A DNA stretch of 40,820 nucleotides from Flavobacteriales bacterium (GTDB lineage Bacteria > Bacteroidota > Bacteroidia > Flavobacteriales > UBA1820). Under the pieces are notes generated by a model. That model had not been told where the DNA came from and did not search any database. It saw only the letters and a list, made by a program, of their open reading frames with translations. The position numbers and the translations under genes are program-made. The stretch lies in NCBI GenBank assembly GCA_017620815.1, contig JAGAUI010000006.1, positions 1 to 40,820 of the forward strand. Direction: 5' to 3'. This document shows, piece after piece, positions 1 through 40,820 of this stretch. Numbering within the stretch: position 1 is the first letter of the stretch; every line of letters begins with the position of its first letter.

Positions 1-298
1 CTCCGTTGTTTTTCTATTTCCTCTGAAATTGCCAAAAAATTGGGAGCCTCGAAAACCAGCTTTGCTGTGCAAAGCAAAGTCTCGGCTCTTTTTCCAATTT
101 TTTACCAAATTCTTCGGGAAAAACAAAGGGGACACTTTTTTCCTCTCGAGGAGAATATTTAAAACCACTCGCAGGTGCTACCTGCTTTTCTTCTGCTGTT
201 TTTTATATCCTTTCTTTCTTTTGTTTGGTAGACAAAAGAAAGAATGTAAGAAAATATAAGTCTCGGTAGCATTTTGTCAATGGGACGGAGAACCTAAA
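1..298. other. Gene-free, hairpin-rich A/T-rich stretch
   Basis: No convincing gene lies between the window edge and the RRM gene terminator. A 76-codon open frame at 29-259 is low-complexity (Phe, Lys, Arg) and has no family resemblance. The stretch holds two hairpins. One is a nested structure at 34-103: outer arms 34-43 and 94-103, middle arms 44-48 and 84-88, inner arms 59-65 and 69-75. The other is a short stem with arms 171-176 and 180-185 followed by TTTT. They may end transcription of a gene lying to the left of the window. That gene cannot be seen. Confidence 0.5.
34..103. other. Nested imperfect hairpin
   Basis: Three collinear perfect stems are visible. The outer 10-bp stem pairs 34-43 with 94-103, the middle 5-bp stem pairs 44-48 with 84-88, and the inner 7-bp stem pairs 59-65 with 69-75 around a TGT loop. 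A five-T bulge separates the outer and middle stems on the 3' side. Weaker pairing continues to about 25 and 112. The right arm ends in six T residues, so a terminator is possible; a structured RNA is the alternative. Confidence 0.4.
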
Positions 299-328
299 AT
301 AAAGGCAGCCCGCAGGGCTGCCTTTTAT
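299..328 (-). terminator. Terminator of the RRM protein gene
   Basis: Perfect 11-bp arms 301-311 and 315-325 enclose a GCA loop. The hairpin lies just downstream of the minus-strand RRM gene, and T residues follow on that strand. Confidence 0.75.
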
Positions 329-344
329 AGTGTCATAATAAGTA

Positions 345-926
345 TTACTCTTCGCTAGGAGTAGTGTTCTCGTTGTCATAACGACGGTAAGGACGCTGTT
401 GCATGTTTTCGCCTCTTTGATAATAAGGACGCTGCTGATATCCACCGTTGTTATTCTGACGTGGACGATAACCACCGTTATTCTGCTGCTGACGGTAATT
501 ACCATTGTTGTTCTGACGTGGACGATAACCACCGTTGTTTGGACGTTGGTATTGACCGTTGCCCTGTGGACGTTGTGGTCTTTCAGCTCTTTCTGAACGA
601 TTATTGCCACGGTTGTTGTTCTGACGTGGGCGGAATGGTCTCTGCATAGGAGCAGGGGTAGAAGGGTGAGTCTTTTTATACTCTTCGTGAGGAACAGCCT
701 CTTTAAGAGTGATAACAGAACCTTCGTATTCTACGCCTTCTAGTTCGGCAATGGCTTGAGCGGCTTTTTCATCATCGCTCATCTCTACAAATCCGTAACA
801 TTTTGAACGACCTGTCTGTGGGTCCATAATTACTTTGGAAGATGTTACTTCACCCCATTGCTCTAAAAGCATTTGCAGAGATTCTGCTGTAGTGCTTTGG
901 GATAGTTTTGCTACAAAAATTTTCAT
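345..926 (-). CDS. RRM-type RNA-binding protein with Gly/Asn/Arg/Gln-rich tail
   Basis: A 193-residue protein with one RNA-recognition motif at about residues 1-80. RNP2 is the IFVAKL stretch near the N-terminus and RNP1 is the KCYGFVEM stretch near residue 64. The rest is a low-complexity tail rich in Asn, Gly, Arg, Gln and Pro, with repeated NNGGYRPRQNNN-like units, ending in a short acidic segment. Bacteroidota commonly carry such small RRM proteins, which bind RNA and are thought to act as post-transcriptional regulators, perhaps in place of Hfq. The tail resembles a disordered RGG-like region that could promote RNA binding or assembly. The gene stands alone, with its own TAnnTTTG promoter at 1004-1011 and terminator at 299-328. 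Family assignment is firm; RNA targets are unknown. Confidence 0.92.
   Translation of the reverse strand: MKIFVAKLSQSTTAESLQMLLEQWGEVTSSKVIMDPQTGRSKCYGFVEMSDDEKAAQAIAELEGVEYEGSVITLKEAVPHEEYKKTHPSTPAPMQRPFRPRQNNNRGNNRSERAERPQRPQGNGQYQRPNNGGYRPRQNNNGNYRQQQNNGGYRPRQNNNGGYQQRPYYQRGENMQQRPYRRYDNENTTPSEE
454..536. repeat. Direct repeat in the RRM protein tail
   Basis: The same 26 bases occur at 454-479 and 511-536, 57 bp apart, with a partial third copy near 621. The repeat lies inside the coding sequence and encodes the NGGYRPRQN unit. Such repeats can expand or contract by slippage or recombination. Confidence 0.85.
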
Positions 927-1003
927 TAAAAAAATGATGTAAAAATTAAAAAATTAAATAAATATACTTATGTCTATGTTTGGGTTCTTTTCAAATGAGG
1001 GGA

Positions 1004-1011
1004 CAAATATA
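1004..1011 (-). promoter_or_regulatory. Bacteroidota -7 box, RRM gene
   Basis: TATATTTG on the minus strand matches TAnnTTTG exactly. It implies a leader of roughly 70 nt before the start at 926. No clear -33 TTTG was seen. Confidence 0.55.
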
Positions 1012-1057
1012 CAACTAAAAATAAATCATAAGACTTTTTATTTAGAAATTTGTTGAT

Positions 1058-1065
1058 TATTTTTG
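1058..1065 (+). promoter_or_regulatory. Bacteroidota -7 box, small ORF-mrp-nifU operon
   Basis: TATTTTTG matches TAnnTTTG and lies 33 bp before the ATG at 1098. It is divergent from the RRM gene promoter. Its position supports the small ORF being transcribed with mrp. Confidence 0.5.
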
Positions 1066-1097
1066 AAGCCCGAAATCAAAACCACATCTTATAGCCA

Positions 1098-1319
1098 ATG
1101 ACACAGGTTTTAAGACGATATGCTTCTAGGTATGGACTGGGTGTTTCTTCCCGTCTGGCAGCTCGTATGTCTGTGAGAACCAATAGTATGCGTTCGTTCA
1201 TGATATATAGTGCTTTTTTTACATTGGGAGCATCGTTTGTGCTGTATCTGGCAATGGCTGGACTGCTTAAAGTAAAAGATTTGGTATTTAAACCACGACG
1301 TTCGGTATTTGATTTGTAA
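1098..1319 (+). CDS. Small putative membrane protein upstream of mrp
   Basis: I do not recognise a family for this 73-residue ORF. It has a basic N-terminal half (several Arg, net positive), one probable transmembrane helix at about residues 34-58 (SFMIYSAFF to YLAMAGL) and a short basic C-terminus. An in-frame TAG sits two codons upstream of the ATG, so the start is fixed if the ORF is real. A TAnnTTTG box at 1058-1065 lies at a suitable distance, and mrp starts 33 bp after its stop, which would place it first in the mrp-nifU operon. Open frames on the opposite strand here are less plausible. Whether it is translated is uncertain. Confidence 0.5.
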   Translation: MTQVLRRYASRYGLGVSSRLAARMSVRTNSMRSFMIYSAFFTLGASFVLYLAMAGLLKVKDLVFKPRRSVFDL

Positions 1320-1352
1320 AAAGAGGAGTAAATAACATAAAAAGATAAAGAA

Positions 1353-2420
1353 ATGAATATTGAAAAGGAAAAGATATTGGAGGCTTTGCGTCCCATTATG
1401 ATGCCTAGTACATCTATGGATATAGTAGATGCAGGAGGTATACGTGATATAATGATAGAAGATAACGCTATTCATGTAGAGGCTGTGATATTTTCCCCAG
1501 CTATGAACATGCGTCGTAAGACAGAAAATCAGATAATTTATCTCATAGAAAAACTATATCCACAGGCACGTATCACTGTACGTGTAGGCAGTGAAAAACC
1601 TTCTGATGATAAAATAGCACCTGTTGAGACCTCGATATCACATGTTAAGCATATCATAGCCATAGCATCGGGTAAGGGTGGTGTAGGTAAATCTACCCTT
1701 TCTGCCAATCTGGCTATAGCACTCTCTCGTAAGGGTTATCGTGTGGGACTAGTGGATGCCGATATCTATGGCCCTTCTATGCCTATAATGTTTAACGTGG
1801 AGGACGCTATGCCTCTTGCTGTACGCGAAGGTGATAAAGATATGATGGCTCCTATAGAGGCATATGGGGTTAAATTACAATCCATAGGTTTTTTTGCTAA
1901 AGCAGGTCAGGCAATGGCTTGGCGTGGAGCTATGGCTACCAAAGCCCTCCAACAGATGATATTTGAAACAGTATGGGGCGAACTAGATTTTTTGCTCATA
2001 GATATGCCTCCGGGAACAGGAGATATACACCTCACACTTACAGGTGCCCTTCCTCTTACAGGGTCTATCATCATCACTACACCACAGAACGTAGCTCTTA
2101 ATGATGCACAACGTGGTATAGAACTATTCCGCAATGACAATATCAATGTCCCAGTGATAGGAATAGTGGAAAATATGTCATATTTCACTCCTGCCGAACT
2201 ACCCGAAAACAAATACTATATATTTGGTAAGCATGGAGGTAAAAACTTGGCAGAAGATTATGGTATCCCATTTTTGGGAGAGATACCACTAGTACAGTCC
2301 ATACGCGAGGCTTCCGATGCAGGACAGCCTATAGCACTAGCCGATGATAGTCCGCTATCTCGTGCATTTGCCGATGTGGCCGATAGCATAGTCCTATATG
2401 CCGAAAAGTCTATCCAGTAG
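1353..2420 (+). CDS. mrp: Mrp/ApbC-type P-loop ATPase, iron-sulfur cluster carrier
   Basis: A 355-residue protein with an N-terminal MIP18/DUF59-like domain (about 1-85) and a ParA/MinD-like ATPase domain. The deviant Walker A motif is at residues 107-114 (GKGGVGKS), the nucleotide-binding DADIYGPS segment follows, and there is a DMPPGTGD motif. The family binds and transfers Fe-S clusters to apoproteins in the cytoplasm. The CxxC of E. coli ApbC after the ENMS motif is absent: the corresponding segment reads SYFTPAELPENKYY, a pattern I associate with Bacteroidota homologues. A NifU-like gene starts 3 bp after its stop, which supports an Fe-S role. An AGGAG lies too far upstream (about 25 nt) to act as a normal ribosome-binding site. 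Confidence 0.93.
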   Translation: MNIEKEKILEALRPIMMPSTSMDIVDAGGIRDIMIEDNAIHVEAVIFSPAMNMRRKTENQIIYLIEKLYPQARITVRVGSEKPSDDKIAPVETSISHVKHIIAIASGKGGVGKSTLSANLAIALSRKGYRVGLVDADIYGPSMPIMFNVEDAMPLAVREGDKDMMAPIEAYGVKLQSIGFFAKAGQAMAWRGAMATKALQQMIFETVWGELDFLLIDMPPGTGDIHLTLTGALPLTGSIIITTPQNVALNDAQRGIELFRNDNINVPVIGIVENMSYFTPAELPENKYYIFGKHGGKNLAEDYGIPFLGEIPLVQSIREASDAGQPIALADDSPLSRAFADVADSIVLYAEKSIQ

Positions 2421-2423
2421 ATA

Positions 2424-2708
2424 ATGAATACACAGGAAGATTATAAAACACTAGCACAGCACGGAATAGATGACGTCCGTGCTGTTTTGCTAGGTGATGG
2501 AGGAGATATACATCTAGAAGGAGTAGACAAGGAAGGAAAAGTGGTCTATGTATCTCTTCTAGGGGTGTGTGCTGGTTGTATGATGAGTGAAGTTACTCTA
2601 TCTACGCTGGTTAAAGGCAGTATAAAAAAATACTTGCCACAGGTGGAAGAAGTGATAAATGTAGGCGGTGGTTATGAGGATTGTGAGGGAGGGAATAGTT
2701 TTTTATAA
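2424..2708 (+). CDS. NifU-like Fe-S scaffold domain protein
   Basis: A 94-residue protein consisting only of the NifU C-terminal-type domain. The cluster-binding CxxC is at residues 49-52 (GVCAGC), in the usual position after a beta strand and before a Met-rich helix. This domain binds a [4Fe-4S] or [2Fe-2S] cluster between two subunits and passes it on to apoproteins. It sits 3 bp downstream of mrp, almost certainly in the same transcript, so the pair probably works together in cluster delivery. The C-terminal end (GYEDCEGG) has an extra Cys of unknown importance. Confidence 0.9.
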   Translation: MNTQEDYKTLAQHGIDDVRAVLLGDGGDIHLEGVDKEGKVVYVSLLGVCAGCMMSEVTLSTLVKGSIKKYLPQVEEVINVGGGYEDCEGGNSFL

Positions 2709-2783
2709 TGAAAGAAAATAAAAAATAAGACTTAAAAAGCACGCTATTTTACGACCGATAGAGGTAAATCCAAAAGTCTTTAT

Positions 2784-2791
2784 TACATTTG
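2784..2791 (+). promoter_or_regulatory. Bacteroidota -7 box, queD-lpxH-GHMP operon
   Basis: TACATTTG is an exact TAnnTTTG match about 45-50 bp before queD. I saw no convincing -33 element. Confidence 0.55.
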
Positions 2792-2836
2792 CAAAACGGG
2801 CATAGTTATGATTAAAACTCTATGCACGATGATTAT

Positions 2837-3295
2837 ATGTCTGTAATACGCGTTACCAAAGAATTTACATTTGAAGCGGCACATGCTCTGTATAACTATG
2901 ACGGGCAGTGTTCCAATATACATGGGCATTCATATCGTTTTTTTGTAACGGTAAAAGGTAGCCCGGTGTGTGATATCAACCACCCCAAAAATGGTATGGT
3001 GATGGATTTCTCTTGCCTTAAAGAGATAGTAAACCGTCATGTGATAGAACCACTTGACCATAGTCTGATGGTGTATAATTTATCCCCTCAAGCCGATATT
3101 CGCACTTCATTGGCTGGTAAGGGAGTGGGTATGAAGATAGTGGAATGTCCTTATCCGCCTACGTGTGAGATGTTGCTCTCTGATTTGGCGGTCAAGATAA
3201 AGGCTTCGCTACCAGAGGGTGTAGAGCTACATCGTCTGCGTCTGCACGAGACTGCCACTTCCTATGCCGAATGGTGTGCTAGTGATAACGAATAG
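2837..3295 (+). CDS. queD: 6-carboxy-5,6,7,8-tetrahydropterin synthase (QueD/PTPS family)
   Basis: The product (152 aa) belongs to the 6-pyruvoyltetrahydropterin synthase fold. In bacteria this enzyme usually converts dihydroneopterin triphosphate to 6-carboxytetrahydropterin for queuosine and other deazapurines. The zinc-binding histidines are the His of FEAAHAL and the HGHSY pair. The catalytic Cys precedes the latter (GQCSNIHGH). The LDHS pair and the Glu of LHETATS complete the active site. An ATG five codons further upstream (2822) is also open, but the MSVIRVTKEF start matches the usual N-terminus of Bacteroidales homologues. lpxH follows after 23 bp. No other queuosine gene is in the window. 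Confidence 0.88.
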   Translation: MSVIRVTKEFTFEAAHALYNYDGQCSNIHGHSYRFFVTVKGSPVCDINHPKNGMVMDFSCLKEIVNRHVIEPLDHSLMVYNLSPQADIRTSLAGKGVGMKIVECPYPPTCEMLLSDLAVKIKASLPEGVELHRLRLHETATSYAEWCASDNE

Positions 3296-3318
3296 CTGGG
3301 GTATATAAATAGATATAG

Positions 3319-4101
3319 ATGGAAAAGATAAAAATAGATTTAGAAGAGGGGAAAAAAGTATATTTTATATCGGATACTCATCTAGGTATAGGGGGTAGTT
3401 TGCGTACGATAGAAAAAGAAAAAAAAGTTGTAGCATGGCTGGATGAGATGCGTCCTACGTGTGCTGCACTTGTCATGTGTGGGGATATATTTGATTTCTG
3501 GTATGAATGGAAAAAGGTAGTTCCCCGCGGGTATATAAGACTTATGGCGGCCATAGCTCGTTATACCGATAGTGGTATTCCTGTTTATTTCTTTACTGGA
3601 AATCACGATATGTGGTCAAATAATTATATGATAGAACACTTGTCTGTAATCCAATATCATGACCCTGTGGAGTTTGAAATATCGGGACGTAGATTCTTGG
3701 TGGGACATGGTGATGGACTGGGGCCCGGTGACCACAAATTCAAGGCTATGAAGGCTCTCTTTAAAAACAAAGTGGCACGATGGATGTTCTCTCATCTTTT
3801 ACATCCAGACTGGGCGGTAGGTATAGCAGATTATTTCTCTCGTCGCTCCCGTACAGCTACAGGAAGTGGAGATAAGATATATATGGGAGATGATAAGGAG
3901 TGGTTGTATCTTTTCTGTCGTGATACACTATCAAGTGGGGACAAGTATGATTATTTTGTATTTGGACATAGACATTTGCTTATAGACAAGACTCTAGAGG
4001 GAGGCTCTCGTTATGTGAATCTAGGAGACTGGATAACGTATGATAGCTATGGTGTATGGGATGGCAAAAATTTTGAAGTGAAACACTATCCAGACCTATG
4101 A
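3319..4101 (+). CDS. lpxH: UDP-2,3-diacylglucosamine diphosphatase (LpxH-type)
   Basis: A 260-residue calcineurin-like metallophosphoesterase. All metal-site motifs are present: DTH at residues 19-21, GDIFDF with D56, GNHD at 94-97, GHGDG at 129-133 and GHRH at 216-219. The HGDGLGPGDHKFK segment and the following aromatic cap helices match LpxH of Bacteroidota. The enzyme hydrolyses UDP-2,3-diacylglucosamine to lipid X and UMP at the inner face of the cytoplasmic membrane, in lipid A synthesis. Its stop overlaps the start of the GHMP kinase gene (ATGA at 4098-4101), so the two are translationally coupled. Confidence 0.9.
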   Translation: MEKIKIDLEEGKKVYFISDTHLGIGGSLRTIEKEKKVVAWLDEMRPTCAALVMCGDIFDFWYEWKKVVPRGYIRLMAAIARYTDSGIPVYFFTGNHDMWSNNYMIEHLSVIQYHDPVEFEISGRRFLVGHGDGLGPGDHKFKAMKALFKNKVARWMFSHLLHPDWAVGIADYFSRRSRTATGSGDKIYMGDDKEWLYLFCRDTLSSGDKYDYFVFGHRHLLIDKTLEGGSRYVNLGDWITYDSYGVWDGKNFEVKHYPDL

Positions 4102-5015
4102 AAAAAGAATATTTCGGGCACGGAAAACTAATGCTTACAGGCGAATACACTGTGCTGGATGGGGCTACTTCGCTTGCTTTACGTACGCGAGTGGGGCAAC
4201 GTCTTATAGTGTCGCCTAGTCCAGATATGGAAAAAGCTCTGCTATGGGAGAGTATAGACAGTAATGGCAGGGAATGGTTCTGGGGGGTGTTTTCTCCTGC
4301 GGGAGAGGTGATGTCGGCTACAGATATGGCTACATCGGCACGCCTTTCCTCTTTCCTCAAAGTATGTATAGATAAAAATCCAAGTTTTAATATAGCAGGT
4401 CTTACGGCTCGTGTGGAGAGTGAGTTTGACCTATCGTGGGGATTGGGTAGTTCTTCATCTCTTATATATGTCCTCTCTAGATGGGCAGATGTAAATCCAT
4501 ATGATATACTCAACGAGGCTTTTACTGGTAGCGGATACGATATAGCGGCAGCACAGCCTTCACAGCACAATGCTTTACTATATAGACTTAAAGACAAATC
4601 TCCGCAATGGGAAGATGTAGATTTTATACCTTCATTTGCAAACGAATTATTCTTTGTTTACAGCGGGCAGAAACAGAATTCGCGGGAAGGCATAAAGGCA
4701 TATCGCACTCTTTCTCGGGAGAAAAGATGTGCTGTCATTCCTATGATAGATGATATAAGTAAAAAAATATTGTGTGCAGATACTCTATCAAGTTTTGAAG
4801 AATGTATAGAAGAACACGAGAAAATTATGTCTTCTCTGCTGGAAATTGAGAGCATTGGACGTAAAAATTTCCCCGATTTTACTACAGGAAGTGTTAAAAG
4901 TTTGGGCGCATGGGGCGGAGATTTCTTTCTGGCGACAGGAAAAGATGCCCCAGAGTACTTTAAGAGCAAGGGTTATGACATTATTTTGCCATTTGCCTCA
5001 CTTATAGAAAAATAA
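4098..5015 (+). CDS. GHMP-superfamily kinase, GYDIA type
   Basis: A 305-residue small-molecule kinase of the galactokinase/homoserine/mevalonate/phosphomevalonate superfamily. Motif 1 (GKLMLTGEYTVLDGA) lies at residues 9-23, the ATP-binding Gly/Ser loop GLGSSS at 115-120 and the diagnostic GYDIA pentapeptide at 146-150. The fold resembles mevalonate kinases. GYDIA-type members are typical of Bacteroidota, but their substrate is, to my knowledge, not settled. The 4-bp overlap with lpxH suggests coordinated synthesis with lipid A; an isoprenoid or sugar phosphate substrate is possible. No other mevalonate-pathway gene is visible here. Confidence 0.85.
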   Translation: MKKEYFGHGKLMLTGEYTVLDGATSLALRTRVGQRLIVSPSPDMEKALLWESIDSNGREWFWGVFSPAGEVMSATDMATSARLSSFLKVCIDKNPSFNIAGLTARVESEFDLSWGLGSSSSLIYVLSRWADVNPYDILNEAFTGSGYDIAAAQPSQHNALLYRLKDKSPQWEDVDFIPSFANELFFVYSGQKQNSREGIKAYRTLSREKRCAVIPMIDDISKKILCADTLSSFEECIEEHEKIMSSLLEIESIGRKNFPDFTTGSVKSLGAWGGDFFLATGKDAPEYFKSKGYDIILPFASLIEK

Positions 5016-5026
5016 CAGTCTATATA

Positions 5027-5057
5027 TTTGGTACTTTCATAGGATAGAGTATTTTTG
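5027..5057 (+). promoter_or_regulatory. Bacteroidota promoter, DUF2795 gene
   Basis: A -33 TTTG at 5027-5030 and a -7 TATTTTTG at 5050-5057 are separated by 19 bp. This is a full match to the Bacteroidota sigma consensus and one of the best promoters in the window. Confidence 0.7.
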
Positions 5058-5104
5058 CAGTCTGAAAATTAAGAAAACCTAAATAATCAAAAACGTAAGA
5101 AAAT

Positions 5105-5326
5105 ATGTATTGGACACTTGAATTAGCACAATATCTTTCAGATGCACCTTGGCCAGCTACCAAGGACGAACTTATAGACTACGCTATCCGTACGGGAGCT
5201 CCTCTAGAGGTTGTGGAAAACCTTCAAGCTACAGAAGATGAAGGCGAAGTATATGAATCTATGGAAGAACTATGGCCCGATTTCCCTACAGATGAAGACT
5301 TTCTGTGGAATGAGGAGGAGTATTGA
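5105..5326 (+). CDS. DUF2795 family small acidic protein
   Basis: A 73-residue acidic protein matching the DUF2795 pattern found across Bacteroidota: an N-terminal helix (YWTLELAQYL), the APWPATKDELIDYAIR segment, and a C-terminal tail rich in Glu, Asp and Trp (MEELWPDFPTDEDF). The family is predicted cytoplasmic and has no established function. The near-invariant N-terminus implies strong purifying selection. It is a single-gene unit with a canonical promoter (5027-5057) and a strong terminator (5360-5394). Confidence 0.9.
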   Translation: MYWTLELAQYLSDAPWPATKDELIDYAIRTGAPLEVVENLQATEDEGEVYESMEELWPDFPTDEDFLWNEEEY

Positions 5327-5359
5327 TGAGATAAGTATTTAATCTTTAGGAACTTTATA

Positions 5360-5394
5360 CAGCAAAGTCCAGCGGACTTTGCTGTTTTTTTTTT
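5360..5394 (+). terminator. Terminator of the DUF2795 gene
   Basis: Arms 5360-5370 and 5374-5384 pair perfectly around AGC, and the stem is followed by ten T residues. Confidence 0.9.
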
Positions 5395-5428
5395 GAGTAA
5401 TGATGAAAAATAATTTAATGGTGTGGGG

Positions 5429-5457
5429 TTTGTTTTGGATTTTTATACATATTTTTG
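5429..5457 (+). promoter_or_regulatory. Bacteroidota promoter, small secreted protein gene
   Basis: The -7 box TATTTTTG is at 5450-5457, with a TTTG at 5429-5432 and 17-bp spacing, slightly short. A leader of about 45 nt precedes the ATG at 5508. Confidence 0.5.
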
Positions 5458-5507
5458 TTTTAAATATTTAAATAAAAATTGTTTAACATATAAAAATAAT
5501 ACTAGCA

Positions 5508-5969
5508 ATGAAAAAATTATTCTTAATGGTAGTAGTGACATTACTTACTATGTCATATGCATCTGCACAATGGAAAACCTACTATGTCGTAGAGCAGGTA
5601 GGACAAGAAAATCCATATATGAGTTATTTTAAAATAGACTGGAACAATAAGTTCTTTTTCCTAGATTCAGATAGTGAAGATGAAACAAAGTGTCCTATGA
5701 AAAACTTCAAGGAAAGCGGTAATAAAAAGACATTTGATGTGTATTATACTCCATCTGTAGGTGGAGGTAAGCACTGTAGTGTGGTCTTTGAAACCGATGC
5801 CGATGGCAAAATGACCCTTACACAGATTCTCTCTGGTGGAAAGCAGACTTATATCATCTCAGATAAAAAACCTCTTAAAAGCGCAGCTGGAGATAGCAAA
5901 GGAGACTCCAAAGGGTTCTTGAAAGGTGGAGTTGATAAGGTAAAAGGTATCTTCAAAAAGAAAAACTAG
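5508..5969 (+). CDS. Small secreted protein of unknown function
   Basis: I do not recognise a family. The 153-residue product starts with a clear Sec signal peptide (MKKLFLMVVV... to ASAQ, cleavage likely after Ala20). The mature part begins with aromatic beta-strand-like sequence (WKTYYVVEQ, YFKIDWNNKFFF), contains two Cys (in the KCPMK and KHCSV contexts) that could form a disulfide, and ends in a Lys/Gly/Asp-rich low-complexity tail (about 120-153, KGGVDKVKGIFKKKN). The tail is not a recognisable type IX secretion C-terminal domain, so a periplasmic location is more likely. It is monocistronic, with its own promoter and terminator. Confidence 0.8.
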   Translation: MKKLFLMVVVTLLTMSYASAQWKTYYVVEQVGQENPYMSYFKIDWNNKFFFLDSDSEDETKCPMKNFKESGNKKTFDVYYTPSVGGGKHCSVVFETDADGKMTLTQILSGGKQTYIISDKKPLKSAAGDSKGDSKGFLKGGVDKVKGIFKKKN

Positions 5970-6022
5970 AAACATGTAGTGGAATTGACATGTGAGGCAG
6001 AGTCTTGTAACACTCTGATGAT

Positions 6023-6056
6023 AAAAAAAGAGCAGACGACGTCTGCTCTTTTTTAT
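6023..6056. terminator. Bidirectional terminator
   Basis: Perfect 14-bp arms 6024-6037 and 6041-6054 have A-rich and T-rich outer ends. The hairpin serves both the secreted protein gene (plus) and the convergent zinc-finger membrane protein gene (minus). Confidence 0.9.
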
Positions 6057-6078
6057 TTTAAATGTGTATGGATTGTGT

Positions 6079-7737
6079 TTATATCAAGTCCTGGATTAAA
6101 CCTATTATAAGTATTATAATCAACGCTATGACATATGTAACCAAAAATATAGCCCCAGCAGCTAGAACAAATACTCCAGTGTATGATAAAAGCAATGCTA
6201 TCATAGAGTAGAGTATAAAGTTCCATATGCCTAGGATAAAGCCTCTTATAAATCTCATCGTAGATGAAGCTACCCTGTATGTAAATGCAGGTATTTTTGA
6301 TTTGCGGGATTTTATACCCTTATACATCACAAAGGCAAGAGATATAGCCATTATGAATTTTGGAGTTATGTCCCATTTGTCCATCAGCCAAGTACTCCAT
6401 GGTGCAAAGAAATCATAGTGATAGTACAGCGTGTAGAATATGGGGGCAGAAAGCATAGTACATATCACTACCGATAGATTGATGCCAAATTTGGCAGAGG
6501 TGGACATTCTCTCTTCTAGTTGTTGCTGCATATAGGCTTCGTTTGAGCCAGCTTGAGGATATTTGTTTACCTTTTGCAGTACTGCCCATGCCCGCCCATA
6601 CTGACGTTTTTTGCAGTGAAGGTTTACACGTGTTTTAAGGTCGTCCATCTTTTGGGACATGGGAGATGTAATCGTAAATAGTTTCCAGTTATCACCTACT
6701 AACATACAGCTAAACCTATTCCCGTCCACTTCATATATAACGGTTTTGGCACTACATTCACACACCTCAACATCACTGAAACATACAGCAGTATGAGATG
6801 AACGTTCTATATAAACGGGTAGTTTTGAAAGCATGACTCCTACTACGGGGCGTGAATTAAGAGCTGCTTGTTTAAAATCATCTCTGTCAATGTGTATCCT
6901 CTCCATTACCTTCCATGGAGTATCCTCGTCAATCAATTTGCACATCTTTCCTATTTCGTCCTGTGAGAATAGGGAAGGGAACAGATAATCTATATAATTT
7001 TTTGTGTATTGTATAAGGTGTAACTGCCAGTATTTTAATACCTTTTTGTCGCCTCCGCAGCTGCTGCATGTAACTTTACCTGTCGTGCCACAAGTCTTAC
7101 ATGGTATTTCTTTATAAGAGAAGGATTCTATTTTTCCAGTACCATTGCAATTGTAGCACGTTCTTTTATCTTCTCGTGTTTTTCTTACATGGCGTAATAC
7201 GTTTCTTTTCTCATTATAGTCCCATACCAATTCATTGTCATAATATTCTTTGGTTTCGGTTTTATATCCTCGACCATAGCATACGGGACAATCTTCTTTT
7301 ATGGTAATCTTTTGTTCTATCACTCCTTTACCACCACATTCTGGACAAATGACTTTACCTGTGGCATTGCAGGTAGGGCAGTCTGTGATGTAATCTGTGC
7401 CAGAAATGTTATAGAAAGTGTCTTTGGATGTGAAATCATTGGGAAAAGGGACTATCTTCCAACGGTCTATATCAGACTCTTGGCAGGCAGTAGAGCGTGA
7501 GGGTTTCCTGCCCTTGATACGGTCATAGGTGTTTTTAAGCAGACGCTTGTCATATTGCGTTTTAAGGATGCCCCTATATAACGGAGAGTCCCATACTTCT
7601 ATCACTTTAAGGGAGTCACCCAGGTCATCACGATTGTAACCTTCTACCGATGCTCCCCACTGATTGAACAACTGACGGAATCTTTTTTCTTCCTCTTGGG
7701 TGAAAGAAATTTTCTGTGGGTTTTTATAGTTTGCCAT
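6079..7737 (-). CDS. DnaJ-type zinc-finger membrane protein without a J domain
   Basis: A 552-residue protein with six CxxC modules at residues 120, 131, 150, 194, 213 and 224. Most are followed by xGxG (CPECGGKG, CPVCYGRG, CYNCNGTG), as in the cysteine-rich domain of DnaJ. There is no HPD-bearing J domain. The N-terminal 110 residues are charged. The middle (about 235-410) is soluble with extra Cys residues. The C-terminus has about four hydrophobic helices (roughly 420-440, 461-475, 498-520, 523-550). The zinc domain probably binds unfolded protein or acts in thiol exchange, anchored to the membrane. It starts 11 bp after the preceding membrane protein gene, so the two form an operon. The exact role is unknown. 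Confidence 0.82.
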   Translation of the reverse strand: MANYKNPQKISFTQEEEKRFRQLFNQWGASVEGYNRDDLGDSLKVIEVWDSPLYRGILKTQYDKRLLKNTYDRIKGRKPSRSTACQESDIDRWKIVPFPNDFTSKDTFYNISGTDYITDCPTCNATGKVICPECGGKGVIEQKITIKEDCPVCYGRGYKTETKEYYDNELVWDYNEKRNVLRHVRKTREDKRTCYNCNGTGKIESFSYKEIPCKTCGTTGKVTCSSCGGDKKVLKYWQLHLIQYTKNYIDYLFPSLFSQDEIGKMCKLIDEDTPWKVMERIHIDRDDFKQAALNSRPVVGVMLSKLPVYIERSSHTAVCFSDVEVCECSAKTVIYEVDGNRFSCMLVGDNWKLFTITSPMSQKMDDLKTRVNLHCKKRQYGRAWAVLQKVNKYPQAGSNEAYMQQQLEERMSTSAKFGINLSVVICTMLSAPIFYTLYYHYDFFAPWSTWLMDKWDITPKFIMAISLAFVMYKGIKSRKSKIPAFTYRVASSTMRFIRGFILGIWNFILYSMIALLLSYTGVFVLAAGAIFLVTYVIALIIILIIGLIQDLI

Positions 7738-7748
7738 ATTTCTTCCTC

Positions 7749-8216
7749 CTATTTTTTAAATGCTACTGCTTCATTATCAAAATCTAGTGGTCGTATGGAA
7801 CTGAATCCTAGATGTATGGATATTATAATTGCGATAATCACTAGAATAGAAAGTATCACAGGTATAGCAAGTGCCAGACGGTCTGTCTGGGTAATTTCTT
7901 CTTCCCACTGTTTGTCATCTAATGCCTTAAAACAATATGATATTACTGTACGACCTTTGAATTCGTCTTTTGTTTTGCCTTCTGCGAGGTCTTTTTTGTA
8001 TAAAATTTCGGCACATTGTACTGTCTTTTCTTTGGCTGCTTTTATGCTGGAAGGATAGTATGCTGTATATGCAGCAGAAAAAACTTTTTGGTAATCGGTT
8101 GCAGTGGTGGTGCTTTCTCTATCTTCTAGGTCGTTGGGGCGGGAGGTATGGTAATGTATTAAGAAGCCCAGGGCTCCAAATAATAGCCCGTATTTTAATA
8201 AAGTTAGGATTTTCAT
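7749..8216 (-). CDS. Two-helix membrane protein, partner of the zinc-finger protein
   Basis: A 155-residue protein with no family I recognise. A hydrophobic N-terminal helix (ILTLLKYGLLFGALGFLI, about 3-20) is followed by a charged, probably extracytoplasmic, domain of some 90 residues with two Cys, then a second helix (about 113-137, LALAIPVILSILVIIAIII) and a short tail. It is the first gene of a two-gene minus-strand operon, driven by a TATATTTG box at 8265-8272. The tight linkage suggests it works with the J-less DnaJ-type zinc-finger protein in the same membrane. Confidence 0.75.
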   Translation of the reverse strand: MKILTLLKYGLLFGALGFLIHYHTSRPNDLEDRESTTTATDYQKVFSAAYTAYYPSSIKAAKEKTVQCAEILYKKDLAEGKTKDEFKGRTVISYCFKALDDKQWEEEITQTDRLALAIPVILSILVIIAIIISIHLGFSSIRPLDFDNEAVAFKK

Positions 8217-8264
8217 ATCGGGAGAAAATTAAGTTAAATGTTATGAGTTATATAATGGTTGAGG

Positions 8265-8295
8265 CAAATATATAAAACATTTATGGTCTTGACAA
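8265..8295 (-). promoter_or_regulatory. Bacteroidota promoter, membrane/zinc-finger operon
   Basis: On the minus strand the -7 box TATATTTG is at 8265-8272, with a TTG at 8293-8295 20 bp upstream of it. It diverges from the secA promoter. Confidence 0.55.
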
Positions 8296-8356
8296 TCATC
8301 TATATAAAGAATATAGTTTTAGGTTTATCTTTTTATGTTTTTGTGATATAAATGCG

Positions 8357-8364
8357 TATATTTG
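8357..8364 (+). promoter_or_regulatory. Bacteroidota -7 box, secA
   Basis: TATATTTG matches TAnnTTTG and lies 56 bp before the secA ATG. The nearest TTTG (8340-8343) is only 13 bp upstream, so the -33 element is uncertain. Confidence 0.5.
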
Positions 8365-8419
8365 CAATTCTGAAAAACCCAAATCAATATAAATACACAA
8401 AACACATTTTTTACTACAA

Positions 8420-11400
8420 ATGAGCTTTATAGAAAAGATAATGAAGGTATTCTTTGGTGATAAATCTGCCAAAGACATCAAGGCTATACGTCCATACATA
8501 GACCGTGCTCTAGAATATGGGGAAAGCATTAAAGATATATCCAACGATGAACTCCGCAGTAAGACGCTAGAATTCCGCCGCCGCATAAAAGAAGCGACAG
8601 AAAGTCTTGACGCTGAAATAGCATCCCTACAATCCCAAGCCGACGTTGAAAATCAAAAGGCGGTAGGAGATACATCTGGTGATGTGGCAGGAGAGCAAGA
8701 TGAAAAGACACGCCTTAAAAATCTAGAAAATATATTCTCTCGCATAGACGAACTTAAAAAAGAGGTTCATCGCGTTACAGAAGACACTCTTAAAGAAATC
8801 CTGCCAGAGGCATTTGCGGTGGTTAAGGAAACGGCTCGTCGTTTTGCTACAAACGAAAGCATAGAAGTAACGGCTACTCCTTTTGACCGTGAATTATCGG
8901 CTACGCACCCAAATGTAACACTGGATGGGGATAAGGCTCTGTGGGCTACTTCGTGGGATGCTGCTGGTACAGCGGTGAGATGGGACATGGTGCATTATGA
9001 TGTACAGCTCATAGGTGGTGTGGTTCTTCACGAAGGTAAAATAGCCGAAATGGCAACAGGAGAGGGTAAGACACTGGTGGCAACACTACCTATATACCTT
9101 AACGCTCTACCCGGTAAAGGTGTACACGTGGTAACGGTGAACAACTATCTGGCACGTCGTGACGCTGCGTGGATGGGGCCTTTGTTCCAGTTCCATGGTC
9201 TTTCGGTGGATTGTATAGATAATACCACTCCCAATAGCCCAGAACGTAAAAAAGCATATCTAGCAGATATCACCTATGGTACCAATTCTGAATTTGGTTT
9301 TGACTACTTGAGAGATAATGGTGCTCGTGATGCCGAAGAACTAGTACAGCGTGAGCATAACTTTGCTATAGTGGACGAGGTGGATAGCGTCCTTATAGAC
9401 GATGCTCGTACACCTCTTATCATATCTGGTGAGATGGTAGGTGGTGATAACAGCGAGGAGTTTGTAGCACTACGTCCACAGGTAGAACTTATAGTAGCAG
9501 AACAGAAACGATTTATACAGAAGGAATTTGTAGAGGCAAAACGTATGATAGCCGAAGGTGATACATCGGCCAGTGATGATGGAGAAGGAGGTGGAGCAAA
9601 ACTGTATAGAGTATTCCGTGGTGCTCCCAAAACAACTGCCCTTATAAAGTATCTGAGTGAAGGAAATAATAAACTCCTGCTTCAAAACGTAGAAGCCAAA
9701 TACATGGAACTTGGTAACCGTCTTATGCCAGCGATTGACAAAGACCTTTTCTTTACCATTGACGAGCGTATAAATAGCATACAGCTTACAGACCGTGGTG
9801 TGGCATATCTTTCCAAATACAATAATGACGAACGTTACTTCATACTGCCAGACCTAGGTGTAGATATAGAAGCTATAAATAACGACGAGAGCTTGAGCCC
9901 AGAAGAAAAAGATGAGGCTCGTTCTGCTCTATATCGTGATTTCAGTGTCAAGAGCCAACGCCTGCATATACTCACACAGATGCTTAAGGCATATATGCTC
10001 TTTGAGAAAGACGTGCAGTATGTCATCATGGATAACGAAGTAAAAATAGTAGATGAGCAGACAGGTCGTATAATGGAAGGCCGTCGTTATTCAGATGGAT
10101 TGCACCAAGCACTGGAAGCCAAAGAAAATGTCAAAATAGAAAAAGCTACACAGACATACGCTACTATCACACTCCAGAACTATTTCCGTATGTATAAAAA
10201 ATTGGCTGGTATGACAGGTACTGCTATGACCGAAGCCAATGAGTTCTGGGAAATATATAAACTGGATGTGGTAGAAATCCCTACCAATCGTCCTATAGCC
10301 CGTAATGACCAAGCCGATATGCTCTTCCGTACCAAACGTGAAAAGTATAATGCGATAGAACGAGAGATAGCACGTCTGCATGAAGAGGGACGCCCTGTAC
10401 TGGTGGGTACGACATCGGTAGAGGTGAGTGAGCTTATATCTCGTCGTTTGAGTATGAGAAAGATAGAGCATAACGTCCTCAATGCCAAACTCCATATGCA
10501 GGAGGCAGAAATAGTAGCTCGTGCAGGTAAACCGGGTGTTGTTACCATCGCTACCAATATGGCCGGTCGTGGTACCGACATCAAACTTACACAGGAAGTA
10601 AAAGATAAAGGAGGTCTGGCTATCATAGGTACAGAACGTCACGATTCACGTCGTGTGGACCGTCAGTTGAGAGGTCGTGCAGGACGTCAGGGAGACCCGG
10701 GTACTTCACAGTTCTATATTTCGCTGGAAGATAACCTGATGCGTCTTTTTGCTTCGGAACGTCTAGGTAAGATAATGGCGTTCCTAGGTATTAAAGAAGG
10801 CGATGTGATACAGGATAAACGTATCACCAATATGGTGGAAAAAGCCCAGAAACGTGTAGAAGAAAATCATTTTGGTTCTCGTAAACATACGTTGGAATAT
10901 GACAACGTGATGAACTCACAACGTCAAGTGGTATATGCACGTCGTCGTCATGCTCTCTTTGGTGACCGCTTATCGGTGGATATTTCAAACATGATGAGCG
11001 ATGCTTGCTACGTCATAGTAAACGAAGAGAAAAACGGAGGTTCTTATGAGGAGTTCCGCCGCAGGGTATTGGAAGCCTTTGCAGTTGAGTGTCCTATAAC
11101 ACAGGAAGAATTTGCCGAAGGCAGTGTGGAAAACCTTTCTGCTCGTATGGTAGATGCTATGTTTGTCATTCTTAAAGAAAAGATGGAACGCATAGTAAAT
11201 GATGTGTATCCGTTCATAAAGAATGTGTATGAGGCTCCAAATAATCATTATAGAATGATAGGTGTTCCTTTTTCTGATGGTATCAAGACCCTGCATATGG
11301 GTGTTGACCTAGAAAAAGCATATAATACAGCTGGACATCAGGTGGTTTCAGACCTTCAGAAGAATATAGTCCTTTCTATCACAGACGATGCTTGGAAACA

Positions 11401-11842
11401 GCATTTGAGAGATATGGATGATTTGCGTGAAACTGTGCGTAACGCTGTATATGAACAGAAAGACCCTGTCCTTATTTATAAGTTTGAAGCATTTGAGCTT
11501 TTCCAAGCTATGATAAACAAGGTAAACCTTTCTGTAATATCATTCCTGATGAAAGGTAAACTCCCTATCCAAGACCCTTCCCGTGTAGAGCAGGTGCGTA
11601 AGGCAAAACGTGCAGTAGGGCGTGAAGGCCGTGGAGTAGAAGAAGGGGCACAACAAGGTATGCCAAATGTCCCACAGGAGATAGAACGTCCTCGTACATA
11701 TGTGCGTGAAAGTCCCAAATACGGTCGCAATGACCGCGTGAAAGTACAAAATATAAGTACAGGAGAGGTAAAAGAGATGAAATATAAACAAGCCGAACCA
11801 CTAGTAGAAGCAGGTACTTGGGTGGTGACAGGTAAAGCCTAG
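8420..11842 (+). CDS. secA: Preprotein translocase ATPase SecA
   Basis: A 1140-residue SecA, the motor that drives unfolded preproteins through SecYEG. Visible motifs are Walker A ATGEGKT in nucleotide-binding domain 1, the DEVDSVLIDDARTPLIISG Walker B/link region, the GTERHDSRRVDRQLRGRAGRQGDPG helicase motif in domain 2, and ITDDAWKQHLRDMD in the helical scaffold. It is longer than E. coli SecA (901 aa), as usual for Bacteroidota, with insertions near residues 55-90 and 340-370. The C-terminus lacks the zinc-binding SEC-C cysteines; instead it ends in YGRNDRVKVQNISTGEVKE, the tail seen in many Bacteroidota. A very strong hairpin follows the stop. Confidence 0.98.
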   Translation: MSFIEKIMKVFFGDKSAKDIKAIRPYIDRALEYGESIKDISNDELRSKTLEFRRRIKEATESLDAEIASLQSQADVENQKAVGDTSGDVAGEQDEKTRLKNLENIFSRIDELKKEVHRVTEDTLKEILPEAFAVVKETARRFATNESIEVTATPFDRELSATHPNVTLDGDKALWATSWDAAGTAVRWDMVHYDVQLIGGVVLHEGKIAEMATGEGKTLVATLPIYLNALPGKGVHVVTVNNYLARRDAAWMGPLFQFHGLSVDCIDNTTPNSPERKKAYLADITYGTNSEFGFDYLRDNGARDAEELVQREHNFAIVDEVDSVLIDDARTPLIISGEMVGGDNSEEFVALRPQVELIVAEQKRFIQKEFVEAKRMIAEGDTSASDDGEGGGAKLYRVFRGAPKTTALIKYLSEGNNKLLLQNVEAKYMELGNRLMPAIDKDLFFTIDERINSIQLTDRGVAYLSKYNNDERYFILPDLGVDIEAINNDESLSPEEKDEARSALYRDFSVKSQRLHILTQMLKAYMLFEKDVQYVIMDNEVKIVDEQTGRIMEGRRYSDGLHQALEAKENVKIEKATQTYATITLQNYFRMYKKLAGMTGTAMTEANEFWEIYKLDVVEIPTNRPIARNDQADMLFRTKREKYNAIEREIARLHEEGRPVLVGTTSVEVSELISRRLSMRKIEHNVLNAKLHMQEAEIVARAGKPGVVTIATNMAGRGTDIKLTQEVKDKGGLAIIGTERHDSRRVDRQLRGRAGRQGDPGTSQFYISLEDNLMRLFASERLGKIMAFLGIKEGDVIQDKRITNMVEKAQKRVEENHFGSRKHTLEYDNVMNSQRQVVYARRRHALFGDRLSVDISNMMSDACYVIVNEEKNGGSYEEFRRRVLEAFAVECPITQEEFAEGSVENLSARMVDAMFVILKEKMERIVNDVYPFIKNVYEAPNNHYRMIGVPFSDGIKTLHMGVDLEKAYNTAGHQVVSDLQKNIVLSITDDAWKQHLRDMDDLRETVRNAVYEQKDPVLIYKFEAFELFQAMINKVNLSVISFLMKGKLPIQDPSRVEQVRKAKRAVGREGRGVEEGAQQGMPNVPQEIERPRTYVRESPKYGRNDRVKVQNISTGEVKEMKYKQAEPLVEAGTWVVTGKA

Positions 11843-11865
11843 ATATATGAACAGACTAGGCGGAA

Positions 11866-11919
11866 AAACCACAGCCCCGCTATGCGATAAGTATATCGCT
11901 AGCGGGGCTGTGGTTTCTT
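11866..11919 (+). terminator. Very strong hairpin after secA
   Basis: Perfect 17-bp arms pair 11866-11882 with 11900-11916. After a single bulged T the stem continues for 6 bp (11884-11889 with 11894-11899) to an AGTA loop. TTTCTT at its 3' end and AAAAA before it fit a terminator. It lies inside the longest open frame of the next gene, which argues that this gene starts after it. Confidence 0.8.
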
Positions 11920-11924
11920 CACAG

Positions 11925-12233
11925 ATGAGGGTGGTGGAGAAGATGATACGGTATTATTGTGCTGCTCACCATGACGGTAGAGATAAAAAAGATGGTCTAT
12001 GTGGCGAGTGTGGTGAGCTTTTGCAGTATGCTCGTCATAGACTGAATAAATGCCCTTATGGTGAATCAAAACCAAACTGTTCGCAATGTAAGATACATTG
12101 TTATAGTAAGGATAAAAGAGAGAAAATAAAAAATGTGATGCGTTATTCGGGACCTAGAATGATTTTCTATGCACCCGGGGATATGTTTGTCTATCTCGCT
12201 AGGAAGATTTCATATGCACTTAAAAAGAAATAA
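11925..12233 (+). CDS. YgbA-family protein (nitrous-oxide-stimulated promoter family)
   Basis: About 102 residues of small Cys-rich protein matching the YgbA_NO family: an N-terminal MIRYYCAAHH segment, a CGECGELLQYARHRLNKCPYG core, then CSQCKIHCY and the conserved PRMIFYAPGDM stretch. E. coli ygbA is a NsrR target linked to recovery from nitrosative stress; the biochemical activity is not established. The Cys pattern suggests metal or Fe-S binding. The frame is open from 11847, but that stretch contains the 51-nt secA hairpin and adds unconserved residues, so I choose the ATG at 11925. It lies in tandem after secA and converges on the exopolysaccharide operon. Confidence 0.85.
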   Translation: MRVVEKMIRYYCAAHHDGRDKKDGLCGECGELLQYARHRLNKCPYGESKPNCSQCKIHCYSKDKREKIKNVMRYSGPRMIFYAPGDMFVYLARKISYALKKK

Positions 12234-12245
12234 AAAACGGTATAT

Positions 12246-12280
12246 GTAAAAATAGGCATCCGCAGGGTGCCTATTTTTAC
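12246..12280. terminator. Bidirectional terminator, YgbA gene / exopolysaccharide operon
   Basis: Arms 12246-12261 and 12265-12280 pair with one G-T, around GCA. The outer parts are A-rich on the left and T-rich on the right, fitting termination in both directions between convergent genes. Confidence 0.88.
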
Positions 12281-12298
12281 ATTTGATATTTTTGGGTT

Positions 12299-14206
12299 TT
12301 ATAGATATGCGAGATATCTGGTAGAGGATAGCTGTTTTATCTTTAATTCCAACGAATTTTTATTGCTATCCATAACTATAACCTTTTTAGGAACAAAACC
12401 CGCTGCACAATCTATCCCAAACACATATGATGTATTGCTCGCATTGATGTTCCCATTTACCTGTATGAGTATTTTGTTGTCTTTTTCTTTCACACAATAA
12501 TCGTGTCGTAACTCTCTTCTGTCAAGCCAAAAGTCTCCATAGTCTTCAAAATTATAAAGTCCTATGGTATTTAAATCCAGACTTTCTATGAGCATCTTCT
12601 GTGCCAACATCTTCCATTCACGATTTGGGTGGATAAGCAGTACAGATGGAGCGTAGTTGCCTTTCAATTTGTTGAGAACACCTAGCCACATAGTAGGCTT
12701 TTCACTCCAGTTATTCTCATTCATAGGGTCACTATTTATCACATCAGAAAAATGAAGAGGTATTTGCAGTACGCTTGAGAGTTCGTTTGCCCACTCATTG
12801 CCTATGCGGTCCATATATGGGAATTCTGAAAGTACATCACCAGCACTGTAACACGATGAAAACGCATATTTTGCATCTTGCAGTGTGATGGGGAAATTCT
12901 TGTTCATAGTAAGGTGTCCTGAACGGAACGAACGTACCTTGTTCCCTAGGTCTTCTTCTATTATCTGTCTAGAAAGAGCTATCTCTGCCCAAGTGGAACC
13001 GCCTGTGGTGATACCAGTATTGACGTCATGTGTAGCACGATAGTCTTCTTTGGATACAGGTGTGATAGGGAAACGTTCTGTCTTGGAAAAATCGGGGAAG
13101 TGGCCTATGGAATGACTGCCAACGGTATGCCCATCTTGCAGTAGTTGTTTTGACTGAGCGATGGACACATCATCATAAAAAGCCGATAGATATGGCGAGT
13201 CCCTATAATAATGTACGGTTAGGAAGTAATGAGCTTTTAGTTTCAGGCTCTTTTCATATGTGGACATATGATGCATCTGGTCATAAGCTGTACGAGAATC
13301 ACAGTCGTGGGTAGGGATAAGTACAGTCTGGTATCCTGCAGGTATGGTGAATTTCCATACAGATGTTCCCTGTGTTTTGGCAAATGTAGAGCGTAAAAAT
13401 AGGGCATATACGTCTGCCGAAGGTTCAAAATCATTGCTGTATGACCTCGAAGCCGAAAAATCTTTGTTGAGTTGTGAACGCTGTATGACGTCTCTCCATA
13501 GCACACCAAATGTGTAAGCTGTGCCACGTCCTGTTTTCTTGCGTATAACGGCAGCTTCGCCAGTGTTATAGCTAGCCATCGTCTCTCCCGATGTTACAGT
13601 ATAGGCATAGCTTTTGATGGAGTATTCACCGCTTATCTCTTTGGCGTTACCTATGGATACTTTTTTTTCTTCGGGTTGGTCGGCATATTCCAGTTCCTTG
13701 TCGTTATTATAACTATCATTCCAAGAGTATGATGTGCGGGTTTTGTTATATGAACTGCCACTCACTCCAAATAATGATGCTGCTCCCTGTGGCACTTCTA
13801 CCAATGCTGGAGAGATGATACACCCACCTTCATTTACCCATTGGGATAATTTTTCCCATTCCTGTTTGTTAAATGTAGAGGATTTGATGGGGGAGGATAG
13901 TATTATCATACATGCTTTTTTAAGAGCTGTAGATAGGTCTGTCGTTGTAGATGTGGGAAGGCCAGCTACCTCTACAATGTATTCTGCTGAATACAGGTTA
14001 CGGCCAGTCTCGCTACTACTCTCGGTATCACCACTACGGCGATTGATGTCAAGAACCACACATTGGGCGTGAGGAGTGAATACATCATCTGTCGGGGTAG
14101 GCATAGGTGGTTCATCGGGAGTAGGAGTAGTGTCTCCCTTCCCACATGAGACCAATGCGGTTATAACAACCCCACATAGAAAAATTTTTATATCATTCCA
14201 ATGCAT
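12299..14206 (-). CDS. Lipoprotein polysaccharide deacetylase (NodB-like fold), exopolysaccharide operon
   Basis: A 635-residue lipoprotein: signal peptide with lipobox LVSC (Cys21), then a Pro/Thr-rich linker (about 25-43). An N-terminal domain (about 45-250) resembles a GATase-like fold (LSQWVNEGGCII). A carbohydrate-esterase-4-like domain runs from about 290 to 560. Its metal and catalytic motifs look modified but present: THDCD at 299-303, the SHSIGH pair H365/H369, R428 in FRSGH, and LIHPN with H526. A short beta-rich tail follows. CE4 enzymes remove N- or O-acetyl groups from polymers. As the last gene of the operon, it likely modifies the nascent polymer in the periplasm or on the cell surface. 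Activity on N-acetyl groups is inference. Confidence 0.82.
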   Translation of the reverse strand: MHWNDIKIFLCGVVITALVSCGKGDTTPTPDEPPMPTPTDDVFTPHAQCVVLDINRRSGDTESSSETGRNLYSAEYIVEVAGLPTSTTTDLSTALKKACMIILSSPIKSSTFNKQEWEKLSQWVNEGGCIISPALVEVPQGAASLFGVSGSSYNKTRTSYSWNDSYNNDKELEYADQPEEKKVSIGNAKEISGEYSIKSYAYTVTSGETMASYNTGEAAVIRKKTGRGTAYTFGVLWRDVIQRSQLNKDFSASRSYSNDFEPSADVYALFLRSTFAKTQGTSVWKFTIPAGYQTVLIPTHDCDSRTAYDQMHHMSTYEKSLKLKAHYFLTVHYYRDSPYLSAFYDDVSIAQSKQLLQDGHTVGSHSIGHFPDFSKTERFPITPVSKEDYRATHDVNTGITTGGSTWAEIALSRQIIEEDLGNKVRSFRSGHLTMNKNFPITLQDAKYAFSSCYSAGDVLSEFPYMDRIGNEWANELSSVLQIPLHFSDVINSDPMNENNWSEKPTMWLGVLNKLKGNYAPSVLLIHPNREWKMLAQKMLIESLDLNTIGLYNFEDYGDFWLDRRELRHDYCVKEKDNKILIQVNGNINASNTSYVFGIDCAAGFVPKKVIVMDSNKNSLELKIKQLSSTRYLAYL

Positions 14207-14226
14207 TATTTTATATTCATCTTGTT

Positions 14227-15504
14227 TTACAGACGTTCTGTAGCTATTTCTTTATCCAGAACGCCCTTGACATCATAGAATACACCACCTTCTTTACGCA
14301 AACTACCCATATCTATGTCATTAAAACAAGAGTGTTTAACGCAATATACCACAGCGTCATATTTCCCACGTTCTAAATCTTTGGCTTCGGTGCTTATATT
14401 TACACCATATTCCATTTTGGCCATTTCTTTGCTCGCCCAAGGGTCATATATAGTTATGTCGTCTGTATATGCTTTAAGGGTGTTGAATATATCCACTACT
14501 TTGGTATTGCGTATGTCTGGACAGTTTTCCTTAAATGTGAAACCTAGCAACAGGATTTTGGAATGGAAAGCCGAAATATCGTGCAGGTTCATATAACGTA
14601 CTACGCGTTCGGCTATATAGCTACCCATAGCGTCGTTTATACGACGAGCCTCTATCATTATACGAGGTATAACACCACGAGATGTGGCACGTTGTATAAG
14701 ATAGTAAGGGTCAACGCTTATACAGTGTCCGCCCACCAGTCCGGGGCTGAAATTAAGGAGGTTCCATTTGGTGCCAGCAGCTTTAAGAACATCTGTAGTG
14801 TCTATACCCAATGCGTTGAATATCACAGCTATTTCATTCATAAAGGCAATGTTTACATCTCGCTGTGAGTTTTCCAGTATTTTGGCTGCTTCGGCAACTT
14901 TAATGCTGGGAGCTAGATGTGTTCCATTCTCCAATACCGAATTATACAAATCATCTATCACACGAGCGACCTCTGGTGTAGAACCAGATGTTATTTTACG
15001 TATTTTTTCTACCGTGTGTTCACGGTCACCCGGATTGATGCGTTCTGGAGAATACCCTAGATAAAAATCCTCATTTAGTTTAAGACCAGATATCTGCTCG
15101 ATGATAGGGGCACAAGTCTCTTCGGTAACGCCAGGATATACAGTAGATTCATAAATGACTATATCTCCTTTCTTTATCACTTTACCTACACTCTCACTTG
15201 CCATTTTAAGAGGCAATAATTCGGGGTTGTGGAAGTCATCTACTGGTGTAGGTATAGCTACTACATATACGTTACAATCCTTTATATCTTTCAAATCACA
15301 GGTGCATTTCATCCCATTGGCCAATGCAGTAGATAGAGCATCGGGCATTACTTCTCCCGTAGCATCTATACCTGCATTTATTTCATCTACACGATTTTTT
15401 TTGATGTCATATCCTATCACTTGATACTTTCTGGAAAACAGGCAAGCAAGTGGAAAACCCACATAACCCAATCCTATAACGGCTATCTTAAACTCTTTGT
15501 TCAT
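14227..15504 (-). CDS. Nucleotide-sugar 6-dehydrogenase (TviB/WbpO type)
   Basis: A 425-residue UDP-glucose/GDP-mannose dehydrogenase family enzyme. It has the Rossmann motif GLGYVG (11-16), ESTVYPG (119-125), SPERINPGD (152-160), the central helix with KILENSQRDVNIA, and the catalytic Cys261 in GGHCISVDPYYL. The SPERINPG form and GHCISVDPYYL point to the group that oxidises UDP-N-acetylhexosamines (TviB, WbpO, CapL) rather than UDP-glucose. It uses NAD+ to form the C6 carboxylate in two steps. It would supply a uronate sugar nucleotide to the adjacent synthase. It lies fifth in the exopolysaccharide operon, 51 bp after the glycosyltransferase. Exact substrate is not certain. Confidence 0.9.
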   Translation of the reverse strand: MNKEFKIAVIGLGYVGFPLACLFSRKYQVIGYDIKKNRVDEINAGIDATGEVMPDALSTALANGMKCTCDLKDIKDCNVYVVAIPTPVDDFHNPELLPLKMASESVGKVIKKGDIVIYESTVYPGVTEETCAPIIEQISGLKLNEDFYLGYSPERINPGDREHTVEKIRKITSGSTPEVARVIDDLYNSVLENGTHLAPSIKVAEAAKILENSQRDVNIAFMNEIAVIFNALGIDTTDVLKAAGTKWNLLNFSPGLVGGHCISVDPYYLIQRATSRGVIPRIMIEARRINDAMGSYIAERVVRYMNLHDISAFHSKILLLGFTFKENCPDIRNTKVVDIFNTLKAYTDDITIYDPWASKEMAKMEYGVNISTEAKDLERGKYDAVVYCVKHSCFNDIDMGSLRKEGGVFYDVKGVLDKEIATERL

Positions 15505-15555
15505 ATTGTTGTGTGTTTTTATGTTCTATTTATTTTTTTATCTATTTGTCTAAAA

Positions 15556-16878
15556 CTAAATTCCTTCTACCTGTGCTATATCTGATGTCTTACGAGGGTT
15601 CCATGGGTCTTTATAAGATGAGAAGAAGAACAGTTCCTTGGTGTGTGCCAAAAGACGTGTAAGACGCAGGAAGTATCCCGTATAGAACGTATTGAGGAAC
15701 AGGTAAGGGAGTAGATTTTTTTCTTCATTGGCACGTTCAGAGACCATCATTATAACACCAAATGCTATAAGAGAGAACACATAGCGTATCATATATCCCA
15801 CCACAAATACTTCCAATAGGCGGTCTGTATGGGTAAACATAAGTGTGATTATGTAGAAGAACCACGCATAATTGAAAACACAGTCATATAGCAGGTTCTC
15901 TGTGTTTGAAATGAAATTAAGGAATGAGAAATGTTTGTGTGGTAACAATATATCCATATGTTTACGCAAACGGAACCTTATAAGGCTTTTACTCCAACGC
16001 TGACGTTGTTTAAACAGTACGTGCCATTTGGTAGGGACGTTTGTCATACAGATGGCATCGTGAGCAAAATATACCTTGTGCCCTGCCTTACGTATCTTCT
16101 GTGTGATGTCTCCGTCCAATCCTGGTCCTATATCCCACATGCCTATCTGGTGTAAAACCTTACGGTCAAATGCTCCAAATGCCCCCGATATGATATGATA
16201 AATACCCAACGTATTGGTAACTATACGACCTACCTGTATGGTTTTGAGGTATTCTATGGCCTGCATAGAGGTACATACCGTCTCGCCAGCGTTGCGTACC
16301 TTCACACAACCGCCCACAGCCTTGATACGTGAGTCGTAATAGAACGGTATGAGTATCTTTTCTAGTGCATCTCTATCCAGTGAAGAGTCTGCGTCCAGAT
16401 GAACCACATATTTGCCTCGTGCATAATGAATGCCATAATTGGCTGCCGAAGCCTTCCCTCCTCTTACACCCAATCGTAGGTATTCGTCTATATATCCCGC
16501 CTTTTTCAAATCACCACATATAAGCGGAGTCTCGTCATCACTGCCGTCATCTACTATAATTATTTCATAGTTGCGATAAGTCTGTTCGTTTAATGAACGC
16601 ACCAGTTTATAGATGTTTTTGCCTTCGTTTTTACCGGGGGCAAGTATCGTTATAAGAGGATTTTCTATGTAGAGTTTCATGCGGGCTACGGCTTGTTTCT
16701 TCTCACGAGAGCGACGTGTGAACAGGTGGTAGGTCGTGATTATAAACTCCAATAGATAATAACGAGGAAACTCCACTATAAACAAAAACCAATACGTACC
16801 CACCAATGCTCCCAGAGATATATTGTTGGTAAAGCAGGCACGTATGTTGTCTATTATGTCAAAAACAAAGTCAAACAT
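15556..16878 (-). CDS. Processive family-2 glycosyltransferase (polysaccharide synthase)
   Basis: A 440-residue inner-membrane GT2. N-terminal helices (about 20-55) precede a cytoplasmic GT-A domain with VDDGSDD (D110/D111), LDADS (D162/D164), the acceptor-site GLDGD (D255/D257) and the processivity motif QRQRW (291-295). C-terminal helices follow (about 331-380 and nearby). This is the architecture of PgaC, Alg8 and hyaluronan synthases, which polymerise a sugar nucleotide and extrude the chain through their own membrane channel. The adjacent dehydrogenase suggests a uronate substrate, and the HlyD- and TolC-like genes upstream would provide the exit path. There is no PilZ domain in it. Polymer identity is inference. 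Confidence 0.92.
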   Translation of the reverse strand: MFDFVFDIIDNIRACFTNNISLGALVGTYWFLFIVEFPRYYLLEFIITTYHLFTRRSREKKQAVARMKLYIENPLITILAPGKNEGKNIYKLVRSLNEQTYRNYEIIIVDDGSDDETPLICGDLKKAGYIDEYLRLGVRGGKASAANYGIHYARGKYVVHLDADSSLDRDALEKILIPFYYDSRIKAVGGCVKVRNAGETVCTSMQAIEYLKTIQVGRIVTNTLGIYHIISGAFGAFDRKVLHQIGMWDIGPGLDGDITQKIRKAGHKVYFAHDAICMTNVPTKWHVLFKQRQRWSKSLIRFRLRKHMDILLPHKHFSFLNFISNTENLLYDCVFNYAWFFYIITLMFTHTDRLLEVFVVGYMIRYVFSLIAFGVIMMVSERANEEKNLLPYLFLNTFYTGYFLRLTRLLAHTKELFFFSSYKDPWNPRKTSDIAQVEGI

Positions 16879-16896
16879 ATATCTATTATATGTGTA

Positions 16897-18294
16897 CTAT
16901 GCGTTGATGAGTGGTTTTGTGGTCTTTGTCTGTTTAATGAAGGAATTGATACGTTCCTTATCTTTCAAATGGAAATAAGTAATATCTGTGATATGTATAT
17001 TGCCGTATTTTATCTCTATAGATGATATTATGTTTTCTATCTCTTCCTTGATATGCAGCAATGTTTCTTCATTGGTGTCTTTTGATATCTTGCTGGCCAT
17101 ATAGATGTATGGCATATCATAAGAGAAGTTGTTATAGTGGTAACGATGTTGTAAATCTTCCAATATATCCATTGCAATGTCTTTTCTTATTCCATCACCT
17201 TCTATCTTGAATCGAGAGATGAAAATATCCTTATTATTGCCTCGGGAATATGACAATAGTTGTATCTGTGATAGGAATGAAGAGAATTTGGAGTAGCCTT
17301 TCCATATATCACGGTTGATGGCCAGTGTAGCTTCGTTGGAAGATATGGCGGCTATACCATCTGGCGTGAAACTATAGCGGTATATATCCATAGGTGTAAG
17401 GTCTGCCGGAGTCATAGTCTTGTTGCAATGTGAGCATATGACCTTCATCTGTGTGTTGATAAAGGTATGAGAACACTTCTTGCATGTGTGGATATTGGCA
17501 GGGCGGTCATAGTCCACACCTATATGTCGCAATATATGATGACATTTAGGGCAGCGGTATTCTCCGTCATAGGCATAAGTGGATTCGGGAGAGATATTTG
17601 CACAGCGGAAGTGGTGTATGACAGATTCCTGCTTTATGTGTGAAGAATGACATTTGGGACAGCACTCCATATACAGCAGGTGTGAAGAACCACATTCTGG
17701 GCACAGGTGAACTCTCTCTATAAAATCTGTTTTCTCTATATACTCCAAGTCTTCCAATATGTGTATGTAACGTGCAAATTGCTCCATCACGTTCATAGGT
17801 GTATTGCCACTTATCGCCTGATAGATAGCCGAAAAACCTTCGCTGTATCCTGGTATAAGACAGGAGGTAAAGGTAATCATATTACGAGAGAGTGCATATT
17901 TACATAGTTTGAGAAATAGAATGATAGGGTTACTGGATACGTCTGCAGCCTCATAGAATTCCATACGAGACAGGTTATAGTATATTCCCTCTATGCGTTC
18001 GCTTATCTGTGGGTCGTTAATGTCGGTCACAAAACCGTCTATCACCGCTGCAAATGATAAAGAGCGGTCTTTAAGTCTCGATGATATGAATCGAGGTTTC
18101 ATACGACATTTTTTGCTTACAAATGGCGATGTTTTCTGTAATATAAGGGCTATTTCGGTAGGAGAGATATTCTTGTATTCTATATATACAGCATCAAAAT
18201 CTGTTGCACTTATTTCTTCTATTTCATCTACCGCAACTACGCAGTCCAGGTATAGAACCTTATAACCAGATGAAAGTGTCTTTATCTTATACAT
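16897..18294 (-). CDS. TackOD1-type multi-zinc-ribbon protein, candidate regulator of the exopolysaccharide synthase
   Basis: A 465-residue cytoplasmic protein with no membrane segment. Residues 1-110 look like a degenerate receiver-type alpha/beta domain. Residues about 195-295 form a Cys-rich block: C198/C201, C212/C215, C231 in HHFRC, C248/C251, C271/C274 and C287/C290, with the stretch RHIGVDYDRP between. This pattern closely matches my knowledge of TackOD1, a metal-binding output domain first described in Thaumarchaeota and often attached to signalling domains. The C-terminal 160 residues are alpha/beta, possibly a highly degenerate GGDEF-like fold without the GGDEF motif. Its place between the HlyD-like and synthase genes, 14 and 18 bp away, suggests it controls or assembles the synthase. 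Function is not established. Confidence 0.75.
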   Translation of the reverse strand: MYKIKTLSSGYKVLYLDCVVAVDEIEEISATDFDAVYIEYKNISPTEIALILQKTSPFVSKKCRMKPRFISSRLKDRSLSFAAVIDGFVTDINDPQISERIEGIYYNLSRMEFYEAADVSSNPIILFLKLCKYALSRNMITFTSCLIPGYSEGFSAIYQAISGNTPMNVMEQFARYIHILEDLEYIEKTDFIERVHLCPECGSSHLLYMECCPKCHSSHIKQESVIHHFRCANISPESTYAYDGEYRCPKCHHILRHIGVDYDRPANIHTCKKCSHTFINTQMKVICSHCNKTMTPADLTPMDIYRYSFTPDGIAAISSNEATLAINRDIWKGYSKFSSFLSQIQLLSYSRGNNKDIFISRFKIEGDGIRKDIAMDILEDLQHRYHYNNFSYDMPYIYMASKISKDTNEETLLHIKEEIENIISSIEIKYGNIHITDITYFHLKDKERINSFIKQTKTTKPLINA

Positions 18295-18308
18295 ACCGTT
18301 TTTAATTT

Positions 18309-19469
18309 TTACTTGAATAAATGTCTAAGGCTGTCTGGTACATACAGACCCTTAGGAGTTTTGAACATAATATATTGGTCTGGTTTGACATCTGGGTAAT
18401 CCATGTTGTTTATGCGTATGGTTACCGGCAAATCATTTACCACACTCCAGAATGGAATCTTCTGTCCGTTATCTACGCGTAACACCGCTATAGCAGCTAT
18501 ATGTTCTTTGGAAAGAGTGTTGCGTATGGCATCGGGTATTTCTTCTGTACGGGCACCCATAGACACCACTGTTGCAATGTAACTAATATCCTTGTTTACA
18601 ATTATCTCTGCTTTATATCCTCGGTTGATGACTTTGGCCTTGCTGGCGGGAATGTAAGCCATTATATACACGTTGTCTTTTTCAAAATCCAGACTCTGTG
18701 TCTCTATGATATCTTCACCCCTTAATATCAGTGAGTTTTCAGAAATCCAGTTTTTGGTAACTATGCTAGAGTCTGATGCTATGTAGTAGTTTACAAGATT
18801 CAAATCCTCCATCAATCGTTTGTTCCTAACGTTGTGGAATGCCAGTCCGTCTTTGTTTACAACTTCCATACGAGCCACATCTACCATTATTTCATTCATC
18901 GCTTCTTTCATCACAGATAGTTTGCGTCTCTGTGAGGCGAGTTCTTCTCGTGTCTCTTTGTAATCGCGTTCCAGATTCATCTTGTGGACATTGTCGCTCA
19001 ATCCAAAACGTATATTGTGGTCTTCTATATCTATCTGTCGTTTAATCTCTCGCAACCGTACCTCCATCACAGAAAGATTTTGACTTGCCAGTTTGTATTC
19101 CAGATCCATCTCACGGGCTTTGGCTATGATGGCATTGTCTGATGAGAACGTACTCAGATTTTGCAGGTCGTTTATGCGTACATATGAGTATATGGTGTCT
19201 CCCGGTACTATCAGTTCGCCCATGTGTTTATGAATGTCGTGAACAAAAAGGTCTTGTGAGGCACGCATACGGTTATTGTGTACCACTACATATCCGTCAA
19301 AATCTGAATATAATATGTTGCGTACTATGTAAAGTGCCAGCATCACTATTATGAAGATAAATATCCCCATAAAGATAAACTGCTGTTTGTTCCTTTTCTT
19401 CTTGCGATGAGTGATAATCTCTTCTATAGATGCTTGCTCTTCCTCTGTGGTAAAATGGAAATTTTTCAT
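18309..19469 (-). CDS. HlyD-like membrane-fusion/adaptor protein of the exopolysaccharide operon
   Basis: A 386-residue protein with a basic cytoplasmic N-terminus (about 1-29), one transmembrane helix (30-50, FIFMGIFIFIIVMLALYIV) and a periplasmic part. The latter has a half-lipoyl/barrel segment (about 55-105), a long helical coiled-coil hairpin (about 110-200, rich in Glu, Arg, Lys, Leu) and a C-terminal beta-barrel region (about 255-345). This is the HlyD/EmrA adaptor architecture, also used by Alg44 in alginate export, but it lacks the PilZ domain of Alg44. It would bridge the inner-membrane synthase and the TolC-like outer-membrane protein encoded 16 bp upstream. Confidence 0.88.
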   Translation of the reverse strand: MKNFHFTTEEEQASIEEIITHRKKKRNKQQFIFMGIFIFIIVMLALYIVRNILYSDFDGYVVVHNNRMRASQDLFVHDIHKHMGELIVPGDTIYSYVRINDLQNLSTFSSDNAIIAKAREMDLEYKLASQNLSVMEVRLREIKRQIDIEDHNIRFGLSDNVHKMNLERDYKETREELASQRRKLSVMKEAMNEIMVDVARMEVVNKDGLAFHNVRNKRLMEDLNLVNYYIASDSSIVTKNWISENSLILRGEDIIETQSLDFEKDNVYIMAYIPASKAKVINRGYKAEIIVNKDISYIATVVSMGARTEEIPDAIRNTLSKEHIAAIAVLRVDNGQKIPFWSVVNDLPVTIRINNMDYPDVKPDQYIMFKTPKGLYVPDSLRHLFK

Positions 19470-19485
19470 GATAAAAGGTCGATGC

Positions 19486-20892
19486 TTAGTGTTCTATTTT
19501 ACAAAAATCCAATATACTTTTATGATATAAAAACGATTGTAATTCTATTATAAGACAATCTCTCTCATAGAGGTAGGATAGGTAGTTCTCCCAACATTCC
19601 AGATAATGATTGTATTCCTTTATGCGTGATAGGAAATTATATTGACCTATATGACCAGAATAGTTGCCTTTACGCATCTCTATGTAATTTTTCATAGTCA
19701 GTATGCGGGAAATCTCACTCCTAAGCCCTCTATTGGCACGTTCTATATCTTCCAGTATAGAGTTTATCTCTACATTGATGCTATATATGTGAGCGTCTTT
19801 CTTGTCTAGCAGCTCTATACGTTCTGCTTGTATAGCATTGCGTTCTTTGCGAGATTGGGAGGATATAGGTATCTGGAACGAAAGTCCTGCATCTACATTG
19901 GAATAATTTGGCATAGACTTTCTCGTGTAATGAGAATATCTCACAAATGGCGAGACGTTTACATCTCTCCAGTATGAGGTGCTTTTCTCCTTTTCTCTCA
20001 ATAGCCTAGCCTGTAAGTCTATCTTGATAATCTCGCTTTCATTCTCTCTTATGTGATTCATAAGCCTCGTAGTATCTATCTCTATTATGGCGGCTGTAGG
20101 GTGTGATAATTGGCTGGCTGTGGGGTAGTCGCGTGGAATGGCAGATAAACGGCGTGAGGCAACAGCGGCATCATCCATTATGGCTAGTAATTCGTCTGTG
20201 CTTATGCTTCGGTCACTTACTAGGTATGATTGTGCTTCCTGTAAGAGATGCAGATTATTTATTCTCAATTGCAGTACACCCGATAGCAGACTATCATATT
20301 CCTCGCGTAATTGTTTCTTCTGCTCTTCTATGAGTAGTTTTGTCTGCTCGTGATTAAATGAGATACGTTCTAACTCACCTTGTAGTTCTATGTAGCGTGT
20401 ACGGCTGGCTCGTGAGATAAGTGAACTGTTGAGAAAGTTCCATCTCAACTCGGCTTGAATTTTATTCTTGTAACCAGATATAGCATCGTCCTGGTCGGGG
20501 TCTGGGGCTGAACCGTCATTTATGCGGTAATATGTGTTGCCAGATATTACAAGCCCCGTCTGGGCTCTCATGGCTTTTATCTGTGCCTGTACTTTTTTCT
20601 GTGATAGGGAATCCTGTCTGTGTGCAAAGACCTCGCCCGCATAGCTCGCCTCGTCTTCCTGTAAGGCTAATGTATATGGTGTTTCTTTTGCCTTAAAGAT
20701 AAGCGAGTCCATAATGGCAAAATGCTCTTCAAACGCCTTGTAGAGTTCACTTTCGCTCTTCTGTGCATACAGTGAGTTCATAGCCATAAATGCCGTAAAG
20801 ACAAGTGTCGTATAACGAGCTATGGCTGTATAACCATTATAAGAGATAAAACGGTCTATATATTTAATATAAGATTTAATGTCTTTTTTCAC
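19486..20892 (-). CDS. TolC-like outer-membrane factor, first gene of exopolysaccharide operon
   Basis: A 468-residue protein with a long N-terminal region ending in a signal peptide (cleavage probably after Ala43 in LYAQ). Two related halves follow, rich in long amphipathic helices (about 180-235 and 280-440), with segments such as FVRYSHYTRKSMPN and GLSFQIPISSQSRKERNA that are typical beta-hairpin/helix junctions of outer-membrane efflux proteins. It is near the family size (TolC has 493 residues). It is predicted to trimerise into an outer-membrane and periplasmic duct. Its position upstream of an HlyD-like adaptor and a polysaccharide synthase points to polymer export rather than drug efflux; no inner-membrane efflux pump is encoded nearby. 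Confidence 0.85.
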   Translation of the reverse strand: MKKDIKSYIKYIDRFISYNGYTAIARYTTLVFTAFMAMNSLYAQKSESELYKAFEEHFAIMDSLIFKAKETPYTLALQEDEASYAGEVFAHRQDSLSQKKVQAQIKAMRAQTGLVISGNTYYRINDGSAPDPDQDDAISGYKNKIQAELRWNFLNSSLISRASRTRYIELQGELERISFNHEQTKLLIEEQKKQLREEYDSLLSGVLQLRINNLHLLQEAQSYLVSDRSISTDELLAIMDDAAVASRRLSAIPRDYPTASQLSHPTAAIIEIDTTRLMNHIRENESEIIKIDLQARLLREKEKSTSYWRDVNVSPFVRYSHYTRKSMPNYSNVDAGLSFQIPISSQSRKERNAIQAERIELLDKKDAHIYSINVEINSILEDIERANRGLRSEISRILTMKNYIEMRKGNYSGHIGQYNFLSRIKEYNHYLECWENYLSYLYERDCLIIELQSFLYHKSILDFCKIEH

Positions 20893-20944
20893 AATATGTT
20901 CAATTTATGTTGCTGTCAATACGTGATTGTATTATACATAAATA

Positions 20945-20952
20945 CAAATGTA
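20945..20952 (-). promoter_or_regulatory. Bacteroidota -7 box, exopolysaccharide operon
   Basis: TACATTTG on the minus strand is an exact TAnnTTTG match, about 45 nt upstream of the likely transcription start's first gene. No -33 TTTG is evident, which would suit a regulated promoter. Confidence 0.5.
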
Positions 20953-21058
20953 TTAAATATTTGGTATATAGATGTTTATTCTTTGAGAAAAATTTATGCT
21001 AAAAGGCAGTATAGTTGTTTATCTTTTAATGGATAGACGATATAAAAACGATGAAATG

Positions 21059-21090
21059 TTTGTGGGGAGGTAAATATGTAACTATATTTG
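21059..21090 (+). promoter_or_regulatory. Bacteroidota promoter, LD-carboxypeptidase gene
   Basis: TTTG at 21059-21062 and TATATTTG at 21083-21090 are separated by 20 bp, a full consensus match. Confidence 0.7.
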
Positions 21091-21115
21091 TACTCATATA
21101 AAAAATGGTATAAAT

Positions 21116-22129
21116 ATGAAGAAAATAGTTCTAGCAGTAGTAGTTATGCTGCTCACATTGGCATCGTGCAGTACAGGAAAAGTTACTGTCAATAATGTGC
21201 CTCACTATAAAAAAATGATACGTCCTGCCTACCTCAAAGAGGGAGATACAGTGGCTCTGGTAGCTCTTTCTAGCCGTATAGATACTAGCCGCATGGAAAA
21301 ATATAATCGTGCGGTGGATACATTGCGTTCATGGGGATTACATGTAAAATATGCACCACACCTCTTCTGCCAAGATGCAGGTTGGTTCCCAGCAGATGAC
21401 AGTACCCGTGCATCAGACCTGCAATCTGCAATAGATGACCCTACGGTGCGTGCTGTGCTTTTCTTCCGCGGAGGTTATGGTGCTATGCGTACGTTTGATT
21501 ATCTAGATTTTAAGTCATTCCGCAAGAATCCCAAATGGTTGGCTGGATATAGTGATGTAACAGCTGTGCTGTATGCTATGAACCGTATAGGTGTAGAATC
21601 TATACTGGGAACTATGCCGGGCTCTTTTATAGCCGATACTACTGTACGTGATACATCGGCTGCTAGTCTTCATGATGCACTCTTTGGTACTCTTAAAGAA
21701 ATAAAAACAACTCCTCATAAATTCAACCAAATGGGAGAGGCTACGGGACGTCTTATAGGTGGTAATCTATGTCTTATAACATCGGCCGTAGGAACCGATG
21801 TGGATGAGGATTTGAGCACACCATACATATTGGTTATGGAAGAGGTAGATGAGAGTGTGTATCGTGTGGACCGTATGTTGCAGACACTACACCGTGCGGG
21901 GTATCTCTCTCGTGCCAAAGCGATAGTGATAGGGCATTTTACAGGGGCTTGGCAGGGGCAGTTTTCTACCGATGTGTATGAAACCATACATTCTTATACC
22001 AAAGACTTGGGAGTGCCAGTCATATTTGGTTTCCCTACTGGACACACAGAACCCAATTATAGTATCTACATAGGTCGTACAGCTACTGTAAGGGTAGATG
22101 AAAATGGTAGCGTGATGACATTTGAATAG
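21116..22129 (+). CDS. S66-family LD-carboxypeptidase lipoprotein
   Basis: A 337-residue S66 peptidase (LdcA/MccF family) with a lipoprotein signal peptide (lipobox LASC, Cys18). The FFRGGYGAMR loop (117-125) and WLAGYSDVTA with the likely nucleophile Ser146 are followed by the MEEVDESVYR segment (acidic residue near 242) and His310 in PTGHTEPNY. Family members cleave the L-Lys/meso-DAP to D-Ala bond of muropeptide tetrapeptides during cell-wall recycling, or detoxify microcin-like peptides. LdcA is normally cytoplasmic, so a lipoprotein version would act in the periplasm on wall fragments. It is monocistronic with a full-consensus promoter. Confidence 0.9.
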   Translation: MKKIVLAVVVMLLTLASCSTGKVTVNNVPHYKKMIRPAYLKEGDTVALVALSSRIDTSRMEKYNRAVDTLRSWGLHVKYAPHLFCQDAGWFPADDSTRASDLQSAIDDPTVRAVLFFRGGYGAMRTFDYLDFKSFRKNPKWLAGYSDVTAVLYAMNRIGVESILGTMPGSFIADTTVRDTSAASLHDALFGTLKEIKTTPHKFNQMGEATGRLIGGNLCLITSAVGTDVDEDLSTPYILVMEEVDESVYRVDRMLQTLHRAGYLSRAKAIVIGHFTGAWQGQFSTDVYETIHSYTKDLGVPVIFGFPTGHTEPNYSIYIGRTATVRVDENGSVMTFE

Positions 22130-22263
22130 GGGTAGCAGGGATATATAAATTATCTCTATCTCTAGATAAAAAAGTGATATAAAAAATCATTTAAAATGTT
22201 TTCACATCATAGGAATATGTTATAATTTAGCACAAGAAAAATAACCAAATATATATAATAATC

Positions 22264-22770
22264 ATGGCAAAAAAAGAAGTAAGCATAAAACTGCTTAATC
22301 GTGCAGTAGCAGACGAATTGCTAGCTGTACACCAATACATGTATTTCCATTTCCGTTGTGATGATATGGGATATGACCTACTTTCATCACTTTTCCGTCG
22401 TATAGCTATCACAGAAATGATGCACGTAGAACGTCTAGCAGAACGTATATTGTTCCTTAAAGGCGAAGTCGAAATGGTGCCATCTGGACCAGTGGATAAA
22501 ATACACGATGTAAAAGCTATGCTTGAAAGAGCAGTGGCAATGGAAGAAGGTAGCGTGGCAGACTATAACGACTGGGCAAACCAGTGTGGTGCCGCCGCCG
22601 ATTCTGTATCCAAAAAGATATTTGAAGACCTAGTAGGAGAAGAAGAAGGACATCAGGATAGTTTTGAAACAGAACTAGACAACATGGAGAAATTTGGTGA
22701 TAACTACCTAGCTCTTCAGTCTATAGAACGTAGTAAAGCATCTGCCGTAGGTGCTCCTGCTGCCGAATAA
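22264..22770 (+). CDS. bfr: Bacterioferritin (ferritin-like iron store)
   Basis: A 168-residue four-helix ferritin-like protein that aligns well with bacterioferritin. The ferroxidase ligands are all visible: Glu of ADELLAVHQY, Glu and His of TEMMHVERL, Glu of AMEEGS, and Glu and His of EEEGHQD. The Met of the EMMH motif aligns with the haem-ligand Met52 of E. coli Bfr, so haem binding is plausible. The protein would oxidise and store iron in a 24-mer shell in the cytoplasm. A near-consensus -7 box (TAATTTAG, 22223-22230) precedes it and a perfect-stem terminator follows. Confidence 0.9.
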   Translation: MAKKEVSIKLLNRAVADELLAVHQYMYFHFRCDDMGYDLLSSLFRRIAITEMMHVERLAERILFLKGEVEMVPSGPVDKIHDVKAMLERAVAMEEGSVADYNDWANQCGAAADSVSKKIFEDLVGEEEGHQDSFETELDNMEKFGDNYLALQSIERSKASAVGAPAAE

Positions 22771-22780
22771 GTCCTATGTG

Positions 22781-22825
22781 ACCATAAAAAAACGCCGCCC
22801 TTTCAGGGCGGCGTTTTTTTATGGT
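22781..22825. terminator. Terminator with perfect 21-bp stem
   Basis: Arms 22781-22801 and 22805-22825 pair perfectly around TTC, with seven-A and seven-T tracts inside the stem. It terminates bfr and also lies downstream of the convergent ABC ATPase gene. Confidence 0.92.
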
Positions 22826-22914
22826 AGTATCCTCATAGATGTCCTTTCAAGAGAGGAAATAAAAACCAATTCCTATAACCAAGTATTTAGGTATAAAATA
22901 AAATTTGGATAGGT

Positions 22915-23628
22915 TTATAAATCATATGTGGTTATGTTGTGATTTATGTCATCGGCATATATAATACCATCACGCAGACGAATGATGCGGTGAGCATGAG
23001 AGGCTATGTCTTCCTCGTGGGTAACGACTATGATGGTATTGCCACTCTTGTGGATTTTCTGCAATAGTTGCATTATCTCTATCGAAGTCTTGGAGTCTAG
23101 GTTTCCAGTAGGTTCGTCTGCAAGTATAATGGATGGACGGTTTATAAGGGCTCGTGCTATGGCGACACGTTGGCGTTGTCCTCCCGATAGTTGGTTGGGA
23201 CGGTGGGTCATTCTATCGGCTAGACCTACACTTGCTAGTGCATCAGATGCACGTTTGGTGCGTTCGTTTGGGCTTATACCCGAATATATCATAGGTAGTG
23301 CTACGTTTTGCAGGGCATTAAGACGAGGCATTAGATTAAATGTCTGGAAAACAAATCCTATCTCACGGTTTCTCACATCGGCCAGTTGGTCTTCGCTCAT
23401 ATGACTCACGTCCTGCCCTCTTAAATGATATGAGCCAGATGTGGGAGTGTCTAGACATCCCAATATATTCATAAGTGTACTCTTTCCACTGCCCGAAGGC
23501 CCCATAAGAGCTACATATTCGCCTTTGAAGACAGTGAGGTCTATGCCTTTGAGGACTTTTACTTTTTCACTCCCTAGTGCAAAGTCTCTAGTGAGTCCCT
23601 TTATGCTAATAACTTCTTCTTTTTCCAT
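22915..23628 (-). CDS. ABC transporter ATP-binding protein, LolD/MacB type
   Basis: A 237-residue ATPase with Walker [10 protein letters not shown], the Q-loop region [12 protein letters not shown], signature [10 protein letters not shown], Walker [13 protein letters not shown] and switch His in VVTHEED. The sequence belongs to the LolD/MacB/FtsE group, which works with FtsX-like permeases in lipoprotein release or peptide export. The frame is open to 23679, but a TATATTTG promoter box (23650-23657) lies inside that extension, and the extra residues are unlike the family. I therefore choose the ATG at 23628. No permease gene is next to it, so its partner must be elsewhere. Confidence 0.9.
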
Positions 23629-23649
23629 AGATGAGATTTTTACTCCCCA

Positions 23650-23657
23650 CAAATATA
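23650..23657 (-). promoter_or_regulatory. Bacteroidota -7 box, ABC ATPase gene
   Basis: TATATTTG on the minus strand matches exactly. It implies a start of transcription near 23643, which excludes the upstream codon at 23679 as translation start. Confidence 0.55.
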
Positions 23658-23700
23658 CACATTTACTACATACAAACACATGTAAAGATGTATCTAAAAT

Positions 23701-23742
23701 TTAAAACCTCAAAGGGGCTGGATACACCCTTTGAGGTTTTAA
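23701..23742. terminator. Terminator of the ROK-MFS-SIS operon
   Basis: Perfect 16-bp arms 23701-23716 and 23727-23742 surround a 10-nt loop. It lies just downstream of the minus-strand SIS gene. Confidence 0.88.
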
Positions 23743-23769
23743 GTGAAACAAACCTATATTAAGCAGCTA

Positions 23770-24537
23770 CTAAACTCCAGCTACGCGGCGTTTGTACTCT
23801 GCTAGACACGCAGCTAGACGTTCTGGGGCAGTAGTATCTCCAGGAACGTTGTGAGATGGGTGAATGTAGAGTTTAACACCACGAGAATCTAGGATTTCGG
23901 CAACTGTGCAGACTGTCATCCATACACAAGTGATGAATGCCATAGTAGATACAGGACCTACTGGGTCTTGGTTGAATTTCAATGGCACGCTAGCGTCACC
24001 AGCTGGAGCACATGAATCCACTACCAAGTCTGCTATGTCAAATATAGTTTTACCGCAAGAGTGGCGAGTAGTTTTACCTTTGGCCTGTTCTGCAGAACCA
24101 TAAGCTATAACTTTCATGCCGCGTTTTTTGGCTTCTAGGGCTATGTCTATGTTTACGTTGTTGATACCTGTGTGAGAGAATATCCACATAACGTCTTCTG
24201 GGTCAAAATTATAACCCTTCATTATCTGTACACCATAGCCTTCTACTCTTTCTAGGAATACAAACTGATGTACACCTAGGTCTCCTACTATCTGTGTAAA
24301 GAAAGTAAGAGGAAGTTCGCATATAGGGTGGAAACCTACAAAACCACCTATACGAGGATACATTTCCTGAATAGGAATAGTAGCGTGACCACAACCAAAT
24401 GTGTGAACCCATTTTCCTTTTTCTATCGCGTCTGCCATTACAGTAGCGGCTTTCACGATGTTTTCTTGCTGAGTTTCTTCAATTTTGGCCATCACTCCGC
24501 GTGCATTAGCCAACCATTGTGTTGCAACTTCAAACAT
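23770..24537 (-). CDS. SIS-domain phosphosugar-binding protein
   Basis: A 255-residue single SIS-domain protein of the sugar-isomerase-like group (COG4821-like). Early helices precede the FGCGHATIPIQEMYPRIGG phosphosugar loop (about 48-66). The SHTGINNVNIDIALEAKKRG segment (about 125-145) is the second substrate loop, and the DSCAPAGD region follows. SIS domains bind phosphorylated sugars; members isomerise, cleave or sense them. It resembles MurQ-type etherases only in fold. As the third gene after a ROK kinase and an MFS transporter, it probably acts on the phosphorylated product of the kinase. Confidence 0.85.
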   Translation of the reverse strand: MFEVATQWLANARGVMAKIEETQQENIVKAATVMADAIEKGKWVHTFGCGHATIPIQEMYPRIGGFVGFHPICELPLTFFTQIVGDLGVHQFVFLERVEGYGVQIMKGYNFDPEDVMWIFSHTGINNVNIDIALEAKKRGMKVIAYGSAEQAKGKTTRHSCGKTIFDIADLVVDSCAPAGDASVPLKFNQDPVGPVSTMAFITCVWMTVCTVAEILDSRGVKLYIHPSHNVPGDTTAPERLAACLAEYKRRVAGV

Positions 24538-24584
24538 AATTCTGTGTTTTAATTTTTAATTGAGATTAATATAAAGTGTTTTTC

Positions 24585-25730
24585 TTATTGTTTCTTGCTA
24601 GATACTTTGGTGGCGATAGGTAGCAGTATCATTATAACTATAACGGCTGCTGCCAGTATTATAGGGAATAGAGCATAACTACCTCCGTCAAACATCACAC
24701 CTACATATTTGTTAAATGTGAACTGACCGCATAGACCTATGAATATGGCTATGGAAAAAGCTGTACCAGACTGTTCGCGGAATACTCCTCCTAGGTATGA
24801 TAGTACCACTGGGTAAGTAGCTCCCACACCAAAACCTATAAGAGCCATAGCTATATGAGCCATAGTAGTATCGGCTTTACCTATGTACATAAGTGCCACA
24901 CCTAGTATAGCTATGGAAAGATACATAAATAGTGTGCCAAAACTCTTTAAGTGTTTTATCATAGCCCCCAATGGGATACGTCCACAGAACATACCCACCG
25001 TAAACCAAGTAAGTGAGAGTATAGCAGCCTGACTGTTCATGCCAGCTCCATCTACCAGATATTTGGTTGTAAAGCTGCCACTAGCCCCTTCAAAACCACT
25101 CTGGAAGAATAGTATAAAGGCAAATAACAATAGAGCTGGGTATTTAAGCAGTCCTAATGATTTGGATAGAGAGACACTCTCCTGTGGTTTGGCAGCAGGG
25201 AAGCCTATAAATATGAAATATATGATAAACAACACCATTATCACACTCATACAGTGAAGAGGTATGATGTAGTCTGGGATAAAGTAGTTAAGCAGTGTCC
25301 ATAGAAGTGCTCCTACACAATAAAATGCTCCCAGAACACCCATTCGTCCGCCTCGTTTATCATCGTCATAGATGTCTGAAACCAAAGCATTGGTAAGGCC
25401 GTTGAGGATGCCTCCACCTACACCTATCATCGCCATGGCAGCGTGTAGAAGGTTTATGTTTTCTACCCCTGCTAATACCTGTAGTCCAGCTAGAAGTAAC
25501 ATAGAACCTATTATAAGCAACCATTTATATCCAAATCTATCCACCACAGGCCCAAATAGTATAGTGCCTAGTATGATACCTATTGACATGGTAGATGGCA
25601 GGGCATTTGCTCCTGCTACTTTTTCATTAAGAGGGCCTAGTATAGGTCCTAGTGATAGCATAGCCACACCAAAGAATGCAAGACCTGCACAGGCGGCTAT
25701 AAATACTTTTGTGGTATTGTATGATTTCAT
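24585..25730 (-). CDS. MFS transporter, probable sugar importer
   Basis: A 381-residue major-facilitator protein with about 12 hydrophobic helices. It shows the GPVVDRFGYK loop 2-3 signature near residue 60 and a matching second-half loop (GRIPLGAMIKHLKS). It belongs to the broad group of sugar/proton symporters. Its place between a ROK sugar kinase (20 bp upstream) and a SIS phosphosugar protein (47 bp downstream) suggests uptake of a monosaccharide or amino sugar across the inner membrane. The exact substrate cannot be read from the sequence. Confidence 0.9.
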   Translation of the reverse strand: MKSYNTTKVFIAACAGLAFFGVAMLSLGPILGPLNEKVAGANALPSTMSIGIILGTILFGPVVDRFGYKWLLIIGSMLLLAGLQVLAGVENINLLHAAMAMIGVGGGILNGLTNALVSDIYDDDKRGGRMGVLGAFYCVGALLWTLLNYFIPDYIIPLHCMSVIMVLFIIYFIFIGFPAAKPQESVSLSKSLGLLKYPALLLFAFILFFQSGFEGASGSFTTKYLVDGAGMNSQAAILSLTWFTVGMFCGRIPLGAMIKHLKSFGTLFMYLSIAILGVALMYIGKADTTMAHIAMALIGFGVGATYPVVLSYLGGVFREQSGTAFSIAIFIGLCGQFTFNKYVGVMFDGGSYALFPIILAAAVIVIMILLPIATKVSSKKQ

Positions 25731-25750
25731 CTTCTTTATATAGAGTATGG

Positions 25751-26707
25751 TTATTCTGTAATACTACGCAATGCTAGGTAACCAGCACCTATGAGAACTG
25801 CATCTCCACCTAGTAGTGATGGTACCATTTCCACTTTCTTGATAGCTATAGGTTGAGCATGGCGTACGGCAGCCTCGCGTATGCGTGGAAGGAATTGTAG
25901 AGCAGGGCCAAATACACCTCCGCCAAATATCACTTTGGAAGGGTCAAATAGACTCACCAGATTGGCAACAGCCATAGCCCACATTTCTATCGCTATATCA
26001 AATGTTTTTACTGCTATCTCATCGCCTTCTGGATATAGAGCAAAAAGGTCATATGATGTAACATCTTCGGGACGTTTTTCACGCAATTTACCGTTATATG
26101 CTGTATTTTCTTCCAGTAGTTCGCGAGCTACTTTTGCTAGACCTTCACCAGAGCAGTGGTGTTCAAAGCAGCCACAAGGAGCGTATTTGTCTTTGTATTC
26201 TTTATCTAGAGCCCACCAACCTATCGCTCCCGATATGTCGTGTGCTCCACGCAATACACGTCCGTTGGCTAGTATGCCTACCGCTATACCTGTTCCCACA
26301 GCTAGGAAAAGAGCATTGTTTACATCTTTTGCAGCACCTGCCCAAGCCTCTCCCAGTATGCAACATACACGGTCTGAATCTACAGTAACTTTGACTTCGG
26401 GAGGACATACAGCTTCTATGCGTTCTTTGAGAGGGTAGTTATCCCAGCCGGGGATATTGGGACACCATACAGTGCCGTTGTCTTGGTATGAGATGCCTGG
26501 GACACATATACCTATGGCTTTTATATTTTCTCCTATGCTTTCACTGTGTGATAGTATCTTTTTTACAAAATCCTGAATAAGAGAGCCAACATCTTCACCT
26601 CCACGATGTTCTAGTTTGCATTCGTCTTTATAGATTATCTGGGAGTTTTCAGAAAAGATACCACCTTTAAGTTTGGTTCCTCCTAGGTCAAGTCCTAATA
26701 CAGCCAT
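25751..26707 (-). CDS. ROK-family sugar kinase
   Basis: A 318-residue ROK kinase. The N-terminal phosphate loop is GLDLGGTKLKGG. An ISGAIGWW segment lies near the active site, and the zinc-binding CGCFEHHCSG motif shows the CxCGxxGC-like pattern with altered Cys spacing. The C-terminal VIFGGGVFG adenosine motif is present. The frame is open to 26791, but a TAGTTTTG promoter box at 26761-26768 lies in that extension and the extra residues are not family-like; the ATG at 26707 fits. It likely phosphorylates glucose, N-acetylmannosamine or another hexosamine imported by the adjacent MFS protein. Confidence 0.9.
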   Translation of the reverse strand: MAVLGLDLGGTKLKGGIFSENSQIIYKDECKLEHRGGEDVGSLIQDFVKKILSHSESIGENIKAIGICVPGISYQDNGTVWCPNIPGWDNYPLKERIEAVCPPEVKVTVDSDRVCCILGEAWAGAAKDVNNALFLAVGTGIAVGILANGRVLRGAHDISGAIGWWALDKEYKDKYAPCGCFEHHCSGEGLAKVARELLEENTAYNGKLREKRPEDVTSYDLFALYPEGDEIAVKTFDIAIEMWAMAVANLVSLFDPSKVIFGGGVFGPALQFLPRIREAAVRHAQPIAIKKVEMVPSLLGGDAVLIGAGYLALRSITE

Positions 26708-26760
26708 ATATAGAGAGTTTATATGTTTATAATAAAAATGATGTGTTTTAAAAAGTGCCT

Positions 26761-26791
26761 CAAAACTACAACTTGTCTGAAAAATATCCAA
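26761..26791 (-). promoter_or_regulatory. Bacteroidota promoter, ROK-MFS-SIS operon
   Basis: On the minus strand the -7 box TAGTTTTG is at 26761-26768 and a TTG lies 20 bp upstream at 26789-26791. The position fixes the kinase start at 26707. Confidence 0.55.
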
Positions 26792-26882
26792 GATTTTTGG
26801 TAAAAAATTGTTGTAGAAATATCCTATGCAACATTTGAGGTAAATTTATGAAACATAAAGACTATATATAAAAATGATTTAG

Positions 26883-26890
26883 TACATTTG
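26883..26890 (+). promoter_or_regulatory. Bacteroidota -7 box, alanine racemase gene
   Basis: TACATTTG matches TAnnTTTG exactly. It lies 38 bp before the chosen ATG at 26929. Confidence 0.55.
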
Positions 26891-26917
26891 CCTTAATGTA
26901 GATTTTGCATCATAAAC

Positions 26918-26922
26918 AGGAG
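26918..26922 (+). promoter_or_regulatory. Shine-Dalgarno site that decides the alr start
   Basis: AGGAG ends 6 nt before the ATG at 26929. Such sites are rare in this window. It favours this ATG over the in-frame TTG at 26905, which lies too close to the predicted transcription start. Confidence 0.6.
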
Positions 26923-26928
26923 ATAAAT

Positions 26929-28458
26929 ATGCCTATCATTCGCAATGACCTTACTCTATTTAGCGGGAAAAAAGACACTTACCTCATATGTGATGAAGGT
27001 AGTGGGGAGGTAGAATCATACCGCAAATCCCTAGACTATCTATCACATCAAGTGTGGAATAAGGATTATTCTGTCATTCTAGGATTTGATGTGAAGGGTA
27101 TGGATAATGTGCAGGATTACTATGAGCAGATGGGGGCTATGTTGCGGCGTATGACACTCAAACACGTCTTCTGTTATGGTGAGCAGATAGAAACATATGC
27201 CTATGCTTTCCCCAAAGGAGCAGTGTTGTATAATCAGAAACAGGATATGATAGATGACCTTTCAAAATTTGATTTTGAGAAGGAGTCTATGCTTATAAAA
27301 GCTCCTGTGTCTATGGGGATAAAAGATGTTATATCTTTCCTCCAACGCCGTGTACACGATACTGTTTATGAGATAAATCTCAATGCAATAGAGCATAATC
27401 TCTCTTATCTGAGGTCTAGACTAGAACCTTCTACACGAGTAATGTGTATGGTCAAAGCCAAATCATATGGAATGGGAGATGTAGAGATAGCAACCCTTCT
27501 TCAGAAATCTGGTGTGGACTATCTAGGAGTGGCATATGTAGATGAGGGAGTGAATTTAAGACAGTGGGGTATAAATATCCCTATCATAGTGATGAATCCA
27601 GAAGACAGCAGTCTTACTTCGCTTATAAAATATCGTCTGGAGCCAGAGATATACTCTATGCGTGTGCTCCGCAAATTTGCTGCTGAACTGGAAAAATATA
27701 ATTTCTCCCAGCCTTATCCTATACACATTAAGATGGATACAGGTATGCACCGTTTAGGTTTTTCTATCTCCCAACTAGATGAACTCATAGACTTTTTACG
27801 CCTACATCCACAACTTAGGGTAAGTACCACTTTTTCTCATCTTGCAGCAGCCGAAGACCCTCGTGAGGATGAGTTTACGCATTCTCAATTGGCTAGATTT
27901 GAAGATATGGCCAATACTCTTATGGGTGGTATAGGTTATCATGTGATACGCCATATACTCAATACTTCGGGTATTATACGCTATGAAGATAAACAGTATG
28001 AAATGGTGCGTATGGGACTGGGTATATATGGTTATGTGCCTTTCTATGAAATCCAACGCAATTTAAGATGTTGTGCTACGTTGCGTACCGTGATATCACA
28101 GATACGTACACTGGACGCTGGTGAGACGGTGAGCTATAATCGCCGTTACCGTGTGCAGAACACTTCGCGGATAGCGACATTGCCCATAGGCTATGCCGAT
28201 GGTATATCTCGTCTATGGGGTAATGGACGCGGATATGTAACTATAAACGGGCAGAAGGCTACCATAGTAGGCTCTATATGTATGGATATGATGATGGTAG
28301 ATGTAACTGGTATAGACTGTAGTGAAGGAGATACGGTAGTGCTCATAGGTCGTGACCCTTCGGCCGATGTGATAGCACAAGAGATAGGGACTATACCATA
28401 TGAAGTGCTCATACGTGTGTCAGACCGCGTGAAAAGAATTTATACACTGCGTATATAA
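26929..28458 (+). CDS. alr: Alanine racemase with residual MurF C-terminal domain
   Basis: A 509-residue protein. Residues from about 144 onward are a complete PLP-dependent alanine racemase: PLP Lys176 in MVKAKSYG, KMDTGMHRLGF, HLAAAED, RMGLGIYGY, the catalytic VSYNRRYRV segment and SICMDMMMVDVT. The first ~140 residues are not part of normal Alr. They match the C-terminal domain of MurF as found in the MurF-Alr fusion common in Bacteroidota (a YLICD strand, an RKSLDYL helix, VILGFD, a helix, VFCYG). The N-terminal and ATP-binding MurF domains are missing, so this protein cannot be a MurF ligase. It makes D-Ala for peptidoglycan. A U32 gene follows after 9 bp. Confidence 0.9.
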   Translation: MPIIRNDLTLFSGKKDTYLICDEGSGEVESYRKSLDYLSHQVWNKDYSVILGFDVKGMDNVQDYYEQMGAMLRRMTLKHVFCYGEQIETYAYAFPKGAVLYNQKQDMIDDLSKFDFEKESMLIKAPVSMGIKDVISFLQRRVHDTVYEINLNAIEHNLSYLRSRLEPSTRVMCMVKAKSYGMGDVEIATLLQKSGVDYLGVAYVDEGVNLRQWGINIPIIVMNPEDSSLTSLIKYRLEPEIYSMRVLRKFAAELEKYNFSQPYPIHIKMDTGMHRLGFSISQLDELIDFLRLHPQLRVSTTFSHLAAAEDPREDEFTHSQLARFEDMANTLMGGIGYHVIRHILNTSGIIRYEDKQYEMVRMGLGIYGYVPFYEIQRNLRCCATLRTVISQIRTLDAGETVSYNRRYRVQNTSRIATLPIGYADGISRLWGNGRGYVTINGQKATIVGSICMDMMMVDVTGIDCSEGDTVVLIGRDPSADVIAQEIGTIPYEVLIRVSDRVKRIYTLRI

Positions 28459-28467
28459 TCTCCCTTT

Positions 28468-30300
28468 ATGAAAATACAACCTCGCCGTATAGAACTGCTC
28501 TCTCCTGCTCGTGATATAGAGGTGGGTAAGTCGGCTATAGACCATGGTGCCGATGCGGTGTATATAGGTGCTAGTAGCTTTTCGGCTCGTGCATCGGCAG
28601 GAAATAGTGTGGAGGATATAGCACGTCTGGTGGAATATGCACATAAATATGGTGTGAGGATATATGTTACGCTTAATACCATACTTTATGATGATGAGAT
28701 AAAAGAGGCAAGGCGTCTAGTGGAAGAATTATATGGGGTAGGGGTAGATGCTCTTATAGTGCAGGATATGGCTCTGCTGGAGATGGGACTGCCTCCTATG
28801 GAACTGCATGCCTCCACACAGACAGACATTCGTACGGTAGAAAAAGCACGATTTTTATATGATGCGGGATTTACACGTCTAGTACTTTCTCGTGAACTAT
28901 CCCTAAAACAGATAGAAGAGATACATTCATCTCTACCACAAGCAGAGATAGAGGCGTTTGTACATGGAGCATTGTGTGTGTCATATAGCGGACAGTGCTA
29001 CATGAGTCAATGTTTCAAGTCCCGCAGTGCCAATAGAGGTGTGTGTTCACAAGTGTGTCGTCTGCCATATACTCTAAGAGATGCCGAAGGTAAAATCATA
29101 GGACGAGATACACATATCCTTTCACTTAAGGATATGAATCGCTCCTCACATATAGAGGAAATGATAGATGCTGGAGTGTCATCTCTTAAAATAGAAGGTC
29201 GTCTTAAAGATATAACGTATGTAAAGAACGTAACGGCATATTATAGAAAAGAGATAGATAGAATAATAGAGCGTAGGGCAGATGTGATACGCTCATCGGT
29301 GGGAAGGTGCGAATATATGTTTAAGCCACGAGTGGAAAAGAGTTTTAATCGTGGTTTTACATCTTATTTTATAGAAGGTGTTCGTTGTGAAGATGTGTCT
29401 TATCCTCTCTCTCCTAAATCTCGGGGTGAATACATAGGGAGAGTAAAAAATGTATCGGGTAATGAGATAGTTATAGACACTGCGTTGGAACTTAATAATG
29501 GTGATGGATTTTTCTATGTGGGCAAGGGGGGCAATGTGGGAGGCTTCCGTATAGACAGGGCAGTAAAAAACAAAGTATATCCCACTACTATGCCTCGTGA
29601 TATAGAAAAGGGAGCAGCTATATATAGAAATCACGATACAGAATTTATAAGAATGCTCTCTAGAGAGTCTTCTAGAAGAGTTGTAGATGTGGATTTTGTA
29701 TTGAAGGATACAGAAAGAGGTTTTATACTCTCTTCAAGTTGTGATGATGGTATATCACATAGTGTGAGTGCAGATGTAGAAAAACAAATATCCTTAAAAG
29801 ACCAAAGAGAAAACATATATCGTGTGCTGGGTAAAATGGGCGATACCCAATATGTTGTGAGGGGTATAGATATATCTATGAGTGAGCCTTACTTTATGCC
29901 TGCATCATTGCTGGCGTCTATGCGTAGAGAGTGTGTAGAGGGGATGGATAAAAAAAGAGAGGCTTACATGAGAGAAATGCGTGTGGTAAAACCTCACGAT
30001 TATCCTAGATGTGAAACTCTATACACAGACTACCGAGCCAATGTTTCAAATGCTATCTCTCGTGAGTTTTATTCTAGATGTGGAGCAAATGTTTCATTGG
30101 CATATGAAAAAGAGGAGGTAGAGGATGCAGAATTGGCAGTGTGTAAGCATTGTGTGAGATATGCTATAGGAAAGTGTCCCAAAGCAACTGGGGAAAAAGA
30201 TGATAGGTATCAGGTGCTGTATATGGAAAGTGGTGTGGTAAGACTTAAAGCTACATTTGATTGCAAGAAGTGTGAGATGATACTACATAAGTGGAAATAA
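28468..30300 (+). CDS. U32-family protein, probable RlhA-type RNA hydroxylation enzyme
   Basis: A 610-residue peptidase-U32 family protein. The N-terminal TIM-barrel-like domain starts ELLSPARDIEVGKSAIDHGADAVYIG. The cluster-binding region is HGALCVSYSGQCYMSQ followed by NRGVCSQVCRLPY, giving four conserved Cys. The longer C-terminal half resembles the DUF3656-type extension of E. coli RlhA (YdcP), which is needed for 5-hydroxycytidine formation in 23S rRNA; TrhP/YegQ homologues are shorter. The extreme C-terminus adds CKHC and CKKC pairs, perhaps a zinc site. Older annotation as collagenase-like protease is probably misleading. It lies 9 bp after alr. Confidence 0.87.
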   Translation: MKIQPRRIELLSPARDIEVGKSAIDHGADAVYIGASSFSARASAGNSVEDIARLVEYAHKYGVRIYVTLNTILYDDEIKEARRLVEELYGVGVDALIVQDMALLEMGLPPMELHASTQTDIRTVEKARFLYDAGFTRLVLSRELSLKQIEEIHSSLPQAEIEAFVHGALCVSYSGQCYMSQCFKSRSANRGVCSQVCRLPYTLRDAEGKIIGRDTHILSLKDMNRSSHIEEMIDAGVSSLKIEGRLKDITYVKNVTAYYRKEIDRIIERRADVIRSSVGRCEYMFKPRVEKSFNRGFTSYFIEGVRCEDVSYPLSPKSRGEYIGRVKNVSGNEIVIDTALELNNGDGFFYVGKGGNVGGFRIDRAVKNKVYPTTMPRDIEKGAAIYRNHDTEFIRMLSRESSRRVVDVDFVLKDTERGFILSSSCDDGISHSVSADVEKQISLKDQRENIYRVLGKMGDTQYVVRGIDISMSEPYFMPASLLASMRRECVEGMDKKREAYMREMRVVKPHDYPRCETLYTDYRANVSNAISREFYSRCGANVSLAYEKEEVEDAELAVCKHCVRYAIGKCPKATGEKDDRYQVLYMESGVVRLKATFDCKKCEMILHKWK

Positions 30301-30398
30301 ATTTACTTAAAAATTTTTTATTTCGGGCAAAAGCCGTAATTTAGTCCTCTGTTAAGACTATACATTATTAAGAACAACTACAACTTTTTCCTGCTACT

Positions 30399-31709
30399 AT
30401 GTGTGTACTGGAAGATATATATAAAAGACGTATATCTGATGCCCCCGAGGTCCATGCTAGAGAGTGCCTAGCTATGGGTATTGAATTATTGGAAGGGGGA
30501 GAGTATGATAAATCGTTGGCTTATTTTGAACATGCTCTCAAGCAGCATCAGACTGCTCCAGCTGCATTTGAAGGGAAACTAAGAGCCCTGTGGGGAAAAG
30601 AGGACTATGACTCTATGCGTAAGGCGATAGACTATGAACTTCGCCAGTTTCCAGATGATACTACTGCATATGAATACCTGTCCCATCTATATGTAAAAGA
30701 CGAGGATTGGGATGGCGCATTGGAGTGCTATGATAAGATAATAGAGATAACACCTTATGATGAAAATCCATATATAGCCAAAAGCGAATTGCTGGTAAAT
30801 ATGGGTGAATATGACAAGGCTTGTGAGGTAATAGAGAACGTATTGGAACGATATCCAGATTCAGAACGTGCCAATTTTCAGATGGGTAAGACCTGTATGG
30901 CTCAAGGCGAATATGGTATGGCTGTGAGTTATTTTGATAAGGTGGTGGGTGTAAATCCTGATAATAACGAAGCTCACTCTTGTAAAAAAACATCACTCCA
31001 CCAGTATGTGATAAGAGAAAATAATATACTTAAAAAGGCTCTCTCATTGCTGGATAATGCTATGTATGGCGAGGCTTTACGCCATTTTGAAAATATGATG
31101 GCCTCAAGGGGTGAGTCGGCAGAATTGTACTACTATCTAGGACGCGTGTATAGAGGTATGGGAGATACAGCCCGAATGATAGAGTGTATGCAGAAATCTT
31201 TCCATATGGCTCCATATAGTGTAACACCATATGTGGAAATAGGGGAATACCTCATAGAACAAGGACGAGAAAAAGATGCAATAGAATATTTTGAACGTGT
31301 ATTGGACATAGAACCACATAACCGTACGGCTCACATACGCATAGGTGAGTTCTTGCAGAGTGTGGGACTATCTGCCCAAGCAGAAGAACATTATAATATG
31401 GTAATAAAAGATAATAATTCAGACGCCGAAGCATACTTGCTTAAAGGCATTGCAGCGATAGACCGTTATCCAGCTGCAGGAAACCCTATGCTTTATTTTG
31501 ACAGAGCTATGGAACTAGACCCTACTTATGCTCTGCCTATGTACTATCGTGCCAAATTCCAACTCATATCTGGACAGAAAAAACGTCTGGCACTAGAATC
31601 ATTTAACAAGGCAGCATATCTAGCCTCTCAATCTGATGATGAACATCTGCTATCCAAATGCCGTGAGGCTATCGCCGAGATAGTCGCTTCACGCAAAGGT
31701 GATGACTAG
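30399..31709 (+). CDS. Tetratricopeptide-repeat protein
   Basis: A 436-residue soluble protein composed almost entirely of TPR helical repeats, at least nine, spaced 34 residues apart from about residue 22 to 410 (for example ALECYDKIIEITPYDENPY and AIEYFERVLDIEPHNRTAH). It has no signal peptide or membrane segment, so it is predicted cytoplasmic. TPR proteins act as scaffolds for partner proteins; the partner cannot be read from the sequence. A near-consensus TAATTTAG box at 30337-30344 may be its promoter. Two hairpins follow the stop. Confidence 0.9.
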   Translation: MCVLEDIYKRRISDAPEVHARECLAMGIELLEGGEYDKSLAYFEHALKQHQTAPAAFEGKLRALWGKEDYDSMRKAIDYELRQFPDDTTAYEYLSHLYVKDEDWDGALECYDKIIEITPYDENPYIAKSELLVNMGEYDKACEVIENVLERYPDSERANFQMGKTCMAQGEYGMAVSYFDKVVGVNPDNNEAHSCKKTSLHQYVIRENNILKKALSLLDNAMYGEALRHFENMMASRGESAELYYYLGRVYRGMGDTARMIECMQKSFHMAPYSVTPYVEIGEYLIEQGREKDAIEYFERVLDIEPHNRTAHIRIGEFLQSVGLSAQAEEHYNMVIKDNNSDAEAYLLKGIAAIDRYPAAGNPMLYFDRAMELDPTYALPMYYRAKFQLISGQKKRLALESFNKAAYLASQSDDEHLLSKCREAIAEIVASRKGDD

Positions 31710-31750
31710 TAATAGGTAGCATAGAGATAAAATTCACATAGGTATATAGT

Positions 31751-31786
31751 CTCACACAGGGAACAGACTCCTTGTGTGGGGTTTTT
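31751..31786 (+). terminator. Terminator of the TPR gene
   Basis: Arms 31751-31760 and 31770-31780 pair with one bulged T, and the stem is followed by GTTTTT. Confidence 0.75.
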
Positions 31787-31813
31787 ATGTGGTGTACAGC
31801 GTGGTCTATGTGA

Positions 31814-31870
31814 ACATTTAAATGGCAATGAGCGGCAGCCGGAGGCTGCCGCTCATTGCCATTTAAATGT
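31814..31870. repeat. 57-bp perfect palindrome between convergent genes
   Basis: Arms 31814-31840 and 31844-31870 are perfectly complementary over 27 bp around a GGA loop. It lies 8 bp from the nadE stop codon. It may be a bidirectional terminator, but it lacks the usual A/T tracts beside a GC stem: the outer part is a mixed ACATTTAAATGGCAATGAG. Confidence 0.9.
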
Positions 31871-31877
31871 ATAAAGT

Positions 31878-32669
31878 CTATGTAAAATATTCCTTTGGTA
31901 TATCACAAACGGGTATAGGTGTCATCTTATGCTGATTGGCACGGTTGCGGGAGATGTATATTTCCATTACTTCTCTTTCTCTCATGGTAAAATCTTGTGG
32001 AGTTTTACCTTGTGATACCATGTCCATAGCCCATTCTAGTTCTGGATATGTGGCACCTATCTGCATAGCATCGGTCTGGTCATTGTCAAATAACCCGTCT
32101 GATGGTTCGGCAGAAAGAATGCTCGTGCATACACCCATGTGTCTAGATAGCTCATATACTTGGCTTTTGGTAAGGTCGCCTATAGGGCTTATATCTACGC
32201 CACCATCACCCCATTTGGTGAAGAATCCTACTCCGAAATCTTCTATCTTGTTACCCGTACCTACTACCAGAGTGCCTGTAAGACTGGCTACATGATAAAG
32301 AGCTATCATTCGCAAACGTGAGCGGTCATTGGCACAGGAGAGGAGGTATTGTTTTTCATTCTCACTGGTGGGTAGAGCCTCTTTAATGGTGTCAAATGTA
32401 AGACTCAAATCTATATTTACAGCCGTAGCATTGGGATATGTGGAGAGGAGTTGTTTTATGTGCTCGTCGCCACGGGAGACGTGAGATGATGCTTGGTGGA
32501 TGGGTAGGGTTATAAGGTGGGTGGGAAGACCTGTCTTACAGCAGAGAGAGGATACCAGTGCCGAATCTATCCCCCCCGAAACACCTACAGTAAAGCCTTT
32601 GACATGAGCTTTTTGAGCATACTCTTTAAGCCAATCTACTATGTGTTTTTCTATTTCTTTTACCTTCAT
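31878..32669 (-). CDS. nadE: Ammonia-dependent NAD+ synthetase
   Basis: A 263-residue NadE without the nitrilase-like glutaminase domain, so it should use ammonia. The ATP pyrophosphatase loop SGGIDS is at residues 31-36. The GTGNKIEDFGVGFFTKWGDGGVDISP segment binds deamido-NAD, and EPSDGLFDNDQTD is the second conserved region. It adenylates nicotinate adenine dinucleotide and amidates it to NAD+. It is divergent from the GldB-like gene with 57 bp between. A nadE-gldB neighbourhood is known in Flavobacteria. Confidence 0.93.
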   Translation of the reverse strand: MKVKEIEKHIVDWLKEYAQKAHVKGFTVGVSGGIDSALVSSLCCKTGLPTHLITLPIHQASSHVSRGDEHIKQLLSTYPNATAVNIDLSLTFDTIKEALPTSENEKQYLLSCANDRSRLRMIALYHVASLTGTLVVGTGNKIEDFGVGFFTKWGDGGVDISPIGDLTKSQVYELSRHMGVCTSILSAEPSDGLFDNDQTDAMQIGATYPELEWAMDMVSQGKTPQDFTMREREVMEIYISRNRANQHKMTPIPVCDIPKEYFT

Positions 32670-32692
32670 TTTGATATGTTTTATCTAGTGTG

Positions 32693-32700
32693 TAAATTTA
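32693..32700. promoter_or_regulatory. Palindromic -7-like box between nadE and gldB
   Basis: TAAATTTA is its own reverse complement and matches TAnnTTTG at 7 of 8 positions on each strand. It sits centrally in the 57-bp divergent gap and could serve both genes. Confidence 0.4.
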
Positions 32701-32726
32701 GTAAAACATAAACCAATTTTTTACCT

Positions 32727-33677
32727 ATGAGGCGGTATTTTTTTTGTGTGTGTGCTATTGTGCTTATTTTATGCTCGTGTTCAAGTGATAAAAATTGTCC
32801 TATGATGGACATAGTGCGTGTGGATAGCCTAGTGTATGGGAGTAATGAGGGGATAGAGACCTTAAGAAAGGCAGCTCCTATGTTTTTCCCTAGTGGATAT
32901 GATGAGGTTTTTCTATACAGCGAAAGAAATGACAGTCTTATGTGTGAGGCTTATGGCGAGGTAGATAGTCTGTATGATAATAAAATCATAGACAGTATAA
33001 GGAGAGAATGTGCTAGAATAGTTCATAGAGCAAGGTTATATTTTAAAAATTTCAAAAAACCTGTGCTATATACATATATGAGTCATTGGGATTATACGGT
33101 GCCTGTTATATATGTGATGGAAAAGGAGGCATTGGTGGTGTGTCTGGATTTGATTTTGGGAAAGGGAAATGAACTCTATAATGGCATGTATGATTACATA
33201 AAGAACTCTATGGAAAGGAAAAACATAGGTAGTGCGGTAGCACAAGAACTCTCCATGTGCTGTGTGGGCGAAAGGGAAGGCTATCGGCTTATAGACTATA
33301 TGGTTTATTACGGAAAGATACTGTATATTAAAAGTCTGCTGATGGGAGTGGATATGGAAAATGTAGTGCTGGATTATACACGAGATGAATATGAGGTGGT
33401 AAGTGATATTGAGGAAGAGATATGGGATTATTATGTGAGAAACGGAATGCTTTTTAAGTCTAGTAGAGAGTATGAACATCGTTTTTTTAATCTAGCACCT
33501 TATAGTGTTTTTTATACTCCACAAGATAAAAATATCCCGTGGGGGGTGGGTAGATACATAGGATACAGGATGGTAAAAAACTATATGAAAAGAAATGCCA
33601 GATGCAGTATAGACACTCTCATATCTCTTAATGCCGATGATATATTAAGACATTCGGGGTATAATCCTCATTTGTAG
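32727..33677 (+). CDS. gldB: GldB-like gliding-motility/T9SS-associated lipoprotein
   Basis: A 316-residue lipoprotein (lipobox LCSC, Cys18) with the GldB pattern: an N-terminal VRVDSLVYG segment, a central WDYTVPVIYVMEKEALVVCLDLILGKGN region, and the C-terminal WGVGRYIGYRMVKNYMKRN followed by LNADDILRHSGYNP. GldB was identified in Flavobacterium johnsoniae as essential for gliding; homologues occur in non-gliding T9SS bacteria. The protein is predicted to sit in a membrane by its lipid anchor, facing the periplasm. The nadE neighbourhood supports the assignment. The gene has more AT-rich, Tyr/Met-rich sequence than its neighbours. Confidence 0.85.
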   Translation: MRRYFFCVCAIVLILCSCSSDKNCPMMDIVRVDSLVYGSNEGIETLRKAAPMFFPSGYDEVFLYSERNDSLMCEAYGEVDSLYDNKIIDSIRRECARIVHRARLYFKNFKKPVLYTYMSHWDYTVPVIYVMEKEALVVCLDLILGKGNELYNGMYDYIKNSMERKNIGSAVAQELSMCCVGEREGYRLIDYMVYYGKILYIKSLLMGVDMENVVLDYTRDEYEVVSDIEEEIWDYYVRNGMLFKSSREYEHRFFNLAPYSVFYTPQDKNIPWGVGRYIGYRMVKNYMKRNARCSIDTLISLNADDILRHSGYNPHL

Positions 33678-33736
33678 AGAAAAACGTTGGTAGTAAGAGA
33701 TAAATGTCATAAATTGCCCCACAAATATTACAAGCA

Positions 33737-34219
33737 ATGGAACAATACACATTCTCATATACCGTTTATACATCTATGGAAGAAATCCCTAGTGATATAC
33801 TAGCCCTTGTAAACCAAGCATGTGAGGCTAGAAAAGCCGCTTATGCACCCTATTCAGATTTTCTAGTAGGGGCAGCCATAGAGATGGAAGATGGGGAGGT
33901 TCATACAGGCAGCAACCAAGAAAATGCGGCATATCCCTCGGGACTATGTGCCGAACGCGTAGCTGTGTATCACGCTTCGTCTGTGTGTGGTGATAAAAAA
34001 ATGAAACGAATAGCTATAGTGGGAGGCTCTCGCGGTAGTGAGAATTCCTATCCTGCTGCTCCCTGTGGTGCTTGCCGTCAATCACTGCTAGAGTATGAGG
34101 AAAAGCAAGGTTCTCCTATAGAGGTTATATTCTGTGGAGTGGGTATAGTTCCGGTGTATGTAGTAGATAGTGTAAAGGATTTGCTCCCGTTTTCATTTGG
34201 CAGGGAGAATCTAGGATAG
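33737..34219 (+). CDS. cdd: Cytidine deaminase
   Basis: A 160-residue deaminase with the zinc and catalytic motifs CAERVA (Cys, Glu) and PCGACRQ (two Cys). The substrate segment SDFLVGAAIEMEDGEVHTGSN is present. It matches the three-Cys zinc site of the homotetrameric type. It hydrolyses cytidine or deoxycytidine to uridine or deoxyuridine for pyrimidine salvage in the cytoplasm. The start gives a family-like length with a slight N-terminal extension. It follows the gldB-like gene by 59 bp in the same direction; no own consensus promoter was seen. Confidence 0.93.
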   Translation: MEQYTFSYTVYTSMEEIPSDILALVNQACEARKAAYAPYSDFLVGAAIEMEDGEVHTGSNQENAAYPSGLCAERVAVYHASSVCGDKKMKRIAIVGGSRGSENSYPAAPCGACRQSLLEYEEKQGSPIEVIFCGVGIVPVYVVDSVKDLLPFSFGRENLG

Positions 34220-34277
34220 TAGCATGCAGAACCTTAAAAAATGAAGATGTGGGTAGTGCTATTTGAAAAATAAATTT

Positions 34278-34285
34278 TACCTTTG
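34278..34285 (+). promoter_or_regulatory. Bacteroidota -7 box, UDP-glucuronate decarboxylase gene
   Basis: TACCTTTG is an exact TAnnTTTG match, about 58 bp before the ATG. Confidence 0.55.
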
Positions 34286-34342
34286 TGCTTTACATATGTG
34301 GAAAATATGTCTCAAAAGGTATAACAATAAAATTAAGATAAA

Positions 34343-35275
34343 ATGAAACGTGTACTAGTAACAGGTGGAGCAGGATTTATAGGGAGTCATCTGTGTAAAA
34401 GATTGCTAAAAGAAGGTTGTGATGTAATATGCCTAGATAACTATTTTTCTGGCAGCAAAAACAACGTGGTGGAACTTATGTCCAATCCCAATTTTGACGT
34501 GATACGTCACGATGTGGTGGACCCATATACTGCCGAAGTAGATGAGATATATAATCTGGCATGTCCAGCATCTCCTATACACTATCAGTTTAACCCAGTG
34601 AAGACCACTCGTGCTTCTGTATTGGGAGCTATAAATATGCTAGATTTAGCACGCAGAAAAGGTGCCAAGATGTTCCAAGCATCTACATCTGAAGTGTATG
34701 GTGACCCACAGGAAAATCCACAGAAGGAAAGCTACTGGGGAAATGTGGACCCTATAGGCGTGCGTGCATGTTATGAAGAGGGTAAACGTTGTGCCGAGAC
34801 TCTATGTTTTGGACATCATCGTCAGAAAGGTGTGGTAATAAAGGTAGCTCGTATATTCAATACCTATGGCCCCAATATGAACCCTACGGATGGTAGTGTG
34901 ATGTCAAATTTTATCACACAGGCGTTGCGTGGAGAGGATATAGTATTAAATGGAGATGGTAGTCAGACACGTTCATTTATGTATATAGATGACCTTATAG
35001 ATGCTATGCTGCTTATAATGGATACCCCCGATGATTTTACAGGCCCTATAAACGTGGGTAGTCCACAGTCGTGTTCTATCAAGGAATTGGCAGAAAGGAT
35101 AGTGGGGCTATGTGGTAGTAAGTCCCGCATAATATGTGAAAAGGCAGAAGGTTATGACCCATCATCTCGCTGTCCAGATATAACATTGGCAGAAAAGACA
35201 CTGGGTTGGCGTCCAAAGGTAAGCCTAGAAGAAGGGCTTAAAAAGACAATAGAATACTTTAAGACCAAGATATAA
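34343..35275 (+). CDS. UDP-glucuronate decarboxylase (UDP-xylose synthase family)
   Basis: A 310-residue extended short-chain dehydrogenase. The NAD-binding TGGAGFIG is at residues 7-14, the STSEVYGDP active-site segment at 114-122, and the catalytic YxxxK at Y144/K148 (ACYEEGKR). The [12 protein letters not shown] and [18 protein letters not shown] segments are characteristic of UDP-glucuronate decarboxylases. The enzyme oxidises and decarboxylates UDP-glucuronate to UDP-xylose (or its 4-keto intermediate). It implies that the cell makes UDP-glucuronate and may use pentose in its glycans. It is not in the exopolysaccharide operon. Confidence 0.9.
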
Positions 35276-35288
35276 TTGGGAATTTGAC

Positions 35289-35333
35289 CTCATAAAAAAT
35301 GTGGGCGGCATAGCCGCCCACATTTTTTATGAG
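35289..35333. terminator. Bidirectional terminator with perfect 21-bp stem
   Basis: Arms 35289-35309 and 35313-35333 pair perfectly around ATA. It serves the decarboxylase gene and the convergent porV. Its outer arm, TCATAAAAAATGT, is identical to that of the gyrB terminator. Confidence 0.93.
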
Positions 35334-35335
35334 TT

Positions 35336-36481
35336 TTATTTTTTCTCTCTTCCCAACTCATAAGCTATGCTTATCCTTATGCTGCTAGAAGTGGGGCTTT
35401 GGCTGTATAGAGGTATAGCATAGGCCATAGATATATTGATACGCTTGTATGTGGCACTGCCTCCCATAGTAAATGATTGTATTCCTCCCTTGATAGGGTC
35501 GCTGTAATACCAACCCGCACGTATGGCATAGCGTTTGTCATATTCCCACTGTAAAGCACACTGGAGTGTGTATTCGCTTATCTTCTCTCCAAATCCCCCC
35601 GGGGCATAAGTAAGTGCATCCCACATAGAGGAAAGTATGCCTTCATCGGGAGTGATGTAGGCTTCTTTCTCCTCGTTCCATACGGGTGTGGGGACTAGTA
35701 GTTTGGCAGTTTCTATATATATAGAAAATATGTTTTTCTCCTTGTGATGAAGGTGTATCCCTCCGCCTAATGACAGGGTGGTGGGTAGGTAATCATAAGC
35801 AGTGAGACTGGAAGAACCATAGTCTATCTTACTACCTATGTCCCTTATGTTTATCCCCCAAGAATAACTTATTTTTAATCTCTCAAGCCTGTATTCTCGT
35901 GAAGTGTAATACAGTGAAAAATCGGCCGATATGGCATTTCCAGCGTGGAAATCATCGGTAGAAGGGTCGCTTCTCTCGCTTATGTCGCTTCTGGTGTAAC
36001 GCAATGCAAATCCCATGGATAACCTACTTGATAGTCTCATAGAGTATGAAACATCTAGGACCATTTCCATGGGGTTGTAAGTTCCTAATGGTATGACCTG
36101 TCCCGATATGTAGTCTGTCATCTCTACTGCTCCTAGTGAGAATACCCGTAACGATGTGGCTAATGTTCCGTTTTTTTTGAGATGGTGGAAGTAAGCTAAA
36201 TATCCCAAAAACATATCTCCCGTTATATTCTGTAACCAAGGTGTGTATGATATGCTTATGCTGCTTTGAGCGTTGGCAAATGCATATTTAGCGGGGTTGT
36301 GGAACTGACTGTAAACATCTGGGTGGGTAGCAACTCCTGCATCGGCCATTGCTGCCGATGTGGCATCTGGACTTATAGAAAGAAATGGTACGGCTGTGCG
36401 TATGGGAGATGGACTCTTCTGTCCATAGAGGGTAGGTATAGATAGACAGCAAAATAGTAAAAATAAAGTCGTTTTTTTCAT
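35336..36481 (-). CDS. porV: PorV, type IX secretion outer-membrane shuttle protein
   Basis: A 381-residue outer-membrane beta-barrel of the FadL-like fold with a signal peptide (cleavage after Gly20). It matches PorV (LptO): AVPFLSISPDATSAAMADAGVA, QFHNPAKYAFA, LSYTPWLQN-like strands, and the LLVPTPVWNEEKEAY plus APGGFGEKISEYT segments. PorV binds the C-terminal signal of type IX cargo and carries it from the Sov translocon to the attachment complex. Its presence shows that this organism has a T9SS, although no cargo is visible here. A TATATTTA box (36502-36509, minus) may be its promoter. The end overlaps nothing; a shared terminator follows. Confidence 0.9.
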   Translation of the reverse strand: MKKTTLFLLFCCLSIPTLYGQKSPSPIRTAVPFLSISPDATSAAMADAGVATHPDVYSQFHNPAKYAFANAQSSISISYTPWLQNITGDMFLGYLAYFHHLKKNGTLATSLRVFSLGAVEMTDYISGQVIPLGTYNPMEMVLDVSYSMRLSSRLSMGFALRYTRSDISERSDPSTDDFHAGNAISADFSLYYTSREYRLERLKISYSWGINIRDIGSKIDYGSSSLTAYDYLPTTLSLGGGIHLHHKEKNIFSIYIETAKLLVPTPVWNEEKEAYITPDEGILSSMWDALTYAPGGFGEKISEYTLQCALQWEYDKRYAIRAGWYYSDPIKGGIQSFTMGGSATYKRINISMAYAIPLYSQSPTSSSIRISIAYELGREKK

Positions 36482-36511
36482 AGAAAGGGGGCTTTATCTA
36501 CTAAATATACT

Positions 36512-36540
36512 CAAAAACCCGCACTTTGTGCGGGTTTTTG
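36512..36540 (-). terminator. Terminator of the THUMP methyltransferase gene
   Basis: Perfect 13-bp arms 36512-36524 and 36528-36540 around TTT. It lies between the methyltransferase stop and the porV start on the minus strand. Confidence 0.88.
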
Positions 36541-36563
36541 ATATGTGAGAGAGTTAAAAAGTG

Positions 36564-37751
36564 TTATTTGTCTTCTTCTGTGGTGGAATATTTGCTCTTG
36601 CGGGAACCACTGTACATGTCATATCTCAATAGACGAGATTCCAGTGCTGCATTCATAAGAGGTATGCTACGGCTGTGTCTTAGCCCCAAAGACTTTACTC
36701 CGTCCAGTGCTGCTGTTATAATCCAAGCTGAAGTATCTTGATAGTTGTTTTTAAGGGTATCACCTATCTTTTTGTAGAATGAAGGGACATCTATACTATC
36801 TATTCTCTCTCCATAAGGAGGATTGAACATGAGTGTCCATCGTCCTTCATCTGGTCTAGATGAGGTGAAAAAATCGCGTTGTCCTATCTCTATAAAATCT
36901 TCCAGTCCAGCCTCGCGTACATTCTCACGAGCTTTTCTTACCGCCGAAGGAGCCTTGTCATATCCCAAAATCTTGATGCCAGATTCACGCATCTTTTTAA
37001 GTGATACCTCTTTCATCTTTTCAAAAAGCTCCTCATCATAGTCCTTCCAGTACTGGAAACCAAATTCTTTTTTGTTTATGCAGGCAGGTATAGATGCTGC
37101 TATCATGGCAGCTTCTATAAGGATAGTGCCACTGCCACACATAGGGTCCATAAAATTGGTAAGACCTTTCCAGTCGGCGAGTAGTAACACTCCTGCGGCT
37201 AGAACTTCGTTGATAGGGGCGATATTGGTAGCGGTACGGTAACCTCTTTTGTGTAATCCCAGCGAACTATCCAGTGATACCGTAAGGTTTACATCGTTAA
37301 GGTGTATGCTCACTTTAAGATGTGGGTGAATACGGTCTATGGATGGGCGTGCGTTCATCTTGTCGCGTATGCGGTCAACTATGGCGTCTTTGGTTTTAAG
37401 AGTGATATAATGGCTATTGGTAAATTTATCTCCATTGACTACGGCTTCTACTGCTAGAGTATCGGCAGCCGTCATGTATCTCTCCCAGGGTATATTGTAG
37501 ATGGACTTATATAGTTGGTTTTCGTTAAAGACTTTGTCTGATTTGATAGGGACGAGGATAGAGAGTGCTGTGCGTAGGCATAGATTGGCTTTATACATAA
37601 AGCCTTTGTCTCCATAGAAAGAAACAGCTCGGCGAGATTTCTCTACTCGGGCGGCTCCTAGTGAACGCAATTCTTCACATAGCACGTCTTCAAGACCATA
37701 GAATGTCTTGGCTGTCATGAGGTAGTTATCCTCTGGTATAGGTTTTTTCAT
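36564..37751 (-). CDS. THUMP-domain RNA methyltransferase (RlmL N-terminal-half type)
   Basis: A 395-residue protein. An N-terminal THUMP/ferredoxin-like RNA-binding region (about 10-165) is followed by the linker RGYRTATNIAPINEVLAAG and a Rossmann methyltransferase domain. The SAM motif is DPMCGSGTILIEA and the catalytic NPPYGER motif marks N2-guanine methylation. It corresponds to the first half of E. coli RlmL, which makes m2G2445 in 23S rRNA, and to YpsC-type proteins in other phyla. A TACCTTTG box on the minus strand at 37777-37784 gives a short leader. Confidence 0.92.
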   Translation of the reverse strand: MKKPIPEDNYLMTAKTFYGLEDVLCEELRSLGAARVEKSRRAVSFYGDKGFMYKANLCLRTALSILVPIKSDKVFNENQLYKSIYNIPWERYMTAADTLAVEAVVNGDKFTNSHYITLKTKDAIVDRIRDKMNARPSIDRIHPHLKVSIHLNDVNLTVSLDSSLGLHKRGYRTATNIAPINEVLAAGVLLLADWKGLTNFMDPMCGSGTILIEAAMIAASIPACINKKEFGFQYWKDYDEELFEKMKEVSLKKMRESGIKILGYDKAPSAVRKARENVREAGLEDFIEIGQRDFFTSSRPDEGRWTLMFNPPYGERIDSIDVPSFYKKIGDTLKNNYQDTSAWIITAALDGVKSLGLRHSRSIPLMNAALESRLLRYDMYSGSRKSKYSTTEEDK

Positions 37752-37776
37752 CGTATGGAATATATATGTATGGCTG

Positions 37777-37784
37777 CAAAGGTA
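37777..37784 (-). promoter_or_regulatory. Bacteroidota -7 box, THUMP methyltransferase gene
   Basis: TACCTTTG on the minus strand is an exact match, 26 bp before the start codon and inside the short gap after the rhomboid-like gene. Confidence 0.55.
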
Positions 37785-37792
37785 TGGATTTT

Positions 37793-38563
37793 CTATTTGT
37801 CTTTGGTGCTAATGGAACGTAGAAATTCTTTTTCGCTGTGAGATAGGTTTTTATATCCTATTCTGGATATCTTCTCCAGTATGTCATCTAGTTGGCGTTC
37901 TTGCTCGTTTTTGTTGAGGATGTCCATATAGACTCCTGTTCTCTCTTGCAAATGTTTATCCCTAGAGGCATTACGGGAGATATGACGTGCTATAAGACCG
38001 TAAGATACCCCTGCTGCACTACATGATATGTATGTAAAGGCGGTGATGTATGAGCCGTATATGAATTTTAATATGATAACAAATGAAACTATAAGAGTAC
38101 TTATCTTCCATAGACGTGTGCGTGGGGTGAAAAATGTAATATGGGAGTTGGGAGAGATAGATGATAATACACACATATAGGTGGTAGCAGGCAACATAAA
38201 TGAAGATAAAGTCTCGCTGTTGTCATAGTTGGCGGGAAAGGCAAGGCTTATGATGTAAAAAACAGCTCCTCCTGCCATGCTGCATATAATGATGGGAAAA
38301 GTGATTTTTTTACTATGATGGGATTTCTGTGCCATTCTGAATAGTACCGATAGCAGAAATATCTCACTGATGAGATTAAGTAGGTCTGGGCTGGACAGAG
38401 GGTAGGATAATATCTTCCACCATTTTACATCGGGTATGTGGGAGGGTAGGGATAGTAGTTGTGTGGTGGCAGTTCCCCACGACACCAATGTTATAAAAGT
38501 GATGATAATACACAGTGTTATTATCTCGCTGTAAGGGTGTTTTTTGTCTCTTGTGATAGCCAT
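37793..38563 (-). CDS. Rhomboid-like membrane protein without catalytic residues
   Basis: A 256-residue protein with about six hydrophobic helices and a soluble C-terminus. Rhomboid features remain: WWKILSYPLSSPDLLNLISEIF (48-69) matches the loop-1/helix-2 pattern, and the last 40 residues (LDDILEKISRIGYKNLSHSEKEFL) match the C-terminal DUF6576-type tail of Bacteroidota rhomboids. The serine-protease GxSG segment is replaced by LPATTYMCVLS (124-134), and the catalytic His helix reads FTYISCSAAGVSYG, without His. It is therefore likely an inactive pseudoprotease. It diverges from gyrB. Confidence 0.75.
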   Translation of the reverse strand: MAITRDKKHPYSEIITLCIIITFITLVSWGTATTQLLSLPSHIPDVKWWKILSYPLSSPDLLNLISEIFLLSVLFRMAQKSHHSKKITFPIIICSMAGGAVFYIISLAFPANYDNSETLSSFMLPATTYMCVLSSISPNSHITFFTPRTRLWKISTLIVSFVIILKFIYGSYITAFTYISCSAAGVSYGLIARHISRNASRDKHLQERTGVYMDILNKNEQERQLDDILEKISRIGYKNLSHSEKEFLRSISTKDK

Positions 38564-38674
38564 TTTGAAAAAAGGAAAGACCTATGAACCAATATACACA
38601 AAAACATCTTAAAAACAGATAGTTCTATGTGTGAAATAGATGAAAAAATACCGTTATAATCGGGTTGAAAAACA

Positions 38675-38704
38675 TTGTCTATTGATAAAAAATTTGTATC
38701 TTTG
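38675..38704 (+). promoter_or_regulatory. Bacteroidota promoter, gyrB
   Basis: TTG at 38675-38677 and TATCTTTG at 38697-38704 are separated by 19 bp, close to full consensus. Confidence 0.65.
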
Positions 38705-38746
38705 TACGTTATTAAAAATAGAACGAAACACATAAATTACATATAA

Positions 38747-40702
<1,956 letters not shown>

Positions 40703-40722
40703 TAGCGGTAGGGCATTGTGAG

Positions 40723-40764
40723 TCATAAAAAATGTCGCCCCTTGCGGGGCGACATTTTTTATGA
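40723..40764. terminator. Terminator of gyrB
   Basis: Perfect 19-bp arms 40723-40741 and 40746-40764 around TTGC. The outer stem consists of A6/T6 tracts, so it should work in both directions. Confidence 0.93.
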
Positions 40765-40784
40765 TAGAGTATAGTCAAGGAAGA

Positions 40785-40820
40785 ATTACAGTTGAACTCG
40801 GCAACAAAAAAGCGGCACCC
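40785..40820. other. Possible left arm of a further hairpin, cut by the window end
   Basis: The last bases, AAAAAAGCGGCACCC, have the form of the left arm of the terminators seen elsewhere. The right arm would lie beyond the window, so this cannot be confirmed. Confidence 0.3.

Follow-up and report, generated by a model that had tools for sequence, protein, structure and literature searches.

A TackOD1 protein as a candidate subunit for control or assembly of a GT2-HlyD polysaccharide synthase in a Flavobacteriales bacterium

The alginate synthase Alg44-Alg8 combines a GT2 polymerase, an HlyD-type adaptor, a nucleotide-sugar dehydrogenase, and an outer-membrane exit in one operon. Alg44 carries a cytosolic PilZ receptor for c-di-GMP (PMC8461298). 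PelD and BcsE, which are degenerate GGDEF proteins, bind the same nucleotide through an RxxD motif in the arrangement of the c-di-GMP I-site (PMC8461298, PMC7439463). The rhizobial mixed-linkage beta-glucan synthase BgsA is a GT2 enzyme with post-translational control that does not involve PilZ, and its control domain is its own C-terminal tail, which binds c-di-GMP (PMC5567048). A survey of synthase-dependent systems makes no mention of TackOD1 (PMC7112194), a domain (PF18551, arCOG06883) that a 2018 paper presented as an output domain of obscure function (PMC5847659). It was described from archaea, where it occurs in response regulators and in type IV pilus loci (PMC4858521).

The current study concerns a TackOD1 gene in a 1.73-Mb genome of a Flavobacteriales bacterium (GenBank assembly accession number GCA_017620815.1). 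The window, i.e., the whole stretch of DNA that was analysed, comprises 40,820 nucleotides of contig JAGAUI010000006.1. A preliminary description had pointed to a TackOD1-like zinc-ribbon protein in a position where PilZ-type control of a polysaccharide synthase would be expected, and the gene does indeed stand between those of an HlyD-like protein and a GT2 synthase.

A TackOD1 gene in a six-gene synthase operon

The TackOD1 protein (465 amino acids, ATG start, 16897..18294, minus strand) matches PF18551 with 155.4 bits and an E value of 1.6e-45 (Pfam; gathering cut-off 32), which bears out its assignment as a zinc-ribbon protein of this kind, and it is the only copy found by a whole-genome profile search (158 bits). 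It is cytosolic, with a hydropathy maximum of 1.15 and no TM segment. The TackOD1 region, as delimited by Pfam and the family alignment, covers residues 119-311 (17362..17940, minus strand; Pfam match 171-308), and the cysteine cluster within it lies at residues 198-290 (17425..17703, minus strand) and reads CPEC, CPKC, HHFRC, CPKC, CKKC, and CSHC, with RHIGVDYDRP in between, just as the preliminary description had placed it. The CxxC pairs start at residues 198, 212, 248, 271, and 287, HHFRC occupies 227-231 (H228-F-R-C231), and RHIGVDYDRP occupies 256-265. The protein thus has all 11 Cys reported as conserved in TackOD1, namely, five CxxC pairs and one HxxC (PMC5847659), and an alignment of 28 relatives across phyla shows little or no variation in the five pairs, in H(H/C)FxC, or in DYD(K/R)P. 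TackOD1 would be expected to bind zinc. In one relative (L061, 1498-2064), the TackOD1 protein lacks the second and fourth CxxC pairs and the cassette is intact; full metal loading is therefore not essential.

The TackOD1 gene belongs to a minus-strand operon of six genes with gaps of 14-51 bases, which encode, in this order, a TolC-like protein, an HlyD-like protein, TackOD1, the GT2 synthase, a nucleotide-sugar dehydrogenase, and a deacetylase-like lipoprotein. The GT2 protein (440 amino acids, 15556..16878, minus strand; PF00535, E value of 1.8e-27) carries VDDGSDD, HLDADS, and QRQRW, i.e., the DDG, DAD, and QxxRW motifs of processive membrane synthases. Its nearest NCBIfam model is PgaC, and its score of 159.9 bits lies well below the equivalog cut-off of 422.3 for the PNAG synthase PgaC/IcaA (TIGR03937). 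The HlyD-like membrane-fusion protein (18309..19469, minus strand), whose family is kept in the cassettes, matches PF13437 slightly below the cut-off (E value of 6e-4); it has one TM segment at residues 27-57, a cytosolic tail of only about 26 amino acids, and no PilZ domain. The TolC-like outer-membrane factor (GTG start, 19486..20892, minus strand) had no match in a Pfam scan, and its homologues in relatives are OEP-positive. For both proteins, relatives contain homologues with HlyD or OEP matches above threshold, which indicates that both the periplasmic adaptor and the outer-membrane exit are present in this system. The dehydrogenase (14227..15504, minus strand) scores above the cut-off of TIGR03026 (375 bits) and is nearest to the UDP-GlcNAc 6-dehydrogenase TviB, below the cut-off of that model (NF011729, 481.8 bits; cut-off 592); a uronic or amino-uronic acid is therefore a likely constituent of the polymer. 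The last gene (12299..14206, minus strand) encodes a lipoprotein-like protein with weak similarity to polysaccharide deacetylases (PF01522, E value of 5e-4, below the cut-off). A terminator-like hairpin with an 18-bp stem (12244..12282) separates the end of the operon from a convergent open reading frame (11847-12233) that encodes a YgbA-family protein of the nitrous-oxide-stimulated promoter family (PF11756, E value of 4e-33).

The same six genes are found with about 93% DNA identity in the nearest relative (L002), a metagenome-assembled Flavobacteriales genome from water-buffalo caecum. Comparison of the TackOD1 gene with its 94%-identical counterpart in L002 yielded a dN/dS of 0.14 for the gene and 0.09 for the TackOD1 core, and the gene is under purifying selection; the C-terminal domain offered only about nine changes for such an estimate. 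Synonymous divergence amounted to 0.04 in the C-terminal third (16900-17361; 3.5 synonymous changes) and to 0.27-0.40 elsewhere in the gene, and the low value may stem from a recent recombination event or from constraint at the DNA level.

TackOD1 neighbourhoods across phyla and mobile elements

Loci were collected from samples of Bacteroidota genomes, from a plasmid collection (tblastn), and from viral contigs, and TackOD1 was found in Bacteroidota, Alphaproteobacteria, Gammaproteobacteria, and one phage contig. Few Bacteroidota carry the domain: over-cut-off matches, the window genome included, occurred in 10 of 296 genomes of the phylum sample, 8 of 396 of the order sample, and 20 of 295 of the class sample. 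Sub-threshold matches (L012-L014, L023-L027, and L063-L067) were excluded as generic zinc-ribbon hits. A census of neighbouring genes revealed that the same-strand gene directly downstream of TackOD1 matches the GT2 family profile in every one of 45 loci and that an HlyD gene is located within three genes in 41 of them, the four exceptions lying at contig or record ends. Palleronia provides a 46th locus, which was missed by the census motif and in which an annotated glycosyltransferase adjoins TackOD1. The window GT2 protein, used as a query, matched no further gene in the first 18 loci. Kinship lowers the number of independent events, but a gene order shared by such distant groups is not due to chance. 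The proposal that TackOD1 is a partner of the polysaccharide synthase is thus strongly supported by the 45 adjoining GT2 genes, and a switching function would be a further step.

The cassette is also carried by mobile elements. A 29-kb mobilizable plasmid of Aeromonas caviae (NZ_AP024951; L069/L085) harbors genes for TackOD1 with a degenerate GGDEF domain, GT2, TolC, and HlyD in a cassette that spans the plasmid origin, with TolC and HlyD directly across it completing the set; the presence of the cassette on such a small mobilizable plasmid shows that the system is transferable. On the viral contig L079 (IMGVR_UViG_3300003324_001329), a complete TackOD1-GT2-HlyD cassette (5943-11980) also contains genes for a glycosidase-like protein and an NAD-dependent epimerase, and neighbouring genes have a common N-terminal M..RRL..FA motif. 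The contig carries a portal-protein gene (phrog_16240, E value of 4e-23), and a polysaccharide synthase carried by a phage would be unusual. Further scans of viral contigs, for which a TackOD1 protein from Bacteroidota and the GT2 protein of the window served as queries, gave no matches, nor did a search of the phage database with the TackOD1 protein of L079.

The TolC-like proteins of some relatives (L033, 12038-14164; L034, 5540-7669; L040, 5918-7960) have a glycosidase-like C-terminal part, with a GH18 match in L034 (E value of 4e-5). In many cassettes, exit channel and polymer-processing domain thus appear to be one protein; this part is absent from the TolC-like protein of the window.

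Flanking domains and their possible inputs

The N-terminal domain (residues 1-118; 17941..18294, minus strand) is a genuine domain, conserved across the family. The window N-terminus matches the family N-domain (hhalign, 92%, P of 5e-7), P67 and D86 are invariant in the family alignment, and in some relatives the domain is encoded by a free-standing gene of about 110 codons, whose products the family profile matches with E values of 1e-18 to 1e-23. The preliminary description had likened the first 110 residues to a degenerate receiver, a similarity that our comparisons failed to show. Pfam recorded no PF00072 match in the window N-terminus or in any of 27 family N-domains, the N-domain profile retrieved no receiver from the PDB sequences (its sole hits were de novo TIM barrels, which were considered spurious), and hhalign comparisons with 7 and with 29 receivers, set against reversed and unrelated controls, did not support a similarity (0.5% against the 29), the register of the alignments being suggestive and no more. 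A receiver nature of the domain could therefore not be demonstrated. An AF2 model of the full window protein, built from three sequences only, had a pLDDT of 36.6 overall and of 22-32 in the N-terminal region.

Genuine receivers do occur elsewhere in the family. Five relatives (L033, L034, L035, L037, and L038) begin with one (PF00072, E values of 4e-25 to 1e-21 in the four scanned), followed by TackOD1 and, in three of the four, by a weak GGDEF match. These loci have a separate open reading frame of about 110 residues upstream, whose product is a homologue of the N-terminal domain found in the fused proteins; the receiver is thus an additional domain, separate from the N-terminal one. In L029-L032 and L039, the cassette is preceded on its own strand by a phosphorelay (PAS/GAF histidine kinase, receiver, Hpt, and LytTR, as far as scanned), and in Roseibium and Palleronia kinases and Hpt proteins surround the REC-TackOD1 gene. 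The four receivers of the window genome are all encoded elsewhere.

The C-terminal domain (residues 312-465; 16900..17361, minus strand) stands where relatives have their degenerate GGDEF domain. A profile built from 22 C-domains of Bacteroidota, the window excluded, retrieved GGDEF proteins from the PDB at 7e-8 to 9e-8, and inclusion of proteobacterial members improved the match to 1.8e-13, which identifies the family domain as derived from GGDEF. All members examined have a degenerate active-site motif, the phage member (EAGDEFY) being closest to the canonical form. In Aeromonas, Plesiomonas, and Photobacterium the GGDEF motif is lost and RDTD is kept five residues upstream, i.e., in the I-site arrangement, and an RxxD motif is also kept in a few Bacteroidota (L036, L045, L051, and L062). 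The window protein reads RYHY...NNF...SYDMPY at this position and has neither a GG(D/E)EF motif nor an RxxD I-site. The earlier proposal of a GGDEF-like C-terminus without catalytic motif thus holds for the family, and the window's own C-terminus gave no significant match to GGDEF or to the family C-domain in hmmsearch, hhalign, and Pfam, so that no direct similarity was detectable. In structure prediction, the low-confidence AF2 model (pLDDT 59) shows an a-b-a-b-b-a-b-a order compatible with the GGDEF fold, and a Foldseek search with it returned ferredoxin-like folds, with GGDEF absent among the top 50 hits. By position, the window C-terminus is likely homologous to the GGDEF-derived domain of the family. 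Five loci of one genus of the same order (L040-L044) encode short TackOD1 proteins of 316-319 amino acids that lack the C-terminal domain, in cassettes that are otherwise intact; the domain is hence not needed everywhere.

Profile searches of the window genome, which is 99.5% complete, detected no GGDEF and no PilZ domain. Over-threshold GGDEF matches were also absent from 33 of 34 TackOD1-positive Bacteroidota relatives; in four genomes a sub-threshold match proved to be the C-terminus of the TackOD1 protein itself, and G730 (contamination 3%) has two over-threshold matches. Since the genome lacks GGDEF and PilZ and the protein lacks an I-site, control by c-di-GMP is unlikely in the window organism, and the nucleotide binding put forward for this C-terminus finds little support; such control is plausible in the gammaproteobacterial relatives.

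Control or assembly, and the known synthases

On the basis of gene order and domain composition, we consider it reasonably probable that TackOD1 is a cytosolic control or assembly subunit of the GT2-HlyD polysaccharide synthase, which here would replace PilZ and operate without c-di-GMP. The machine would consist of the GT2 polymerase, the HlyD-type periplasmic adaptor, and the TolC-like outer-membrane exit, with TackOD1 as a dedicated cytosolic subunit. TackOD1 itself would be the module that touches the polymerase, and its flanking domains would set its state. The predicted inputs vary by lineage and are a phosphorelay acting on a receiver, c-di-GMP read by a degenerate GGDEF domain (in gammaproteobacteria), or neither. 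In the window organism, where receiver and c-di-GMP inputs are absent, TackOD1 probably serves to gate or assemble the GT2-HlyD complex by way of its own N-terminal domain and some further partner.

As far as the window protein goes, what looks like a switch could equally be a scaffold. A constitutive assembly factor without any switching, comparable to BcsQ and BcsR in cellulose secretion, is a serious alternative because every recognisable input has been lost: the protein has no phospho-receiver and no I-site, and the genome has no GGDEF domain. The intact cassettes of L040-L044 without a C-domain fit this as well, but the functional-looking receivers and I-sites of relatives and the conservation of the N-domain across the family do not, and we regard pure scaffolding as rather unlikely. 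Zinc ribbons often bind nucleic acids, and TackOD1 might therefore, as an output domain, control how the operon is expressed. Archaeal REC-wHTH-TackOD1 proteins (PMC5847659) and weak matches to nucleic-acid-binding ribbons, none of them significant, would agree with such a role. The order of TackOD1 and GT2, however, is invariant over phyla, including a phage and a small mobilizable plasmid, and the phosphorelay cassettes already contain a LytTR DNA-binding regulator, which makes this explanation improbable. Even less credence is given to the original proposal that the window C-terminal domain still binds a cyclic dinucleotide and thereby switches the synthase: GGDEF homology at the family level and the precedent of PelD and BcsE (PMC8461298, PMC7439463) speak for it, but the I-site is missing, the C-terminus has no detectable GGDEF similarity, and neither GGDEF nor PilZ is encoded in the nearly complete genome. 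A role confined to synthases is contradicted by the archaeal members, which are found at type IV pilus loci (PMC4858521) or in other surroundings; TackOD1 is therefore not only a synthase module.

By tying them to one class of polysaccharide synthase, the strict gene order provides bacterial TackOD1 members with a concrete and testable role, and it would offer a route of exopolysaccharide control in Bacteroidota, almost all examined carriers of which lack a recognisable diguanylate cyclase. In the literature searched (subscription texts and preprints were outside its scope), the name TackOD1 was not found beyond PMC5847659, and searches under alternative names of the cassette were without result; within these sources, its association with GT2-HlyD synthases appears to be unreported.

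The window protein shares with the described TackOD1 domain the profile match and the five CxxC pairs plus HxxC, and REC-TackOD1 proteins are likewise found among its relatives. The archaeal members come from response regulators and pilus loci, whereas the bacterial ones studied here are all linked to GT2-HlyD synthases. The operon resembles that of alginate in its polymerase, adaptor, dehydrogenase, and exit. Alg44 has its PilZ receptor in the cytosol, whereas the HlyD protein of the window ends in a short tail and is accompanied by a separate TackOD1 protein in a genome without PilZ; the PilZ domain that marks an Alg44/PilZ-controlled synthase is thus missing, and TackOD1 would hold the position that in the alginate machine belongs to the PilZ half of Alg44. 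PelD is similar as a degenerate GGDEF protein in control of a polysaccharide synthase, and gammaproteobacterial TackOD1 proteins, too, have kept RxxD and lost GGDEF. It differs by its GAF domain, its TM helices, and the lack of a zinc ribbon, and the window protein differs from it by the lack of an I-site. BcsE, a degenerate REC-GGDEF tandem, is a soluble multidomain regulator of a GT2 synthase with the degenerate GGDEF placed behind other domains. It has no TackOD1, acts together with BcsQ, BcsR, and BcsF, and binds c-di-GMP; the comparison is one of architecture, and homology is not claimed. BgsA has in common a GT2 synthase whose control does not depend on PilZ, but its control domain is part of the GT2 protein, whereas the window encodes a separate protein. 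Taken together, we tentatively suggest, at somewhat less than even chances, that TackOD1 represents a third kind of synthase control subunit beside PilZ and degenerate-GGDEF receptors, which would couple a phosphorelay or c-di-GMP to GT2 depending on the lineage, work in Bacteroidota without c-di-GMP signalling, and travel with the synthase on plasmids and phage. The family provides natural examples of this machine both with c-di-GMP and without it, which lend themselves to comparison.
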